From the NCBI RefSeq assembly GCF_000193375.1, contig NC_015315.1:814622-878621 (forward strand): a DNA stretch of 64,000 nucleotides, written 5' to 3'. Positions 1-64,000 of this stretch are shown here, one piece after another. Numbering within the stretch: the first letter of the stretch is position 1; every line of letters starts with the position of its first letter. Source of the DNA: Thermoproteus uzoniensis 768-20. GTDB lineage: Archaea; Thermoproteota; Thermoprotei; Thermoproteales; Thermoproteaceae. The notes beneath the pieces are model-generated. The model was given only the letters and a program-made list of their open reading frames with translations. It did no database searches and was not told the DNA's origin. The position numbers and the translations under genes are program-made.

Positions 1-9
1 AATCCCGGC

Positions 10-1359
10 GTGGCGCCTACCCTAGCCTCTCTTGTGAAGGGCGTCGAGAGGCTCCAGATCAAACGCCTCATCCCGACTCCCTACGAGGCGTTGGGCGAGG
101 CCGCGCGCCTATTCGAGGGGAGCAAAGTCGCCGACTTCCTGGTAACTATCTCGGTGGCCCGCACAATTGGCCTCAGCCAATACATACAGGCGAGGGATCT
201 CTTAAGAAGCGTTCTCTTCGAGCTCAAGACCGCGTATGCCCGCCTCGCCGAGAACCTAAAGGTGTTGGGCGAGGTTATCCTGGTGTTCTTCGGAGTTCTG
301 CCCCTCATGCTGTTCATCATGACGTCGATCTTCTACGGCCCCAATACGTCGATCCAGCTCCCGGCCTACACCTTCGTAGCCATACCCCTAATGACGCTCG
401 CGCTGGCTCTTCTTGTGGATTCGGCCTATCCCAAAACGCCGGAGAAGTTCACTAGATTATACCGGCTCTACGGCATCGGCGCGGGCATAGGCGCCGTTGT
501 CGGGGTAGCCTCCTACTTCCTCCTCTCAGCACTGCCATTGCCCATACACGTGAGTTCTCAGCAAGGCGCTATTTTCCTCCCCGACATCAAGAACGCCTAC
601 GTAATTGCGATAGCCCTCGGCTTGGGCTCCATGGCAGCTACCGCCTTCGTAATTCCCAAGTATCTGGCCGAGTCCAGCCGTCGGTGGAACATCACCGCAG
701 CCCTTCCCTTCTTCACCAGAGATCTCTCGGAGCTCGTCAAGACCGGCCTCTCGCCGGCGCAAGCGGTCGTCAGAATCATGGAGCGGAAGACCTACAACAA
801 GCAGTTCGATAGGTTCATGAAAGGCGTCATGAGACAGATAGCGTCGGGGAAGACGTTCTACGAGGCCATGATGGCCGAGGGGTCCAAGGCCCCCTGGTTC
901 GCCCGGGTTGTCCTATCGGCGACCGCCGAGGCGGAAAGGCTGGGGGCCCGCCACGAGATATTCGCAGAGCTGGCCGACACCTCGCGGGAGTTGGTTGACA
1001 TCCTCAAGGCTGCCCGCTCGAACGTAAGAGGCGCCGTCATATTCGGCTTGATGACTATAGCGATTATCGCGGTTATGCTTGGGGGAGTCGTGAAGACGTT
1101 GCTCTTCCAAGTCGCCGACTACGCCTCCGGCATAACCACAACCGTTGCGAGCAACATACCGGCGAATATCCAGCTCATAACGTGGAACGAGGTGCCGGCG
1201 GTTCTGAGGTACAGTCTATTAGGCGTGGTCATAAACTCCGTGGCTCTGGGCATTCTGGTCGGCAAGACGGGCGAGGGCAACTTCCTGGCCAGCTCTCTCT
1301 ACGGCTTCATAGCCGCACTCATAGCCACGGCCTCCGTGATCGCGTCTATGTTTATCTAA
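10..1359 (+). CDS. Type II secretion system F / TadC-like pilus assembly membrane protein (5' end possibly cut)
   Basis: This is an integral membrane protein of the GspF/TadC/FlaJ class, which forms the inner-membrane platform of archaeal pili and secretion machines. Two cytoplasmic T2SF-type helical domains are visible: residues about 25-90, and about 235-340 with the conserved phrase SGKTFYEAM near 277. Hydrophobic clusters follow each domain (about 88-135, 145-215, 345-370 and 395-448). The frame stays open to the window edge, so the GTG at 10 may not be the true start; the partner ATPase would lie upstream. The last codons overlap the stop of the convergent phosphatase gene by 4 nt. Confidence 0.75.
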   Translation: MAPTLASLVKGVERLQIKRLIPTPYEALGEAARLFEGSKVADFLVTISVARTIGLSQYIQARDLLRSVLFELKTAYARLAENLKVLGEVILVFFGVLPLMLFIMTSIFYGPNTSIQLPAYTFVAIPLMTLALALLVDSAYPKTPEKFTRLYRLYGIGAGIGAVVGVASYFLLSALPLPIHVSSQQGAIFLPDIKNAYVIAIALGLGSMAATAFVIPKYLAESSRRWNITAALPFFTRDLSELVKTGLSPAQAVVRIMERKTYNKQFDRFMKGVMRQIASGKTFYEAMMAEGSKAPWFARVVLSATAEAERLGARHEIFAELADTSRELVDILKAARSNVRGAVIFGLMTIAIIAVMLGGVVKTLLFQVADYASGITTTVASNIPANIQLITWNEVPAVLRYSLLGVVINSVALGILVGKTGEGNFLASSLYGFIAALIATASVIASMFI

Positions 1360-2156
1360 ATACGGAAGAGCCGCCAGAGCGAGCTCCGCGAGGTCTTGAA
1401 GTAAAGGGCAACCGCGGTCGCGTTGTCCTTGGTCTTGTTCTCGACGGCTTTTATCAGCTCATTAACATGCCGATCGGGCCCTCGTAGATACGCTGCGTAT
1501 AACCTCTTGTCTGGGAGAAAGTCGTCGATTCCGTCTGTAACGGCCAGCAACGCTCCGCGCGCCCCAATCGGGATCTTGAGTATGTGGGGTCCTACATAGC
1601 TCTTGTGGCCTACTGCCTGTACTATGTAGCGGGCACGTTCATCCCTATTAGGGGTTAAATCCGTCACAGTCCCCTTCTCGAAATCCACGAGGTACATAGG
1701 GCTGTCGCCCACATTGCCCGCCACGACTGTCTGCGAGTTGACGTCGACTAACGCCACAGAGAGCGTCGTGGCTCCCTTCCCCAATCTGGATACGGCCTCA
1801 TGGGCCTTGGAGAATAGATCCGCCAGCCAGCTCTCGTCGTAGTGGTCCGCCTTCGCGAAATTTGCGATCACGGCGCATATGGCCGTAGAGCTCGCCGCGT
1901 CGCCGTAGCTTAAGCCCCCTACGCCGTCGGCAACAGCCACGAGTCCACGTCCCTCTTCCTCCTTCACAGCCACGGCGGCCGAATCCTCGTTCAACTCACG
2001 AGGGCCTCTAATTGATCTTAAATAGCCGGCCAGTCTGTAGTCCCTCTTTCTGCCCAGCTTGGCTAAGTTCAGCGAATCGCAACCCCCAGCATCTTCAGGG
2101 ATATCGGAAAGCTCGCCGTAGACCGTCTTGCCTGCGAGAGAGATCATCAGCCTCAT
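1356..2156 (-). CDS. PP2C-family (PPM) serine/threonine protein phosphatase
   Basis: The 266-residue protein shows the metal-binding PPM motifs: NED near residues 56-58, VADGVGG near 75-81, GNVGDSPMYLV in the middle and AVTDGIDD near 215. It should remove phosphate from Ser/Thr of proteins modified by the kinase encoded just upstream. The start ATG at 2156 is chosen because it overlaps the kinase stop as ATGA; an open frame upstream of it only shadows the kinase gene. It is a single-domain enzyme with no membrane segment. The 3' end overlaps the convergent secretion gene by 4 nt. Confidence 0.85.
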   Translation of the reverse strand: MRLMISLAGKTVYGELSDIPEDAGGCDSLNLAKLGRKRDYRLAGYLRSIRGPRELNEDSAAVAVKEEEGRGLVAVADGVGGLSYGDAASSTAICAVIANFAKADHYDESWLADLFSKAHEAVSRLGKGATTLSVALVDVNSQTVVAGNVGDSPMYLVDFEKGTVTDLTPNRDERARYIVQAVGHKSYVGPHILKIPIGARGALLAVTDGIDDFLPDKRLYAAYLRGPDRHVNELIKAVENKTKDNATAVALYFKTSRSSLWRLFRI

Positions 2157-3337
2157 AGCTCTACCTTCGCGGTGATGTAGGCGCCTTTCTCGTCGTCGTA
2201 GCCGAACGCTATTATATCGCCGTCTCTCAGCTCCTCCCATTGGGACGGCTTGCCGCGTCCCTTCCAGAGCACCTTCCAATTACCGTCTCTGTATATCGCA
2301 GTCCTATTCGTGCTTCCGGAATCCCTGATAACCCATCTGCCTCCAATCTCGGCGATTTCCGCGTGTTCCCGCGAGATATATTTCTGCGGATCGTAGATGT
2401 AAAGCCGCTCGCCCTCTATTTTTAGATCTAGGGCTTTATCTTCTGTGCGTCCTATGATCAATCTACCTCCTGTCATATATATACTAGTTCCCTTTATCCT
2501 TATCTTAAGTCCTACTTTCTCTTTTGTGGCTATTCCCTTGAGGAAGTTTAAAGCCTCTACGGCATCGGAAAACCTTTTTCTGTAATCTGGCTCAAGTGTT
2601 CTAGCTAAAAATTTATCCATTAAATCATCATATGTAGAAGGAATATTTACTTGTAACTCTCCAACTATTTTATCTACATCATAACCCTTTATAAATTTAT
2701 AGGGATGTTTAAGGGTATAGGCCCACACCAGCGTGGCCCCGGCCGACCACACATCGGCCTGCGGTACAGAAAGGCCTCTCGTCAATTGTTCAGGCGCAGT
2801 ATAGCCTCCGGGCGACACAACTATGTGCGTAGCCTTCTCGAAGTGATAGACGGCCGTGCCGAAGTCCACGAGCTTATACACATCTCCGCCCCGCATGACG
2901 TTGCTGGGCTTCACATCTCTGTGTACTACCCCCGCCTTGTGTACTTCGGCCAGCCCCTCGAAGATCTGGATGGCTATATCTCTCAGCTTGTTGGAGTCGA
3001 CAGGCTCTCTCAATTCCCTGAGGGAACCTCCGTCGAGGTACTCCAGGAATAGGAGAATTGTGGAGATCGCTCCTACGCGCCCTCGTTTCACATCATACAG
3101 CCGACATATATAGGGGCTGTTCAACATCTCCAGGATTCGTCCCTCGTGCTCAACGAACTGGATATTCCGCTTAATTTTCTCCTCTGGCTCGCCTGAAATA
3201 ATCGGTTCCTTGACGGCGACCTTTAGACCGTCTTTCCTCTCGGCGAGCCAGACAATAGCCATCCCTCCTTTTCCGAGTAGTTTCTTCACTACGTACTTAT
3301 CGCCCAGTACGGCTCCTACCTCTAGAAGGCCGCTCAT
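2153..3337 (-). CDS. Serine/threonine protein kinase with C-terminal FHA domain
   Basis: The 394-residue soluble protein has a Hanks-type kinase domain (residues about 10-268): glycine loop GKGGMA at 22-27, VAVKE lysine at 43, catalytic HRDVKPSN at 139-146 and DFG at 158-160. An FHA phosphothreonine-binding domain follows (about 286-390) with IGRTE at 295-299, SREH at 322-325 and SGSTNRT around 340-346. An FHA domain fused to its kinase is typical of phospho-signalling that recruits the autophosphorylated kinase or its substrates. A TATA box lies 32 nt upstream. The gene is translationally coupled to the PP2C gene. Confidence 0.9.
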   Translation of the reverse strand: MSGLLEVGAVLGDKYVVKKLLGKGGMAIVWLAERKDGLKVAVKEPIISGEPEEKIKRNIQFVEHEGRILEMLNSPYICRLYDVKRGRVGAISTILLFLEYLDGGSLRELREPVDSNKLRDIAIQIFEGLAEVHKAGVVHRDVKPSNVMRGGDVYKLVDFGTAVYHFEKATHIVVSPGGYTAPEQLTRGLSVPQADVWSAGATLVWAYTLKHPYKFIKGYDVDKIVGELQVNIPSTYDDLMDKFLARTLEPDYRKRFSDAVEALNFLKGIATKEKVGLKIRIKGTSIYMTGGRLIIGRTEDKALDLKIEGERLYIYDPQKYISREHAEIAEIGGRWVIRDSGSTNRTAIYRDGNWKVLWKGRGKPSQWEELRDGDIIAFGYDDEKGAYITAKVEL

Positions 3338-3364
3338 ACGTTATCCTCAACATTGATCTTGCCA

Positions 3365-3372
3365 CTATAAAT
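3365..3372 (-). promoter_or_regulatory. TATA box of the kinase-phosphatase operon
   Basis: On the minus strand this reads ATTTATAG, centred about 32 nt before the kinase ATG. The distance fits a transcript that starts a few bases before the start codon. Confidence 0.55.
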
Positions 3373-3474
3373 CATAATCCTTAATACTAGGCCCCATAAA
3401 ACTATTCTTCGCCTCTTCTCTCCTCAGAAATCCATAGTTCGATTCTCGGTGTGGATAAGTTATAACATCGTTGC

Positions 3475-5877
3475 CTATTCATTGTCGTTGCTCTCTTTCT
3501 TCTCTCCGGCAACCCAAGTATGCGTCTTGTCTACATCTTCCAACTCTACTCTCGTCTTGCTTCTCGTCTTCATGAAAGTTCTGCTCAGAGTTCTAGTTAT
3601 GAAATCGCGCTTCCAGAACGCCGTGCCGGCCGCCGCGAGGCCTCCTCCCAATATGGCCGCCTGCGTGAAGTCTTGCGCCCACACGGCGGTCAGCGTGAGC
3701 GGCTTGTCCACCTTTATGGTGATGGTGGGATCGGTATAGACGCTACCGTCGCTGGCGACCCACTTGACGAAGCGTTGATATACCAGGAAGCCGTAGGTCG
3801 TCTGGCCCACCGACACCGTGGCGTAGCTGTCCGCGAGGTACCAACCGCCGCCTTGAGCAGTCCCCACCGGCGTGGTGACGTTTAGGTAGTAGTACTTGTC
3901 CCATACGGCGTATACATCAACGGGGCCCGTCACGGTGATAGTCTGGCCGCTCTGCGGCCCGCTAATCGGCGTGTTGCCCACGAGATATCCCGAGAAGACG
4001 TACTTCACGCCGGGGCCTCCGGGCGGCTCCAGCTGGTTAGTGGGTATAGTGACCGTGTTGCCTGACTCTATCCAGGCGCCGGTGACTACCGTGGTGCTCG
4101 ATATGCCGGACGCCGTCTTCACCGCGTAGCCGAAGTTGACGTAGTACTCCTCGACGTAGTTCGGCGTTATGGTCTGGGGACCCGTGACGGTGAAGGAGAT
4201 CGTGGGCGATCCCGAGAGGACCCAGCGCGTGCGCGAGTTAACATTCACAATCTGAGCCAGAGTTATCGATAAGGTGGAGCCCTCCTGGGCCCACTGCACG
4301 TACTGGCTCTGCCCGTTTATGCAAGCCACCTGGCCGCAGGACACGGTTATCTTGTACTCCTTGACCCACACCGCCTTTATCGTGAGGGGCCCAGTCACCG
4401 TGATGGCTTGGCCCGGCCCTATCTGTTGCCCGGCGACTTGGAAGCCCTCAAGGGCCCAACGCGAGTCCTGGGTTATATCCACATGCGACGGGGCTTGTGG
4501 CGTGAAGGAGGAGCCGGCGTCTACCCAGTAGGTCTGGGACGAAAGCGCCGGAGAGAGGTCGAGCACTACCTGGTACTGCTCCTTATATACGGCGGTAAGT
4601 TGCGTGTTGCCGTTAAGCGTCACAGTAGTCGACGGCGAGGTGCCGCCGCCTTGCCACCCGACGAAGACCAAGCGGGCCCCGCCGCCGAGGTCGACTATCT
4701 GGGGGACAGAGACGGTATAAGTGCCGGGGAGTAGCCAGGCTACGGAGGTGTTGTTGCCGGCTATGTTGGGGGTTATCTGGACCGGATTGCCGTTTTGATC
4801 CACTGCGTTGACGGCCAGCTCGGCGTACACCTCAACTGTGAAGGAGCCCGTGTCTTGGTAGGTCTGACCGGTTATCGGCGATTTATACGTGAGGGTCACC
4901 GTCACCTTGTATACGCCCGGCATAGTGGGCGTGAATGTGACGGGCACGTTCGTCGTGGTGCCGCCGGGTAGTGTAGACGGCAGGTTAAAACTGGCGGAGC
5001 CGGTGCTGAAGGTGAGCGATATGGGCTGGGCGTCGGAGCCTTGGTTCGTCAAGGAGAGGGTGAAGGTGACGGGCTGGCCCAACCTGGCCTGCACTGTCGG
5101 GGCCGATATAACGAAGGGCCCGGGCCTCGCCGGCATTATATTTATCTGGTAGCTCCTGGTGAAGTGCCAGGCGCCGTTGTCGCATGAGACGTCGACCACC
5201 ATGGTGTCGGTGGTCGCCGTGTAGGTAGCGCTCACGGGGACCGTCAACGTCACTGTCGTCGTGGAGCCGGCCCCTATGGTGACATCTTGCGAGGTCTTCG
5301 TGAGGGCCCCGCCTTGCGAATAGACGCTTACATGGTACCTCCAAGACTCCTCGCCGTCGTTGGTGAGGGTCACGGCCACCTGCACGTTGCCGCCGCCTAC
5401 GGGCGTCGAGGGAGTCAGCTGTACGCCGTCTATGGTCACGTCGGGACACCACTTCTCTACGTAGCTCACCGTGGCGGATCCCACGAACGCGCCGTTTTGG
5501 TTGTAGAGATCTATCTCGAAGGTGTATGTCTGGCCTTCATATATTGGCTGGACTATCTCCATAGGATAACCATAGATGTACCCGCCCTGTACATCCCCAT
5601 AGGCTACTTCGGCCGGGCTTCCGGGGCCTCCGATTTGCTTAATTACAACAAAGTAGGTCCCCTGGTACTGGGTCAAATCAAATGTTATATAGAACATATC
5701 GTTCAGATAGAGCTCGTGCCTTACCATACCTGTGAAGTCTACGATAGCGGCGGGAAATTGCTGACTCGGTAGCGGCGCAGGCATAGAGACCCGGATACCT
5801 AGTGTAGTTATTTGTTGGGCGTTTACAACTAATGATATGAGCAAAAGCACGACCAGCGCGACCAAGCCCGCCCTCAT
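3475..5877 (-). CDS. Large secreted/surface protein with Ig-like and beta-repeat domains, C-terminal membrane anchor
   Basis: The 800-residue protein begins with a signal peptide (MRAGLVALVVLLLISLVVNA) and ends with a hydrophobic stretch near residues 745-762 followed by a very basic tail, so it is probably anchored with its body outside. The first half carries CARDB/Ig-like beta domains (around 125-240 and 255-350). The second half has at least four tandem repeats of roughly 70-85 residues, each ending in a V-T-G-P...A-V-W pattern (for example near 490-500 and 645-655), similar to bacterial surface beta repeats. It could be an adhesin or S-layer-associated protein. No enzyme motif was seen. 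Confidence 0.75.
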   Translation of the reverse strand: MRAGLVALVVLLLISLVVNAQQITTLGIRVSMPAPLPSQQFPAAIVDFTGMVRHELYLNDMFYITFDLTQYQGTYFVVIKQIGGPGSPAEVAYGDVQGGYIYGYPMEIVQPIYEGQTYTFEIDLYNQNGAFVGSATVSYVEKWCPDVTIDGVQLTPSTPVGGGNVQVAVTLTNDGEESWRYHVSVYSQGGALTKTSQDVTIGAGSTTTVTLTVPVSATYTATTDTMVVDVSCDNGAWHFTRSYQINIMPARPGPFVISAPTVQARLGQPVTFTLSLTNQGSDAQPISLTFSTGSASFNLPSTLPGGTTTNVPVTFTPTMPGVYKVTVTLTYKSPITGQTYQDTGSFTVEVYAELAVNAVDQNGNPVQITPNIAGNNTSVAWLLPGTYTVSVPQIVDLGGGARLVFVGWQGGGTSPSTTVTLNGNTQLTAVYKEQYQVVLDLSPALSSQTYWVDAGSSFTPQAPSHVDITQDSRWALEGFQVAGQQIGPGQAITVTGPLTIKAVWVKEYKITVSCGQVACINGQSQYVQWAQEGSTLSITLAQIVNVNSRTRWVLSGSPTISFTVTGPQTITPNYVEEYYVNFGYAVKTASGISSTTVVTGAWIESGNTVTIPTNQLEPPGGPGVKYVFSGYLVGNTPISGPQSGQTITVTGPVDVYAVWDKYYYLNVTTPVGTAQGGGWYLADSYATVSVGQTTYGFLVYQRFVKWVASDGSVYTDPTITIKVDKPLTLTAVWAQDFTQAAILGGGLAAAGTAFWKRDFITRTLSRTFMKTRSKTRVELEDVDKTHTWVAGEKKESNDNE

Positions 5878-5896
5878 TAATATCTACATATAATAT

Positions 5897-5907
5897 GAAT
5901 AAAAACT
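5897..5907 (-). terminator. T-rich tract between the radA-like gene and the surface-protein gene
   Basis: The minus strand reads AGTTTTTATTC just after the RadA-like stop codon. A T-run is the usual archaeal terminator signal. The same tract sits about 20-30 nt before the next gene's ATG and may also serve as its promoter. Confidence 0.35.
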
Positions 5908-5948
5908 TTTCGCCGTAGCTATTTGCCCGCCTAAAAGTATTGGCGTAG

Positions 5949-6890
5949 TTAGTACAGCCCGTCGTCGGCTAGGCGGTATTGTATCTTGACGTCGGGAGGC
6001 ATGCCGGGCACGTCGAGAGGCCACATGTGGCCTTCCGGCTTCTGCTTGGAGGGCCTCGCCATCATGAAGCGGGCGTTCACGGCGTGGGCCAGCACGTTCC
6101 CCCCGGCGGGCCTCTTGAGGCCCGTCATGAAGGCCTCGGGGACGTCCATCACCTGGTTCGTGAAGACCACGAGGGCGTTGAAGACCCTGGTGTGTCTCCT
6201 GAACCAGTCCACGAGGTAGTGGAGCCTCTGTTGCCTCTCGGCCAAGCTCTCCCTCCCCACGAACTCCGCCCTGTAGAGCGCCGTTATTGTGTCCACCACC
6301 ACCGTCCTGGCCCCCTCCTTGAGGTGCGCCGGGAGCTCGGACTTGACGAAGGCCTCTAGGGCCGACACGTTGTCCGGCACGTATACAAATATCTTGTCGA
6401 GTACGGCGGCCGGATCGGCCCCGAACCTCCTCGCCATCCTCTCGGCGAGGGCGGGGCTGAAGGTCCCCTCGGTGTCTATGTAGACCGCGTCGCCGAAGCC
6501 CTCCGCGATGGACTTGACCGCTATTTGGTGGGCCAACATGGACTTCCCCGCGCCGAACTCCCCCGCGAACTCGAATATGAAGCCCTCCCTCAGCCCTCCC
6601 CACGGCGACTTCTCGTCCAGCTCCGCCACGCCGGTCTTGACAGCCTTGTACTGAGCCTTCAAGAGCTCGGAGGCCTTAGCCGCCTTGGGCCTCCTCCCCA
6701 GAAGCTCCCTGGCTCTGGCCAACAGCCTCTCGGCCGTCGACGGCTCAATCCCGGCGTCCACCAGCTCGTCCACCGTGAACTCCACGAGGTGCTCCAGCGA
6801 GACGACGCCCAGCTCCTCCAGCCTCCTCCTCGTGGCGGGGCCCGCCTCCAGCTGATCCAGCCAGTCCTCGCCCCCCTTCTTCCTAGACAT
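5949..6890 (-). CDS. RadA/RadB-family recombinase ATPase (probably a RadA paralogue)
   Basis: The 313-residue protein has an N-terminal helix-hairpin-helix domain (about 10-65) and a RecA-type ATPase core: Walker A GEFGAGKS at 110-117, DTEG near 145, Walker B as TVVVDT near 193-200, then FTNQV. It belongs to the archaeal strand-exchange family used in recombination and DNA repair. Walker A differs from the usual RadA GEFGSGKTQ, and the linker between the domains is unlike canonical RadA, so I favour a paralogue that assists RadA. The possibility that it is the sole RadA cannot be excluded from this window. Confidence 0.75.
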   Translation of the reverse strand: MSRKKGGEDWLDQLEAGPATRRRLEELGVVSLEHLVEFTVDELVDAGIEPSTAERLLARARELLGRRPKAAKASELLKAQYKAVKTGVAELDEKSPWGGLREGFIFEFAGEFGAGKSMLAHQIAVKSIAEGFGDAVYIDTEGTFSPALAERMARRFGADPAAVLDKIFVYVPDNVSALEAFVKSELPAHLKEGARTVVVDTITALYRAEFVGRESLAERQQRLHYLVDWFRRHTRVFNALVVFTNQVMDVPEAFMTGLKRPAGGNVLAHAVNARFMMARPSKQKPEGHMWPLDVPGMPPDVKIQYRLADDGLY

Positions 6891-6958
6891 GTAGACACCA
6901 AAGAGGAGGTTTAAAAGGAAGCGCCCTCGCGGAAGGCCCCCGGCGCGTCGGCCGGCGG

Positions 6959-7765
6959 TCAGTAGCTGTACACCGAGACGCCTTTACTCCTCGCGTACTT
7001 CTCCACGTCGTCTCCTATCCAGGCGCCGGCCAAGACGGGGACGGCCTCCTTGCCCAGCCTCGCGGCGACCACCTCGGCCTTAGCCAGCAAGGCCCCCACG
7101 TCCTCGACCCTAGGCCTTATCTTTATCTCCACGACGTAGGCCCGGTTGCCGGTCTCCACGAGGAGGTCCACGTCCACGTCGTCGACCTTGGCGTTCCTGA
7201 CCCGGCGCACCGCCTCCTCGCCTCTGGCCCTCAGCTCCTCCTTGAGGTCCTCCCACACCCTCCAGCTGTAGAAGCTCTCGGAAAGCGCGCCCAAGGTCTC
7301 CTCGATACGCGAAAACCTCCTGTTGGCCTCCTCCCACCTCTTGTTGTTCTCCTCCCAGCGCTTCCAATTCTCTTCCCAACGCTTGTTGTTTTCCCTCCAC
7401 CGCTCCTCCTCCATCTTGACAAAGGTAGTGAAGTCCTCCCTAAGCCTCCTCAACTCCTCCTCGATAGCCTCAAACCGCCTATAGGCCTCCTGCCACCGCT
7501 TTTCGTTCTCCTCCCAGCGTTTTTCGTTCTCCTGCCACCTACGCTCGTTTTCCTCCCATCTGCGCCAATTCTCTTCCCACCTCTTCTCGTTCTCTCTCCA
7601 GCGTTCTTCTTCTGCCTTTACAAAAGTAGTGAAGTCTTCCCGGAGGCGTCTAAGCTCTTTCAAAATCTCGTCAAGGCCTAGAAGGCCAGCCACAGCTAGG
7701 CGAAACTCCTCGTCCTCCTCCAAAGCCCTAAGAAACCTACGCTTCTCCTCGGCGGAGAGAGCCAC
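6959..7765 (-). CDS. DUF3782-like coiled-coil protein with C-terminal PD-(D/E)XK nuclease-like domain
   Basis: The 268-residue protein has a central coiled coil (about 36-152) built from 7-residue units of the form RWEENEK, and a C-terminal domain (about 175-268) with the pattern VDVDLLVE...YVVEIK expected for a PD-(D/E)XK nuclease fold. Proteins of this architecture are common in Thermoproteales and Sulfolobales, but their role is unknown. A segment of about 36 residues containing LREDFTTFVK occurs twice, 67 residues apart. The start is GTG, with a TATA-like ATTTAAAA about 21 nt upstream. Confidence 0.7.
   Translation of the reverse strand: MALSAEEKRRFLRALEEDEEFRLAVAGLLGLDEILKELRRLREDFTTFVKAEEERWRENEKRWEENWRRWEENERRWQENEKRWEENEKRWQEAYRRFEAIEEELRRLREDFTTFVKMEEERWRENNKRWEENWKRWEENNKRWEEANRRFSRIEETLGALSESFYSWRVWEDLKEELRARGEEAVRRVRNAKVDDVDVDLLVETGNRAYVVEIKIRPRVEDVGALLAKAEVVAARLGKEAVPVLAGAWIGDDVEKYARSKGVSVYSY
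7349..7657 (-). repeat. Internal duplication and 21-nt heptad repeats within the coiled-coil gene
   Basis: Copy A (about 7550-7657) and copy B (about 7349-7456) both encode LRRLREDFTTFVK followed by RW-E-EN units. The offset is 201 nt. Between and after them run 21-nt units encoding seven residues with Trp at a fixed position. Confidence 0.7.
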
Positions 7766-7890
7766 GTTTATTGTAGCGTCCGTTTTAAATAACTGTCGCG
7801 TTGGCCCCTAGGATCGACGTGGGACGCTCTACAGATATGCGTGGCCTGCGGAGTAGAAAGCCGCTGGGCCGGCCTGCGGGGGGAGCCGCC

Positions 7891-9042
7891 TTACGGGCTG
7901 AACTTCTCCAAGAATCTGTATATAGTATTCATTATGACTTCGTTGGCCCCCTCGTATATCTCGGTGGCCTTGGCGTCTCTGTAGAGCATCTCGACTTTAG
8001 AGTCTGTGGAGTAGCCGAAGCCTCCCATGACCTGCATGGCGGTCCTCGTGGCGTCGACGGCCAGGCGGGACGCCAGCACTTTGGCGAGCTGCGCGTACAT
8101 GGGGAATGCTGGGTCTTTCGTGTCCCTATACAGCGCGGCGGTGTAGACCACGTGCTTGACGGCCTCGGTCTGGGCGTGTATGTTGGCGAGGTAGTGCTGG
8201 ACTATCTGGAAGTCTGCGATGGGCTTCCCGAAGGCCGTGCGCTTCTTGGTGTAGGCGTAGGCCTCGGCGAAGGCGGCCTCGGCTATGCCCAGCCCTATGG
8301 CGCCCACGCAGGTCCTGCCATTGTTTAAGTCGTCCAGCACTACCTGGAACCCCTCGTTGAGTCTGCCCACGAGGGCCTCGTCGCCCACTCTGCAGTCGTT
8401 GAGCTTGACCTCGGCGGTGCCCGTGCCGTGGACGCCCATGACCTTGACCGGCGAGACCTCGACGCAGGGCGACCTCTCGACGAGGAATAGGCTTATGGAC
8501 TTGTGCCTCAGCTCGGGCGGCCCCGTCCTGGCGGCCACCAGGTAGGCGTCTGCGTATAGGCCGGACGTTATCCACAGCTTCACGCCGTTTATGGCCCACT
8601 CCCCTCCCCTCTTCTCGGCCCTCGTCTGTATCGCGGCGGCGTCCGAGCCGCAGCAGGGCTCGGAGAGGGCGAAGGCGATTATCTTCCGCCCCTTGGCCGC
8701 GTCCTCCAGCCACTTCTCCCTCGCCTGCTCGCTGGCGTAGTGGTAGAGGTTCCAGGCTATCATGGAGCCCTGCACCTCCATCACTGTGGCGAGCGCGGGG
8801 CTTGCCTTGGCTATCTCCTCCACCGCCACGACCATGCTCCTGAAGTCTAGGCCGGCGCCGCCGTATTCCTGCGGTATGTGGGGGGCCAGGAGGCCCAGCT
8901 CGCCCATCTCTCTGAGGAGCTCGCGGGGGTACTCGCCCTCGTCTATCCGCCTCGCGAGGGGGGCGACCCTCCTCTCGGCGAATTCCCTCGCCGTCTTCCT
9001 CACGAGGGAGTGCTCCTCGGAGAGCTGGGGGTAGCTATACAT
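7891..9042 (-). CDS. Acyl-CoA dehydrogenase (first of a pair)
   Basis: This 383-residue flavoprotein has the full acyl-CoA dehydrogenase fold. ALSEPCCGSD is the flavin/substrate signature near residue 125, and IYEGANEV near 362-369 places the catalytic Glu at about 364, as in short-chain enzymes. It oxidises an acyl-CoA to the 2-enoyl-CoA and passes electrons to an electron-transfer acceptor. Its start overlaps the end of the upstream acyl-CoA dehydrogenase by 8 nt. The thiolase and DUF35 protein in the same run of minus-strand genes suggest a beta-oxidation-like route. Confidence 0.88.
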   Translation of the reverse strand: MYSYPQLSEEHSLVRKTAREFAERRVAPLARRIDEGEYPRELLREMGELGLLAPHIPQEYGGAGLDFRSMVVAVEEIAKASPALATVMEVQGSMIAWNLYHYASEQAREKWLEDAAKGRKIIAFALSEPCCGSDAAAIQTRAEKRGGEWAINGVKLWITSGLYADAYLVAARTGPPELRHKSISLFLVERSPCVEVSPVKVMGVHGTGTAEVKLNDCRVGDEALVGRLNEGFQVVLDDLNNGRTCVGAIGLGIAEAAFAEAYAYTKKRTAFGKPIADFQIVQHYLANIHAQTEAVKHVVYTAALYRDTKDPAFPMYAQLAKVLASRLAVDATRTAMQVMGGFGYSTDSKVEMLYRDAKATEIYEGANEVIMNTIYRFLEKFSP

Positions 9043-10252
9043 AGTCCCTCCCCACCACGTTTCTGGCTATTATTAGCTTCATTATGTTCTCGGCCCCCTC
9101 GGCCCCTACGTAGTACGAGAGGGTCCCCAGGAGGACCCTCGCGACGTTCGTCTCCTTGAAGTACGAGGCCCCGCCGAACCACTTCATGACCTCAAGCGCC
9201 GTCTCGACGGCGAGGCTCACGGCCAAGTATTTGGCCACGGCGCCGGCGGTCGCTATGTCCTTTATGGAGAAGGCCGAGTCGCCTCTGTATATCCTGTCGG
9301 CGATCCACGCCGCCTTGTATACGGCCAGGCGCGCGGCCTCAAGCCTCGCGTAGAGCTCGGCGAATTTGAAGGAGACCGCTTGGTAGGACGCTATGGGCTT
9401 GCCGAAGACGGCCCTCTGCCTTATCCACTCGAGGCCTCTGTCGAGGAGCCATCTGGCCGCCCCGACCGACGCGGCGCCGATTATGGTCCTCGCGAGGTCG
9501 AAGCCCTCCATGGCTATCTTGAAGCCCCCGTTTAGCTCGCCCAGCATGAAGCGGTCCTCCACCGGGAGTCCCTCCAGCCTCAAGTACCCGGTCGGCAGGC
9601 CGTGGCGCCCGATCTCCTCCCAGTCTCTGTGCTCGAAGCCCTCGGCGCGTTGCCCCCTCCTCTTCAACAACGCTAGGAACACGGTTATGCCCCTGTGCTT
9701 GTCCTCGAGGCGCCCCGTCCTGGTTATGGCCACGAGCCCTCCTCCGTAGGGCAGGTTGAGGACGGTGGTGACGCCCGTCACCATGTTCTTCTCCCCGTAG
9801 AGCCTCCAGACTCCGCCGTCCCTCACGGCCTTTGTCTGGAAAGACGCCACGTCGCTGCCGCCTTGCGGCTCGGTGGAGCCTATCCCTATAAAGGCCCTCC
9901 CCTTCGCCACCTCGGGCAGGACCTCCTCCTTGACTTCGTCCCTCCCGTACCTCTGCACTATGAAGGGCCAGGCAGTCTCCAGCAAGACGTAGACGGGGGT
10001 GGCCAGGGAGGGGTCGGCGTAGGCCAGCTCCTCTACCGCGAGCGCCGCCTGGAGGAACGTGCCGTCCTGCCCGCCGTATTTAGAGCTGAGGGGGATCCCC
10101 AGAAGGCCCGCCTCGCCCAGCTTCGCCGCGACCTCCTCTATGGGCCACCGCCTCTCGTCTATGTCGACCCACCTAGGCGCTATTTCCCTCTCGGCGAATG
10201 CCCTCACCGACTCCAGGAACATCTTGTCTTCTCCAGATATTGAGAACTCCAT
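9035..10252 (-). CDS. Acyl-CoA dehydrogenase (second of a pair, divergent C-terminus)
   Basis: The 405-residue protein has the acyl-CoA dehydrogenase fold, with GIGSTEPQGGSD as the flavin-binding signature near residue 120. The C-terminus reads YVGAEGAENIMKL where the partner has YEGANEV, so the usual catalytic Glu in a YEG motif is not conserved; another Glu may substitute. The pair may form a heteromeric enzyme or act on different acyl-CoAs. A TATA-like TTAATAAAG lies about 24 nt upstream of the ATG. Confidence 0.85.
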   Translation of the reverse strand: MEFSISGEDKMFLESVRAFAEREIAPRWVDIDERRWPIEEVAAKLGEAGLLGIPLSSKYGGQDGTFLQAALAVEELAYADPSLATPVYVLLETAWPFIVQRYGRDEVKEEVLPEVAKGRAFIGIGSTEPQGGSDVASFQTKAVRDGGVWRLYGEKNMVTGVTTVLNLPYGGGLVAITRTGRLEDKHRGITVFLALLKRRGQRAEGFEHRDWEEIGRHGLPTGYLRLEGLPVEDRFMLGELNGGFKIAMEGFDLARTIIGAASVGAARWLLDRGLEWIRQRAVFGKPIASYQAVSFKFAELYARLEAARLAVYKAAWIADRIYRGDSAFSIKDIATAGAVAKYLAVSLAVETALEVMKWFGGASYFKETNVARVLLGTLSYYVGAEGAENIMKLIIARNVVGRDYV

Positions 10253-10358
10253 AGGCTATAGATAAGGCTCGTTAATAAAGATAGAGCGTATGGGCGAGCC
10301 GAGCGCGCGGGGCCTGCCTATCGGCGCGGCCTGCGGAGGCTTGCGCGAGCCGCCGGCC

Positions 10359-10709
10359 TCACGGCCCGGCTTTCTTGAAGACGTACCACCGCCCCGGCGG
10401 CCTCCCTATCTCGACCACTCGCCACTCGACCTCGTCGCCTATCTCCACAGGCCCCTCGACGCGGCCCGGCACCTTGAAGCCGCCGAACTGCGCCACGGCC
10501 ACGTAGTAGGGAGGTTCGTAGAGGCCGTTAGAGACGTAGACCTCGCTGTAAGTGAGGACGGTCCCCCTCCTCGGCACGTCGACCGTCTGCACGTCGCCTC
10601 TGCATTTGGGGCACATGGGGAGCGGCGGGAAGTAGTAGGCGCCGCATCTGGGGCAGTACGAGCCGACGAGCCTCCCCTCGGCGAGGGCCTTAAACAACGC
10701 GCTGGTCAT
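10359..10709 (-). CDS. DUF35 / OB-fold acyl-CoA-binding protein with zinc ribbon (thiolase partner)
   Basis: The 116-residue protein begins with a rubredoxin-like zinc ribbon (Cys 19, 22, 33, 36: CPRC and CPKC) followed by an OB-fold. Such proteins bind archaeal thiolases and help channel acyl-CoA. The ATG at 10709 overlaps the thiolase stop as ATGA, which fixes the start and implies coupled translation and a 1:1 complex. A longer open frame upstream only shadows the thiolase gene. Confidence 0.85.
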   Translation of the reverse strand: MTSALFKALAEGRLVGSYCPRCGAYYFPPLPMCPKCRGDVQTVDVPRRGTVLTYSEVYVSNGLYEPPYYVAVAQFGGFKVPGRVEGPVEIGDEVEWRVVEIGRPPGRWYVFKKAGP

Positions 10710-11845
10710 ACCGCCAGTATGTGGACAACCGCCGTCGAGTTGACGCCGCCTTCGTTGACCGCTATCCCCAGCTCGGCGTTGGTCGACCTCTTCCCGGCTC
10801 TCCCCGTGAGCTGGAGGTACAGCTCGTATATTTGGGCGAGGCCGGTGGCCCCTATGGGGTGTCCCCTCGCCTTGAGGCCTCCGTCGGGGTTGACGGGTAT
10901 TTTGCCCCCTATGTAGGTCTGGCCCTCCCTTATCAGCAGATACCCCTTCCCCCTCTCGGCGAAGCCCAAGGCCTCGTACATCAATATCTCGTTTATGGTG
11001 AAGGCGTCGTGGACCTCGGCGACCTGCACGTCGCCAGGCCCCACGCCGGCCTGTCTGTAGGCCCTCTGCGCCGCCTCCCAGACAGCCGCGGGCCAAGTCA
11101 TGTCATCTCTCTGGGATGCGCTCAAGGTGTCTGTGGCCACGGCCGAGGCCAGAATCTTCACGGGCGTATCGGTCAGCCTCCTCGCGGCCCTCTCGGAAGC
11201 CACCACAGCCACGGCGGCGCCGTCGCTTATGGGGGCGGAGTCGTAGAGCTTGAGGGGGGTGGCCACGGGCTTGCTGTTGAGGCAGTCCTCGACCGTGATG
11301 GCCTTCCTGAAATGGGCCTTGGGGTTCTCGAGGGCGTGTCTGTGGTTCTTCACGGCGACCGCGCACAGATCCTCCTCCGTCGCGCCGTACTGGCGCATGT
11401 ACCTCCTGGCTATGAGGGCGTAGTGGGCGGGTATAGTGACGCCGCTGAGCTGGTCCACAATATCGCTGGCCGCCATCAACGCGTCGGTGACCTCCTCGGT
11501 GGACTTCGCAGTCATCTTCTCGACGCCTACGGCCAGAGCCACGTCGACTAGGCCGGACCTCACGGCCATCACGGCGTTGTGGAGGGCCAGAGCCCCCGCG
11601 GCCGCGCAGGCCTCTACCCTATAGGCCTCCTTGGGCAGTAGGCCCAGCGCCTCCGCCACCAACGCGCCGTACATTATCTGGTGTTCGTAGACCTCGGACT
11701 GAACGCCCACGTAGATCGCCTCTATGGACGAGGGGTCGACCGCGTCGAGGACTTCCTTGAACGCCTCGACGACCAGCTCGCGCGATGTCTCCTCCCGCCT
11801 CCCTATTCTGGACATGCCGGCCGCCACTAGGTAGGCCAAGACCAC
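10706..11845 (-). CDS. Thiolase (acetyl-CoA C-acetyltransferase, SCP-x type)
   Basis: The 379-residue thiolase-fold enzyme has the nucleophile region VEACAAAG with Cys at about 80 and the GHPIGATG signature near residue 325. It either cleaves 3-ketoacyl-CoA or condenses two acetyl-CoA. In autotrophic growth an acetoacetyl-CoA thiolase is the last step of the dicarboxylate/4-hydroxybutyrate cycle, but the neighbouring acyl-CoA dehydrogenases fit beta-oxidation equally well. The start is GTG. A TATA-like CTTAAAAAGG overlaps the end of the preceding CBS gene. Confidence 0.85.
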   Translation of the reverse strand: MVLAYLVAAGMSRIGRREETSRELVVEAFKEVLDAVDPSSIEAIYVGVQSEVYEHQIMYGALVAEALGLLPKEAYRVEACAAAGALALHNAVMAVRSGLVDVALAVGVEKMTAKSTEEVTDALMAASDIVDQLSGVTIPAHYALIARRYMRQYGATEEDLCAVAVKNHRHALENPKAHFRKAITVEDCLNSKPVATPLKLYDSAPISDGAAVAVVASERAARRLTDTPVKILASAVATDTLSASQRDDMTWPAAVWEAAQRAYRQAGVGPGDVQVAEVHDAFTINEILMYEALGFAERGKGYLLIREGQTYIGGKIPVNPDGGLKARGHPIGATGLAQIYELYLQLTGRAGKRSTNAELGIAVNEGGVNSTAVVHILAV

Positions 11846-11867
11846 GTACGCGCCGGCTCCTCCCTTT

Positions 11868-12281
11868 TTAAGGCTTGCAGAGCGACCTCAGCGCGTCGGG
11901 CCTCAGGAGATCCCTCACGGATATTACGCCGTACAGCCTCCCGCCCTTGGTCACCACCAGATGCCTCACGTTGTACCTCCACATGAGCTCCGCGGCCCTC
12001 GACAGCGGCTCGTCGGCCTCGACCGAGATCACCCCGCGCGACATGAAGGCCTCCACCGGCGTCGAGAGGGCCATCCTCATGTTCAGCGCCCGCACCACGT
12101 CCCTCTCGGATATTACGGCCAGCGCGACGTCGGGCTCCTCGCGCCTGACGACGACGAGGGCGCCTATGTTGTGCTGGGCCAGCCTATCCACGGCGTCGAG
12201 CAGAGTCTCGTCGGGCAAGATCGTGACGGGAGGCCTCCTGACGAGGTCCCCCGCCTTCAATCCTCCGGCGGCGGCCACCAT
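11868..12281 (-). CDS. CBS-domain pair protein
   Basis: The 137-residue protein is essentially one Bateman module (two CBS domains). ISERDVV near residue 71 and ISVRDLL near 121 are the typical motifs closing each CBS unit. CBS pairs bind adenine nucleotides or SAM and regulate partner proteins. Its start overlaps the preceding CBS gene by 25 nt. The order PEP carboxylase, CBS, CBS suggests that it modulates carbon metabolism in response to energy state (inference). Confidence 0.85.
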   Translation of the reverse strand: MVAAAGGLKAGDLVRRPPVTILPDETLLDAVDRLAQHNIGALVVVRREEPDVALAVISERDVVRALNMRMALSTPVEAFMSRGVISVEADEPLSRAAELMWRYNVRHLVVTKGGRLYGVISVRDLLRPDALRSLCKP

Positions 12282-12676
12282 GTCTTCTCGCCCAGGTGCT
12301 TCAACGCTGGGTCCTCGAGGAGGTCCCTCACGGATATCACGCCCACGAGGACGCCCGAGTCGTCGACCACGACGAGATGCCTTATGCCCCTCCCCCTCAT
12401 CTTCCTCAACGCGACGTATATGTCCTCGTCGGCCCTCGCCGTGACGAGATCCCCCATAGTCGCTATGGACCTCACCGCGTCTTGCAAGCCGGCGCCCCTA
12501 GCCAGGCCCCGCACTACGTCCCTCTCGGTCACTATCCCCACGGGCCTCCCCGCGCCGTCGACGAGGACCACCGAGCCTATGTTGTTCTCGGCCATGAGCC
12601 TCACGACGTCCCCCACCGAGTCCTCGGGCCTCGCGGTCACGGGGCGCCTCTTCACTAGATCGAGCACCTTAGGCAT
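12257..12676 (-). CDS. CBS-domain pair protein directly after PEP carboxylase
   Basis: The 139-residue, two-CBS-domain protein has VTERDVV near 69 and ISVRDLL near 119. It begins one nucleotide after the PEP carboxylase stop and overlaps the next CBS gene, so all three are almost certainly co-transcribed. It is a paralogue of that neighbour and of the CBS protein coupled to 4-hydroxybutyryl-CoA dehydratase. The ligand is probably an adenylate, but it cannot be read from sequence alone. Confidence 0.85.
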   Translation of the reverse strand: MPKVLDLVKRRPVTARPEDSVGDVVRLMAENNIGSVVLVDGAGRPVGIVTERDVVRGLARGAGLQDAVRSIATMGDLVTARADEDIYVALRKMRGRGIRHLVVVDDSGVLVGVISVRDLLEDPALKHLGEKTWWPPPED

Positions 12677-12677
12677 A

Positions 12678-14048
12678 TCACCCCAGGAACTTCCTGTACT
12701 TGCCCATGGCTATGACGTTGGACTCGCTCCTGGGCATCCTCAAGAGCGCCTTGTAGGCGGCGCTCTCCCTAGGGCTAATCCCCATGTAGTCCATGGCCTC
12801 CTTCACCGTCCGCACCACCTCCTCGCCCAGATACCTCGCCGCGACCTCCTCGTCGAAGAACTCGGAGTCGTACTCCCACTCCTTCCTCAAGGTGGGGAGG
12901 GCCTTCAAGACCTCGTCGAGCTTGTCCTCCTTGGCCAGCCTCACGACGTAGGGGGCGTCGAGGTATATGGGGGGAAGCCCCATGGCGTACCAAGCAGACG
13001 TGTAGACTATGGCGCGGGGCATGTTGACCGCGCCGTCTTGCGTCAAGAACTGCCGGCCGTAGATCTTCCAGCTCACTCTGTCCCTCGTCGAGGGCACGAG
13101 CCGCGCCACCTCCACGAGCACGTTCACGTACTTGGCCACAAGCGCCTTGTAGCTCGCGGCGGCCTCCCCTATGAGCCCCTCCACCCCCTCCACCTTGCGG
13201 GGGGAGACGCAACACGCGTTGAGTATGGAGTCCTTGACCTTGATATAGTCGTCGTAGGACACGTCGTATCTGACGGCGGATTGTATCGTGGCCGTGTGGT
13301 AGCCCGAGTACTGGAAGACCTCCAGGTGCGCCAGCATGTAGTTGTTGAGGGCGCCTCTGAAGGGCGGCGACCCCATGCCCAATATGGGGAGTATCCTCAC
13401 GCCCATCTCCTCCGCCTTCCTGGCCCTGGAGAGCACGGCGGCTATCGCCAGCGCCGAGGCTATATGGCCGTACTTAACCGCCGAGTCGGACTTCCCGAGG
13501 AAAAGCCTCACGGGCCCCTCCCCCCTCTCCTTGGCTATCTCCGCCAGCAGGGACTCGAACTTCAGCTGGGCGTAGGCGTCCTCTATGAGGGGTATCACCT
13601 CTATGTCCGAGAGGTCGAGCCCCGTCTCCTCGCGGTACGCCTGCACCTTCTTCCTCAACATGCGGCTCACGAGGAGGACGGTGTCTAGGTCCTCCACCAT
13701 GGGCAGGACGACCCACTTGACGGCTTGAGTCCCCATATACTTCTCGGAGAAGTAGTTGGCGACTACGGCGGCCTCCAGCGCCAGCATGGCGCGGTCGAAG
13801 TCCTCCAGCTTGGGGTTGGGCAGGCGGGGGGTTATGAAGAACTTCTCCCCCAGCTTGACCCCCGCCGCGTAGGCCTTCATGACGATCTCCTTGGGCTGGC
13901 TAAACGGCGTGGTCTTGCCCTCGTAGTCCACCATGACCTCCTCGCAGCCGTACGCGGTGTAGGCGACGAGCGCCTCGTCGACCTCCTCGCCCGCGGTTAT
14001 CTTCACCGTCGTGTCGGGATGTTGCGTGCACATGAGGCGGGGGACCAT
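12678..14048 (-). CDS. ppcA: Archaeal-type phosphoenolpyruvate carboxylase
   Basis: The 456-residue protein begins MVPRLMCTQHPD, the family hallmark, and has the length of archaeal PEP carboxylase (about half the bacterial enzyme). It fixes bicarbonate onto PEP to give oxaloacetate, the second carboxylation of the dicarboxylate/4-hydroxybutyrate cycle. A TATA box (AATATAAAC on the plus strand, 14068-14076) is centred 24 nt upstream. The gene heads a run with two CBS proteins and is divergent from the alcohol dehydrogenase gene. Confidence 0.93.
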   Translation of the reverse strand: MVPRLMCTQHPDTTVKITAGEEVDEALVAYTAYGCEEVMVDYEGKTTPFSQPKEIVMKAYAAGVKLGEKFFITPRLPNPKLEDFDRAMLALEAAVVANYFSEKYMGTQAVKWVVLPMVEDLDTVLLVSRMLRKKVQAYREETGLDLSDIEVIPLIEDAYAQLKFESLLAEIAKERGEGPVRLFLGKSDSAVKYGHIASALAIAAVLSRARKAEEMGVRILPILGMGSPPFRGALNNYMLAHLEVFQYSGYHTATIQSAVRYDVSYDDYIKVKDSILNACCVSPRKVEGVEGLIGEAAASYKALVAKYVNVLVEVARLVPSTRDRVSWKIYGRQFLTQDGAVNMPRAIVYTSAWYAMGLPPIYLDAPYVVRLAKEDKLDEVLKALPTLRKEWEYDSEFFDEEVAARYLGEEVVRTVKEAMDYMGISPRESAAYKALLRMPRSESNVIAMGKYRKFLG

Positions 14049-14067
14049 GTGACGGGAATTAACGAGT

Positions 14068-14076
14068 AATATAAAC
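14068..14076 (-). promoter_or_regulatory. TATA box of the PEP carboxylase operon
   Basis: The minus strand reads GTTTATATT, centred 24 nt before the ATG in an AT-rich 127-nt divergent spacer shared with the alcohol dehydrogenase gene. Confidence 0.6.
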
Positions 14077-14148
14077 TTTATATCTTTACTTAATTACTAC
14101 ATAAAAAATAATTATAAATATAAATTAAGAAATCTATTGTTGAAAAAG

Positions 14149-14157
14149 TTTAAATAT
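14149..14157 (+). promoter_or_regulatory. TATA box of the alcohol dehydrogenase gene
   Basis: TTTAAATAT is centred 23 nt before the ATG at 14176. This supports that ATG over the alternative ATG 39 nt upstream, which lies before the TATA box. Confidence 0.6.
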
Positions 14158-14175
14158 GGCGGGCCTCGCCGCGGC

Positions 14176-15264
14176 ATGCGGGCGGCCGTACTGCACAAGC
14201 ACAACGAGCCCCTCGTCGTTGAGGAGGTCGACGTGGGGCGGCCGCGGGAGGGCGAGGTGAGGCTGGCCGTTAGGTCGGCCGGGGTCTGCCACAGCGATTT
14301 GTACGTGCTGGAGGGCGCGACGCCAGTGCCTCCGCCTGTCGTGCCCGGTCACGAGGCTGTGGCGGAGGTGGTCGAGGTGGGGCCCGGCGTGTCTTGGCTC
14401 CAGCCTGGCGACGTCGTGGTGACCAGCTTCATATGGCCGTGCGGCAGATGCAGGAACTGCGCCAGGGGCATGGAGAACTTGTGCGAGAGGTTCTCAGAGG
14501 TGAGGCTCAAGGGAGTCCTCCTCGACGGCACGACTAGGCTCAGGCTGAGGCGGACGGGGGAGGAGTTGAGGGTGTTTCTGGGAGGGCTCTGGGCCGAGGA
14601 GGCTGTAGTCCCGGCGTCTGCCGTGGCGAAGTTGCCCAAGCCGCTCCGCGACAGGCCCGAGATGGCCATGTTGGGCTGCGCGTACTTGACCGCGTACGGG
14701 GCCGTGGTGAACTCGGGCTCGGTGCAGCCCGGCGACGTGGTGGCGGTGGTGGGCACCGGCGGCGTGGGGCTCGCGGCTGTGCAGGTGGCTAAGGCTGTGG
14801 GGGCTGAGGTTATCGCTATTGGGAGGAACCCGGAGAAGCTGAAGCTGGCCAGAGAGATGGGGGCCCACGCCGTCGACGTGAGGGACGGCGCGGTGGAGGC
14901 GGTGAGGGCGCTGACCGGCGGGAGGGGGGCCGACGTGGTGATCGAGGCGGTCGGCTCGGACTCCACGGTGGATCTCTCGGTGGAGATCGCGGCCCCCGGC
15001 GGCAGAGTCGTCCTCGTGGGCCTCATGCCTGTGGGCAAGAGGGCGCCGCTACACGTGGCGAGGGTGGTCAGAGGGGGCATAGCAGTCGTGGGTAGCTACG
15101 GCGCGAGGCCGAGGGTGGATCTGCCCAAGGTGGTGGCGCTCGCCGAGAAGGGGGTTTTGAGGCCGGAGCTCCTCGCGAGGGATTTCTACAAGCTGGACCA
15201 GATAAACGAGGCCGTGGAGGCCCTACGGAGCGGCAGATCCATAAGGCCGATCGTGTTGCCGTGA
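14176..15264 (+). CDS. Zinc-dependent alcohol dehydrogenase (candidate succinate semialdehyde reductase)
   Basis: The 362-residue medium-chain dehydrogenase has the catalytic zinc site (Cys38 in GVCHSD, GHE at 58-60), the structural zinc cysteines 89, 92, 95 and 103, and a GTGGVG nucleotide-binding motif. Alcohols or aldehydes are interconverted with NAD(P)H. Its position among 4-hydroxybutyrate-cycle genes makes reduction of succinate semialdehyde to 4-hydroxybutyrate the likely reaction (inference). The start is set by the TATA spacing, and the stop overlaps the GTG of the 2Fe-2S gene. Confidence 0.85.
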   Translation: MRAAVLHKHNEPLVVEEVDVGRPREGEVRLAVRSAGVCHSDLYVLEGATPVPPPVVPGHEAVAEVVEVGPGVSWLQPGDVVVTSFIWPCGRCRNCARGMENLCERFSEVRLKGVLLDGTTRLRLRRTGEELRVFLGGLWAEEAVVPASAVAKLPKPLRDRPEMAMLGCAYLTAYGAVVNSGSVQPGDVVAVVGTGGVGLAAVQVAKAVGAEVIAIGRNPEKLKLAREMGAHAVDVRDGAVEAVRALTGGRGADVVIEAVGSDSTVDLSVEIAAPGGRVVLVGLMPVGKRAPLHVARVVRGGIAVVGSYGARPRVDLPKVVALAEKGVLRPELLARDFYKLDQINEAVEALRSGRSIRPIVLP

Positions 15265-15566
15265 TCGTCACGTTGCGGGTGAGGAGGACGCGGGGCGGCG
15301 AACGATATATACAAATATATAGGGTAGATGTAGACGACTTGAGGACGACGGTCCTAGACCTATTGATAAAGGTAAAGGATAATTTAGATGGATCCCTCGC
15401 GTTCAGATACGCGTGCAGGATGGGCTTGTGCGGCGCCTGCACCGTGAAGATAAACGGAAGGCCTAGGCTCGCGTGCGCCACGAAGATCGCCGACGTGGGC
15501 ACCGACATCACGGTAGAGCCCGTGGCGGACAAAGTCGTGAAGGACCTAGTCGTCGACGGTCAGTAG
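15261..15566 (+). CDS. Small 2Fe-2S protein resembling the N-terminal domain of fumarate reductase/succinate dehydrogenase subunit B
   Basis: The 101-residue protein has plant-type cluster cysteines at 52, 57, 60 and 72 (CRMGLCGAC, then LAC), as in the first half of SdhB/FrdB. The C-terminal domain carrying the 4Fe-4S and 3Fe-4S centres is absent. It starts with GTG inside the stop of the alcohol dehydrogenase gene and runs convergently into the flavoprotein gene, overlapping its end by 7 nt. It could be the sole electron carrier of a reduced fumarate reductase. Confidence 0.8.
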   Translation: MIVTLRVRRTRGGERYIQIYRVDVDDLRTTVLDLLIKVKDNLDGSLAFRYACRMGLCGACTVKINGRPRLACATKIADVGTDITVEPVADKVVKDLVVDGQ

Positions 15567-17305
15567 GCCCTCACCTCGGGCGGCCATCTGGTTATCCTCA
15601 CGGGCTCCCACCTCACGACGATCCCCTCGCCGTATTTATAGGCCACGGTGTGGACGAGCCACTTGGCGTCGTCGCGGGCGGGGTAGTCCAGCCTGTAGTG
15701 CGCCCCCCGCGACTCCCTTCTGAAATACGCGCCGAGGAGCACCACGTGGGCGGCGAGCGCCATGCCGTCGAGCTCCACGAGCTCCTTCAACTCCATGTTG
15801 TAGACCCTCCCGACGTCGTGGACGTTTATCTGGCCTATCTGGGCCGAGGCCTTTGTCAGCTCCGAGATGGCCCTCTCCAGCTCCGAGCCGTGTCTGAAGA
15901 CGCCGGCCCCCCGATGTAGGGCGTTCTGTATCGCGGCCTTGACCTGCCCCAACGAGATCCCGCCGGTCTCCCTATGGAGCAACTTGTCGAATATCCTCCT
16001 CTCCTCCTCTTCGTATATCAGCTTGATCTCGGCGTCGGGGGCGGGGTCTTGCGGCGCCTCCATGGCGTATTTCGCGGCGGCTTCTCCTGTTAGTCTTCCC
16101 CATACGGAGCATTCGCTTAGGGAGTTGGAGCCGAGCCTATTTGCGCCGTGGACGCTCACAGCCGCGGCCTCGCCAGCAGCCCATAACCCTCTAACCCAAG
16201 AACCGTCAGAAGCAAGAACACGGCCGTACGTGTCAGTGTGGATCCCGCCCATGAAGTAGTGGACTGCCGGCGCCACGGGTATTAGGTCCTCGGATGGGTC
16301 TATGCCGGCGTAGGTCTTCACGACCTCTAGGAGCAGGGGGAGCCTCTCCTTGAGGCGTTCTCTGTCCACATGCCGCAGATCCAGACCCACGTAGCACATG
16401 CCGCTCTCCTCGTGGACGAACCCTCTGCCGGCCTCGCACTCCGACACTATAGCCCTCGACACTATGTCGCGGGGCGCCAGCTCCATCTTCTGGGGGGCGT
16501 AGCGTTTCATGAAACGCTCCCCCAGCCTGTTCACTAGGTATCCGCCCTCCGCCCTCGCCGCCTCGCTTATCAATATGCCGCTCGGCACAAGCGCCGTCGG
16601 GTGCCACTGCACGAACTCCATATCCTTAAGGGCAAGCCCCGCCCTGAGGGCGAGGCCCCACATCTCGCCGGTGTTGGCGTAGCCCATGGTGGTCAGCTTG
16701 AACATCCTCCCGCCTCCCCCCGTCGCCACGACCCCCGCCCTCCCCCTGAAGAGCTTGAGCTCGCCCCTCCTCAGGTCCAGCGCGATGACTCCGAGGAACC
16801 TCCTCCGCTTAACAACGAGCCTAGTTGCCAGATGCTCCTCGTAGAGCTCCACGGGGAGCTCCCTCACGTGCCTATACAGCGCGGACATAATGTAGAAACC
16901 CGTCTTGTCCTTCGCAAAGGCGGTTCTGGGCCTCGACATACCCCCGAAAAGCCTCTGGGCTATCCTCCCGTCGGGGGCGCGGGTCCACGGCACGCCGATT
17001 TTCTCGAGGTAGAGTATCTCCCTCGGCGCCTCCTCGGCCAACAAGACGGCGGCGTCTTGGTCCACCAAGAAGTCGCCTCCCTTGACTGTGTCGTAGGCGT
17101 GTAGCTCGTAGCTGTCCCCCGTCGCCTCGGGGTAGAGGACGCCGGCCATGCCCCCCTCGGCCGCTATGCTGTGGGACCTCGGGCCCGACACCTTGGTCAC
17201 GACGCATATCTTGAGCCCTCTGCCGGCCTCCGCCGCGGTGGCCGCCGCCCTGAGGCCCGCCAGCCCCGACCCTATAATGATCACATCACAATATATATAT
17301 TCCAT
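15560..17305 (-). CDS. frdA: Fumarate reductase / succinate dehydrogenase flavoprotein subunit
   Basis: The 581-residue protein has an N-terminal GSGLAGL dinucleotide-binding motif (12-18), a RSHS segment at 43-46 where the covalent-FAD His is expected, AAEGGMAG, and the substrate region HPTALVPSG...EAARAEGG. In the carbon-fixation cycle it reduces fumarate to succinate. No membrane-anchor or full iron-sulfur subunit gene is adjacent. The only candidate partner is the small convergent 2Fe-2S gene, so other subunits must be elsewhere or the enzyme is soluble. Confidence 0.9.
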   Translation of the reverse strand: MEYIYCDVIIIGSGLAGLRAAATAAEAGRGLKICVVTKVSGPRSHSIAAEGGMAGVLYPEATGDSYELHAYDTVKGGDFLVDQDAAVLLAEEAPREILYLEKIGVPWTRAPDGRIAQRLFGGMSRPRTAFAKDKTGFYIMSALYRHVRELPVELYEEHLATRLVVKRRRFLGVIALDLRRGELKLFRGRAGVVATGGGGRMFKLTTMGYANTGEMWGLALRAGLALKDMEFVQWHPTALVPSGILISEAARAEGGYLVNRLGERFMKRYAPQKMELAPRDIVSRAIVSECEAGRGFVHEESGMCYVGLDLRHVDRERLKERLPLLLEVVKTYAGIDPSEDLIPVAPAVHYFMGGIHTDTYGRVLASDGSWVRGLWAAGEAAAVSVHGANRLGSNSLSECSVWGRLTGEAAAKYAMEAPQDPAPDAEIKLIYEEEERRIFDKLLHRETGGISLGQVKAAIQNALHRGAGVFRHGSELERAISELTKASAQIGQINVHDVGRVYNMELKELVELDGMALAAHVVLLGAYFRRESRGAHYRLDYPARDDAKWLVHTVAYKYGEGIVVRWEPVRITRWPPEVRAY

Positions 17306-17335
17306 ATCGCCGCTATAAACATCGTTTATTAATGT

Positions 17336-17347
17336 TTTTATTCATAT
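17336..17347 (-). promoter_or_regulatory. ATATGAATAAAA element upstream of frdA
   Basis: The minus strand reads ATATGAATAAAA beginning 42 nt before the frdA ATG, in the AT-rich 68-nt spacer 17306-17373. The same 12-mer stands before the 4-hydroxybutyryl-CoA dehydratase gene. It is a possible regulator site or an extended BRE/TATA region. Confidence 0.35.
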
Positions 17348-17373
17348 TATTAAATAAAGTAAAATTATAATTA

Positions 17374-17799
17374 TTAATCTGCGGGCGGCGCCATCGCGTG
17401 CTCCGCCTCCTCGGGGCCGGCCGCCGCGGCCGCCAGCTGGGCCGCCTCCCTGACGATATCCCTAACCGAGACCACGCCGTACAGCTCGCCGCCTTTAACG
17501 ACGACGAGGTGTCTAATGCCTCTCCTGGCCATCAGCCTCGCCGCCTCCAATACGTCGGACTCTGCGTCGATCGTGACCACGTCCCTAGTGGCGATGAGGG
17601 CCGCCGGCCTCTCAGGGCTGAGCCCCGCGGCAACCGCCCTCACTATATCGCGCTCCGACACGACGCCGTACAGCCTCCCGCCCTCCACCAAGACGAGGAG
17701 GCCTATACGCCTCTTGGCCATTATGGAGGCCGCCTCCCTTATGGTTATGCCCGGCTCGGCCGTTATGGGCGGCCTGCTGGCTATGGCCCCCACCTTCAT
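17374..17799 (-). CDS. CBS-domain pair protein coupled to 4-hydroxybutyryl-CoA dehydratase
   Basis: The 141-residue protein has two CBS domains, with VSERDIV near 67 and VSVRDIV near 116, plus an Ala-rich tail. The ATG at 17799 overlaps the dehydratase stop as ATGA, so the two are translationally coupled. It is a paralogue of the two CBS proteins behind PEP carboxylase. A regulatory or chaperone role toward the dehydratase in response to nucleotide levels is inferred from linkage only. Confidence 0.85.
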
Positions 17800-19298
17800 C
17801 TCTCCGCCTCCGCCGGTCTGTGGGGCTCGGCCTTGGCGTCGGCCGGCGCCTCGGCCTTCAGCCCCGCCAACCTGCTCGCGATGGCCTCGGCCCTCTGCAG
17901 GTCGTAGATCCTCTGTATCGATATGCGTTGGGCCTGCGGGCTGCCCGCGCCGTGGACCGACTCGATCAGATAGGCTACGCTCAAGCTCGTGTTCTCGAGG
18001 AGGCGGAGGAGCCTTAGCCTCTCCTCGGCCGGGAACTCGGGGACTCCCTGTAGGTACTTCTCCAGGAGAGGCCTCAGCTCGGGGTTTCTGAAGTCGGCCT
18101 CGCTGGGGGCCGTGCCGAGGAGGCCGCCGGCTATGTCGTGGGCTAGGCGGGATATCTCGTAGGGGAACCTGGCCACTAGATGCTTCGTGATGTTGGCGTA
18201 CATGGGGTTTACCCACCACCCCCCGTCCCTCAACAGCTTCCTCGCCTCCCAGCTCGCGGCGAGGCCGGCGGAGTACATGGCCTCGTTGAGGAAGGCCATC
18301 TCGGTCAGCTTCTCCTGGACGTGCGGCTTGTCGGCGATCCCCAGCCGCCTCGCGAGGCCGTAGGAGGCGCCGATTATCACGTCGCCGAGGCCCGACTTAC
18401 AGCCGGCGTAGCCCTGTCTGTGGTAGTTGGAGAAGATCTCGACGAATTGGGACGCCCACCTCCAGTCCTTGTACAGGAACACCCTCTCCCAGGGGACGAA
18501 GACGTCGTCGAGTATGAGAAGCCCCTCGTGGTTGAAGGCGTAGGGCAGGCCGTCTATCTCCCCGCCCTCGAGCCTCCTCGCGTCGTTCAACTGCCTGCCG
18601 ACGACCACCTTCACGCCCGGCGTATCTAGAGGTATGGCGAACGACACGGCGTACTCGGCGTCTTTCTCAGTCATGGCCCTAGTCGGCATGACGACCACCT
18701 CGTCCACCACGGCGACGCCCGTGATGTTGGCCTTGGCCCCCCTCACCACTATCCCGTCGGCCCTCTCCTCGACCACGTGGACGTAGGCGTCTCTGTTGGG
18801 CTGCTCGCTGGGCCTCAACGTCCTGACGCCCTTCACGTCGGTCATGGCGCCGGCGAGCGCCAAGTCCCTCCTCTGGACGTATTTGAGGTATTCGAGGAAT
18901 CTGTTGAAGTACTCCTTCCTCCCCTCCCTCTCCGCTATCTTGCCGGTGACTATGTAGAGCGTGTTGAGGGCGTCCCACCCCACGCAGCGCTGGAAGCAAG
19001 TGCCGACCTTGTGGCTCAGCTTCCTCAAGAGCTTCACCTTCGCCACGAGGTCCTCGGGGCCTTGGTGGATGTGGACGAATCTGTTGACCTCCTCCCCTAT
19101 GAAGGGGCTGTAGGCCCTCGCGAGGCCTCTCGTGTCCTCCTCGAAGGCCGCGTCGAAGGTGGCCTTGAAGGCCTTCACCGACGGCTTGAGGAACGGGTGC
19201 GTCGTGACGTCGTCGACTCTCTTCCCGAGCACGAAGACCTCCACGTGTTTCCTATCCCTAAGCCCCTCCACGTACTGGTCGCCGGTCCTGAGCCCCAT
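17796..19298 (-). CDS. abfD: 4-hydroxybutyryl-CoA dehydratase
   Basis: The 500-residue enzyme converts 4-hydroxybutyryl-CoA to crotonyl-CoA by a radical mechanism using FAD and a 4Fe-4S cluster; it is the key enzyme of the 4-hydroxybutyrate cycles. The unusual cluster ligands known from Clostridium (Cys99, Cys103, His292, Cys299) are matched here by Cys101, Cys105, His293 and Cys300. The acyl-CoA-dehydrogenase-like fold and length fit. An extra Ala/Glu-rich tail of about 20 residues ends the protein. A TATA box sits 24 nt before the ATG. Confidence 0.95.
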
Positions 19299-19317
19299 AC
19301 GGCCCGATATTGCTCTA

Positions 19318-19337
19318 TTTATAAATTTTATTCATAT
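19318..19337 (-). promoter_or_regulatory. Promoter of the 4-hydroxybutyryl-CoA dehydratase gene (TATA plus ATATGAATAAAA)
   Basis: The minus strand reads ATATGAATAAAA (19337-19326) directly followed by ATTTATAAAT (19327-19318), centred 24.5 nt before the ATG. Confidence 0.6.
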
Positions 19338-19397
19338 ACATATTTTTATAATTTTAAATAATTATAAAATTCTAAAACGCATATATGTAAAATAAGA

Positions 19398-19406
19398 CTT
19401 ATAAAT
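19398..19406 (+). promoter_or_regulatory. TATA box of the aldehyde dehydrogenase gene
   Basis: CTTATAAAT is centred 23 nt before the ATG at 19425. It shares the AT-rich 126-nt divergent spacer 19299-19424 with the dehydratase gene. Confidence 0.6.
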
Positions 19407-19424
19407 TAATGGATTCAAGCGGCT

Positions 19425-20840
19425 ATGGCGGATATAGTGGTGGTCAACCCCGCCACCGAGGAGGTCCTCGCCGTTATTCCGGCCGCCGGGAGGGAGGACG
19501 TCAGGCGGGCCGTCGACGAGGCCGAGGAGGCCTTCCACAAATGGTCGGAGACTCCCTTAAGGGAGAGGGGAAGGGTCTTGTTGCGGGCGGCCCAGTATAT
19601 AGAGCAGAGCGCCGAGGAGCTCGTGAGGATTCTCGTCTCCGAGTCCGGGAAGCCCATAAGGGACGCGAGGGCTGAGCTGAGGAGGGCCGTGGAGATTTTC
19701 AGATCCAGCGCCGAGGAGGCGCGGTACGTACTGGAGGGGAGGATCCCGAGGGCGGACGCCTACGAGTACCCGCCGGGCAACGAGCAGAGGATAGTCCTGG
19801 AGGCCAGAGAGCCCGTGGGCGTGGTGGCGGGGGCCTTGAGCTACAACAACCCCGCCTCGACCTTCGCCCACAAGATCGCGCCGGTGATAGCGGCCGGCAA
19901 CACGGCGGTGGTCAAGCCGTCCACCCACACGCCCCTCACCGCGTTGAGGATGGCCGAGCTCCTCAGAAAGGCCGGCGTCCCCGCGGGCGTCGTCGAGGTG
20001 GTGGTCGGTAGCGGGGAGGAGGTCTTCGACGAGCTTCTCGAGAACCCCAAAGTCGCCGGCATATCCTTCACGGGCAGCACCGCGGTGGGCCTCCAAGTGG
20101 CGGCCAAGGCGGCGGGGCGGGGCAAGAAGTTCATGATAGCTCCCAGCGGCTCCGATCCGGCGATAGTCTTCGCCGACGCCGATCTGGAGCGCGCCGCGGC
20201 GACGATAGCTAGGGCTAGGTTCGAGAACGCGGGCCAGAACTGCAACGCCACCAAGCGCGTCTTCGTGGAGAGGCCGGTCTTCGAGAAGTTCCTCGACGCT
20301 CTGTTGGGCAAGGTCGCCTCGATAAAGGTCGGCGAGCCTATGGACGAGGCGACCGATATGGGCCCCTTGATATCGGAGAAGATGGTGAGGGCCATGGAGG
20401 GCTTTGTGGCCGACGCGCTTTCGAGAGGCGGGGAGTTGCTGTACGGCGGCAGGAGGGCGGCCAGGAAGGGCTATTTCTTCGAGCCCACCGTGGTCAAGTT
20501 CGCCGACGGGTCGGCGGAGGCCAGAGTGTTGCGGGAGGAGGTCTTCGGCCCGGTCCTCCCCGTAGCTCCGTTCGACGACGAGGAGGAGGCGGTGGAGCTG
20601 GCCAACGCCACCCAGTACGGCCTCCAGGCGTCGGTCTTCACGGCGGATTACAGAAAGGCCTTTAGGGTCGCCAGAGCGGTGAGGGCCGGCGCCGTGATGG
20701 TGAACGACTCCACCAGAGTCCGCCTCGACGCCTTGCCCTACGGCGGCGTTAAGATGTCCGGCTTCGGCTGGAGGGAGGGCGTCAGATCCACGATGTACTA
20801 CTTCACAGAGCCCAAGTACTACGTGCTGAACGTCGGATAG
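19425..20840 (+). CDS. Aldehyde dehydrogenase family protein (candidate succinate semialdehyde dehydrogenase)
   Basis: The 471-residue protein has the NAD(P)-binding aldehyde dehydrogenase fold, the oxyanion Asn region SYNNP (139-143), FTGST (215-219) and catalytic Cys273 in GQNC. It is divergent from 4-hydroxybutyryl-CoA dehydratase, so the likely reaction is succinyl-CoA reduction to, or oxidation of, succinate semialdehyde. The general-base motif ELGG of the family is replaced by APSG at 239-242. Loss of that Glu would disfavour hydrolysis and fits a CoA-acylating role (inference). Confidence 0.85.
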   Translation: MADIVVVNPATEEVLAVIPAAGREDVRRAVDEAEEAFHKWSETPLRERGRVLLRAAQYIEQSAEELVRILVSESGKPIRDARAELRRAVEIFRSSAEEARYVLEGRIPRADAYEYPPGNEQRIVLEAREPVGVVAGALSYNNPASTFAHKIAPVIAAGNTAVVKPSTHTPLTALRMAELLRKAGVPAGVVEVVVGSGEEVFDELLENPKVAGISFTGSTAVGLQVAAKAAGRGKKFMIAPSGSDPAIVFADADLERAAATIARARFENAGQNCNATKRVFVERPVFEKFLDALLGKVASIKVGEPMDEATDMGPLISEKMVRAMEGFVADALSRGGELLYGGRRAARKGYFFEPTVVKFADGSAEARVLREEVFGPVLPVAPFDDEEEAVELANATQYGLQASVFTADYRKAFRVARAVRAGAVMVNDSTRVRLDALPYGGVKMSGFGWREGVRSTMYYFTEPKYYVLNVG

Positions 20841-20849
20841 CGGCCGAGG

Positions 20850-21225
20850 CTAGGCCTGCTGTCTGGCCTTCACTATCTCTATCAGAAGACGCTGGATTTC
20901 CAAAAGCAGGTCCTGCAAAGCGTCTATCCTCTTGTTCAGAGAATCCCTAAGGTCGTCTATTCTCTTGCTCACGTCGTCTATTCTTTATACTTACATCGTC
21001 TATTCTCTTATTCGTCTCGTCGATTCTCCTGTTGTTTTCGTCTATTCTCTGCTCCAGCCGCGCTATCTCCGACCTCACGTCCGCCATCTCCTTTAGTATA
21101 GTTCCCAGGTACAGGAGGAAGATATCCTCTGTGGACAGCTTTTTGCCCTCCTTGATCTTGTTCAAGGCATGTTCCACCGCCATCCGCAACGCCTCGTGGA
21201 CAAGCGGCGAGATCTCCCCGGACAC
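20850..21225 (-). pseudogene. Small coiled-coil protein gene interrupted by a 1-nt frameshift
   Basis: From the ATG at 21225 the frame encodes a 92-residue protein ending in repeats of RIDE/RIDD. It leaves the repeat after DDVS and stops. In the +1 frame the repeat resumes at once (RIDDVSKRIDDLRDS) and continues to a stop at 20850, ending in VKARQQA. One extra base in the run TTTATAC at about 20984-20989 explains the break; the intact product would be about 123 residues. A TATA-like GTTTTATATC lies about 22 nt upstream of the ATG. The function is unknown. Confidence 0.65.
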
Positions 21226-21355
21226 GCCACATATCTACGACGAAGATATAAAACTAACGCGTCGCTTGCGGGCGCGTCGGCTGAAGACGCGATCGCGGCG
21301 CATCGGCGGCTACGGTTTAGGGCTGATCTGCGCGGATATGGGCCCGGCCATAAGG

Positions 21356-21363
21356 TTTATAAG
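21356..21363 (+). promoter_or_regulatory. TATA box of the uppP gene
   Basis: TTTATAAG is centred 23.5 nt before the ATG at 21383. This supports that ATG rather than any of the in-frame upstream starts. Confidence 0.55.
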
Positions 21364-21382
21364 AAGAGCTCCTAACGCGCGT

Positions 21383-22209
21383 ATGAACTGGGCGGTGGAC
21401 GGCGCCGTGTTGGGGCTGGTGCAGGGCGTCAGCGAGTGGCTCCCCATAAGTAGCAAGACGCAGATAATGTTCGTCTCGACGTATCTATTGGGCCTCACCT
21501 TCGGCGCCGCCTACGCCTTCGGCCTCTTCCTGGAGTTCGCCACCTTGGCGGCGGCCGTCATCTACTTCAGGAGGGAGGTCTGGGGCGTGTTGAAGGCCCT
21601 CGCCTTGAGGGGCTCGGCGGAGGACAAAATGCTCTTGAAGTATCTAGTCGTCGTCACGTTGGTCACCGCCGCCGTCGCCGCGCCTATATACCTCTACTTC
21701 AGCTCCGTCTCGGGCCCCGTCGTGGGCCTGCCAATGATAGCCCTCGGCCTCGTCTTGATCGCGGACGGGCTCCTCATAAGGGCGGCTAGGGAGAGGCACG
21801 TGCCGTCGAGAGGCCTCGCGGATCTGCGGATGAGGGACCTCGTGCTGATCGGCGTAGCCCAAGGCCTCGCGGCGTTTCCCGGCGTCAGCAGATCCGGCAT
21901 AACCGTGTCGGCCATGTTGCTCATGGGAGTGAGGCCCAGAGACGCCTTTAGGCTGTCCTTCCTCGCGCTCATACCCGCCGCGCTCGGCGCGTCTGTGTTG
22001 CCCCTCCTGGCCTCCCGGCACGAGGTCCTGGCCGCGGTGTCCCTCGTGTCCCCGCAGGGCCTGGCCCTCGCGGCCGTGGTGGCCACCGCGGCGAGCCTTC
22101 TGCTGATAGAGGCGTTGCTTAGGCTTGCCTCGAGCAGGCGGATAGTGCCTCTGGTGATCGGGCTGGGGGCCGTGGCTATAGCCGGCGGGACTCTCGGCGT
22201 CTTGGCAGG

Positions 22210-22219
<10 letters not shown>
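21383..22219 (+). CDS. uppP: Undecaprenyl-diphosphatase-family polyprenyl phosphatase
   Basis: The 278-residue membrane protein has the two active-site loops of the UppP/BacA family: EWLPISSKTQ near residues 16-25 and FPGVSRSGIT in the middle. It would recycle the polyprenyl (dolichyl) diphosphate carrier used in archaeal protein glycosylation and surface polymer synthesis. About eight hydrophobic helices are visible. The start was chosen from the TATA spacing and the conserved N-terminus. Its 3' end overlaps the convergent glucoamylase gene by 10 nt. Confidence 0.88.
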
Positions 22220-25849
<3,630 letters not shown>

Positions 25850-25865
25850 GCCACCTAAACCACAT

Positions 25866-25875
25866 CTATAAATAG
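25866..25875. promoter_or_regulatory. Shared palindrome-like TATA element of the divergent kdgA and gad genes
   Basis: CTATAAATAG is nearly identical on both strands (CTATTTATAG on the other). It is centred at 25870.5, the exact midpoint of the 42-nt spacer, 21.5 nt from each ATG. One TATA element therefore appears to serve both directions. Confidence 0.65.
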
Positions 25876-25891
25876 AGTTTCCCATCCACAC

Positions 25892-27064
25892 ATGGCGAAG
25901 ATATCCGAGATAGAGCCCCTAGTCCTCTACGAACAAGAGGCCGACGCCCGTTGGGCCTCCTACTCCATACTGGTCAAGGTCGTCACGTCGGACGGGAGGG
26001 TCTCCTACGGCGAGGCAGTCCCCACCTTGAGGGTGTTGCCCGTCGTCTCCGCCGTGAGGCAGGTGGCGAGGGCCTTCGTCGGGAGGGACCCCCACGAGAT
26101 CTCCGCCGCCTTCTACGAGTGGTATAGGCAGGACTTCTTCCTGTCGCGCTCCTTCGAGAGCGCCACAGCCCTAAGCGCCATAGACATGGCCCTCTGGGAT
26201 CTAAAGGCCAGAGAGCTCGGGGCGCCCCTCCACGAGCTGCTCGGCGGCGCCATACGCACGAGGGTGCCCGTCTACGCCAACGGCTGGTATGGCGGCTGTA
26301 GAGACGCCGCTTGTTTTGCCGAGAGGGCTAAGGAGGTAGTGAAGAGAGGCTACACAGCCCTCAAATTCGACCCGTTCAAGGACAGCTTCAACTACATAAC
26401 GCCCAAGAGGCTGAAGGAAGCCGAGGAGATAGTGGCGGCGGTGAGGGAGGCCGTAGGGGACGAAGTCGACATACTAATAGAGCACCACGGCCGTTTCGAC
26501 GCCAACGCGGCCGTCGAGATAGCCAAGAGGCTGGAGCCGTACAATCCCTACTTCATGGAGGAGCCCGTCCACCACGAGGATATCGAGGCCTACAGGAAGT
26601 ACAAGGCGGCGACCAGCTTGAGGGTAGCCATGGGCGAGCGGCTCATAAGCGCCAAGGAGGCGCTCCAGTACATGGCCGAGGGCCTCGTCGACGTGGTTCA
26701 GCCCGACGCCTGCAACATAGGCGGCGTGACGGGGAGCCTCAAGGTGGCCACGCTCGCCGAGGCCTTCAGCGTGGAGGTCTCCTACCACAACGCCTACGGC
26801 CCCGTCCAGTTCGCGGTGGAGGTCCAGCTATCCGCCGTCACGCCGACTCTATACAGGCTGGAGTCCTTCTACGACTTCTGGCCCCAGTGGAAGAGGGATC
26901 TCATAGGCGATCCCTTCAAGACAGTCGACAGCTCGGTCGAGGTGCCCAAGAGGCCGGGCATAGGCGTCGACGTGAACGAGAAGGCGGTGGAGCGCTATAA
27001 GGCGGAGCCGAGGGAGATACAGCCCACCGAGGAGCCCGTCTGGGTGGTCAGAGGGACTTGGTGA
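25892..27064 (+). CDS. gad: Gluconate dehydratase (enolase superfamily)
   Basis: The 390-residue protein of the mandelate racemase/muconate-lactonizing family dehydrates gluconate to 2-keto-3-deoxygluconate, the first committed step of the archaeal Entner-Doudoroff pathway. Metal and catalytic regions are visible: ALKFDPF with a Lys near 155, [10 protein letters not shown] near 193, [10 protein letters not shown] near 221 and MGERL near 247. It is divergent from kdgA with a shared TATA box. A second, partly identical gene lies at 30418-31584. Confidence 0.92.
26271..26377 (+). repeat. 107-bp tract identical to the gad paralogue
   Basis: This is the partner of 31099-31205 in inverted orientation. 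A further 42-bp identical run starts at 26441. Confidence 0.85.
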
Positions 27065-27117
27065 TCAGCCTGGTTTAGGACGCTTCACCAATCGTGGCCG
27101 CTTCCTCATCACGCCCC
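27060..27117 (-). ncRNA. Candidate C/D-box sRNA
   Basis: The minus strand carries a perfect C box GTGATGA (27112-27106) and a perfect D box CTGA (27068-27065) 37 nt apart. Between them are a weak D'-like ACGA and a C'-like TGGTGAA (27090-27084), which leave an 11-nt and a 15-nt guide. The size fits archaeal 2'-O-methylation guides. The D box overlaps the end of gad. Confidence 0.4.
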
Positions 27118-27195
27118 AAAACACGCGGCGGCTAAAAAGTTGTCTGCCGAAGGGGCCGGCCCCAATGGATTTATAAGCCGGTTGAGGTAGAGTCA

Positions 27196-27654
27196 ATGGT
27201 TAGGTACCTCAAGGGGGAGCTGATCTCGGTCGTCGAGGCGTACGACAGGGCCGGGCAACAGGTCGGCGTCATGCTCATAGGCGCGGACGAGTGGGGCGAT
27301 AGGGCTCTGCCCATAATTATCGGAGGCTCCGAGATGATATCCATAAAGAAGGGGCTGGGGGAGCTGGACTTCCCGCGCCCGTTGAGCCACGACCTCTTCA
27401 TGGAGATCCTCGAGACTCTGGGGGCCTCGGTCGAGAAGGTGACTATAGACGCCATGATAAACGGCACGTATACGGCCACCGTCTACGTCAGGGACAGCTC
27501 GGGCAAAGTCCACACGTTCGACGCGAGGCCCAGCGACGCCGTGGCGTTGGCCGTCAGGGCGGGCGCTCCCATCTACGTCGCCGAGACGCTCGCCAACCTG
27601 GCCGAGGACGTCTCGAACTATTTGCCTCCCCCGAGCGGGAAGGTAGGGGACTGA
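27196..27654 (+). CDS. DUF151 / bifunctional-nuclease-like domain protein
   Basis: The 152-residue protein matches the BFN domain: an N-terminal strand region, then LPIIIGGSEMISI near 36-48, RPLSHDLF near 57 and ARPSDAVALAVRAGAPIYV near 115-133. The domain was named after a plant nuclease. Bacterial and archaeal members are widespread, but their cellular role is unsettled. GGATTTATAAG about 25 nt upstream is its likely TATA box. It lies in its own short unit ahead of the Lrp-type regulator. Confidence 0.8.
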   Translation: MVRYLKGELISVVEAYDRAGQQVGVMLIGADEWGDRALPIIIGGSEMISIKKGLGELDFPRPLSHDLFMEILETLGASVEKVTIDAMINGTYTATVYVRDSSGKVHTFDARPSDAVALAVRAGAPIYVAETLANLAEDVSNYLPPPSGKVGD

Positions 27655-27707
27655 ACTGCGCGGTCTTAATTCCGCATTGTTTAATAATCTCTTAGATTTT
27701 ATCCCGT

Positions 27708-28211
27708 ATGGACGAGATAGACAAGAAACTACTGGAGCTGTTGCAGATAGATGGCAAGAAGACGTTGCAGGAGCTGGCGGAGGCTGTGAATAGGCCGAAG
27801 ACGACAATAGCCTCCAGAATCAAGAGGCTTGAAGACAAGGGCTATATAATGGGGTACAAGGCCATAGTCAACCCGTTCCTATTGGGCTACCAAGTCCTGG
27901 CGTTCGTCATGGCCAGCGTGAGGAGGGGGGAGGTGAAAGGCGAGAAGCCGCTCCAGGAACAGTTGGCCGAGAAGATCCTGGCCGACTGCTCGGGCAAGGG
28001 CGACCTCCCCTTCGTCGAGGAGGCCTACATAATCACGGGCCCCTACGACCTCCTGCTCAAGGTCTGGGCCCGCGACATAAAACAGCTCTCCTCGTTCCTC
28101 GTGTCCTACCTCGCCTCCATGCCGGATATACAGAGGACCGAGACCTTGATGGTCCTCGAGATAGTGGACGACTGGCGGCGCCGCCACATGCCGGCGGTTG
28201 CCGGCCCCTGA
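27708..28211 (+). CDS. Lrp/AsnC-family transcriptional regulator
   Basis: The 166-residue protein starts with a winged helix-turn-helix (DEIDKKLLELLQIDGKKT, then RPKTTIASRIKRLEDKGYI) and continues with the RAM ligand-binding fold (about 65-155). Such proteins bind amino acids or other small effectors and regulate transcription as dimers or octamers. An insertion around 70-95 lengthens it relative to typical members of about 150 residues. A stand-alone RAM protein is encoded two genes downstream, which could mix with it. Confidence 0.88.
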   Translation: MDEIDKKLLELLQIDGKKTLQELAEAVNRPKTTIASRIKRLEDKGYIMGYKAIVNPFLLGYQVLAFVMASVRRGEVKGEKPLQEQLAEKILADCSGKGDLPFVEEAYIITGPYDLLLKVWARDIKQLSSFLVSYLASMPDIQRTETLMVLEIVDDWRRRHMPAVAGP

Positions 28212-28219
28212 GGGAAAAA

Positions 28220-28226
28220 CTTATAA
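28220..28226 (+). promoter_or_regulatory. TATA box for the 99-residue gene
   Basis: CTTATAA is centred 24 nt before the GTG at 28247. This supports that GTG over the ATG six codons later. Confidence 0.5.
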
Positions 28227-28246
28227 CGAGTCCCCAACCCCACCTC

Positions 28247-28546
28247 GTGTCAAGAAGGAGGAAGATGTACTACTACGAGGAGGCCCCCATAGCCGCCATG
28301 GGGCGCACTCCGGCGGAGGCTCGGGTCTATAAATACGTCGAGTGCTCTGTCGTCGAGAAGTCGGCCACGGCGTTGACCGCCATGTGTAAGCCGAACACCC
28401 TCATCAAGATATACAAGCAGGAGGGCGAGGGGGTCGAGTACGTCGTGGAGTTCACCGACACCGACACGGGCCTGACCGAGAAGTACAGGGTGGACCTCTC
28501 CACGGCCGTGGTTATCAGGAGGTACCTCGAATCCCGTTCGAGGTAA
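28247..28546 (+). CDS. Small conserved-looking protein of unknown function
   Basis: The 99-residue protein has a basic N-terminus (MSRRRKM) and then alternating strands and a final helix ending in RRYLESRSR. I recognise no family. The GTG start is supported by a well-placed TATA box. Neighbours are an Lrp-type regulator and a stand-alone RAM protein, which gives only a weak hint of a regulatory role. Two cysteines (33 and 47) have no metal-binding spacing. Confidence 0.65.
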   Translation: MSRRRKMYYYEEAPIAAMGRTPAEARVYKYVECSVVEKSATALTAMCKPNTLIKIYKQEGEGVEYVVEFTDTDTGLTEKYRVDLSTAVVIRRYLESRSR

Positions 28547-28576
28547 TGTATATAAGCTATTTACAACTATATTGAC

Positions 28577-28831
28577 ATGGAGGCGCTAGTGTTCATAAAC
28601 GTGGATATAGGCACCGAGGACTCGGTAATGGAGCAGCTGTCCAAGGTGCCGGAGGTTTCGGCCGTCTTCTTCGTCTACGGCCCCTACGACTTAATAGTCA
28701 AGTTGAACTCCGACGACGCCGAGAAGCTCAGGGCAATTATAAGGGACAAGATAAGGAAAATCCCCGGCGTCCGGTCGACCACCACGCTCATAGTGGCGAA
28801 GACACTCCAGAGGGCGGGCCCGCCCTATTAA
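28577..28831 (+). CDS. Stand-alone Lrp/AsnC ligand-binding (RAM) domain protein
   Basis: The 84-residue protein is a single RAM domain (alpha/beta ferredoxin-like): FINVDIG at the start, YGPYDLIVKL near 35 and IPGVRSTTTLIV near 62. It has no DNA-binding part. Such proteins form decamers or hetero-oligomers with full Lrp proteins and bind amino acids. Its stop TAA shares its last A with the ATG of the downstream amidotransferase gene, so the two are coupled. Confidence 0.85.
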   Translation: MEALVFINVDIGTEDSVMEQLSKVPEVSAVFFVYGPYDLIVKLNSDDAEKLRAIIRDKIRKIPGVRSTTTLIVAKTLQRAGPPY

Positions 28832-29535
28832 TGTGTAGATTTTACATATACTCCGGAGTCCCCCAAGAAGATCTGCACAGGGCATTGCGGCTGGCCGCCG
28901 AGAGAGATCCATACGCGCCCGGCGGCTTCCAGCACGGCGACGGCTGGGGATACGCTGTCTACACGATGGGCGGGTCTCTGGCCTACTACAGATCGGCGAG
29001 GGCTATCTGGAAGGATCCCCACGTGCCTCCTCTGGGCCTGGCCGGCCTCGCCCACGCTAGGGCGGCGTCAAAGGGGGAGCCCCTCGGCCTCCTCTACGCC
29101 CATCCGTTCCAGGCGGAGACGCCCGACGGGCGGGTCATATACGTGGCGCACAACGGGTCGGTGGACAAGACGGCGCTCGCCGCGGCCCTGGGCCTAGACC
29201 CCAAGCTGTTCTCCGACAGCTGGCTCCTGGCCCTTTTCCTCGCCGCCCGTTGGGCCGATCCGGAAGCCGCCTTGGCGGAGGCCCTTAAATACGTCAAGAC
29301 AGCCTTAAACCTGGCCGTGTTGGAGTTGCCGGGGCCTAAGGCCTACGCCTACTCCTACTACAGACTGCCCGAGGGCCCCGATAGGGACGTCTACGAGAGG
29401 TACTACAGGCTGTATAGGGTGCGGGGGAATGGCTGGGAGGCCGTCGTCTCCTCCACCCTCGTGAGGCATATCGGAGGCGCGCCGGAGCCTCTGGAGTTGG
29501 GCAGGCTCTACGTCCTAGAGCCGCACGGCCTTTAG
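28831..29535 (+). CDS. Class II glutamine amidotransferase (YafJ/EgtC/DUG3-like)
   Basis: The 234-residue N-terminal-nucleophile enzyme has MCRFYIY at the start, so Cys2 becomes the nucleophile after Met removal. HGDGWGYAVY near 31-40 and AHNGSVDK near 107 form the glutamine pocket. Only the glutaminase half is present, with no synthetase domain. The substrate is unknown; relatives act as glutamine or gamma-glutamyl peptide hydrolases. It is coupled to the RAM-domain gene, suggesting amino-acid-linked regulation. Confidence 0.85.
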   Translation: MCRFYIYSGVPQEDLHRALRLAAERDPYAPGGFQHGDGWGYAVYTMGGSLAYYRSARAIWKDPHVPPLGLAGLAHARAASKGEPLGLLYAHPFQAETPDGRVIYVAHNGSVDKTALAAALGLDPKLFSDSWLLALFLAARWADPEAALAEALKYVKTALNLAVLELPGPKAYAYSYYRLPEGPDRDVYERYYRLYRVRGNGWEAVVSSTLVRHIGGAPEPLELGRLYVLEPHGL

Positions 29536-29736
29536 CCTCCTCGCCGAGGCGACTTCCTCCTCGAGATACCACTCAACCAAGAGCTCTTCCCTCTCGGCGA
29601 GCCGGACCGCCGCCGAGAAGGCCCGCTCCCACCTATCGTACTCGCCCACCACAGCCCAGCCCTGCCCTATTAGGGAGAGGTCCTCGTTCTTCCCCGATAT
29701 TAATAGCCTATCGCCCTTGCGGAATACCCGGAACAT
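29515..29736 (-). CDS. Small protein of unknown function
   Basis: The 73-residue protein appears to have an SH3-like or winged N-terminus (VFRKGDRLLISGK) followed by helices rich in Arg and Glu. I recognise no family. It overlaps the end of the convergent amidotransferase gene by 21 nt. A TATA-like TTTTAAAG centred about 24 nt upstream (near 29760) supports it being a real gene. Confidence 0.55.
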   Translation of the reverse strand: MFRVFRKGDRLLISGKNEDLSLIGQGWAVVGEYDRWERAFSAAVRLAEREELLVEWYLEEEVASARRLKAVRL

Positions 29737-29819
29737 GTATACGCGGCGTATACTTCTTTAAAAGACCGGGATTTTGTGGAGGGGAGTTTAACCCTAAGTA
29801 CGTAGAAACTTTCGGCGAC

Positions 29820-29878
29820 CTCTCGTGATGAGGCGCGTGAGGCGGCGTGGATGGCCGGAGATATACGGCTGATCCGAC
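29820..29878 (+). ncRNA. Candidate C/D-box sRNA
   Basis: A perfect C box GTGATGA (29825-29831) and D box CTGA (29869-29872) are again separated by 37 nt. There is a C'-like TGGATGG (29848-29854) and a 14-nt guide CCGGAGATATACGG before the D box. D' is not clear. The candidate lies in a 147-nt gene-free stretch. Confidence 0.35.
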
Positions 29879-29883
29879 CGCGG

Positions 29884-30384
29884 CTACTCCAGACGTCTGA
29901 GGACGGCCGCCAGGACGACGACCTTAGCCAAATCGGCCGCGAAAGGCACTTCCCAGAGGCCTAGCAAGATCAGGGGGATTGTGTACGCGAAGACGGCCGC
30001 CGAGGCCAGAAACGCCGACGACAACGACGGGAAGTCCCTCTTGAGCCGCGCATATATGAAGTAGCCCATGACGGGCTCGCCCCAGTAGGCGACCGCTATC
30101 ATCGCCGCGCCTATCTGTAGCCCGAGGGCCAACGCGGCGACCCCGGCGGCGGCGAGCCCTATGACGGGAATTCCCAAGAGCTTGAAGGCCTTGCTCTCCA
30201 GAGCGCTCCCGAAGCTCCGGTAGACGTATACGGCAAGGGCCACGAGGACGGCCATGACGGCTATGTTGAGAGGGTTCGAGACGCCTAGGTAGTACGCCGA
30301 CGGCGCGAGGAACAGTATCAGGACTCCGGCCGCGATGCTCCCCCGCATGCCCCTGGACAGCCCGACTGGGTATTCGGTTGCCAT
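29884..30384 (-). CDS. Small integral membrane protein of unknown function
   Basis: The 166-residue protein has about five hydrophobic helices (roughly 16-33, 37-53, 70-90, 90-108, 125-147) and a short basic N-terminus. No transport or enzyme motif is recognised. It lies between the amidotransferase cluster and the second gad-like gene, both on separate transcripts. Confidence 0.6.
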   Translation of the reverse strand: MATEYPVGLSRGMRGSIAAGVLILFLAPSAYYLGVSNPLNIAVMAVLVALAVYVYRSFGSALESKAFKLLGIPVIGLAAAGVAALALGLQIGAAMIAVAYWGEPVMGYFIYARLKRDFPSLSSAFLASAAVFAYTIPLILLGLWEVPFAADLAKVVVLAAVLRRLE

Positions 30385-30417
30385 CGACGCCTACGCGATA
30401 TGTGGAAATAACGTTTG

Positions 30418-31584
30418 CTACCAAGTGCCCCTCACGGCCCAGCTGGGCCCAGACGGCGGCTCCAACTCGCCGGGCTCCGCCTTATAGCGCTCCACCGCCT
30501 TCTCGTCCACGTCCACGCCGATGCCGGGCCTTCTGGGGACCTCCACGTATCCGGCCTCCACGGGGAGAGCGCCGCGTATCAACTCCCTTTTCCACTGGGG
30601 CCAGAAGTCGTAGAAGGACTCCTGCACGGCGAAGTTGGGTATCGCCGCGTCGAGCTGTATAGTGGCGGCGTGTAGGACCGGCCCGTTGGCGTTGTGGAAG
30701 GCCATTAACGCCCCGAATGCCTCGGCCAAGGCCGCCGCCTTCCTCGCCTCCGTGGGGCCTCCGAACCTCCCGAGATCCACCTGGACGTAGTCGGCATAGC
30801 GCACGTACTGCAACAGCTGGCCCATACTCACCACGCGTTCCCCCAACGCAACCGGCACCCGCGCCGCAGATCTGAACCTGGCCAGCCCCTCCAGATCCTC
30901 GGGGTGGACCGGCTCCTCCATGAAGTATATCCCGTAGGGCCTCAACGCCTCGGCGGCCCTTATGGCAGACTCCGCGTTGAAGCGCCCGTGGCACTCTATT
31001 AGTATGTCGACTTCGTCCCCTACGGCCTCCCTCACGGCGGCCACTATCTCGGCCGCCTTCTTGAGCGACGTCCGGTCGAGCACGTCGAAGCTATCGCCGA
31101 ACGGGTCGAATTTGAGGGCTGTGTAGCCTCTCTTCACTACCTCCTTAGCCCTCTCGGCAAAACAAGCGGCGTCTCTACAGCCGCCATACCAGCCGTTGGC
31201 GTAGAGGCGTATTTTGTCCCTCGTCAAGCCTCCGAAGAGCAGGTGGAGGGGCGCCCCGAGCTCTCTGCCTATTATGTCCCAGGACGCCATGTCGAAGGCG
31301 CTTAGGGCGGCGACGGACTCTAGGGATATGGAGTAGTTGAAGTCCAGCTTGTACCAGAACGATCTGTTGGCCTCGACGTTGTGGACGTCCCTCCCGTGCA
31401 TGGCCTTCCCGAGGATCCTCACCATGGCGGCCACGGAAGACGCGCGTATCGACGTCAACGTCTCGCCCCATCCGACTCTCCCGTCCTTCGTCACGACCTT
31501 GACCAGCAAGACGCTGGAGGCCCACGGCGCGGGGTCCTCGGCGCCTCCCGATAGCAGATAGGGCTCCACCTCTGCAACCGCCAT
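30418..31584 (-). CDS. Gluconate-dehydratase-like enolase-superfamily enzyme (gad paralogue)
   Basis: The 388-residue protein closely resembles the gad product along its whole length and keeps ALKFDPF, DILIEC/GRF, FMEEPVHPED and GERVVSMG. The proposed ATG at 31584 gives MAVAEVEPY and is preceded by the TATA-like GTTTTAAAG (31601-31611), centred about 23 nt upstream; longer upstream frames lack support. It may dehydrate another sugar acid such as galactonate. Its DNA shares a 107-bp tract identical to gad, suggesting gene conversion. Confidence 0.88.
   Translation of the reverse strand: MAVAEVEPYLLSGGAEDPAPWASSVLLVKVVTKDGRVGWGETLTSIRASSVAAMVRILGKAMHGRDVHNVEANRSFWYKLDFNYSISLESVAALSAFDMASWDIIGRELGAPLHLLFGGLTRDKIRLYANGWYGGCRDAACFAERAKEVVKRGYTALKFDPFGDSFDVLDRTSLKKAAEIVAAVREAVGDEVDILIECHGRFNAESAIRAAEALRPYGIYFMEEPVHPEDLEGLARFRSAARVPVALGERVVSMGQLLQYVRYADYVQVDLGRFGGPTEARKAAALAEAFGALMAFHNANGPVLHAATIQLDAAIPNFAVQESFYDFWPQWKRELIRGALPVEAGYVEVPRRPGIGVDVDEKAVERYKAEPGELEPPSGPSWAVRGTW
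31099..31205 (-). repeat. 107-bp tract identical to gad
   Basis: Read on the minus strand, every base matches 26271-26377 of gad, while flanking codons differ even at synonymous sites. Confidence 0.85.
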
Positions 31585-31650
31585 ATGGGAACCTCGGCCC
31601 GGCTTTAAAACGTAGCGAGTATACAAATAAATAGAGGGACGCGTCCCTCC

Positions 31651-32505
31651 ATGCGGGTATCGGTCGTGGGCCTCGGGCGGATGGGGAGGGGGATCGCCCG
31701 CAATTTGGCCAGGAAAGGCCACGAGGTGCGGGGCTACGACGTGTCCGAGGAGGCCGTGAAGGCCGCCAGCGTCGCCCCGTGCGAGTTGCCCAAGTGCTTC
31801 GAGGCGGACTACGTGGTGCTTGCGCTCCCCACCGGCAAGGAGGTCCTAGAGGTCTTGAGGTCGGCGCCGGCGACAGACGCGGTGGTGGTCGACACCACGA
31901 CGCAGAGCTTGTCCGAGCTGAGGTCTGTCCTGGAGGCGGCCAGGGGGCTCAAATACCTGACCTGTAGAGTGGAGCGCGGGCCTAAAGACGCGGAGGAGGG
32001 GAGGCTCGTGCTCTACGTCGGGGGGCCTAGGGATCTCTTCGAGAAGGCCTCCGGCTTCCTCTCCCAGCTGGGCGAGCCGCTCTACGTGGGGACCCACGAG
32101 CAGGCGACGGTCTTGAAGCTCGTGAGCACGGCGCTCCTCGTCGCCAACACGGCCGCCCTCGCCGAGGCCGCCGAGATCTTGAGGCGGTTCGGCTTCGACC
32201 AAGAGGCCGCCGTGTCCCTTCTGTCCAAGGGAGGCGCCGCGTCTGCCCAGCTAAACGCCCGCATGCCCGCCATGTTGAGGGGCCAGTTCTCCGTGGGCTT
32301 CTCCGCCCAGCAGGCGGAGGCCGTGTTGCGCCAGTTGCAGGAGCTGGCGGAGGAGCTCGGCGTCGAGGTACTGCCGGTCATGGGGAAGGTGAGGGAGCTC
32401 TTGAGAGCTGCGGCGGCCGCCGGGATCGGCGGGGACGACATAGCGGAGCTGGTGCTCTACGTGAGGTCGCTCAACGTGCAGAATCCGCACTCTCCGCGTA
32501 GGTGA
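31651..32505 (+). CDS. 3-hydroxyisobutyrate/6-phosphogluconate dehydrogenase-like protein, divergent active site
   Basis: The 284-residue protein has an N-terminal Rossmann domain (VVGLGRMGRGIA at 5-16) and an all-alpha C-terminal domain of the beta-hydroxyacid dehydrogenase family. The family's DAPVSGG substrate loop is replaced by CRVERGPKD near 110-118, and the catalytic K-x-x-N-N region reads KLVSTALL, so Lys is kept but Asn lost. It may reduce an unusual hydroxy acid or be catalytically altered. The stop overlaps the GTG of the next gene. Confidence 0.75.
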   Translation: MRVSVVGLGRMGRGIARNLARKGHEVRGYDVSEEAVKAASVAPCELPKCFEADYVVLALPTGKEVLEVLRSAPATDAVVVDTTTQSLSELRSVLEAARGLKYLTCRVERGPKDAEEGRLVLYVGGPRDLFEKASGFLSQLGEPLYVGTHEQATVLKLVSTALLVANTAALAEAAEILRRFGFDQEAAVSLLSKGGAASAQLNARMPAMLRGQFSVGFSAQQAEAVLRQLQELAEELGVEVLPVMGKVRELLRAAAAAGIGGDDIAELVLYVRSLNVQNPHSPRR

Positions 32506-32738
32506 TAAACCCGCGCCGGCTACCCTTCGTGGAGGCCGTCGAGGTGCCCGGCTGTCCCAACGGCAGCTTGTTCGTCGTGTCCTACCTAATGGAGAAGCGC
32601 CCTAGGACCGCCAAGTTCCTCGTCCCGGACAGCGACTGCGTCGCCGTGCTCCGCTTCATTCTGCCCCACATGGGGTACTCCCACAGAGTAGCCAGAAGGG
32701 AGAAGGGGTGGCTCGTGGAGGTCGAGAAGGCGCAGTAG
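32502..32738 (+). CDS. Small protein, possibly TusA/SirA-like
   Basis: The 78-residue protein starts with GTG in a GTGA overlap with the dehydrogenase. The predicted order is strand, helix, strand, helix, strands, with a GCPNGS segment (Cys18-Pro19) where TusA sulfur carriers have their CPxP cysteine. The match is by pattern only; the second Pro is missing. It is either a sulfur-relay relative or an unassigned small protein. Cys at about 47 is also present. Confidence 0.5.
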   Translation: MINPRRLPFVEAVEVPGCPNGSLFVVSYLMEKRPRTAKFLVPDSDCVAVLRFILPHMGYSHRVARREKGWLVEVEKAQ

Positions 32739-32772
32739 CGGAAAGGATAAAAGGCCGGGGAGAGGCTTCGAG

Positions 32773-33303
32773 GTGCGAGGCGCCCGGCCGCAACGGGGCG
32801 ACGATCCGTTCTCCGATCTGGACTCCTACGATATAAGAGGCTCGGTCCTCGACGTGGGGACCGGAGGGGGCAACGTGGTGAGGTATCTGCTGTCGAGGGG
32901 AGTCTCCGAGATATGGAGCGTCGACGTCGATCCCTGGGCGCTCTCTTGGGCGGAGAGGGAGTTCAAAGACGCCGTAAGGGCCGGCGTGTTGAGGCTGTTG
33001 AGGGCGAGGGCCGAGGAGCTGCCTTTCGAGGACGGGCGGTTCGACTACGTGGTGTCGTTCGCCGCGGTCCACCACTTCTCCGACGTGGCCGCCGCCTTGT
33101 CCGAGATGGCCAGAGTCTCCAGAGGACTTGTGCTGGTCTACGACTGGGCGCCCGAGTCGGCCGGCTTGACGAACCCCCACAGCGCGCGGGAGCTGGCCGC
33201 GGCCATGGAGGCCGCCGTGGAGGCGGGCAGACGGCTGGGGTACAGCGCTGAGAGGAGAGGGCTGTGGTACAAACTCGTGCTTGTCAAGGGAAGGCTTTTA
33301 TAA
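32773..33303 (+). CDS. Class I SAM-dependent methyltransferase
   Basis: The 176-residue protein has SAM motif I as VLDVGTGGGN (24-33), the acidic end of strand 2 in SVDVDP near 51, and motif LPFEDGRFDYVVSFAAVHHF near 80-100. It matches the UbiE/Methyltransf_11 type acting on small molecules. The start is GTG; GGATAAAAGG centred about 24 nt upstream is the likely TATA box. The substrate cannot be told from the context. Confidence 0.85.
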   Translation: MRGARPQRGDDPFSDLDSYDIRGSVLDVGTGGGNVVRYLLSRGVSEIWSVDVDPWALSWAEREFKDAVRAGVLRLLRARAEELPFEDGRFDYVVSFAAVHHFSDVAAALSEMARVSRGLVLVYDWAPESAGLTNPHSARELAAAMEAAVEAGRRLGYSAERRGLWYKLVLVKGRLL

Positions 33304-33321
33304 TAGCCTACTCCCCTGCAC

Positions 33322-34551
33322 GTGGGGATCAGCAGACGGGCCTTCCTCGCCGCAATCCCGGCCGCCCTCGCCATAACCCTGCTCTACGTCTACGAGAACT
33401 ACAGCGAGGTCCTCTGCCTCACAGGTAAATGCCCGCCTTCGACGTCCACGGCGCGGACGGCCGCCTCAGCGACGGCCACGCCCTCGACGACGCAGACGGC
33501 CTCCTCGACGACAGTCACGGCGTCCGGCGCCTCGGCTGGCCGCGGCCTTGTTCTGCCCGCCTCGCTCCCCGGCACCATATCGTTCAACGGAGGCGTGGTG
33601 CTTTCCGACGGCGCTATAGCCTTCCAGCTCACGCCGGGACAGACCGGCGACTACGCAGTACTTCTGGAGGACGGCGTATTGAGAACTCTCCCGGAGGACG
33701 CCGTAATAACGCCGAACCGCGACTACTCCAACATAACTGGCTCGCAGATAGTCAACGGGCTCTACTTCTTCGGCGGAGGCGAGGAGGCGCCGGCTCCCTG
33801 GTCGCCGTGCGCGGTCCCGTGCGCCCCGTATATATCTGTATACGACGGGTCGGCGCTCAAGATACTGAAGATACCCAGCGGCAGTTGCGACAACATGAAC
33901 TTCACGGGCGTGGCCTACGACGGCGAGCTGTACTACGCCTTCGGCGGCGCCAACGCCGGTAGCGAGACGGGAGGGACCGGGGTGGCGGTGTTGGGGCCTG
34001 ACCTAAGCATAAGGGCGATGAACGGCCTCTCCTTCTACGACGACGCTGGGAACTTCCTCAACATGTACCGCTCCGGCCCGAAGCAGTATAGGTCCGGGCG
34101 GATATACACTCTGGCCTACAACGGCGGGAAGCTCTTCCTCGAGTCTATCAAGTTGCCGATCCCCAATGCGGGCAGGATCTGCTTCCAGCAGAACATCGCG
34201 CCGAGGTTCGAGGCGTTGGTGGCGACGGACTTCAACGCGTCGGCGATCCCCGTCTTGGCCGAGGACCTCTCCGTCGCCTACTTCAACGGCTCCGAGGTGG
34301 TGCACAAGGCGGCCGACGGCGAGGTGCTGGAGAGGGTGAAGGTGCCGAATCCCCAGGGCAACGTCTACATCAAGGTGGTCAACGGCGTCTTGGTCGTCGC
34401 TAACCAAGACGGGTGCGTCTTCAGGGTGCTCGCGCCCGTGCAGAAAGAGTTCAGAGGACTCGGGTTCGTGGACTGGCGCGGCTACGCCGCGGTCTTCGCC
34501 TCGTGCTCCTTATCCTCGGGGACGCCGGTCGAGCTGGCCCCCCTACTCTAA
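33322..34551 (+). CDS. Secreted protein with Tat-like signal and Ser/Thr-rich linker, unknown function
   Basis: The 409-residue protein starts with SRRAFLAAIP followed by a hydrophobic stretch, a plausible twin-arginine signal or signal anchor. A Ser/Thr/Ala linker (about 40-75), typical of glycosylated archaeal surface proteins, comes next. The remainder (75-409) is strand-rich with repeated YDG/FNG turns, suggesting a beta-propeller exposed outside the cell. TTTTATAATA lies about 24 nt before the GTG start. No catalytic motif was seen. Confidence 0.7.
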   Translation: MGISRRAFLAAIPAALAITLLYVYENYSEVLCLTGKCPPSTSTARTAASATATPSTTQTASSTTVTASGASAGRGLVLPASLPGTISFNGGVVLSDGAIAFQLTPGQTGDYAVLLEDGVLRTLPEDAVITPNRDYSNITGSQIVNGLYFFGGGEEAPAPWSPCAVPCAPYISVYDGSALKILKIPSGSCDNMNFTGVAYDGELYYAFGGANAGSETGGTGVAVLGPDLSIRAMNGLSFYDDAGNFLNMYRSGPKQYRSGRIYTLAYNGGKLFLESIKLPIPNAGRICFQQNIAPRFEALVATDFNASAIPVLAEDLSVAYFNGSEVVHKAADGEVLERVKVPNPQGNVYIKVVNGVLVVANQDGCVFRVLAPVQKEFRGLGFVDWRGYAAVFASCSLSSGTPVELAPLL

Positions 34552-36473
34552 AACTCCGCAATTACCTCGCCCGTCTCCGGGAGCTTCTTGTACCCCGGCG
34601 GCAGGTCCTCGACGGACTTCACGGCCTCTATCAACGGCCTCGCCCTAGGCAAGGCGTCGCGCCTCACGAGGAGGTCGTAGATCTCCCAGCCCACCGGTAT
34701 GAAGTCGAGGCCGTAGAGCTCCGCGGCGTATCTTATGGCGAGGCCCACGTCTGCCCTCCCCTGCGCCACCGCGGCGGCCACCGCCGTGTGGGTCCTCACC
34801 TCGTATGTATAGCCCCTTATAGACCTCGCCAGCTCCTCAAGCGAGACGCCTCTGGATCTGGCTATCCTCTCCAGGTTGAGGTCGAGGAGGGTTCTCGTCC
34901 CGGTGCCTCTCGATCTGTTCACCATAACCACGTCGCTCCGCAGGAGGTCCTCGAAGCCCTTTATCCTCTTGGGGTTGCCCCTCGCCACGACGAGGCCCTG
35001 CTCTCTAGCGAAGCCTCTGACCAATACGGCGTCCTTGACTCCGAGCTTTCTGACTACGGGCACGTTGTACTCGCCGGTCTCTGGATCCAACATGTGGGTG
35101 CCGGCGAGGTCTGCCTCGCCTCTCTTGACCGCCAGTATGCCGCCCATAGACCCCACGTAGACGGCCTTTACGTCAAATCGGGCCAGTATTCTGTCCAGCA
35201 GTATGTCGTTGCTGCCTATGAAGTAGAGGGACGCGGGCCGGTAGCGCTCGAACAGCCTCACCTCCACCACCTCCCCCTCGTCGAGGAACTCGACGTCTTC
35301 GGGGATCACGACGTAGCCGTCCGCCCTCGCGAGCACCGATATGGCGCCGGACTCCGCGTTGAGGGGATAGGCCGCCATCTCGCCCCCTTTGTCTATCAAG
35401 ACCACCGGGTATAGGGAGCGGCGGCCCTTGGCGCCCTCCGTCTTGACGGAGAGCCTCGCCTTATAGACGGCGGGGGGCTCCGGCCTCATGCACTGCATCG
35501 CCAACAACGCCGGCCTAACCACGGCGTGGAATATCATGAGGGCGCTGGAGGGATAGCCGGGGAGGCCCACCACGAGCTTGCCCCCAGCCTCCGCCGCGAC
35601 GGTCGGCTTGCCGGGCCTCACCTTTATGCCGTGGAACAAGATCCTCCCGAACTCGCCCAAGATCCGGTAGGTCAGGTCGGCCATCCCGGCCGAGGTGCCG
35701 CCCGATATGAGGACGACGTCGGCCTTGGCCAAGGCCTCCTCGAGGGCCTTCCTATAGGCCGAGGGGTCGTCGGGAACCCTCCCCACTATTATGGGCGCCC
35801 CGCCCGCCTCGGCCACGGCCGCGGCTATGGAGAACGTGTTGACGTCGTAGAGCTTGCCCGGCCTCAGAGGGGCGCCGGGCTCCTCCAGCTCGTCCCCCGT
35901 CGATATTATGGCGACCTTAGGCCTCCTGAAGACCTCGACCTTCCTAAAGCCGGCGGCGGCCAACACGCCTATCTCCCTCTGGGTCAGCTTCGTGCACCTC
36001 CTCAGCAGGAGCTCGCCCGCCGAGAAGTCCGAGCCTGCCGGCATAATGTTCTCGCCGGGATAGGCCGATCTGTAGACGGTGACGGTCCCGCCCCTCTCCG
36101 AGGTGTACTCGACCATCACTACTGAGTCGGCCCCGCGCGGGATTGGGGCGCCCGTAGCCACCTCGGCCGCCTCGCCTCTAGACAGCTCGAAGTCGGGGAA
36201 GCCGCCTGCCTCGACCCTCCCCTTCAGTTTAAGGGAAACCGGCAAGAGCTCGCTGGCGCCGGCCAGATCCGCCGACAGGACGGCGTATCCGTCCACAGTG
36301 CTCCTATCGAAGGGCGGCACGTCGACGGGGGAGTAGACGTCCTCGGCCAAGACGCGGCCGTAGGCCTCCTCCAGAGGCACCTCCTCGACCCCGAGCGGCT
36401 TGGCCAGCCTCATCAACGCCTCGACCGCCTCGTCCAACGTGATCAAGTCGTGGAATATAACCCGCTTCTCCAC
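34548..36473 (-). CDS. moeA: Molybdopterin molybdenumtransferase MoeA fused to a periplasmic-binding-like domain
   Basis: The 641-residue fusion has an N-terminal MoeA part (about 1-405), with PFDRSTVDGYAV near 57-68, ISGGTSAGMAD near 255-265 and GLPGYPSSA near 305. A PBP-like domain (about 410-640) follows, of the type found next to MoeA in many archaea. It inserts molybdate or tungstate into molybdopterin; the second domain may bind the oxyanion. Tungsten enzymes are typical of Thermoproteus. The TATA-like ATATTTATAG lies about 23 nt upstream. The end overlaps the convergent secreted-protein gene by 4 nt. Confidence 0.9.
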   Translation of the reverse strand: MEKRVIFHDLITLDEAVEALMRLAKPLGVEEVPLEEAYGRVLAEDVYSPVDVPPFDRSTVDGYAVLSADLAGASELLPVSLKLKGRVEAGGFPDFELSRGEAAEVATGAPIPRGADSVVMVEYTSERGGTVTVYRSAYPGENIMPAGSDFSAGELLLRRCTKLTQREIGVLAAAGFRKVEVFRRPKVAIISTGDELEEPGAPLRPGKLYDVNTFSIAAAVAEAGGAPIIVGRVPDDPSAYRKALEEALAKADVVLISGGTSAGMADLTYRILGEFGRILFHGIKVRPGKPTVAAEAGGKLVVGLPGYPSSALMIFHAVVRPALLAMQCMRPEPPAVYKARLSVKTEGAKGRRSLYPVVLIDKGGEMAAYPLNAESGAISVLARADGYVVIPEDVEFLDEGEVVEVRLFERYRPASLYFIGSNDILLDRILARFDVKAVYVGSMGGILAVKRGEADLAGTHMLDPETGEYNVPVVRKLGVKDAVLVRGFAREQGLVVARGNPKRIKGFEDLLRSDVVMVNRSRGTGTRTLLDLNLERIARSRGVSLEELARSIRGYTYEVRTHTAVAAAVAQGRADVGLAIRYAAELYGLDFIPVGWEIYDLLVRRDALPRARPLIEAVKSVEDLPPGYKKLPETGEVIAEF

Positions 36474-36553
36474 GCCACTACGAACATACTATAAATATTA
36501 GAACGGCTCGATACGCCGAGGGGCGCGGACGGCAGTAGGTAGCCGAGACGGCG

Positions 36554-36591
36554 GCTTTATACCTATAAAGTAACTTTATACCTATCAAGTA
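36554..36591 (+). repeat. Two tandem 19-bp repeats, each with a TATA-like core, before the ATPase gene
   Basis: The unit (G/A)CTTTATACCTAT(A/C)AAGTA is present twice without a gap (36554-36572 and 36573-36591), ending just before the GTG start at 36593. Each unit contains TTTATAC and the inner arms TACCTAT/AAGTA. Confidence 0.8.
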
Positions 36592-36592
36592 C

Positions 36593-37675
36593 GTGTATTT
36601 CGACCCCAGGCCCAAGAGATCTCGGGAAGATCTCTACGACAGAGAGGCGGAGATCGAGGCGCTGAAGGCCATGAGGGCGCCCATGTCGTTGGTGTTGGGC
36701 CTCAGAAGAGCCGGGAAGTCCTCCGTGATCCTCGTCGCCTTGTCGGAGCTGGGGCACCCGTCGGTGTACGTGGACGCGAGGGAGTTCGAGGGAGAGCTGT
36801 ACATAGCCTATAAGGACCTGGCGCGGGCGCTCGGCGACGCCCTCTCTGCGCCGCTTAGGAGGTTCCCGAAACTCGCCGAGGCGTTGAGGACTGTGAGGGG
36901 GATATCCGTCGCGGGTCTGCGGGTCGAGCTGGAGTGGGGGAGAGAAAGGGCGGGCCTAGCCGACGTCTTGAAGGCGTTGGATAGATGGGCGGAGCGGGAG
37001 GGGGAGAAGGTAGTCGTGGCCCTAGACGAGGCCCAGGAGCTGAGCAAGTTGAGGGGCTACGACGTGCTCCCGGCGCTGGCGTACGCCTACGACAACCTCA
37101 AGAACATCTACTTCATACTCAGCGGGTCGGCCGCCGGCCTGATGGACAGATTCCTCAAGCTCCAAGACCCGCGGTCGCCTCTCTACGGGCGCTACCTCGA
37201 GCGCGTGGAGCTGAAGCCCTTCAGTAAGGAGAAGGCCGCGGACTTCCTGGCGCGGGGCTGTGAGCAGTACGGCGTGGATCCGCCCGACGTCGACGCGGTC
37301 TACGGAACCCTCGGCGGTTCTCCGGGCTGGCTCACCTACTTCGGCCACCTATACGTCCAGCTGAAGGACGTCGAGGAGGCGCTTAGGCGGACGGTCTCGT
37401 ACGCTGTCGGCCTAATAAGGCAAGAGTTCGAGAACTTCTTGAGGGGGAGGGAAGCCGCCGAGAGGAGATACCGCGCCGTCATGGAGATGGCGGCAGGTTG
37501 CGCCGCCTGGAGCGAGGTCAAGAGGGGGCTGGAGGCCAGAGAGGGCCGCACCATAAACGACGCGGAGGTGACCAAGCTGTTGAGGAACCTCGTGGACTAC
37601 TCCTTCCTCGAGAGGCGGGGCGACCTCTACTGCCCTGCAGATCCCCTGATAGCGAGGGCCTTTCGACCGAGGTAG
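36593..37675 (+). CDS. Archaeal-type AAA+ ATPase (ATPase domain predominantly from Archaea)
   Basis: The 360-residue STAND/AAA-like ATPase starts FDPRPKRSREDLYDRE, typical of this archaeal family. Walker A is GLRRAGKSS near 42-50 and Walker B is VVALDEAQEL near 143. A winged-helix region is expected at 285-355. Members are abundant in hyperthermophiles; they are often linked to defence or mobile elements, but the function is unknown. The GTG start directly follows the tandem repeat. Confidence 0.82.
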   Translation: MYFDPRPKRSREDLYDREAEIEALKAMRAPMSLVLGLRRAGKSSVILVALSELGHPSVYVDAREFEGELYIAYKDLARALGDALSAPLRRFPKLAEALRTVRGISVAGLRVELEWGRERAGLADVLKALDRWAEREGEKVVVALDEAQELSKLRGYDVLPALAYAYDNLKNIYFILSGSAAGLMDRFLKLQDPRSPLYGRYLERVELKPFSKEKAADFLARGCEQYGVDPPDVDAVYGTLGGSPGWLTYFGHLYVQLKDVEEALRRTVSYAVGLIRQEFENFLRGREAAERRYRAVMEMAAGCAAWSEVKRGLEAREGRTINDAEVTKLLRNLVDYSFLERRGDLYCPADPLIARAFRPR

Positions 37676-37801
37676 ACAGCAGACGTGAGCCGCCGCTAGA
37701 AATCCACGGCCGCGCTGGCCGAAAAAAGTTTGACAAGGCAGATACCATGCAAATTATACACAATTAATAAGGTATTTTTGAGGCGGAGATAGGGGTTTCG
37801 C

Positions 37802-39175
37802 ATGGCGGCGGTGCCCGTGTTCCAGACCGCGCCGTGGGTCGTCGGTCTGTTCTACGCCGCGCTGGGATTCGCCTTCGGAGTGTTGGCCGAGAGGACTAAC
37901 TACTGTGTCGTGATAGCTACCCACCAAGTCATGGGCGTGAGGTACAGCAGAATCTACGAGATGATCTTGGTAGGGGTGGCTCTCTCGGCGTTGCTCACCG
38001 GCGTCTTGGTGGCCTCCGGCGCGGTTCCGGCCGTGGACGCTTACGCGTATATGCCCGGCGCCGGCTGGTACACGGTATTGGGCAGCTTCATATTCGGCTT
38101 CGGCATAATGTTGGGCCAGGGCTGTATGGTCGGCATGTTGTGGAAGAGCGGGCAGGGCTACGTCGTCAACTGGCTCGAGATACTCGGCATGATGGTGGGC
38201 ACTATAATCTTCTCCTTCCCCATATACGCCGGCTTGAACCTCGGCGTTTGGTGGCACACCACAAACAGCCTAAGCATAGCCGACGGATCGCCGGCTAACT
38301 ACGTCCCCTATCTTCTATCCGGCGCCCTTCCGTTGAGGGCCGCCGCGCTGTTGGCCGGCGTCCTCTTCTTCGCCGGCGTAATGTTCGTCGTGTGGCGGTT
38401 GCGGAGGAATAGGCTGGAGTTCGAGGGGCGGGAGGACCTCAAGAAGTCGCCGTTGCTCTACGGAGTTCTGTTCGGGCTCTTTATGGTGGCCTCGTTCGTC
38501 TTCCTGGCGGGCCGCGGCTTCAACTACCTCGGCGTGACGACGCCGGTAGGCCTCCTGGCAGAATACGCCGTGGCGCCCTTCGGCGAGCCCTCCATGCCGA
38601 AGAACTGGTTCCAGTCGGTGCCTGTCCTCAACCCGTTCACCTTCTTCGTCTTGATGGTGGTCGCCGGCGCCGCCGTGGCCTCCATAGTGAGGGGCACCTT
38701 CTCCATAAAGCTCCCGCCGCCCGGCACCAACAGAGCCGCCGAGCTCGGCCTCGCGTTTGTCGGAGGAGTGATATTGGCCATAGGCGCCAGGATGGCGCAA
38801 GGCTGTAGCGTGGGGGGCTTCTGGAGCGGCTTGGCCGGCCTCTCGCTCTTCGGCCTGCTCTTCACTCTGGGCTTCATACCGGGGACGATAGCCGGCTACT
38901 ACGCGTATGTCTTCCTCAGCTCCAGAGCTGCGAGGAAAGCCGGCGAGCCTAGGCTGAGGATAAACCTCGAGCCCCGTAAGGCAGGCGCGGCGTTCGCCGC
39001 CGTGTGGGGGCTGGTGCTGATAGGCGTGGGGCTCTACGCGATGCGTTACGGGCCGCTTATGTCTAAGGCTATGCCCCCCGCCGTCGCCTTGCAGTACGGC
39101 TATGTCCTAATAGGCGCGGGGATCTTCGTAGCCCTTGCGGGCGCCGTCGCGGCGGCGCTGAGGCGTAGGAAATAG
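37802..39175 (+). CDS. YeeE/YedE-family sulfur-compound transporter
   Basis: The 457-residue membrane protein is made of two homologous halves. Each has the family's cysteine signature: RTNYCVV near 37 and GQGCMVG near 103 in the first, AQGCSVGGFWSG near 330 in the second. This family takes up thiosulfate or other sulfur compounds. Ten or more hydrophobic helices are visible. It fits a sulfur-dependent anaerobe. ATTAATAAGG upstream may serve as promoter. No TusA or sulfur enzyme is directly adjacent. Confidence 0.85.
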   Translation: MAAVPVFQTAPWVVGLFYAALGFAFGVLAERTNYCVVIATHQVMGVRYSRIYEMILVGVALSALLTGVLVASGAVPAVDAYAYMPGAGWYTVLGSFIFGFGIMLGQGCMVGMLWKSGQGYVVNWLEILGMMVGTIIFSFPIYAGLNLGVWWHTTNSLSIADGSPANYVPYLLSGALPLRAAALLAGVLFFAGVMFVVWRLRRNRLEFEGREDLKKSPLLYGVLFGLFMVASFVFLAGRGFNYLGVTTPVGLLAEYAVAPFGEPSMPKNWFQSVPVLNPFTFFVLMVVAGAAVASIVRGTFSIKLPPPGTNRAAELGLAFVGGVILAIGARMAQGCSVGGFWSGLAGLSLFGLLFTLGFIPGTIAGYYAYVFLSSRAARKAGEPRLRINLEPRKAGAAFAAVWGLVLIGVGLYAMRYGPLMSKAMPPAVALQYGYVLIGAGIFVALAGAVAAALRRRK

Positions 39176-39204
39176 AATAAAGTTTTTATCTAGTTTTTAT
39201 CCAC

Positions 39205-39855
39205 ATGGCGCAGCTCGACAAGGAGGCGAACAAGCCCTTCGTGTTCAAGTCCGCCTACTACCTATCGCTTTACACCAAGATAAGGGCGAGGAACTTGAGA
39301 GAGCTCGTCGACGGCGTCAAGAAGGCGGATGCCGGCGCTTTGTTCCACCACGTGTTCCACACAGTCTTCGCCAAACATAGGTTGCATCCATACTACACCA
39401 ACGACTTCGCGGCGTGGGTCGGCGAGGAGCTGAACGACGAGGATCTGGCCATAGAGCTGTCGAGCATATCCGGCGCCGAGCCCGCGACGGTCGAGGATAT
39501 AAGGAAGGAGCTCCTCGCTGTCCTCGAGCCAAGGGCCGACGAGAGGCCGGCCAGGAGGGAGTTCGTCTTCGTCAGCATGGTCCCCATAGTCTACGAGACG
39601 GACCTCAAGGCGAGGACCCTCGCCGAGTTTCTGGACGCGGTGGGGGCTGCGCCCGCGGAGTCCGTGGCCTACCACTTCGTCACCAGGAGGGTGCTGGACG
39701 GGACAGGGCGCAACGACTTCTCCACGTGGCTCGAGGCCGAGTTCGGCCTCTCCGAGGCCGCGGCGGCCCTATCGAGGATAGACCCGTTGATATTCAACAA
39801 CGAGGAGGAGCTGAAGTCCGAGGTGATAAGAGTCCTCGAGCGGGAGTTGCTATGA
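39205..39855 (+). CDS. DUF5752 family protein coupled to trehalose synthase
   Basis: The 216-residue soluble protein is built from two similar halves. The first has ALFHHVFHTVFAKHRLHP...NDFAAWVGEEL and the second has SVAYHFVTRRVLDGTGRNDFSTWLEAEF. Proteins of this family are encoded next to TreT-type trehalose synthases in archaea and bacteria; the biochemical role is not established. The stop overlaps the treT ATG (ATGA). T-rich AGTTTTTATC tracts upstream serve as terminator of the preceding gene and probable promoter. Confidence 0.8.
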   Translation: MAQLDKEANKPFVFKSAYYLSLYTKIRARNLRELVDGVKKADAGALFHHVFHTVFAKHRLHPYYTNDFAAWVGEELNDEDLAIELSSISGAEPATVEDIRKELLAVLEPRADERPARREFVFVSMVPIVYETDLKARTLAEFLDAVGAAPAESVAYHFVTRRVLDGTGRNDFSTWLEAEFGLSEAAAALSRIDPLIFNNEEELKSEVIRVLERELL

Positions 39856-41057
39856 TCGAGCGCTACGTCGAGTTCGTAGGGGAGCACGAGATAGACGCCA
39901 TATTCAAATACGCCGAGAAGTTGAAGGACCTCTCCATACTGCACGTGAACTCGACGGCTGCCGGCGGCGGCGTCGCCGAGATACTGCACAGGCTGGTGCC
40001 TCTGATGAGGGAGCTGGGGCTCAACGCCGAGTGGAAAGTGATACGGGGGAGCCAAGACTTCTTCACCGTCACTAAGTCCTTCCACAACGCCCTCCAGACG
40101 GGGAAGGGCGAGATACCCGACGAGTACTTCAAGATATACGACGAGTGGCAGGAAATAAACGCCGGCGAGATACCGCTGGACTACGACGTCGTCTTCATAC
40201 ACGACCCCCAGCCCGCCGGCTTGGTCAAGTACAGGAAGAAGGGGACGTGGATATGGCGTTGCCACATAGACATAAGCAATCCACACCCCAAGGTCTGGGG
40301 CTTCCTGCGGGGCTACATATCCAAGTACGACGGCATGATAGTGTCCATACCCGAGTTCGCCAGAGACGACCTGGACATCCCCCAGATAGCGATCCCGCCG
40401 TCTATAGACCCACTGAGCCCTAAGAACATGCCTCTGCCCCAGACGACCGTGGACAGAATAGTCGACAAGTTCGGCGTGGATAGGGAGAGGCCCATAATTC
40501 TGCAGGTCTCCAGATACGACAGGGCCAAAGACCCCGTAGGCGTCATAGAGTCCTTCAGGCTGGCGAAGCGCCACGTGCCCGACGCCCAGCTGGTCTACCT
40601 CGGGAGCCCCGCCACCGACGACCCGGAGGGCGAGGTGGTCTACCGCGAGACTGTCGAGGCGGCTCGCGGCGAGAAGGACGTGCACCTCCTCATGTTGCCC
40701 CCCAACAGCCACGTGGAGGTTAACGCGTTCCAGAGGGCGGCCACCGTGGTGATGCAGAAGTCTATAAAGGAGGGCTTCGGCCTCACGGTCAGCGAGGCTC
40801 TCTGGAAGCGCAAGCCCGTCATAGGCGGCAACACGGGCGGCATAAGGATACAGGTGATAAACGGCGTCACGGGCTTCTTGGTGGACAGCCCCAAGGCCGC
40901 CGCCTACTACCTCGTCTACCTCCTCAAGAACAAAAAGGTGAGGGAGGAGATGGGGGAGGCCGGCCGCGACCACGTCAGGAGGAACTTCTTGATAACGCAA
41001 CAGCTGAGGCGCTATTTAATGGCCATACTCTACCTCACCAAACGCCACGCCTCCTGA
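39852..41057 (+). CDS. treT: Trehalose glycosyltransferring synthase (GT4)
   Basis: The 401-residue GT-B glycosyltransferase has HVNSTAAGGGVAEILHRLVP near 29-48, the hallmark of TreT, VSRYDRAKDP in the middle and SIKEGFGLTVSEALW near 310 as the nucleotide-sugar site. It makes trehalose from a nucleoside-diphosphate glucose and glucose; the Thermoproteus tenax enzyme is reported to work mainly in the synthesis direction. The ATG at 39852 is fixed by the ATGA overlap; a longer upstream frame only shadows the DUF5752 gene. Confidence 0.93.
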   Translation: MIERYVEFVGEHEIDAIFKYAEKLKDLSILHVNSTAAGGGVAEILHRLVPLMRELGLNAEWKVIRGSQDFFTVTKSFHNALQTGKGEIPDEYFKIYDEWQEINAGEIPLDYDVVFIHDPQPAGLVKYRKKGTWIWRCHIDISNPHPKVWGFLRGYISKYDGMIVSIPEFARDDLDIPQIAIPPSIDPLSPKNMPLPQTTVDRIVDKFGVDRERPIILQVSRYDRAKDPVGVIESFRLAKRHVPDAQLVYLGSPATDDPEGEVVYRETVEAARGEKDVHLLMLPPNSHVEVNAFQRAATVVMQKSIKEGFGLTVSEALWKRKPVIGGNTGGIRIQVINGVTGFLVDSPKAAAYYLVYLLKNKKVREEMGEAGRDHVRRNFLITQQLRRYLMAILYLTKRHAS

Positions 41058-41090
41058 CCGCGTCTATATTTTTCCCCGGGCCGCCACATC

Positions 41091-41507
41091 TTGGTGGACG
41101 TCAAGGAGTACGAGCGCTGGATGGCCATGGCGAGGCGCACCCTCGGCTCAGCCGAGGCCGACGCGGCGCGCGGCGACTACAACTGGGCTTGTTTCAAGGC
41201 CCACCAGGCCGCCGAATTCGCGCTGGAGGCGCTGCTCTACGGAGTGGGGCGGCCCGCCGGAGGGCGTTCGTCGACCCATCTAGCCGCGGAGGTCGGGCGG
41301 CTCGCCGCCGTCGGCGAGGATATCCTGGAGCTCTGCAGGCTTCTGGACAAGTTCTACATCCCGACTCGATACGTAGATGCTTGGAGCGAGGGGGCGCCGT
41401 ACGAATACTTCTCGCGGTCTGACGCCGAGGCCGCCGTAAAGGCCGCCCGTTCTATAATCGGATTCGTCGAGGAGATATGGAGATCTATAGGTGGAGGGAG
41501 GGTCTGA
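41091..41507 (+). CDS. HEPN-domain protein (partner of a minimal nucleotidyltransferase)
   Basis: The 138-residue, all-helical protein has the HEPN pattern NWACFKAHQAAEFALEALL near 27-45. In HEPN/MNT modules this partner can be a ribonuclease toxin, but I do not see a clear R-x4-6-H catalytic motif. The start is TTG at 41091 (or GTG at 41094), with TCTATATTTT centred about 24 nt upstream. It overlaps the MNT gene by 31 nt. Confidence 0.82.
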   Translation: MVDVKEYERWMAMARRTLGSAEADAARGDYNWACFKAHQAAEFALEALLYGVGRPAGGRSSTHLAAEVGRLAAVGEDILELCRLLDKFYIPTRYVDAWSEGAPYEYFSRSDAEAAVKAARSIIGFVEEIWRSIGGGRV

Positions 41508-41845
41508 GGAGGAGGGCTCTGGAGCTGGCCGAAGCCGTGGCGTCGGCCGTCGACGGCACAGTGCTCCTCATCGGGTCCTACGCGAGGGGCGACCTCGCCG
41601 AGGATAGCGACGTGGACGTCCTAGTCGTGGGGCGGTTCACGGAGCCTCCGCATAGACGGCTCCTCGGCCTAAAGACCCCGCCCGGGGTCGAGGTGGTGCC
41701 TCTGACGGTCGAGGAGGCGCTGAGGGCCGCCGAGAGGTGCTACCCCGTAGCCCACGACATCGCCCTCGGGATTGTCCTCAAGGACGGGCTGGGGATAGCC
41801 CAGAGGCTGGTCGAGCTGAGCAGGAGATGCGCCGAAGGGCGCTAG
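41477..41845 (+). CDS. MNT-domain nucleotidyltransferase
   Basis: The 122-residue minimal nucleotidyltransferase has the catalytic pattern GSYARGDLAEDSDVDVLVVG near 33-52 (GS...D-x-D). In toxin-antitoxin systems such proteins AMPylate and silence the HEPN partner. The two genes overlap and share one promoter, so they form one module. There is no other toxin-antitoxin pair in the window. Confidence 0.85.
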   Translation: MEIYRWREGLRRRALELAEAVASAVDGTVLLIGSYARGDLAEDSDVDVLVVGRFTEPPHRRLLGLKTPPGVEVVPLTVEEALRAAERCYPVAHDIALGIVLKDGLGIAQRLVELSRRCAEGR

Positions 41846-42088
41846 GCCGCGGAGAGGCCCGTCGATTATGCCTAGCCACGAGGCGGGGCCCCCGCCCCTA
41901 TCCGCCAGCCCCTCCCGGCGAAGGCCCTCCTGAGCCAAGTCGGGGGCGAGGCTGGGCACGACTACGTCAATCGGCGACCCACGGCCTTCGAGAGGCAGGC
42001 GGATAGGCCATTCTCTATAGAGCCTTCCGTCGTTGCTGAGATCATAGATCTCCATTCTCCCAAATAAGCCTCGGCGCCCTCCCGCCAT
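41669..42088 (-). CDS. Possible small gene antisense to the MNT gene (weak)
   Basis: The 270-nt stretch between the MNT gene and the MFS gene holds no clear gene. One frame from ATG 42088 encodes 139 residues, of which about the first 81 lie in this gap and look protein-like (LYREWPIRLPLEG, then VVVPSLAPDLAQEGLRREG). The rest is antisense to the MNT gene. A TATA-like GCTATATC lies about 25 nt upstream. It may be a decayed or unrecognised gene, or chance. Confidence 0.25.
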   Translation of the reverse strand: MAGGRRGLFGRMEIYDLSNDGRLYREWPIRLPLEGRGSPIDVVVPSLAPDLAQEGLRREGLADRGGGPASWLGIIDGPLRGLAPFGASPAQLDQPLGYPQPVLEDNPEGDVVGYGVAPLGGPQRLLDRQRHHLDPGRGL

Positions 42089-42115
42089 CCATGACTGCTA
42101 CAAAAGGCGATATAG

Positions 42116-43669
42116 CTAGGTACTTGGCCTCCCGGCGGCCGCGCCTCCCGTAGCGGCTTCAGCGTGCCGAGGGGCGCTCGCCTCGACGATCGGGGCCTTA
42201 GGCGGCTTGATCGGGGCCGGCCCGCGCGGGTTGGGGGCGCCGGTGAACACCTCGCGGGCTAGCGCTATGGGTATAAGCGACAGGAGGAACATGGCGGTGG
42301 CTATGTCGAAGTTCATGGAGTAGGCGATCCGCGAGGGGACTGTGAAGAAGGCGGTGAATCCGCCCAAGGAGTAGTAGGCCGTAGTGGCGAACGTGGTCAG
42401 GACCGTGCCGGCCACGGCGGGGGCTATGGCGGAGCCGAAGTTTCTGAAGACCGTGTTGAGGCCCGTCGCGGCGCCCAACCTGTTTCTGGGCACCGAGAAC
42501 GTCAAGAGGTTTATCAGAGATACGTTGAGGAGGGCGAGGCCGAGGAAGCCGAGGGACATATAGCCTATCAGGCGCCAGACGCCCGAGTAGGCGTAGGCGG
42601 AGGCCAGCTGGAACCCGGCGACTGCCAGCGCCACGCCCGCCACGGACATCCTCTTGGCGCCGACCCTCCAGAGGAGCCTCCCGGCGATTGGGGCGCCTAT
42701 TATCTGGACCACCGCCATGGGGGTTATGTAGAGGCCCGTCTGGAGTATCGTCATGCCGTAGCCGTAGGGCGGAGGCATCTCGAAGAGGTAGGAGAGGTTC
42801 TGGCTACTCATCTGGAAGGCGTACGCCACCATGAGTATGGCGACGGTGGCCGCCGCCACGTTTCTGTTGAGTATGTCGCGGGGTATGAAGGGCTCCTCGG
42901 CGGTCATCTCCTGCGCTGCGAAGGCCGCGCCCGAGGCCGCCGCGAGGGCGAAGAGGGAGAGGGTCTGGCCGGAGGCCCAGCCCCAGTTGGGCGCCTCCGA
43001 CACCGCCACGAGGAGCGAGGAGGCGGCGAGGGCGAAGAGCCCTATCCCGAGGTAGTCTATGCGCCTCGGCGTCCTGTATCTGCTCTCCCTTATGTAGGTC
43101 CCTATGAGGACGGTCATTAAGACGGCGAGCGGCGTCACGGTGTGGTACGTCGCGCGCCAGCCGAAGGTCTGGCTTATGTAGGCGCCCAGCGGGAGGGCCA
43201 CTATTATGCCGACGCCGAACATGGCGCTGACTATGCCCTGCGCCGTGGGCACCATCTCCGGCGGGAACTCCTCCCTTATGAGGGAGAAGGCCAGGGGGAA
43301 CATGGCCATCCCCAGGCCTTGGAGAGCCCTTGCGAGGAGGAGAAGCGGGAAGGTGGGGGCATAGCCCGTGAAGGTCACCGCCACCGAGTATATGGAGAGG
43401 ACCAGGACCAACATGCGCTTTTTGCCGAATATATCGCCGAGGCTACCGAAAAGCGCGGCGCTGATCGTGCCGACTATGAGGTATATGGTGAGGATCCACG
43501 AGGCCTCGGCTGGGGTCACGTTGAACTCTTCCTGTATCTTGGGGAGAGAGGGCACCAACATGGCCTCGGTGTACATCACCACGAGCGCCACCGAGCCGAG
43601 GATAGGCGCGGCCCTCCACGCGTACCTCACGTCGTACCTCTCGCCGGAGCCCGATATATCGAAAGCCAC
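42116..43669 (-). CDS. Major facilitator superfamily transporter (DHA2-like, 14 helices)
   Basis: The 517-residue protein has about 14 hydrophobic helices and the MFS motif GSLGDIFGKKRML in the loop after helix 2. It probably exports drugs or metabolites using a proton gradient. The start is set at GTG 43669 (MAFDISGSG) because a strong TATA box (43689-43697) is centred 24 nt upstream. An ATG 15 codons earlier would begin upstream of that box. The C-terminal tail of about 40 residues is rich in Pro and Ala. Confidence 0.87.
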   Translation of the reverse strand: MAFDISGSGERYDVRYAWRAAPILGSVALVVMYTEAMLVPSLPKIQEEFNVTPAEASWILTIYLIVGTISAALFGSLGDIFGKKRMLVLVLSIYSVAVTFTGYAPTFPLLLLARALQGLGMAMFPLAFSLIREEFPPEMVPTAQGIVSAMFGVGIIVALPLGAYISQTFGWRATYHTVTPLAVLMTVLIGTYIRESRYRTPRRIDYLGIGLFALAASSLLVAVSEAPNWGWASGQTLSLFALAAASGAAFAAQEMTAEEPFIPRDILNRNVAAATVAILMVAYAFQMSSQNLSYLFEMPPPYGYGMTILQTGLYITPMAVVQIIGAPIAGRLLWRVGAKRMSVAGVALAVAGFQLASAYAYSGVWRLIGYMSLGFLGLALLNVSLINLLTFSVPRNRLGAATGLNTVFRNFGSAIAPAVAGTVLTTFATTAYYSLGGFTAFFTVPSRIAYSMNFDIATAMFLLSLIPIALAREVFTGAPNPRGPAPIKPPKAPIVEASAPRHAEAATGGAAAGRPST

Positions 43670-43688
43670 GCCCCTCGGCGAAAGGGCA

Positions 43689-43697
43689 TTTATATAC
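43689..43697 (-). promoter_or_regulatory. TATA box of the MFS transporter gene
   Basis: The minus strand reads GTATATAAA, centred 24 nt before GTG 43669. Confidence 0.6.
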
Positions 43698-43785
43698 TTT
43701 TCCCTCTCCCGCACAACCCGCCGGGGAAGACCGCGGCCTGCTGGCGGAGACCGGAACGCATAAATAGGGCTGGCCGAGCATGGGC

Positions 43786-44316
43786 ATGGAGCCCGAGATA
43801 GCTAAGTTGCTGGCCGGCGTAGGCGCCATACTCGCCGCGATCAGCCCTGTGAACCGCATTGTGGGCATAGTCGGCGTCGTGCTGTTCCTCGTCGGCGCGA
43901 TCTCGCTGGCCGACTTCTACGGCGACCAGAACATGAGAAACGACGCGATCTACTGGTTCATCTTCATATTCATCGGCCTCGTCGCGCTTATGATAGGCGC
44001 AGTGGCCGGCGCCTTCTCGCTACCAGCCCTATTTACAGGCCATCTGCTGGCCGGCGGCTTCGGCCTAGCCGCCTTCATAGCGACGCTGGTCATCGCGTGG
44101 ATACTCTTCGTCGTATCGGCCCGGAGGTTCAGGAACATGATGTCCTCCATGGCCGGGAGATCCGGCGAGAATCTGTTCCAGACGGCGGGATCCCTCTACT
44201 ACTGGGGCGCGGTGCTCACCATTATACTCGTCGGCTTTATACTGATCGCAATAGCCTTCATCCTAGCCGGCATCGCCTTCCTCGTCATGAAGACGCCGAC
44301 GAAGACACAGACATAG
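43786..44316 (+). CDS. DUF996-like integral membrane protein
   Basis: The 176-residue protein has four to five hydrophobic helices and the DUF996 pattern: an N-terminal GVGAILAAISPVNRIVGIVGVVLFLVG-like stretch followed by ADFYGDQNMRNDAIYW. The role of this archaeal family is unknown. Two in-frame ATGs exist (43780 and 43786); the second is preferred because CATAAATA is centred 23.5 nt before it. It is divergent from the MFS gene. Confidence 0.75.
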   Translation: MEPEIAKLLAGVGAILAAISPVNRIVGIVGVVLFLVGAISLADFYGDQNMRNDAIYWFIFIFIGLVALMIGAVAGAFSLPALFTGHLLAGGFGLAAFIATLVIAWILFVVSARRFRNMMSSMAGRSGENLFQTAGSLYYWGAVLTIILVGFILIAIAFILAGIAFLVMKTPTKTQT

Positions 44317-44361
44317 AATCCGTTACTCCATTTTTATCCGATGAAAATAAAAATAATAAAC

Positions 44362-44379
44362 TTAGATATTTTTATCTAA
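44362..44379. promoter_or_regulatory. Perfect inverted repeat in the sugar-transporter upstream region
   Basis: TTAGATA-TTTT-TATCTAA has 7-nt arms and a 4-nt spacer. It lies about 90 nt upstream of the solute-binding protein gene in the AT-rich spacer 44317-44468. It could be an operator or a terminator hairpin of the preceding gene. Confidence 0.35.
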
Positions 44380-44468
44380 AATGAAAAATACTTTGGACTT
44401 ATTAATATGTTAATCTATATATATAGAAAGAAATGTAACGAATATAAGATAGATAAAATAACACTTAC

Positions 44469-46010
44469 ATGGCACTCGGGATTTCCAGAACAACCGCGAT
44501 TGCAATAGTGGTCGTGGTGGTAATAATCGCGGTCGTCGCCGCCATATTGGCGACCCAGAGGCCCAGCCCGCCGCCCGCGCCCCCGACCATCACGTCGGCT
44601 CCGTCCACGTCAACGAGCGCCCCGACCGCCACTACTACCACGACGACGGCTCCCACCCAGAAGCTGGTGGTCTACGGGCCCTGGGGCGTCAACACGCCAG
44701 AAGGCCAAATATTCCAACAGCTGATCAAGCCCTTCGAGCAACAGTACCACGTAAAGATAGAGTACGTCGGGACGACCGACTACGGCACTGAGGCCCAGCA
44801 GATCACGAGCGGAAGCCCGCCGTTCGACGTGGTGATATTCGCGCCCGTCAGCCTGGCTAGGCAACTGGCCGAGGGCGGATACCTCACCGACCTGACGCCG
44901 TATCTGCAACAGAGCGGGATCTTGGGCCAGCTGATACCGTACTACGTCGCGCCGGTCAACATCAGCGGCCACATCTACGGCGTCCCGGTCGACGCTTGGT
45001 CCAAGCCAGGCATATACGTCTACGTGCCCACCATGCAGAAGTACGGCATACCGATGCCCACCGAGATAAGCCAGAGGTGGGACTGGGGACAGTTCCTCGG
45101 CTATCTGCAGAAGCTTAAGGCCAACGGAGTCATACCGCTGGGCTCCGGCGCTGCAGATCAGTGGCCGTTGGTGATAGTGTTCGAGCCTATAGTCTACTCG
45201 CTCGGCGGCAAGGACCTCTACTACGCCATCATGTGCCACAAGATAAGCTACACCTCCCCCATCGTCGAGCAGGCCTTCGAGTTCTACCTGTCCCTCATAG
45301 CGTCCGGCGCCTTCGGGCCCTCGGCGTTCGCCGCCAGCCAGCACTTCGTCGACGTCTACGCCCTCATGAAGAACGGCACGGTGGCGATGTACTTCATGGG
45401 CGACTGGACCCCGTTCTTCAACCACAACTACACGGCCTTCATACCAGTGATGGCGCCCTCGATCAACCCACAACTGGCGGACCAGTACTTCGTTGTGACC
45501 GGCGGCGACTGGGCCTTAGTGCCCAAGAACGTCCCCGACAACAAGACCCTGGCCATACAGTTCGCCATATGGCTCGCTTCCCAGGACTTCCAGCAAGCCG
45601 TGTTGAAGTCAGGCTGGAGGGCCGTGTCGCCCAACAAGGCCGCCATGCAGGCTGCTCTGTCCGGCCAGATATCGGTGCCCTACTCCAGCAAGATAGTGGA
45701 CTCCTGGCTAGTCCAGTTCAGCAACAACCTGGTGCCCGACATAGCCGACAACATGCCGCCGCAGTTCGAGCAACAGGTGTTCTGGCCCACTCTGGCCAAG
45801 ATGATATCCGACCCCGCCCACTGGCTGGACTACTTAAGCCAGATGGAGCAGTTGGCCAACAGGATCTACAACCAGACTAACTGGGACAACACCTACCCGC
45901 TGTGCCAGGGCGTTACCTACACCGGCCCCACCGTCTACACCGGCCCCATGTACAACGTCACCGCCATACTGACGTCGGCGGGAATCCCCCTGCCCAGCTG
46001 GCAGAAATAG
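44469..46010 (+). CDS. Sugar ABC transporter solute-binding protein
   Basis: The 513-residue protein begins with a hydrophobic signal anchor (about 9-28) and a Pro/Ser/Thr-rich linker (about 30-60), then an extracellular family-1 solute-binding domain (LVVYGPWG, SGSPPFDVVIFAP, YFMGDWTPFF). It captures a sugar or oligosaccharide and delivers it to the two permeases encoded directly downstream. ATATAAGAT, centred about 24 nt upstream, is the likely TATA box. Confidence 0.87.
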   Translation: MALGISRTTAIAIVVVVVIIAVVAAILATQRPSPPPAPPTITSAPSTSTSAPTATTTTTTAPTQKLVVYGPWGVNTPEGQIFQQLIKPFEQQYHVKIEYVGTTDYGTEAQQITSGSPPFDVVIFAPVSLARQLAEGGYLTDLTPYLQQSGILGQLIPYYVAPVNISGHIYGVPVDAWSKPGIYVYVPTMQKYGIPMPTEISQRWDWGQFLGYLQKLKANGVIPLGSGAADQWPLVIVFEPIVYSLGGKDLYYAIMCHKISYTSPIVEQAFEFYLSLIASGAFGPSAFAASQHFVDVYALMKNGTVAMYFMGDWTPFFNHNYTAFIPVMAPSINPQLADQYFVVTGGDWALVPKNVPDNKTLAIQFAIWLASQDFQQAVLKSGWRAVSPNKAAMQAALSGQISVPYSSKIVDSWLVQFSNNLVPDIADNMPPQFEQQVFWPTLAKMISDPAHWLDYLSQMEQLANRIYNQTNWDNTYPLCQGVTYTGPTVYTGPMYNVTAILTSAGIPLPSWQK

Positions 46011-46014
46011 CGCC

Positions 46015-46851
46015 GTGAACCGGCTAATATACTTCCTCGTCTTTTCCGCCCCCGCCCTCCTCTTCCTCTTTATCTACATAATCTACCCGCTCGCCCTCGA
46101 CATAGCCTCAAGCTTCACCAATTGGTCGCCCACAACATACGCCTACGTGGGCCTCCAGAACTACCAGTACCTCTTCACAGACCCGCTCTTCGTCCAGTCG
46201 CTCGCCACCAACTTGATATGGCTGGGCATCAACGTCCCAGTCTCGATGTTCTTGGGCATGCTCTTCGCCCTCCTGCTAACCAACGAGAACGCGAAGGGCG
46301 CGCGGGCTTTCAGGACCATGGTCTTCGCGGCCTTGGCCATACCGCCGACCGTCGCGGCGTTTATGTTCGGCTATATGCTCTTCGCCGCCAGCACCGGCGT
46401 GATCAACGCAGTGCTGTTCGGCAACAAGCTCAACGTCTTCGGCCTCTACTGGCCGGGCCTCCTCATGATGGTCCTCATAACTATCTGGAGCTCAACGCCG
46501 CTGGCCACGATAATATACATGGCCGGGATAGCCATAATACCGAGGAGCGTCATAGAGGCCGCGTCTATAGACGGGGCCCCGCTCCTCACCAGATTCGCCA
46601 GAATATATCTGCCGCTCCTCAGGCCCGCCCACATAGTGGCCTTCGTCATGTTGTCCATCCTCACGTTGAAGGTATTCGACGTGGTATACACCTTGAGGGC
46701 TCCCGGAGGCGCGTCGGTCCTGCTCTACTACATGTACCAGAACCTCAGCTACGGCGCGTGGGGCTACGCCAACTCCGTCATAGTGGTGATCTCCGCCATA
46801 GTCCTCGCCATAGCGATCCCCCTGACGATAGCTATGTTCAGGAGGAGATGA
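46015..46851 (+). CDS. Sugar ABC transporter permease (MalF/UgpA-like)
   Basis: The 278-residue permease has six hydrophobic helices and the cytoplasmic EAA loop IEAASIDGAPLLTRFARIYLP, which docks with the ATPase. The GTG start lies 4 nt after the binding-protein stop. The end overlaps the next permease as ATGA. It forms a heterodimeric channel with that partner. Confidence 0.88.
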   Translation: MNRLIYFLVFSAPALLFLFIYIIYPLALDIASSFTNWSPTTYAYVGLQNYQYLFTDPLFVQSLATNLIWLGINVPVSMFLGMLFALLLTNENAKGARAFRTMVFAALAIPPTVAAFMFGYMLFAASTGVINAVLFGNKLNVFGLYWPGLLMMVLITIWSSTPLATIIYMAGIAIIPRSVIEAASIDGAPLLTRFARIYLPLLRPAHIVAFVMLSILTLKVFDVVYTLRAPGGASVLLYYMYQNLSYGAWGYANSVIVVISAIVLAIAIPLTIAMFRRR

Positions 46852-47666
46852 GGGGCCGCGCCTTGATATTCACGCTGTTGGCGGCCCTCGTGGGGCTGGG
46901 CTGGCTGTTCCCCCTGATAGCCACCTTCCTCGGCTCGGTGACGCCGTACGAGACCACGGTGCTCTACGGCTGGTGGAGCTTCAAGGCGCTCACCGACAAG
47001 AACTACGCCGACCTCATAAAGGAGGGCATATACCGCTACGTCCTCAACAGCCTCGCCATAGCTGGGGCCTCGACGGCTCTGCCCATATTGCTGGGCATGG
47101 CGCTGGCCTTCTCCATCAGGCGCCGCCACATACCCGGCGGCGATATATGGGCCCCGGTCCTCTACATACTGCAGGTCTTGCCCCAGCAGTCGGTGACTGT
47201 GCCCGTGCTCAGCCTATACAGCAAGATCCAGTGGATAATGCAGAGCTACCTAGGCGTCGTGTTGGTCCACACAGCCTTCGCGCTTCCCTGGATAACCTTC
47301 TTCTTCTACAACTTCCTCGCGTCGCTCCCTAAGGAGCTCGTCGAGTCGGCCGAGATAGACGGCGCCTCGGACTTCAAGCTGTTCTCCAGCGTGGTCCTCC
47401 CCGTGATGACAACCGCGATCATAAGCGTGGCCGCCATCCAGTTCGTGTTCGTCTACAACGACCTCTACTTCGGCCTGGTCTTCATAAGAAACCAGTCTCT
47501 GTTTCCAGTGACGGTGTTCATAGCGAACTCGGTCTCGGCGTACTTCGTCAACGTGGCGCTCATGGCGGCCGCCGCCGTGGTGGCGGTCCTGCCCCCGATA
47601 ATAATATTCCTGGCGTTGCAGAAGTACTACGTGACGGGGATACTGGGCGGCTTCATGAAGGGCTGA
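46848..47666 (+). CDS. Sugar ABC transporter permease (MalG/UgpE-like)
   Basis: The 272-residue permease has six helices and the EAA loop ESAEIDGASDFKLFSSVVLP. The ATG at 46848 is fixed by the 4-nt overlap with the first permease; a longer frame upstream is only a shadow of that gene. No ATPase gene follows, so the ATP-binding subunit must be shared from elsewhere in the genome. Confidence 0.88.
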   Translation: MRGRALIFTLLAALVGLGWLFPLIATFLGSVTPYETTVLYGWWSFKALTDKNYADLIKEGIYRYVLNSLAIAGASTALPILLGMALAFSIRRRHIPGGDIWAPVLYILQVLPQQSVTVPVLSLYSKIQWIMQSYLGVVLVHTAFALPWITFFFYNFLASLPKELVESAEIDGASDFKLFSSVVLPVMTTAIISVAAIQFVFVYNDLYFGLVFIRNQSLFPVTVFIANSVSAYFVNVALMAAAAVVAVLPPIIIFLALQKYYVTGILGGFMKG

Positions 47667-47701
47667 TATGGTCGGCGATCTCGCACCCACCACGATAGTG
47701 T

Positions 47702-47746
47702 GTGAGAATGGCTCACTTAATGAAGCGAGGGGTCGCTACCAGCCCC
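47702..47746 (+). ncRNA. Structured-RNA-like segment with two hairpins and a possible pseudoknot
   Basis: GTGAG-AATGG-CTCAC (47702-47716) is a perfect 5-bp hairpin. AGCGA-GGGG-TCGCT (47724-47737) is a second one, and its whole loop GGGG can pair with CCCC at 47743-47746, giving an H-type pseudoknot. It lies in the 138-nt gap after the permease gene, just before AT-rich DNA. It may be a 3' UTR structure, a small RNA or a relic of a transposon end. Confidence 0.3.
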
Positions 47747-47804
47747 AATGCCTGTTGAAATAACTATATGAAATTATATATTATTTTTTTCGATTATACT
47801 TATT

Positions 47805-48557
47805 ATGATTCCTGTAGTCATATCGTGTATATCCTATATATGGCTTATACCTATCTTAAGTGGGAAGACAAACGACATCGGTAAGGCATATTTTGAGTAT
47901 GTAGGCTCTTTTGCTGATAATAATTTCACTACTTATATTATAATTATTAAGATAAACAATACTTCACATAGTAGTATGTATACTATCTATAAATATAATG
48001 GTATATTCACGTATTATAATGGTATGGCAATTGTCCGCGGGCGTCTAGACGGCGAGGTCTGCAACGGCACGTTGCCCAGCTCCATATATAGTCTGTTTAT
48101 CACTAACGGAAGCTCGATCTCGATAGACGGCGTCCGCATTACATTGAGGAGATCGGGGTACTTCGGCATACCTAGTTTTGGCCTCGCCCAACCTAACAGA
48201 TTTTTCGGCTTCGGCCCGTATTACGCCGTGTCTATAAACAACACCCTCTTCCTCGACTACCACGTCGGCTATACTGGGGACGGCGGCTCGTACGCCCTCT
48301 ACTCTATACAAATCTCTCCTAGATTCCGCTTTATCGGGACTAACTCTTCCTCGTTCCTATATCTACTGCGTACGTGCGGGATAGAGTCGGTGTTCATGAC
48401 GTTCGTCGTGCGTCTGAACGGCACCAACTTCGCGCCTAGGGATCAGCCGTATCTTTCTGTCTTCGTCAACAACTTCAACGCGTTGTTCCCGCTGTCGTAC
48501 GGCTTGGTGTTCGGCGGGATTCTGCTGTGGCTGTACGGGAGGAGGCGATGGAGTTGA
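47805..48557 (+). CDS. Membrane-anchored protein of unknown function, AT-rich 5' part
   Basis: The 250-residue protein has a hydrophobic N-terminus (MIPVVISCISYIWLIPIL) and a C-terminal helix (about 228-244) followed by GRRRWS, so the strand-rich middle with many Asn/Thr (possible glycosylation sites) probably faces outward. The first 200 nt are much richer in A+T than any neighbour, while the rest resembles the genome. It overlaps the ATPase gene of the following ABC exporter by 10 nt and is likely its partner. I recognise no family. Confidence 0.65.
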   Translation: MIPVVISCISYIWLIPILSGKTNDIGKAYFEYVGSFADNNFTTYIIIIKINNTSHSSMYTIYKYNGIFTYYNGMAIVRGRLDGEVCNGTLPSSIYSLFITNGSSISIDGVRITLRRSGYFGIPSFGLAQPNRFFGFGPYYAVSINNTLFLDYHVGYTGDGGSYALYSIQISPRFRFIGTNSSSFLYLLRTCGIESVFMTFVVRLNGTNFAPRDQPYLSVFVNNFNALFPLSYGLVFGGILLWLYGRRRWS

Positions 48558-49318
48558 CCGCGGCGGGCCTCGTCAAGAGGTTTGGGTCCGTGGAGGCGCT
48601 CGCCGGGGCCACGTTCTCCGCCTCGGGCGACGTCGTGGCGATCTTGGGGACTAACGGCTCGGGGAAGACGACGTTGCTCACGATAATTGCCGGCCTCCGG
48701 CGCCCCACGCGCGGGGAGCTCCGCCTGGACGGGCGGGAGCCCTACAAGCACAGGAGCTGGGCGGCGCGGTACGTCAAGGCGGTTTTCGAGAAGCCGCGTT
48801 TCCCGTACCCCGTAAAGGCGGGAGAGGTCGTCGATATTGTGAGGAGGCTTAGGGACTGCCCCGGCGGGATCGACGTATCCGACATATCCGGCCTCAAGAT
48901 AGGCCAGCTGTCTTCGGGGCAGGCCCAGCTGTTGGGGATAGCCACCGCCCTCGACTGCCACGACGGGGTTGCTGTTTTGGACGAGCCGTTCAGCCACCTC
49001 GACAAGAGGAGGGCGGCGGCGTTGGCGGAGCTTATCAGGGGTAGGGGCTCCGTGATCTACACGACTCACAACTCGGTGGAGGTCTATCTGGCCGACTACA
49101 TCGTGGTTTTCGACAGGGGGAGGGTCGTCTGGGAGGGCCCTAGAGATAGGTTCTACAGCAGACACGAGTGGCGCATCGCGGCGGACAAAGCGCCGAACGG
49201 GTGCCGCGAGGTGGGCAGGGAGGGGGTCTACGTCGACGTGGAGTGCACCGTCGAGGAGCTGTTTAAAGGGCTGGCCGAGGGCTACGTCTATGCGGTCGAG
49301 CGCAAGGGCGTTTATTGA
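48548..49318 (+). CDS. ABC transporter ATP-binding protein
   Basis: The 256-residue ATPase has Walker A GTNGSGKTT near 34-42, signature LSSGQAQ near 118-124 and Walker B VAVLDEPFSHLD near 141-152. It powers the membrane protein encoded next, with which it overlaps by 29 nt. The ATG at 48548 is preferred over an earlier in-frame start because it precedes the MELTAAGLVKRFG domain start and lies in the overlap with the upstream gene. An exporter is more likely than an importer, since no solute-binding protein is present. Confidence 0.87.
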   Translation: MELTAAGLVKRFGSVEALAGATFSASGDVVAILGTNGSGKTTLLTIIAGLRRPTRGELRLDGREPYKHRSWAARYVKAVFEKPRFPYPVKAGEVVDIVRRLRDCPGGIDVSDISGLKIGQLSSGQAQLLGIATALDCHDGVAVLDEPFSHLDKRRAAALAELIRGRGSVIYTTHNSVEVYLADYIVVFDRGRVVWEGPRDRFYSRHEWRIAADKAPNGCREVGREGVYVDVECTVEELFKGLAEGYVYAVERKGVY

Positions 49319-49988
49319 GGCCCTTAGGTGGAATCTGAGGCTCTCCATGGGGTACGGAGTGTTGCCGCTCATGTTGCTCCTCGCGCTGGCCACGGCCGCG
49401 GCGTCGGAGGCTCCGGGGAGGGCCGTCGCCGCGTCGTACCTTGTGGAGAGCTTTGGGTTCGCCGCCTACTCTATCTACCTGGCGGCGGGCCTCGCCGCCG
49501 GCGGGAGGGGCGTCCAGTTCGAGCTGAACTTATTCTCCTCGTACGAGGTGGTCTACCTCGCCAAGGTAGCCGCGTTCGCCATATCTCTCTCCCTGGCGGC
49601 TCTGACGGCCGGGCTGTTGGGCTGGTACCTCGGTGTGTTGGACCCCGTCGCCGTCCTCACGAGGTGGGCCACCGCGACCGCGTTGTTCTCGGCCTCCCTC
49701 CTGTTGACAGACCAGAGATCGTCTATCTTGTTCTTGGTCATCTTGCTGGCCCTCACTCCGCCGGCCTCCTTGGTCGTCGTGAACAGCATGGTGGTCCACG
49801 GAGCGGTCGGCGGGCCTAACGGCGCGGTTGTGGCCTTCGCGGCGTTCGTGGCCCCCATCTCCATGTACGCCTTCAAGCAGTATATCGACATCTACTTCTA
49901 CTACGGCTTGGCGATCGCCGCCTCGGGCGCGCTCACAGCCGCCGGCCTCGCGGCCTTCAGAATGATCGAAGTAAATCCGGCGGATTGA
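49290..49988 (+). CDS. ABC-2-like exporter membrane subunit
   Basis: The 232-residue protein has six hydrophobic helices (roughly 20-38, 47-68, 88-112, 120-150, 165-182, 205-225) and no sequence motif beyond that. Its overlap with the ATPase gene identifies it as the transmembrane partner. With the preceding unknown membrane-anchored protein it makes a three-gene export unit. Confidence 0.72.
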   Translation: MRSSARAFIEALRWNLRLSMGYGVLPLMLLLALATAAASEAPGRAVAASYLVESFGFAAYSIYLAAGLAAGGRGVQFELNLFSSYEVVYLAKVAAFAISLSLAALTAGLLGWYLGVLDPVAVLTRWATATALFSASLLLTDQRSSILFLVILLALTPPASLVVVNSMVVHGAVGGPNGAVVAFAAFVAPISMYAFKQYIDIYFYYGLAIAASGALTAAGLAAFRMIEVNPAD

Positions 49989-51674
49989 TTACCTATCTGC
50001 CTCGGGCGGGAAGTAGCCGAAGCTCATGTAGATCGCCGGCAGGTCGGCCAGGCGGTGGCCCTTCATGGCCTCGGCCATGGGCCTCAGATTGCGCCAGCTC
50101 GGCGTGACGAACCTAACCCTCCTCAGATATTGGGAGCCGGTCGCGGATATGTAGACGTACGCGGTCCCCCTCGCCATCTCGGCCAGCCCGTGGTATTCGC
50201 CGGGCTCCGGCCTCAGCTGGGTCAACACGCCGAAAATGCCGGCTACTCCCTCCCTCCTGAAATTCGGCGACAGCTCCAGCAGGGCCTCGTCCAGAATATC
50301 GCCGTCTGGGAGGGCGCGGAGGGCCTCCTCGATATACTCTATGGACGCCCATATCTCGCCCCACCTTACCGAGGTCCTGGCCATGGCGTCTCCCCCCTTC
50401 TCGACGACGACCCTAGGCCTCACCAGCTCGTAGCCGTCGTAGGGCGAGGCGGTCCTGGCGTCGTAGTCTATCCCGGATCCCCTCGCCGCCGGGCCGACAG
50501 CGCCCAGCGACGCGGCCTTCCTCGCGTCGAGGACGCCGACGCCCTCCAGCCTCATCCTCACCACCGGGTTCTTGAGGAACAGCTTCTCGAAGTCGGGGAG
50601 CCTCGCCTTGAGCTTCGCCAGAAGCCTCTCGACAGCCTGCCTCCCGTCCGTCGTGAGGTCTCTCCTGACGCCGCCCGGTATTGGGTAGGCCGACGTAGTC
50701 CTGGCGCCGGTCACCCTCGCCTGGACCTCCGCTATCATGTCGCCCATCCCGAAGCCCCACATAAACGCTGTGGAGTGGCCTATGAATATCCCGTGTAGGG
50801 CAAGGTCGTATAGGTGGGTCCTGATACGCCCTAGCTCGGCCATCAAGGATCTGAGGGCCTTAGCCCTAGGCGGAGGCTCTAGGCCGAGCGCCCTCTCCAC
50901 GGCGTGTACGTACGGCAGAATGGCGTTTGTGGAGTCCATTATGGACACCTTCTCCACCAGCGGCGGGACAGTCCAGAAGGGCCTCCTCTCGGCCAGCTTC
51001 TCGACGCCTCTATGGACGAAGCCCGGGTCGGGCTTGACGTCGGCTATCACGTCGCCGTCTACTACGACGAAGAGCCTCATGTGGCCGGAGCCGGGGTGTT
51101 GCGGGCCCACCACCAGCACCAGCCCCCTCTCGCCGGGCGCCAGCTCCTCCTCCCTCTCGACGAAGAACGTGGAGCCCGGCCTCTTGTCGAAGGGCCACTC
51201 CGCCGGCTTGGCGCCGTCCGCCGCGCCTCCGCCCGCCGGCCTGCCCACGTTTTCCTGGACCTTCTCCACGGCCTTCAGCAACGCCTCGGGCGTCGGCGGG
51301 CATCCTGACACGTATACGTCGACGCCGACGACGTTGGAGGCGGGGACCATGTGGTAGGACCCGTAGAAGACGCCGCCTTTTATGGCGCAGGCGCCCATGG
51401 CCACGACGTATTTGGGCTCGGGCATCTGTTCGTAGACCCACTTGACGAACTTAGCCATCTTGAGCGTTATGGTCCCCTCAATTATGAGGAGGTTGCTGTG
51501 TCTGGCAGACGGCATCGGGAGGACTCCGAGCCTCTCGGCGTCGTAGGCGGGGCCGAAGGCGTGGGCCAGCTCCACTCCGCAACACGCCGTCACTAGATGG
51601 GGCGGCCAGAGAGACCACTTGGTGCCCCAGGCGCCCGCCGCCTTGGCTAAATCCCTCACTTTCCTAATCGCCAT
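49989..51674 (-). CDS. nuoBD: Complex I NuoB-NuoD fusion protein
   Basis: The 561-residue fusion has a NuoB part (1-about 145) with cluster N2 cysteines 31, 32, 96 and 125, and a NuoD part (about 180-561) starting VVGPQHP and ending TPSWRNLRPMAEAMKGHRLAD. No NuoC domain lies between them. NuoD lacks [NiFe] cysteines, so this is not a hydrogenase. The conserved quinone-site Tyr region reads IMDSTN instead of MDYV. It is the last gene of the por-nuo unit and overlaps nuoA by 11 nt. Confidence 0.9.
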   Translation of the reverse strand: MAIRKVRDLAKAAGAWGTKWSLWPPHLVTACCGVELAHAFGPAYDAERLGVLPMPSARHSNLLIIEGTITLKMAKFVKWVYEQMPEPKYVVAMGACAIKGGVFYGSYHMVPASNVVGVDVYVSGCPPTPEALLKAVEKVQENVGRPAGGGAADGAKPAEWPFDKRPGSTFFVEREEELAPGERGLVLVVGPQHPGSGHMRLFVVVDGDVIADVKPDPGFVHRGVEKLAERRPFWTVPPLVEKVSIMDSTNAILPYVHAVERALGLEPPPRAKALRSLMAELGRIRTHLYDLALHGIFIGHSTAFMWGFGMGDMIAEVQARVTGARTTSAYPIPGGVRRDLTTDGRQAVERLLAKLKARLPDFEKLFLKNPVVRMRLEGVGVLDARKAASLGAVGPAARGSGIDYDARTASPYDGYELVRPRVVVEKGGDAMARTSVRWGEIWASIEYIEEALRALPDGDILDEALLELSPNFRREGVAGIFGVLTQLRPEPGEYHGLAEMARGTAYVYISATGSQYLRRVRFVTPSWRNLRPMAEAMKGHRLADLPAIYMSFGYFPPEADR

Positions 51675-51984
51675 GGCCCCTCGCCGTGATGTAGGCGACT
51701 GCCGTCGCGGCCGCCACCGCCGCCAGTATCTCGGGCAGAGAGCCGGGATCTATTAAGTAGAAGGCTATGGACATCCCCACCACCGACTCCACGGCCACGG
51801 CCAGATAGACGTAGACGATGTACTGCATCGCCATCCTCCTCCTCGTCTTGCCGTAAGGCGGGTTGCCCGCCTCGAACCTAACCTCCTTGGCCCCGGAGGC
51901 CCGCCTCGGGGCCAGCAACCTCGGCGCGATCAACAACGCCGCCAGCGACGCGGCTAGGGCCAGCAGGAAGATCAGCCAAGCCAT
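51664..51984 (-). CDS. nuoA: Complex I membrane subunit NuoA
   Basis: The 106-residue membrane protein has three helices and the conserved loop FEAGNPPYG near residues 37-45, where NuoA carries its FExG...P motif. The ATG at 51984 lies inside the end of nuoH (13-nt overlap). With NuoH it forms the junction of the membrane and peripheral arms. Confidence 0.88.
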   Translation of the reverse strand: MAWLIFLLALAASLAALLIAPRLLAPRRASGAKEVRFEAGNPPYGKTRRRMAMQYIVYVYLAVAVESVVGMSIAFYLIDPGSLPEILAAVAAATAVAYITARGHGD

Positions 51985-52922
51985 AGCCTCCACGCGGCGG
52001 ACACGGCCAGAGAGGCGGCGGAGATGAGCAGTAGGGAGCCCCACCCCAGCTTGAGGGCTTGGTCTATCCTCATGCGGGGGTAGACGGCCCTCAGGAACAG
52101 CCAGACTGTCGTGAGGAGGAGGGCCTTGGCGGCCATGGCGAGTGCTCCCAAGGCTCCCGAGAACGGCGCCCAGCCGCCGAGGAAGAGCAAGGCGCCCAGC
52201 ATGGAGAAGGAGTACAGCCCGACGTAGTTGGCGCCGAACGAGGCGAGGAGGAGCGACGAGCCGTACTCGGTGTAGGGCCCGAACACTATCTCGGTGTCGG
52301 CGTCGGGTATCTCGAAGGGGAATCTGCTGGTGGCCATAGCCGCCGAGATGAAGAAGGCGAAGAACGCCAGGGGGTTCATGGCTATGCCCGGCAACCTCTG
52401 GGCCTCGACAGCCTTGGCGGGGTCGGGCCCGTAGAGGACCACCATGGAGAGCACGGAGAGGGCCAGCGGGACCTCGTAGGCCGCCTCTATGAGTATTTCG
52501 CGGAGCGCGCCTATGTAGGTGAACTTGTCAGCCTCGACCCACGCCATGGCCACTATGGCGGGCGTCGCGAGGAGCAGTATCGCCAGTATGTAGGCCAGCC
52601 CGTACTTGCTCTCCAGTATCGCCAGGCCGGGCGCGCCGGGTATGAACAATATGGGGAGGGCCTCGGCCGCGAAGACGGCCAGCGGCAACGCCGCGAAGAG
52701 GGCTCTGTTCGTGTAGGACGGCACAACGAGCTCGCTGAAGATGAGCTTGACGGCGTCGGCGAGGCCTTGCAAGATCCCTCCCAGCCTCCTAGAGACGTAG
52801 AGGGGGCCGTAGCGCCACTGCACCTTGGCCGCCAGCTTCCTCTCTAGCCACACGGCGAATAGGAGGTAGGCGAACATCGCCGTGATGCCCGGGTAGACCA
52901 ACGCCGCGACGGCGCCCGTCAT
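51972..52922 (-). CDS. nuoH: Complex I membrane subunit NuoH
   Basis: The 316-residue protein has eight helices and the NuoH motifs KVQWRYGPLYV near 33, ADAVKLIFSE near 55 and EVPLALSVLS near 165, as well as FPFEIPDADTEI near 212. It builds the quinone access channel and links to the proton-pumping chain. The ATG at 52922 overlaps nuoI as ATGA; longer upstream frames shadow nuoI. Confidence 0.92.
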   Translation of the reverse strand: MTGAVAALVYPGITAMFAYLLFAVWLERKLAAKVQWRYGPLYVSRRLGGILQGLADAVKLIFSELVVPSYTNRALFAALPLAVFAAEALPILFIPGAPGLAILESKYGLAYILAILLLATPAIVAMAWVEADKFTYIGALREILIEAAYEVPLALSVLSMVVLYGPDPAKAVEAQRLPGIAMNPLAFFAFFISAAMATSRFPFEIPDADTEIVFGPYTEYGSSLLLASFGANYVGLYSFSMLGALLFLGGWAPFSGALGALAMAAKALLLTTVWLFLRAVYPRMRIDQALKLGWGSLLLISAASLAVSAAWRLWLG

Positions 52923-53317
52923 AGCAAGGACTTCTTGGGCCTCCCGTCGGCCTCCGGCGGGTCCCCCTCGGCGTATTTGGCGAATGTGTCGAGGCTTGTC
53001 CACACGACCTCGTGCCACTGGGTATGCCTCAAGCTGCCGGTCGGGCAGGCGTCGACGCAGTAGCCGCAGAATATGCAACGGCCGTAGTCTATGCCGGGGT
53101 ACCTCTTCCCGTCGGGCCCCACGCTGAACTTGACGGCCTTCGCCGGGCAGACCGCCTCGCAGAGGCCGCAACTGATGCACTTGTCTCTGTCGTTGACGAT
53201 ATAGCCGCGGAGTCTGTCGCCGTAGTCCCTCGACTCTCTGGGGTAGTCCACCGTTATGGGCCCCCTCAAGGCGTTCTTGACGGCGACGGCGAATAGGCGT
53301 ATGTGGTCCGTCAGCAT
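52919..53317 (-). CDS. nuoI: Complex I iron-sulfur subunit NuoI
   Basis: The 132-residue protein carries two classic 4Fe-4S motifs, CISCGLCEAVCP near 47 and CIFCGYCVDACP near 80. It conducts electrons from the input module to NuoB. Because no NuoE/F/G genes are present here, NuoI is the most likely docking point for reduced ferredoxin. The ATG at 53317 lies 7 nt inside the end of porB, so translation is coupled to pyruvate:ferredoxin oxidoreductase. Confidence 0.9.
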   Translation of the reverse strand: MLTDHIRLFAVAVKNALRGPITVDYPRESRDYGDRLRGYIVNDRDKCISCGLCEAVCPAKAVKFSVGPDGKRYPGIDYGRCIFCGYCVDACPTGSLRHTQWHEVVWTSLDTFAKYAEGDPPEADGRPKKSLL

Positions 53318-54333
53318 GCCGCCTCGGGGTCGAGAGGGCCTATGTACTCGCCTCCAGCCATCTCGTTCAGCCTCTTCACGTCCTCGTCTATGACCTTCTG
53401 CAGGAATGCTATCTCCTCCTTGCCGAGGTGTCTGAACCTCCCCTGGAGCTTCAGGAAGCACTCCACGGGCTTCCTCTTGGGGACGGGCACAGTTATTCTG
53501 AAGACGCCGTCCTCAATCTCGTAGTTCACCCAGTAGCCGGTCTCCGTGGCCAGCTCCAGGACCTTAATTGCGTATTTCGGCTCGAAGCGCCAGCCGGGCT
53601 GGCAGGACTGGATGACGTGTATGAACGAGGGCCCGTCGACCTCCGCCGCCTTCTTGAACTTCTGCAACATGTCGGGGAGGTAGGCCGGATTCGCCGTGGC
53701 CACATAGGGTATGCCGTGGGCGGCCGCTATGAGGGCCATGGGCTTCTTGTGGGTTAAGTTCCCCGGTATCTTCCTCCCCGCTGGGGACGTCGTGGCCGAG
53801 GCGAAGAGGGGGGTCGTGCCTGAGCGTTGTATCCCCGTGTTCATGTAGCCCTCGTTGTCGTACATGACGTAGATCACCCTATGCCTCCTCTCCAACATGC
53901 CGCTGAGCGCCTGGAAGCCTATGTCGGCCGTGCCCCCGTCGCCCGCGAACACCACCACGTTTATCTTCCTGTTGGGGTCTATGGCGCCCCTCCTCTTGAG
54001 GACCTTTATGGCCGCCTCTATGCCCGAGGCCACGGAGCCGCCGTTGCCGAACGCCACGTGTATCCACGGCACAGCCCAGTTGGTGCGGGGGTACGTCACG
54101 GTGGACACCTCGGCGCATCCCGTCGGGTTCACGACGATGGTGTCGGGGCCCAAGACCTTCAACATATGTCTTGCGATAACGCCTATCGTGCAGCTGGCGC
54201 ACAGCCCGTGTCCCGGCAGGAACAGCTCTTGCTCCGGCAGGGCGAAGTTGTCGAACTCGTAGGCGGCCTCGACTGCCGCGCCCGGCCTCGCGCCCGGCAG
54301 TTGTAGCCCCCTTACGTCTACCTTGACTTTCAT
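53311..54333 (-). CDS. porB: Pyruvate:ferredoxin oxidoreductase, beta subunit
   Basis: The 340-residue subunit binds thiamine diphosphate: GDGGTADIGFQAL near 134 and YDNEGYMNTGIQRSG near 162 are the TPP/Mg motif. Cluster cysteines appear in LCASCTIG near 44-51 and further on (Cys73 in TGCAEV, a late Cys in IQSCQPG). It either oxidises pyruvate to acetyl-CoA with ferredoxin or fixes CO2 in the reverse direction, the first carboxylation of the dicarboxylate/4-hydroxybutyrate cycle. The ATG overlaps porA as ATGA. Confidence 0.93.
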   Translation of the reverse strand: MKVKVDVRGLQLPGARPGAAVEAAYEFDNFALPEQELFLPGHGLCASCTIGVIARHMLKVLGPDTIVVNPTGCAEVSTVTYPRTNWAVPWIHVAFGNGGSVASGIEAAIKVLKRRGAIDPNRKINVVVFAGDGGTADIGFQALSGMLERRHRVIYVMYDNEGYMNTGIQRSGTTPLFASATTSPAGRKIPGNLTHKKPMALIAAAHGIPYVATANPAYLPDMLQKFKKAAEVDGPSFIHVIQSCQPGWRFEPKYAIKVLELATETGYWVNYEIEDGVFRITVPVPKRKPVECFLKLQGRFRHLGKEEIAFLQKVIDEDVKRLNEMAGGEYIGPLDPEAAC

Positions 54334-55520
54334 GGCCCCCTCAGCCCTATGTAGAACGGCCTCATGGGCTCCGCCTCGCCCTTCGCCACCCGCTCCGCCG
54401 CCTTCCTCAACGCCGTTGAGTCGGTCGCCCTCATGCCTATGGTGGCGTAGGCGTTGTACACCGGGCGGGTCAAAGTTGCGGCGAGCTCTGTGGCGACGGG
54501 GCCCAGAATCCCTCCGTGGTTGAACGCCCTGTCGACCACCAACACCTTCTCCACGCCGTCGAGGCTCTTCCGCAGAAAGTCGGCGGGCCAAGGCCTCAGA
54601 AGCCTTACCTTCAAGGCGCCCGCCCTTATGCCCTCGGCCCTCAAGGCGTCTGCGGCCCTCCTCGCCAGGCCGTAGATCGAGCCGTAGGTCACTATGGCCA
54701 CGTCGGCGTCCTCCAGCCTATAGGCCGAGCCGAAGCCGTAGCTCCTCCCGAAGAGCTTGCCGTACTGGGCGTCGGCCTCGGCGACTACTTTTATCGAGTC
54801 CTCCAGCGCCTTATACGCCGCGTACCTCATCTCGAAGTACCACTCCGGCGTCCCCACCGCGCCGAGCGAGGCCGGGCTGTCCACGTCCAGCTTCTTCCAG
54901 CTCCTGGTTATCGGGGCGTAGCGCATTACGTCCTCCTCGTCCTCGGGCACCTCCAGAGGCTGGAGCACGTGGCTTATCCAGAAGCCGTCGTAGGCGACGG
55001 CGACGGGGAGATGGACCGACGGATCCTCGCCGACTCTATACGCCTGTATAACCGTGTCGAAGGCCTCTTGTACGTTAGACACCATGTAGATTATCCAGCC
55101 CAGCTCCCTCATGGACATGACGTCGCTGTAGTCCCCCCAGACGTTTATGGGGGCCGAGTAGGCCCTCGTGGCTATGCCCATCACTATGGGGAGCCTCAGC
55201 CCCACCGCTATGGGCAGTATCTCGTACATGAAGCCGAGCCCCTGGCTGCTAGTCGCCGTGAAGACCCTGGCACCCATGGCGGAGGCCCCCACGACTGCCG
55301 AGAGGGCCGAGTGCTCGCCCTCCACTGGGATATACTCTGCGTCGAGCTCTCCGTTGTTGACGTACTCTGCCAGCTTCTCCACGGCGGGCGTCTGCGGAGT
55401 TATGGGGTACGCCGCCACGACCTCCACGCGGGCCATCTTGGCGGCGAGCGCCACCGCGTGGTTCCCCGTGAGCGCGATCCTCCTCTGCCTCGCCTTGCCC
55501 AGCTCCATCTGGACGGTCAT
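54330..55520 (-). CDS. porA: Pyruvate:ferredoxin oxidoreductase, alpha subunit
   Basis: The 396-residue subunit has the N-terminal pyrimidine-binding region AAYPITPQTPAVEKLAEY near 36-53 and GLGFMYEILPIAVGLRLP near 118. It joins the beta subunit to form the TPP site. Both ends overlap neighbours by 4 nt (porGD upstream, porB downstream). 2-oxoacid specificity is inferred as pyruvate from the overall four-domain composition; a related 2-oxoacid ferredoxin oxidoreductase cannot be fully excluded. Confidence 0.92.
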   Translation of the reverse strand: MTVQMELGKARQRRIALTGNHAVALAAKMARVEVVAAYPITPQTPAVEKLAEYVNNGELDAEYIPVEGEHSALSAVVGASAMGARVFTATSSQGLGFMYEILPIAVGLRLPIVMGIATRAYSAPINVWGDYSDVMSMRELGWIIYMVSNVQEAFDTVIQAYRVGEDPSVHLPVAVAYDGFWISHVLQPLEVPEDEEDVMRYAPITRSWKKLDVDSPASLGAVGTPEWYFEMRYAAYKALEDSIKVVAEADAQYGKLFGRSYGFGSAYRLEDADVAIVTYGSIYGLARRAADALRAEGIRAGALKVRLLRPWPADFLRKSLDGVEKVLVVDRAFNHGGILGPVATELAATLTRPVYNAYATIGMRATDSTALRKAAERVAKGEAEPMRPFYIGLRGP

Positions 55521-56452
55521 ATCTCCCTAACCATCTTTATGGCCCCCGTGGGGCACACCTCGGCGCATATGCCGCAGCCCTTGCAGTAGTTGTAGTCGAA
55601 GTCTATGGACTTGACCTTGACCGACCTGCCGCGCGGGCCCTTGGCCTCCCTCCACACCTCGAGCACCGCGTCGTCGGGGCAGTATATCCAGCACCTCCTG
55701 CACATTATGCACTTGGAGTGGTCTATTACGGGCCTCTCCACGCGCCAGGAGCCCGTCTTGTACCGCAAGCTGCTGCCCGGGAACGCCAGCCCGCCCTCCG
55801 GTATTTTGTCCCAGCCCACCAGCTCGTAGTCCCCCGTGAGAAACGCGGAGGTGGTGGGTATCTCCACTGAGGCCCTCGCGCTCCCCGTCTCGGAGGCCGG
55901 TATCACCACGGCCGTCTTGTAGGCCTCCACGGCCGCCGCGAAGTTCTGCTCCACGGCCTTGCCCAGCTGGGACGCTATGGCCTCCTTCACCGACTCGAGC
56001 CTGGGGATCCCCATCACTCTGGCGAAGACGCCCACCATGGGGCCGTTGGGCACGGCGAGCCCCACGTGTTTGAGGGCTATGCCTATGCCGTCGACCACCG
56101 CGATGTTCACGTCGCGCCGCCCCACCAGCTTGGCCACGTCCTCCGGGCTCTTCCCCGAGCTCACCGCCACGTATCCCCCCGGCCTCACCGCGTCCACGAC
56201 CACCCTCATGGGCTCGATCAGCTTGTCGTCCAGGAAAACCGCCACGTCCGGGTTCTTTATGGGCTCGGGCGAGTCGTCGAAATAATCCGTGAGGGTCAGA
56301 AAGGCCTTCACTGGGGCGCCTCTGCGCTCGGCGCCGAACTCGGGATTGGCCAAGGCGTAGAGGCCGTCGGAGATTGAGGCGTGCGCGACTATGTATACGG
56401 CGGTGACTATGCCCTGCCCGCCTCTGCCGATCCAGACCGACTCTATCCTCAT
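55517..56452 (-). CDS. porGD: Pyruvate:ferredoxin oxidoreductase, fused gamma-delta subunit
   Basis: The 311-residue fusion has a gamma domain (1-about 185, IGRGGQGIVTA at the start, EFGAERRGAPVKAF near 45) and a delta domain (about 200-311) with two 4Fe-4S motifs, CIMCRRCWIYCP and CKGCGICAEVCP. It carries electrons from the TPP site to ferredoxin. The ATG at 56452 is chosen because ACTAAAAAT (56473-56481) is centred 25 nt upstream. An ATG three codons earlier would be too close to that box. Confidence 0.92.
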   Translation of the reverse strand: MRIESVWIGRGGQGIVTAVYIVAHASISDGLYALANPEFGAERRGAPVKAFLTLTDYFDDSPEPIKNPDVAVFLDDKLIEPMRVVVDAVRPGGYVAVSSGKSPEDVAKLVGRRDVNIAVVDGIGIALKHVGLAVPNGPMVGVFARVMGIPRLESVKEAIASQLGKAVEQNFAAAVEAYKTAVVIPASETGSARASVEIPTTSAFLTGDYELVGWDKIPEGGLAFPGSSLRYKTGSWRVERPVIDHSKCIMCRRCWIYCPDDAVLEVWREAKGPRGRSVKVKSIDFDYNYCKGCGICAEVCPTGAIKMVREI

Positions 56453-56472
56453 TAAGTACATTGGCTCTTAAT

Positions 56473-56481
56473 ACTAAAAAT
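56473..56481 (-). promoter_or_regulatory. Probable TATA region of the por-nuoIHA-BD unit
   Basis: The minus strand reads ATTTTTAGT in the 95-nt AT-rich spacer 56453-56547 between nuoN and porGD. It suggests that por and the peripheral-arm genes can be transcribed apart from nuoJKMLN. Confidence 0.4.
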
Positions 56482-56547
56482 CCTTTTCTATTTATTCAAG
56501 ATAAACTTTACTATATTCCATGTTGAAAACATCAATTATAATGATCC

Positions 56548-57654
56548 TTAATGCGGCAGGAGCAGAGGCACCGCGGCGAGGAGCCACAGCGGGGCTGCGG
56601 CGCCCAGCGCCGCGCTCGCGAGCGACGCCGCGAGGGGCCTCCTCCCCGTGCCCGCGCCTGTCGACGAGGCGAGGCGGATGTAGTACGCAACGGACCACGC
56701 CACGTTGGCCAACAGATAGGCCGCGGCGGCGGGGCCGAGCCTCTGGGCCGTCAAGATCAGGAGGGCTAGCTTGGGCCAGAAGCCGAGGAGCGGCGGGACC
56801 CCTATCTGGTTTAGGGACAGGACGTACGCCGACCAACGGGGGCCGGGCGACGAGATGTGGGAGAATAGGCCCATGGCGCCTATGGAGTCGGCGAACATGA
56901 GGAAGGGCGCGAGGGGCTTGTATACGGCGAAGGCGAAGAGGGCGAGGCCTGCGTGGAAGACAGAGGCGAAGCCGAGCAGCCTCCTCGGATCTCTGCTGGC
57001 GGTCGCGCCTAGATTGCCCACGAGGATAGACGCGGCGGCCAGCGGGAGCGAGGCGTAGGCGGGGACGTCTAGAGGGAGCAACATCAAGGCGAAGGCCGCC
57101 CCGAGCTTGGCCAGGCCGGATATGAGCACGAGGCCCTCGGGCGCCGATCTGCCGAATACGTCGGGGACCCAATAAAAGGCGGGGAATACGCCGAGCTCCA
57201 GCGCGACTCCCGAGAAGGCTAGGGCGGATCCCAGCTCGCCGCTGGCGGAGAGGCCGGCCACGACGAGGCTGCCGGCCACAGTGGACACCACGAAGTATCT
57301 GAAAAGCGCCTCGACGCTGCCGAGGTCCGGCGACGCCGCTATCAAGGCGCCGGGGGCGGCAACGGCCATCGCGAAGCCCAGGGCCTTGTAGTGGAGCTCC
57401 GGAGACGCCATGAGCAGGACGCCGTATGCCGAGAGGGCCGCCGCCAGGCCCGAGTAGTCCCTGAGCCTGCCCCTCGGCACGAGCGCCGGCGCAACCAGGT
57501 AGGGCAGGAGCAGTAGGGCCAACGCGCCCTCCCCCGCCGATGCTAACGAATAGGCCGCGTAGGCGAAGGCCGCCGCGTCGACGGCGTAGGCCCAGACGCC
57601 GCGCTCCCCGGCCCTCCTCGCGGCCACATATAGCGGGAGGAGCCACTGGATCAT
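56548..57654 (-). CDS. nuoN: Complex I antiporter-like subunit NuoN
   Basis: The 368-residue membrane protein of the proton-translocating family (Nqo14-like) has about eleven helices and a Pro-Pro-Leu-Leu-Gly-Phe-Trp-Pro-Lys segment near 285-293 typical of these antiporter-like subunits. It is shorter than bacterial NuoN (about 480). It overlaps nuoL by 4 nt and is last in the membrane-arm run. Confidence 0.82.
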   Translation of the reverse strand: MIQWLLPLYVAARRAGERGVWAYAVDAAAFAYAAYSLASAGEGALALLLLPYLVAPALVPRGRLRDYSGLAAALSAYGVLLMASPELHYKALGFAMAVAAPGALIAASPDLGSVEALFRYFVVSTVAGSLVVAGLSASGELGSALAFSGVALELGVFPAFYWVPDVFGRSAPEGLVLISGLAKLGAAFALMLLPLDVPAYASLPLAAASILVGNLGATASRDPRRLLGFASVFHAGLALFAFAVYKPLAPFLMFADSIGAMGLFSHISSPGPRWSAYVLSLNQIGVPPLLGFWPKLALLILTAQRLGPAAAAYLLANVAWSVAYYIRLASSTGAGTGRRPLAASLASAALGAAAPLWLLAAVPLLLPH

Positions 57655-59216
57655 ATCAAGATAAACGCCACGAACGCGACGAGCGCCGCGGCGCCAGCCG
57701 CGTATAGGTACACCTCGACGCCGATCTCCGAGAGCTTGGCCGACGCCCTCCTCACAGCCCCGACGAGCTTTAGGTGGAGCGCGTCGTCGACAGCCTTGTC
57801 TGCTACGGCCGCCGCGCCGGCCAGAGCCCTCCAGAGAGAGCCCGCCGACAGCAGAGCCCTATCTATGCGCGAGTCAAGCGACCCCACGGCCCGGGCGGCC
57901 GCCAGGAGGCCTCCGCCGACGGCGGCGAAAAGCTCCGGCAGATACAAGCGCCTCTCCATGGGCTTAAGCGGAGGCGCCTTGTATAGGGCGAGCCCCGCGA
58001 GGGCCAGGAGCCAGAGCGGGCTCGGCGCAGTGGCCGGGGCGGCGAAGGCCAGCGCGGCCGAGGCTAGGGCTACGGCCGAGAGCGGCGACCAAGCCCTCTC
58101 GGTGCTCGTGCCCAGCAGAAGCCTCCCGACGTAGCCCGCCGTCAGGAAGGAGAACGGGAGCTCCCAATCGGGCAGAAGCGACTTGGCAACCGCGCCGGCA
58201 GGCGTGAGGCCCAGCAGAGTGGCGAGCGACAGCGCCATCGCGGCCTTGGCGACGGCGCCGTGGGATCCCGGGAGCCTCGTCCCATGTCTGTGTATGGACT
58301 CGCCGACGGCCATGAAGAGGGCGGCCTTGGCGAAGCCGTGGGCGATCAAAAGCGCCGTCGCCCCGGCCGGATCGGTCAAGGAGAACGCTGTGGCCAGGCC
58401 TAGATAAGACGCCGTGGACGCCGCCAGGAGGACCTTGGGCTCCCTCTGCCACAACGCCGTCAGCCCTCCGTAGACGGCCGTGGCGAGGCCTACGGCGAGG
58501 GCGTAGGGCCAGTAGTGGGCGAGCGGCCCGTGCAACCTGACGAGGAGTATAGGCCCCGCCGCGACCATAGTCGCGCTGTGGAGCAGAGCCGACACGGGCG
58601 TCGGCGCCGACATGGCGGTCATGAGCCAGTCGGTGAAGGGGATCTGGGCCGACTTGACGAAAGCGGCGATGAGTATCAAGGCGGCGATTGCCGGAGGCAG
58701 ATCGCGCCAGAGGCCTATATTCGGGCCGTACGCGGCCGCCGCGGCGGCGAGGCCCACTGCGAGCGCTACTGTGCCCAGCTCCACGGTGGCTATGGCCCTC
58801 AGAGCTGAGGCCGACGGCCTCCAGAGCCATTGGAGGAACTTCCCGCGGGCTCCGTCGCCTACAAGCCCCAGCTCCTCGTCGTCCCTATACGTCAATATCA
58901 AGGCCCAGCTCGCGGCGTCGAGCCCTCCCCACCCGGCCAAGATCCACAGCCAGTTGCTCGATGTGAGGAAGAGCAACATGGATCCGTAGAATGCATCTAG
59001 CCAGGCCCAGTACCACCCCCTCCTCTCCACGTCGTCCACATACCATAGGGAGTATAGCGCCGTGAGGAGGAATACGAAGTTCAGCAGATCCAGGAGGGGG
59101 TCGCCGAGGCCCGACAGCGCGATCACGACGGCCGCCGCAACGACGGCCGCGGCGCCTCTCTTGGTTACTGCGTCTACGGCCGAGGCGGCGAAGGGTATCA
59201 AGGGCGCTATATCCAT
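57651..59216 (-). CDS. nuoL: Complex I antiporter-like subunit NuoL
   Basis: The 521-residue protein has about fourteen helices and the signature region SAPTPVSALLHSATMVAAGP near 200-220, where the conserved Lys/His of the proton channel sit. The C-terminal part (about 430-521) includes an amphipathic stretch and a final helix, as for the lateral helix of NuoL. It is shorter than bacterial NuoL (about 610). It overlaps nuoM by 10 nt and nuoN by 4 nt. Confidence 0.87.
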   Translation of the reverse strand: MDIAPLIPFAASAVDAVTKRGAAAVVAAAVVIALSGLGDPLLDLLNFVFLLTALYSLWYVDDVERRGWYWAWLDAFYGSMLLFLTSSNWLWILAGWGGLDAASWALILTYRDDEELGLVGDGARGKFLQWLWRPSASALRAIATVELGTVALAVGLAAAAAAYGPNIGLWRDLPPAIAALILIAAFVKSAQIPFTDWLMTAMSAPTPVSALLHSATMVAAGPILLVRLHGPLAHYWPYALAVGLATAVYGGLTALWQREPKVLLAASTASYLGLATAFSLTDPAGATALLIAHGFAKAALFMAVGESIHRHGTRLPGSHGAVAKAAMALSLATLLGLTPAGAVAKSLLPDWELPFSFLTAGYVGRLLLGTSTERAWSPLSAVALASAALAFAAPATAPSPLWLLALAGLALYKAPPLKPMERRLYLPELFAAVGGGLLAAARAVGSLDSRIDRALLSAGSLWRALAGAAAVADKAVDDALHLKLVGAVRRASAKLSEIGVEVYLYAAGAAALVAFVAFILI

Positions 59217-60442
59217 GGCGCCAGCATTAGGGCGTAGGGCGCGGCGGCGAGGAGGATCATGGGAATTGCCATGGCGAGCGGCGGGCTGGCCTCGCTCCTC
59301 CCCGCCCTATAGAGCTTGTCGAAGAGGTAGAAGTTGTAGACGGCGGTGGCGAACAGCGCCGCGTAGAGCGCGGGGGCGAGGCCGGGAGGGGAGTAGAGTG
59401 CGAGGTAGGCCTTGCCCAGAAGAGCTACTCCGAAGACCCCGGCGAGCGCCACGAGGCCCAGCGCCGACCCGGCGAAGGTCCACGGATCCAGCCGCAAGAA
59501 GCCCAGCCTCCTCTCGTTCTGCGTGGCTATCCCTATTCCTGACACCATGAACATGGCCGCCTTGGCCAAGGCGTGGCCCACGAAGAGCAGTACCGCGGCC
59601 TGCCAATCGCCCAACGCCGCGGCGGCCACGAGGAGGCCCATGTTGGCTATGGTCGAGTCGGCGAGCGCCCTCTTCAAGTCCGCCTCCCTAAACACCAGCA
59701 ACGAGCCGTACACGGCAGTTGCGGCGCCGTAGAGGGCGAGGTAGTAGCCGGATATCGGCGTGTGGGGCAGTATCTGGAGGAGCCAGTAGGCCATAAGGCC
59801 TACGTGGATCGGCGACAGCAACGCCGAGAGGGGCGTGGGGGCCTCGGCGTGTGCGTAGGGGAGCCAGTAGTGGACGCCGGCGGTTCCCATCTTGACCAAC
59901 AAGCCGAAGACGGCCAGCAGGGCTGGGGCTAGGGGCATGGCGTAGGGCGGCAGGTAGCCTCCGGAGACCACGGCGCCTATGAGAAACGCTATGGAGCCTA
60001 TCTGGGACCATATGAAGTACATGACGCCTATTCTGGCCCTATCGCCGTAGCCGAAATAGTATATGAGCAGGAAGCTCGTCACGACCGCCAGCTCCATGGC
60101 GAGGAAGGCGTAGATCAAGTTGTCGAAGGCCGGGATGAGCTCCAGCGATATGACGTAGAGGGCCAAGACGCCGTAGAACCACCTCCCCAGCCCTCTATGC
60201 TCGGCGTATTCCTTCGAGTAGGCCAACACGGCGAGGCCCAGCAAGGCCGTAGTCGCTATGAACGGCTCGGCGGCGCCGCCGAAGTTGAGCAAGGCGGGGC
60301 CTATATACGGCAGGGATCCCAGCTCCTCGCGTCTGCCGAGGGCCAGCAGAGTCAGCGCCACGGAGGCCGCTGACGGGGCCAGGCCCAGCCTCAGCCCAAG
60401 GAGGGCCAGAGCCGCCGCCGCTACCAGCACGTACTCAATCAT
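59207..60442 (-). CDS. nuoM: Complex I antiporter-like subunit NuoM
   Basis: The 411-residue membrane protein has about thirteen helices. FLAMELAVVTSFLL near 112-125 carries the conserved Glu of antiporter subunits, and WLPYAHAEAPTPLSALLSPIHVG near 193-215 is the family signature. It overlaps nuoK by 8 nt. It pumps protons (or Na+) in the membrane arm. Confidence 0.88.
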   Translation of the reverse strand: MIEYVLVAAAALALLGLRLGLAPSAASVALTLLALGRREELGSLPYIGPALLNFGGAAEPFIATTALLGLAVLAYSKEYAEHRGLGRWFYGVLALYVISLELIPAFDNLIYAFLAMELAVVTSFLLIYYFGYGDRARIGVMYFIWSQIGSIAFLIGAVVSGGYLPPYAMPLAPALLAVFGLLVKMGTAGVHYWLPYAHAEAPTPLSALLSPIHVGLMAYWLLQILPHTPISGYYLALYGAATAVYGSLLVFREADLKRALADSTIANMGLLVAAAALGDWQAAVLLFVGHALAKAAMFMVSGIGIATQNERRLGFLRLDPWTFAGSALGLVALAGVFGVALLGKAYLALYSPPGLAPALYAALFATAVYNFYLFDKLYRAGRSEASPPLAMAIPMILLAAAPYALMLAPWI

Positions 60443-60659
60443 GGCTCAGCTTGAAGGCCGCCGCGACTAGCAGGAGCGTGTCGGCTACCCCGACCGCCGA
60501 CGCTACTGCGACCATGTTCGGGTCGCCTGAAGACACGGCGGCGGCTATGGCGCCCAGCACGACCAGCTCGGCCCCTATGATAGTCCTCACCCTATCTCTG
60601 GCGGCCAGTATCGCGACGAGGCCCGCCGCTATTAGGGCTATGGGAAGCGCCGCGTTCAC
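60435..60659 (-). CDS. nuoK: Complex I membrane subunit NuoK
   Basis: The 74-residue, three-helix protein contains GAELVVLGAIAAA, with the conserved membrane Glu at about 30 in the second helix. It is shorter than bacterial NuoK (about 100) but has all three helices. GTG start, overlapping nuoJ by 4 nt. Confidence 0.82.
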   Translation of the reverse strand: MNAALPIALIAAGLVAILAARDRVRTIIGAELVVLGAIAAAVSSGDPNMVAVASAVGVADTLLLVAAAFKLSHD

Positions 60660-61051
60660 GGCCTCCCGACCCTCGCCGCTATTAGGAGCGAGAAGAGCAC
60701 AAGCGCCGCCGCCGGCAACAACAGCTGGGGGTCCAGAGGCTTGGGCTGGGCCGGCCCCTCCGGCAGTAGGGCCAGCGCCGAGAGGGCCAACGGCAACGCG
60801 GCGTAGGGCTTGAGCGAGGTCTTGGCCCCGTTCTCCGACACGGCCGCCGCGGCGACTATCACGAGCACGAGGGCCGAGGCTATGTAGGCCAGGGCCACCA
60901 ACACGAAGAGCGGCTCCATGCCCAGCGCGGCCGCGTAGGCGGCGGTCACGAGGCCGACGGCAAGTAGAGAAAAGGCGGCGAGGACGTTGTCCTTTGTCTT
61001 GAGTATGGCGAGGGTTCCCAGGAAAGCGAGGAGGACGAAGGCTAAGTCCAT
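60656..61051 (-). CDS. nuoJ: Complex I membrane subunit NuoJ
   Basis: The 131-residue membrane protein has four to five helices, with ALAYIASALVLVIVAAAAV near 52-70 as the conserved third helix. Three in-frame ATGs exist (61087, 61072, 61051). The last is chosen because the TATA box TATTTATAAT (61071-61080) is centred 25 nt upstream and overlaps the second candidate. It heads nuoJ-K-M-L-N. Confidence 0.83.
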   Translation of the reverse strand: MDLAFVLLAFLGTLAILKTKDNVLAAFSLLAVGLVTAAYAAALGMEPLFVLVALAYIASALVLVIVAAAAVSENGAKTSLKPYAALPLALSALALLPEGPAQPKPLDPQLLLPAAALVLFSLLIAARVGRP

Positions 61052-61070
61052 GGCCCTCTGTTCAAGATCC

Positions 61071-61080
61071 ATTATAAATA
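61071..61080 (-). promoter_or_regulatory. TATA box of the nuoJKMLN operon
   Basis: The minus strand reads TATTTATAAT, centred 25 nt before ATG 61051. Confidence 0.6.
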
Positions 61081-61141
61081 TTTCCAATGGTGTATGTAAA
61101 TAGCTTCAATATCTAATGAGGAAAATTATAGTTATCTAAAA

Positions 61142-61723
61142 TTATCGATGGACGGCGGCGCGTACTCTGAGGATCCCAGGCGCCGTCGCGAGCTCCTTTA
61201 TCTCGTAGCCGAGCTCCTCCAGGAGGCACCTCACGGCGGCGGCCGTCACCTCCACGCTCTCGAGGCTGTAGCCGACCCCCACGGCGTCCAGCGAGAACTC
61301 CCCGCCCTCCGCCCTCACCTCGAACCTCCTGGCGGGAACCGCCTTTGTTATGTAGGGGGCCAGCTTCACGGCGTTTTCGAGCCCGCCGAAGAACGCCTTT
61401 ATGTAACTGGCGAGCATCCTCCCCGCCTCGCACCAGGCCTTGCCCACGGCGTCTGGATTCGCCTTGTACATCTCGACGACCATTCTGTCCAGAAGTCTGC
61501 CGGGGACCGGCACGGTCTCCAGCTCTGTTATGACTCTGTAGAAGAGGGCTATATCCCTTATCTGGCCCGCGCTGTAGCCCTGCCTCACGAGCTCCAGCCC
61601 GGTGCCCAACAGCTGGTTGGCCAAGGCGTACTGCGTCATGCCCAGCTCCTCGGCCGTAGCCGCCAGCGCGTCGGCGACTTCCTTCGCCACGGCTATGTTT
61701 ACTCTGTCCTTCCTCTGGCTCAC
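61142..61723 (-). CDS. Unknown protein with ribbon-helix-helix-like N-terminus
   Basis: In this 193-residue protein the first 55 residues (DRVNIAVAKEVADALAATAEELGMTQYALANQLL) look like a ribbon-helix-helix DNA-binding or helical dimerisation region. The rest mixes helices and strands (a FEVRAEGGEFSLDAVGVGYS strand pair near 143-162). I recognise no named family. TATTTATACC, centred about 23 nt upstream, is its TATA box. It lies beside complex I and divergent from cimA, so it could regulate either (inference). Confidence 0.6.
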   Translation of the reverse strand: MSQRKDRVNIAVAKEVADALAATAEELGMTQYALANQLLGTGLELVRQGYSAGQIRDIALFYRVITELETVPVPGRLLDRMVVEMYKANPDAVGKAWCEAGRMLASYIKAFFGGLENAVKLAPYITKAVPARRFEVRAEGGEFSLDAVGVGYSLESVEVTAAAVRCLLEELGYEIKELATAPGILRVRAAVHR

Positions 61724-61790
61724 GGCACTGAGCTTTTAGAGGTATAAATACATATGTGCCGGAGGTATGTGGGCATTTCTGTTCAAAATC

Positions 61791-61811
61791 GCCGGCTCTA
61801 TATAGGCCGGC
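61791..61811. promoter_or_regulatory. Inverted repeat GCCGGC-n9-GCCGGC upstream of the citramalate synthase-like gene
   Basis: Two self-complementary GCCGGC hexamers flank TCTATATAG, about 15 nt upstream of the TATA box used for the gene. It is a possible operator. Confidence 0.3.
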
Positions 61812-61825
61812 GGCCGGAAACAAAA

Positions 61826-61834
61826 CTTATATAT
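61826..61834 (+). promoter_or_regulatory. TATA box of the citramalate synthase-like gene
   Basis: CTTATATAT is centred 23 nt before an ATG at 61853 that is out of frame with the enzyme. Confidence 0.55.
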
Positions 61835-61852
61835 CGAGGCAATCTGGGGCAT

Positions 61853-63438
61853 ATGTCGGGGATCGGGTCGAAGTTCTCGACACGACGTTAAGAGACGGGG
61901 CGCAGGGCGCCGCCGTCTCCTTCACCCTCGAGGACAAGATAAGGATCGCCCTAAAGCTCGACGAGGTCGGCGTCGACTACATAGAGGGGGGCTGGCCCTA
62001 CTCAAACCCCAAGGACCGCGAGTTCTTCAAGGCCATGAAGCGCTACGGGCTGTCGAGGGCCAAGCTGGCCGTGTTCGGCAGCACCAGGCGGAGGGGCGTC
62101 AGGCCTGAGAGGGACGAGAGCTTGAACTCGTTGGTGGAGGCAGACGTGCCGGCGGCCGTGATATTCGGCAAGAGCTGGACCCTCCACGTGAGGGAGGTGC
62201 TGGGCGCCACTTGGGAGGAGAACTTGTCCATGATCGCGGAGAGTGTGGAGTATTTGAAGAGCCACGGCATGGAGGTTATATACGACGCCGAGCACTTCTT
62301 CCAGGGGTACCAAGAGGATCCCGAGATGGCCCTGGCCTCTATAGAGGCGGCTTGGAGGGCCGGCGCACGCGTCGTCGTGCTCGCCGACACCAACGGCGGC
62401 ACTCCGCCGCACGAGATCTACAGAATCGTCGGCGAGGTCAAGGAGAGGTTCCCCGCAATGCCTCTGGGGGCCCACATGCACAACGACATAGGGTGCGCCG
62501 TCGCCAACACCCTCATGGCGGTGGCCGCCGGGGCGAGACACGTGCAGGGGACCATAAACGGCATTGGTGAGAGGACAGGCAACGCAGACCTGACCGCCGT
62601 GTTGCCGACGCTGGAGCTCAAGATGGGGCTGAAGGTGCTCCGCGACGAGCCTCCCGGCGTCAAGTTCGGCAGGCTTAGGGAGGCCTCGCGGCTGGTCTAC
62701 GAGGCCTTGGGGATCCAGCCGAACCCCTACCAGCCCTACGTCGGCGACTTCGCCTTCGCCCACAAGGGAGGGGTCCACGCAGACGCCGTCATGAAGGTGC
62801 CGAGGGCGTATGAGCACGTCGACCCGGCGCTTGTGGGCAACAGAAGGGTCATAGTGGTGTCCGAAGTCGCCGGAGGGGCCAGCCTGGCCCTCAAGGCGGC
62901 CGAGGAGCTCGGCCTGTCGCTCGACAAGAGGAGCGAGGCAGTGAGGCAGGCGCTGGAGGAGATAAAGGCGTTGGAGAGGGAGGGCTACTCCTTTGACGCG
63001 GCGCCGGCCTCCGCCCTCCTCATATTGATGAGGCGCCTCGGGATCCACAAGGAGAGGTTCAAGCTCCTCGAGTGGAGGGTCGTGACGGGCCCGACGTCGT
63101 CGGCGTACGCGGTGGTCAAGGTCAACATAGGCGGCAGAGAGGTCCTCGAGGCGGGGGAGGGCGTCGGCCCGGTCCACGCCGTGGACGTGGCCCTGCGGCG
63201 CGCCCTCACGTCGGCGTTCCCGGAGCTGCAGAAGACCTATCTGAGGGACTACAGAGTGGTTCTGCCCACGGCCGTGAAGAGCACGGAGAGCATAGTGCGG
63301 GTGACCGTGGAGTTCTCGGACGGGGATAGGGTGTGGCGGACCGTCGGCGTGTCGAGCAACGTGGTGGAGGCCTCCATAAAGGCCATAATAGACGCCTACG
63401 ACTTCGCGCTCCAGCTAGACGGCTTGAATCTTCATTAA
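61853..63438 (+). CDS. cimA: Citramalate/isopropylmalate synthase-like enzyme, apparent frameshift at its start
   Basis: The alpha-acyltransferase (DRE-TIM) enzyme has LDTTLRDGAQG at the start, metal ligands in GAHMHNDIGCAVANT and INGIGERTGNADL, a FAHKGGVHADAV motif and a C-terminal regulatory domain (about the last 120 residues). The domain order fits CimA, which condenses acetyl-CoA and pyruvate for isoleucine synthesis. The promoter and ATG at 61853 lead into a 12-codon dead frame; one extra G in the GGGG run at 61858-61861 would give MSGDRVEVLDTTLRDG. The only in-frame start in this sequence, GTG 61756, lies before the TATA box. Confidence 0.82.
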
Positions 63439-63457
63439 GCAGTGGCCGCCCTCCGAC

Positions 63458-64000
63458 GTGTCGCAGAGCAATATACTGCTCGTCACTCTTTGGGCGAAGC
63501 CGGAGCAAGTGCTGGCCTCTCTGCCCGAGGACGCGCGGCGCATGGTCGCCGCGGCGACTGCCCTATACAGCAAAGACGGCGTGAACCACCTCCTGGCGTC
63601 GCTCGCCGAGAGGCTCCTCTCCGTCGACACAGTCATCGTCTACGGCCCCGACTTGACCGGCTCGGGCCAGGCCTTGATAGAGGCTCTCGAGGGGCGGTGC
63701 GGCGATTGGGCCAGAATCCCTTGCGAGAGGCTGGGCGAGCTCGGCGTTGCCGTCGTCGATTTGAGGAAGGCGTACGGCGACCCCGCTAGGCTAGCCGAGG
63801 AGGTGAGGGCCAGATATAGGCCCAGGCCGCCTCGTAGAAAGGTCGAGATGCCTCTCTCCCCTCCGCGGGGGAGGCCCGGCTACCCCAAGCCCGTCGGCTG
63901 GGGGCTGATATACGATACGTCCCCCTACTATCTCTGGATAAAGGCGCTGGACTACGCGCTGACCTACGGCAACTGGGAGGGAGGGCTGAGGGCCTCCCTC
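63458..64000 (+). CDS. DUF4346 / thymidylate-synthase-like protein (3' end cut by window)
   Basis: The visible 181 residues from GTG 63458 run off the right edge. VDTVIVYGPDLTGSGQALIEAL near 56-77 resembles the DUF4346 domain shared with MtrA-like and archaeal thymidylate synthase proteins, and PKPVGWGLIYDTSPYYLWIKAL follows near 142-163. It starts 19 nt after the preceding stop with no TATA box, so it is probably co-transcribed with the citramalate synthase-like gene. The family call is from memory of patterns and the catalytic half is not in the window. Confidence 0.5.
   Translation, partial: MSQSNILLVTLWAKPEQVLASLPEDARRMVAAATALYSKDGVNHLLASLAERLLSVDTVIVYGPDLTGSGQALIEALEGRCGDWARIPCERLGELGVAVVDLRKAYGDPARLAEEVRARYRPRPPRRKVEMPLSPPRGRPGYPKPVGWGLIYDTSPYYLWIKALDYALTYGNWEGGLRASL

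Follow-up and report, generated by a model that had tools for sequence, protein, structure and literature searches.

Two CBS-domain proteins encoded with one PEP carboxylase isoform of Thermoproteaceae: a possible adenylate-sensing regulatory pair

We found that genes for two small CBS proteins, CBS-B and CBS-A, directly follow the gene for one isoform of archaeal-type PEP carboxylase (PEPC1) in all 14 Thermoproteaceae genomes whose downstream side was readable, across both Thermoproteus and Pyrobaculum. Based on these sequence comparisons, we tentatively propose, with confidence just short of even, that CBS-B and CBS-A may be a dedicated, co-translated regulatory pair of the CO2-fixing PEPC1 in this family and that they may sense adenylates.

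The window that we analysed is a stretch of 64,000 nucleotides from Thermoproteus uzoniensis 768-20 (genome G000, a single contig of 1,936,063 bp). The genes that concern us are listed below; the reductase and fumarate reductase roles follow Table 1 of PMC12794621.

10706..11845, minus strand: thiolase, encoded on the strand of CBS-A and 22 nt downstream of it
11868..12281, minus strand: CBS-A, two CBS domains, 137 aa
12257..12676, minus strand: CBS-B, two CBS domains and the C-terminal tail KTWWPPPED, 139 aa
12260..12280, minus strand: codons of the WWPPPED tail of CBS-B, overlapping the CBS-A start region
12678..14048, minus strand: PEPC1, archaeal-type PEP carboxylase (PF14010, PEPcase_2), the isoform whose clade carries the CBS pair
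14137..15264, plus strand: Zn-dependent alcohol dehydrogenase family, succinic semialdehyde reductase, divergent from PEPC1
15261..15566, plus strand: 2Fe-2S protein, putative fumarate reductase small subunit
15560..17305, minus strand: putative fumarate reductase flavoprotein
17374..17799, minus strand: CBS-C, two CBS domains, 141 aa, with an ATGA overlap with the HBD stop
17796..19298, minus strand: HBD, 4-hydroxybutyryl-CoA dehydratase (Pfam HpaB_N/HpaB)
19425..20840, plus strand: aldehyde dehydrogenase family, succinyl-CoA reductase, divergent from HBD

The initial annotation of this DNA had described three paralogous two-CBS proteins, and this description was accurate. All three contain two CBS domains and score far above the Pfam cut-off of 24 bits (103, 95 and 89 bits). 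They are of the standalone two-domain CBS type (PF00571), with both domains over the curated cut-off, and the Pfam scan found CBS domains only, with no DNA-binding domain in any of the three. The gene arrangements were also as described. CBS-B starts 1 nt after the PEPC1 stop, and CBS-A overlaps CBS-B by 25 nt if it starts at ATG, or by 4 nt (TTGA) if it starts at an alternative TTG, so that the overlap figure depends on the start codon. Either start implies coupled translation of CBS-B and CBS-A.

Conservation of the PEPC1-CBS-B-CBS-A trio

We searched for this gene order in 45 genomes and then read the neighbourhoods. The trio was present in G000, G028-G033, G035-G037 and G039-G042. The PEPC1 gene of G038 is cut by a contig end; its flank is unreadable and this genome stands outside the 14. 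Among the 14 are Pyrobaculum sp. WP30 (G033) and Thermoproteus sp. CP80 (G039); the species names attached here to G-numbered genomes other than these two and G000 are our presumption. In the 14 readable genomes, the spacing between PEPC1 and CBS-B ranges from -4 to +38 nt, and that between CBS-B and CBS-A is -25, -22 or -4 nt. Eight of the 13 intact trios offer an alternative CBS-A start (TTG, ATG or GTG) by which the gene would overlap the CBS-B stop only slightly. G030, G031 and G040 have the upstream start and no short-overlap option, G039 has CTG at the short-overlap position, and G037 has the 4-nt overlap only. The thiolase gene adjoins CBS-A in a T. tenax-like genome as well.

The trio is never split, though the remaining cycle genes are arranged differently from genome to genome. 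For instance, HBD lies 0.5 Mb away from the trio in G041 and on its other side in G028; in some other genomes, HBD is beside succinyl-CoA reductase. The regulatory pairing with PEPC that had been suggested was never lost among relatives that keep the cycle (14/14 readable), it is confined to one PEPC isoform, and it is broken only in G032, a genome with decaying cycle genes.

This confinement is clear from the second PEP carboxylase of the window's genome, PEPC2 (C1:1434943-1436310; loci L081 and L174), which is 52% identical to PEPC1 and has no CBS gene beside it. Additionally, no CBS gene was found within about 1.5 kb of 50 other archaeal-type PEPC loci (47 with a readable downstream flank), which comprised PEPC2 copies, other families of the order, other classes, Sulfolobaceae-like genomes, two Ignicoccus-like genomes and one Pyrolobus-like genome. 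In the PEPC tree, PEPC1 forms one clade (99/99) that holds all 13 CBS-linked copies tested and the truncated G038 copy. Five residues (F100, C279, M343, Y406 and R440) are invariant in PEPC1 and never occur in the other PEPCs compared. We regard these residues, picked out by sequence comparison, as first candidates for a contact surface.

The CBS proteins fall into separate orthologous groups in a tree of 96 proteins: CBS-A (100/98), CBS-B (100/99) and CBS-C (99/98). The window's own CBS-C was omitted from this tree because its open frame is long, but the proteins of the C group are its best matches. Five genomes from two genera (G028, G032, G037, G040 and G041) are united in both the PEPC1 and the CBS-A trees, and the CBS-B tree is compatible with this grouping. 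PEPC1, CBS-B and CBS-A thus seem, from these trees, to have been inherited or transferred together as a unit. The distance-matrix correlations among the three (0.82-0.90) were obtained without a control and are not counted as evidence. CBS-A and CBS-B are under purifying selection; dN/dS for CBS-A, CBS-B and CBS-C lies at 0.07-0.28 for closer pairs and reaches 0.49 for a distant one.

G032, which we take to be a P. oguniense-like genome, offers a natural case of decay. CBS-B has an in-frame TAG and CBS-A has a frameshift, and succinic semialdehyde reductase and the fumarate reductase flavoprotein are both frameshifted, while PEPC1, HBD, CBS-C and succinyl-CoA reductase remain open. P. oguniense has been described as having its PEPC outside the cycle cluster and as having no succinic semialdehyde reductase (PMC12794621). 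The same paper gives P. arsenaticum as a heterotroph that has retained PEPC1. We looked for relaxed constraint on the G032 PEPC1 as a mark of lost partners and did not see it; there was no excess change compared with other members. The decay fits a role of CBS-A and CBS-B in the autotrophic use of PEPC1, but it concerns a single lineage, and sequencing error is possible.

One could argue that these arrangements are a frozen neighbourhood, that is, that gene order has been conserved in one family with no functional coupling. All cases do come from one family and partly from one cluster, and gene order tends to be kept among close relatives. However, the trio was kept through rearrangements and through apparent transfer between genera, its reading frames overlap, the CBS-B tail is near-invariant (see below), and in G032 the two CBS genes and two cycle genes are all disrupted. 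We find this explanation improbable. The pairings are more than chance because the PEPC trio occurs in 14/14 readable genomes and the HBD-CBS-C pair shows an identical ATGA overlap in 7/7.

A second possibility is that CBS-A and CBS-B, though encoded in the PEPC1 operon, have their effect elsewhere. They could control transcription of the cycle genes, target a different enzyme encoded in the cluster, or buffer adenylates in general. The linkage would then reflect common expression and not contact with PEPC1. A regulator of the whole cluster would give the same linkage and the same decay, and standalone CBS proteins can have several targets, as shown by DarB, which has both Rel and pyruvate carboxylase as binding partners (PMC8822347). 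The orthologous groups are also relevant to this point. The CBS-A and CBS-B families are not exclusive to PEPC1, because the CBS-A group has one unlinked member and the CBS-B group has three sisters unlinked to PEPC. The unlinked CBS-A (L229:3487-3906) is in G027, a P. aerophilum-like genome without PEPC1 and CBS-B, where it survives alone between ETF-like genes and an acyl/acetate-CoA ligase gene that is apparently broken into several frames. Against action elsewhere, the three proteins have no DNA-binding domain, and the CBS pair tracks PEPC1, not the other cycle genes. We judge action elsewhere to be rather unlikely.

Two further arrangements of CBS genes were observed. In G038, a B-like and an A-like CBS gene form a tandem at a distance from PEPC (L228:3812-4649), with a different C-terminal tail, WPTTDFESPP. 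In the P. islandicum- and P. neutrophilum-like genomes, a third CBS gene is convergent with CBS-A (L071:12117-12566 and L072:3207-3644). We considered whether this third gene, in G030 and G031, could be a displaced CBS-C and rejected the idea, as it belongs to another clade in the CBS tree.

Ligand motifs and the tail of CBS-B

Every intact CBS-A, CBS-B and CBS-C has an S/T-x-R-D motif in both of its CBS domains. These are versions of the S/T-x-x-D ribose/phosphate motif found at the end of each domain, occurring in the forms S/T-E-R-D and S-x-R-D. In the CBS family, the S/T-x-R-D motif binds AMP-like ligands. For CBS-B, the AlphaFold2 model shows an ordinary CBS pair with a mean pLDDT of 86, and the tail is of low confidence (blocks of 66 and 55). 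The best PDB fold match of this model is PAE2072 with AMP bound (2rif; TM 0.83), a protein that also has the S/T-x-R-D motif.

From these features, the most likely ligand would be AMP/ADP/ATP, with SAM/MTA possible and cyclic di-AMP unlikely. It is conceivable that the CBS pair does regulate PEPC1 but responds to a different adenosyl ligand, such as SAM or MTA, instead of energy charge. The adenosyl motif does not tell these ligands apart, and MJ0100 with SAM/MTA (3kpb) is among the fold matches. On the other hand, the AMP-bound PAE2072, from a Pyrobaculum, is the closest match by fold and is also among the two best by sequence, and we consider SAM or MTA sensing improbable. Cyclic di-AMP was rejected as a ligand: it is unlikely because the DAC cyclase (PF02457) was found in 0/19 family genomes, with positive controls.

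Twelve of the 13 intact CBS-B orthologues end in WWPPPE[D/E], and the remaining one (G037) ends in WWPKPEE. The broken CBS-B copy of G032 still has the WWPPPE[D/E] tail, and the unlinked CBS-B sisters have WQPPD-type tails. We judged it unlikely that the tail is conserved simply because its codons overlap the start of CBS-A. The tail appears to be conserved as protein because its proline codons vary synonymously; moreover, G037 keeps the tail though its CBS-B and CBS-A overlap by only 4 nt. These patterns make the WWPPPE[D/E] tail a candidate docking peptide.

CBS-C and 4-hydroxybutyryl-CoA dehydratase

CBS-C (17374-17799, minus strand) overlaps the stop of HBD (17796-19298, minus strand) as ATGA, in agreement with the initial annotation. 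Seven genomes (G000, G027, G028, G032, G037, G040 and G042) have CBS-C directly after HBD with the identical overlap. The expectation that relatives with the cycle would keep this pairing did not hold. CBS-C is absent beside HBD in 6 of 13 family members (G029, G030, G031, G033, G036 and G041), and these include P. neutrophilum- and P. islandicum-like genomes, which keep the cycle and have an HBD without an adjoining CBS-C. Five of these six members group in a single clade of the HBD tree (100/99), a pattern that points to few losses or to a later gain of CBS-C.

We take G027 to be a P. aerophilum-like genome. It keeps the HBD-CBS-C pair (L087), and its HBD is the closest to that of the window, which suggests that HBD and CBS-C moved together between genera. 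P. aerophilum is a heterotroph (PMC12794621). CBS-C is tied to HBD and not to the complete cycle, because the heterotroph-like G027 keeps the pair. We therefore see CBS-C as accessory, a probable partner of HBD much as CBS-A and CBS-B would be partners of PEPC1, and as lying outside the core cycle.

None of 32 HBD loci in other families had an adjoining downstream CBS gene on the same strand. In a Sulfolobaceae-like genus (g73, family f29), a longer CBS protein is encoded convergently to HBD in six genomes (L187, L190, L194, L195, L196 and L201). G019, from another family of the order, has an HBD that shares 79% identity with the one in the window, lacks an accompanying CBS-C and was possibly acquired by transfer (L090); Vulcanisaeta souniana has been described with such an HBD (PMC12794621).

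The wider suggestion of a control layer for the dicarboxylate/4-hydroxybutyrate cycle as a whole has to be given up. In the Ignicoccus-like and Pyrolobus-like genomes, no CBS gene was found next to either PEPC or HBD. The CBS genes do not accompany the cycle genes in all users of the cycle and are not part of its core machinery.

A model for CBS-B and CBS-A

We have proposed a model that addresses how CBS-B and CBS-A might control PEPC1. CBS-A and CBS-B would most likely assemble into a four-CBS (Bateman) heteromer, which may dock on PEPC1 via the WWPPPE[D/E] tail of CBS-B. The AMP/ADP/ATP ratio would then switch PEPC1 activity through the CBS pair, although both the ligand and the direction of the switch are presumed. 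In this way, PEP would be committed to oxaloacetate only when energy allows. We believe that action of the CBS pair on PEPC1 is the simplest explanation because the pair is made together with an oxaloacetate-forming carboxylase, as a comparison with DarB and CBS-CP12 suggests. A bolder version is that the heteropair is an obligatory, tail-docked, energy-sensing subunit of a PEPC isoform specialised for autotrophy; it would then be the first dedicated allosteric unit known for a 4-hydroxybutyrate CO2-fixation cycle. We see this version as possible but somewhat doubtful.

Several known systems resemble the proposed pair. DarB of Bacillus subtilis (CbpB, YkuL) is likewise a standalone two-CBS protein, and it binds and activates an anaplerotic, oxaloacetate-forming carboxylase, pyruvate carboxylase (PMC8822347). 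However, DarB is a single protein, responds to cyclic di-AMP and also acts on a second target, whereas the PEPC operon encodes two CBS proteins; the DAC cyclase expected of DarB-like regulators is missing from all 19 family genomes. CBS-CP12 of cyanobacteria uses AMP-binding CBS domains to act on a CO2-fixation cycle enzyme, inhibiting the activation of phosphoribulokinase (PMC9406205), and CBS-C has a weak sequence match to its structure (5nmu). Unlike CBS-A, CBS-B and CBS-C, it is a fusion with CP12 that works on thioredoxin-linked phosphoribulokinase activation in the Calvin cycle; here both the enzyme and the cycle are different, and the Pfam scan found no CP12 segment in the three proteins, which places them outside the CBS-CP12 family. 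In CBS-pyrophosphatase, CBS domains confer inhibition by AMP/ADP and activation by ATP (PMC11172384), but these domains are within the enzyme chain and not on separate proteins. PAE2072 of Pyrobaculum aerophilum (2rif/2rih, with AMP) is similar in size, two-CBS architecture and S/T-x-R-D motifs, but belongs to another orthologous group (locus L154). AcuB, from acetoin utilisation in Bacillus/Geobacillus, is also a small CBS protein and has been solved with AMP, ADP and ATP, but it is larger, at about 200-220 aa. We know of no linkage of AcuB to a carboxylase.

A CBS sensor acting on a metabolic enzyme is thus a known kind of regulator; a PEPC isoform with a CBS pair encoded in its own operon is new as far as we have seen. 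A 2010 paper on regulation in T. neutrophilus reportedly describes an 18-kDa promoter-binding protein. Our literature search, with two papers of Ramos-Vera et al. in J. Bacteriol. lying outside it, found no mention of the CBS genes of the cycle cluster.

Hardly anything is known about how the dicarboxylate/4-hydroxybutyrate cycle is throttled at the enzyme level in archaea. Our hypothesis is directly testable, as it involves three small, presumably heat-stable proteins, and PEPC2 provides a natural negative control. If it is true, the CO2-fixing PEPC of these archaea has a built-in energy sensor, in parallel to DarB with pyruvate carboxylase and to CBS-CP12, and CBS modules would be a recurrent solution for the control of carbon fixation.
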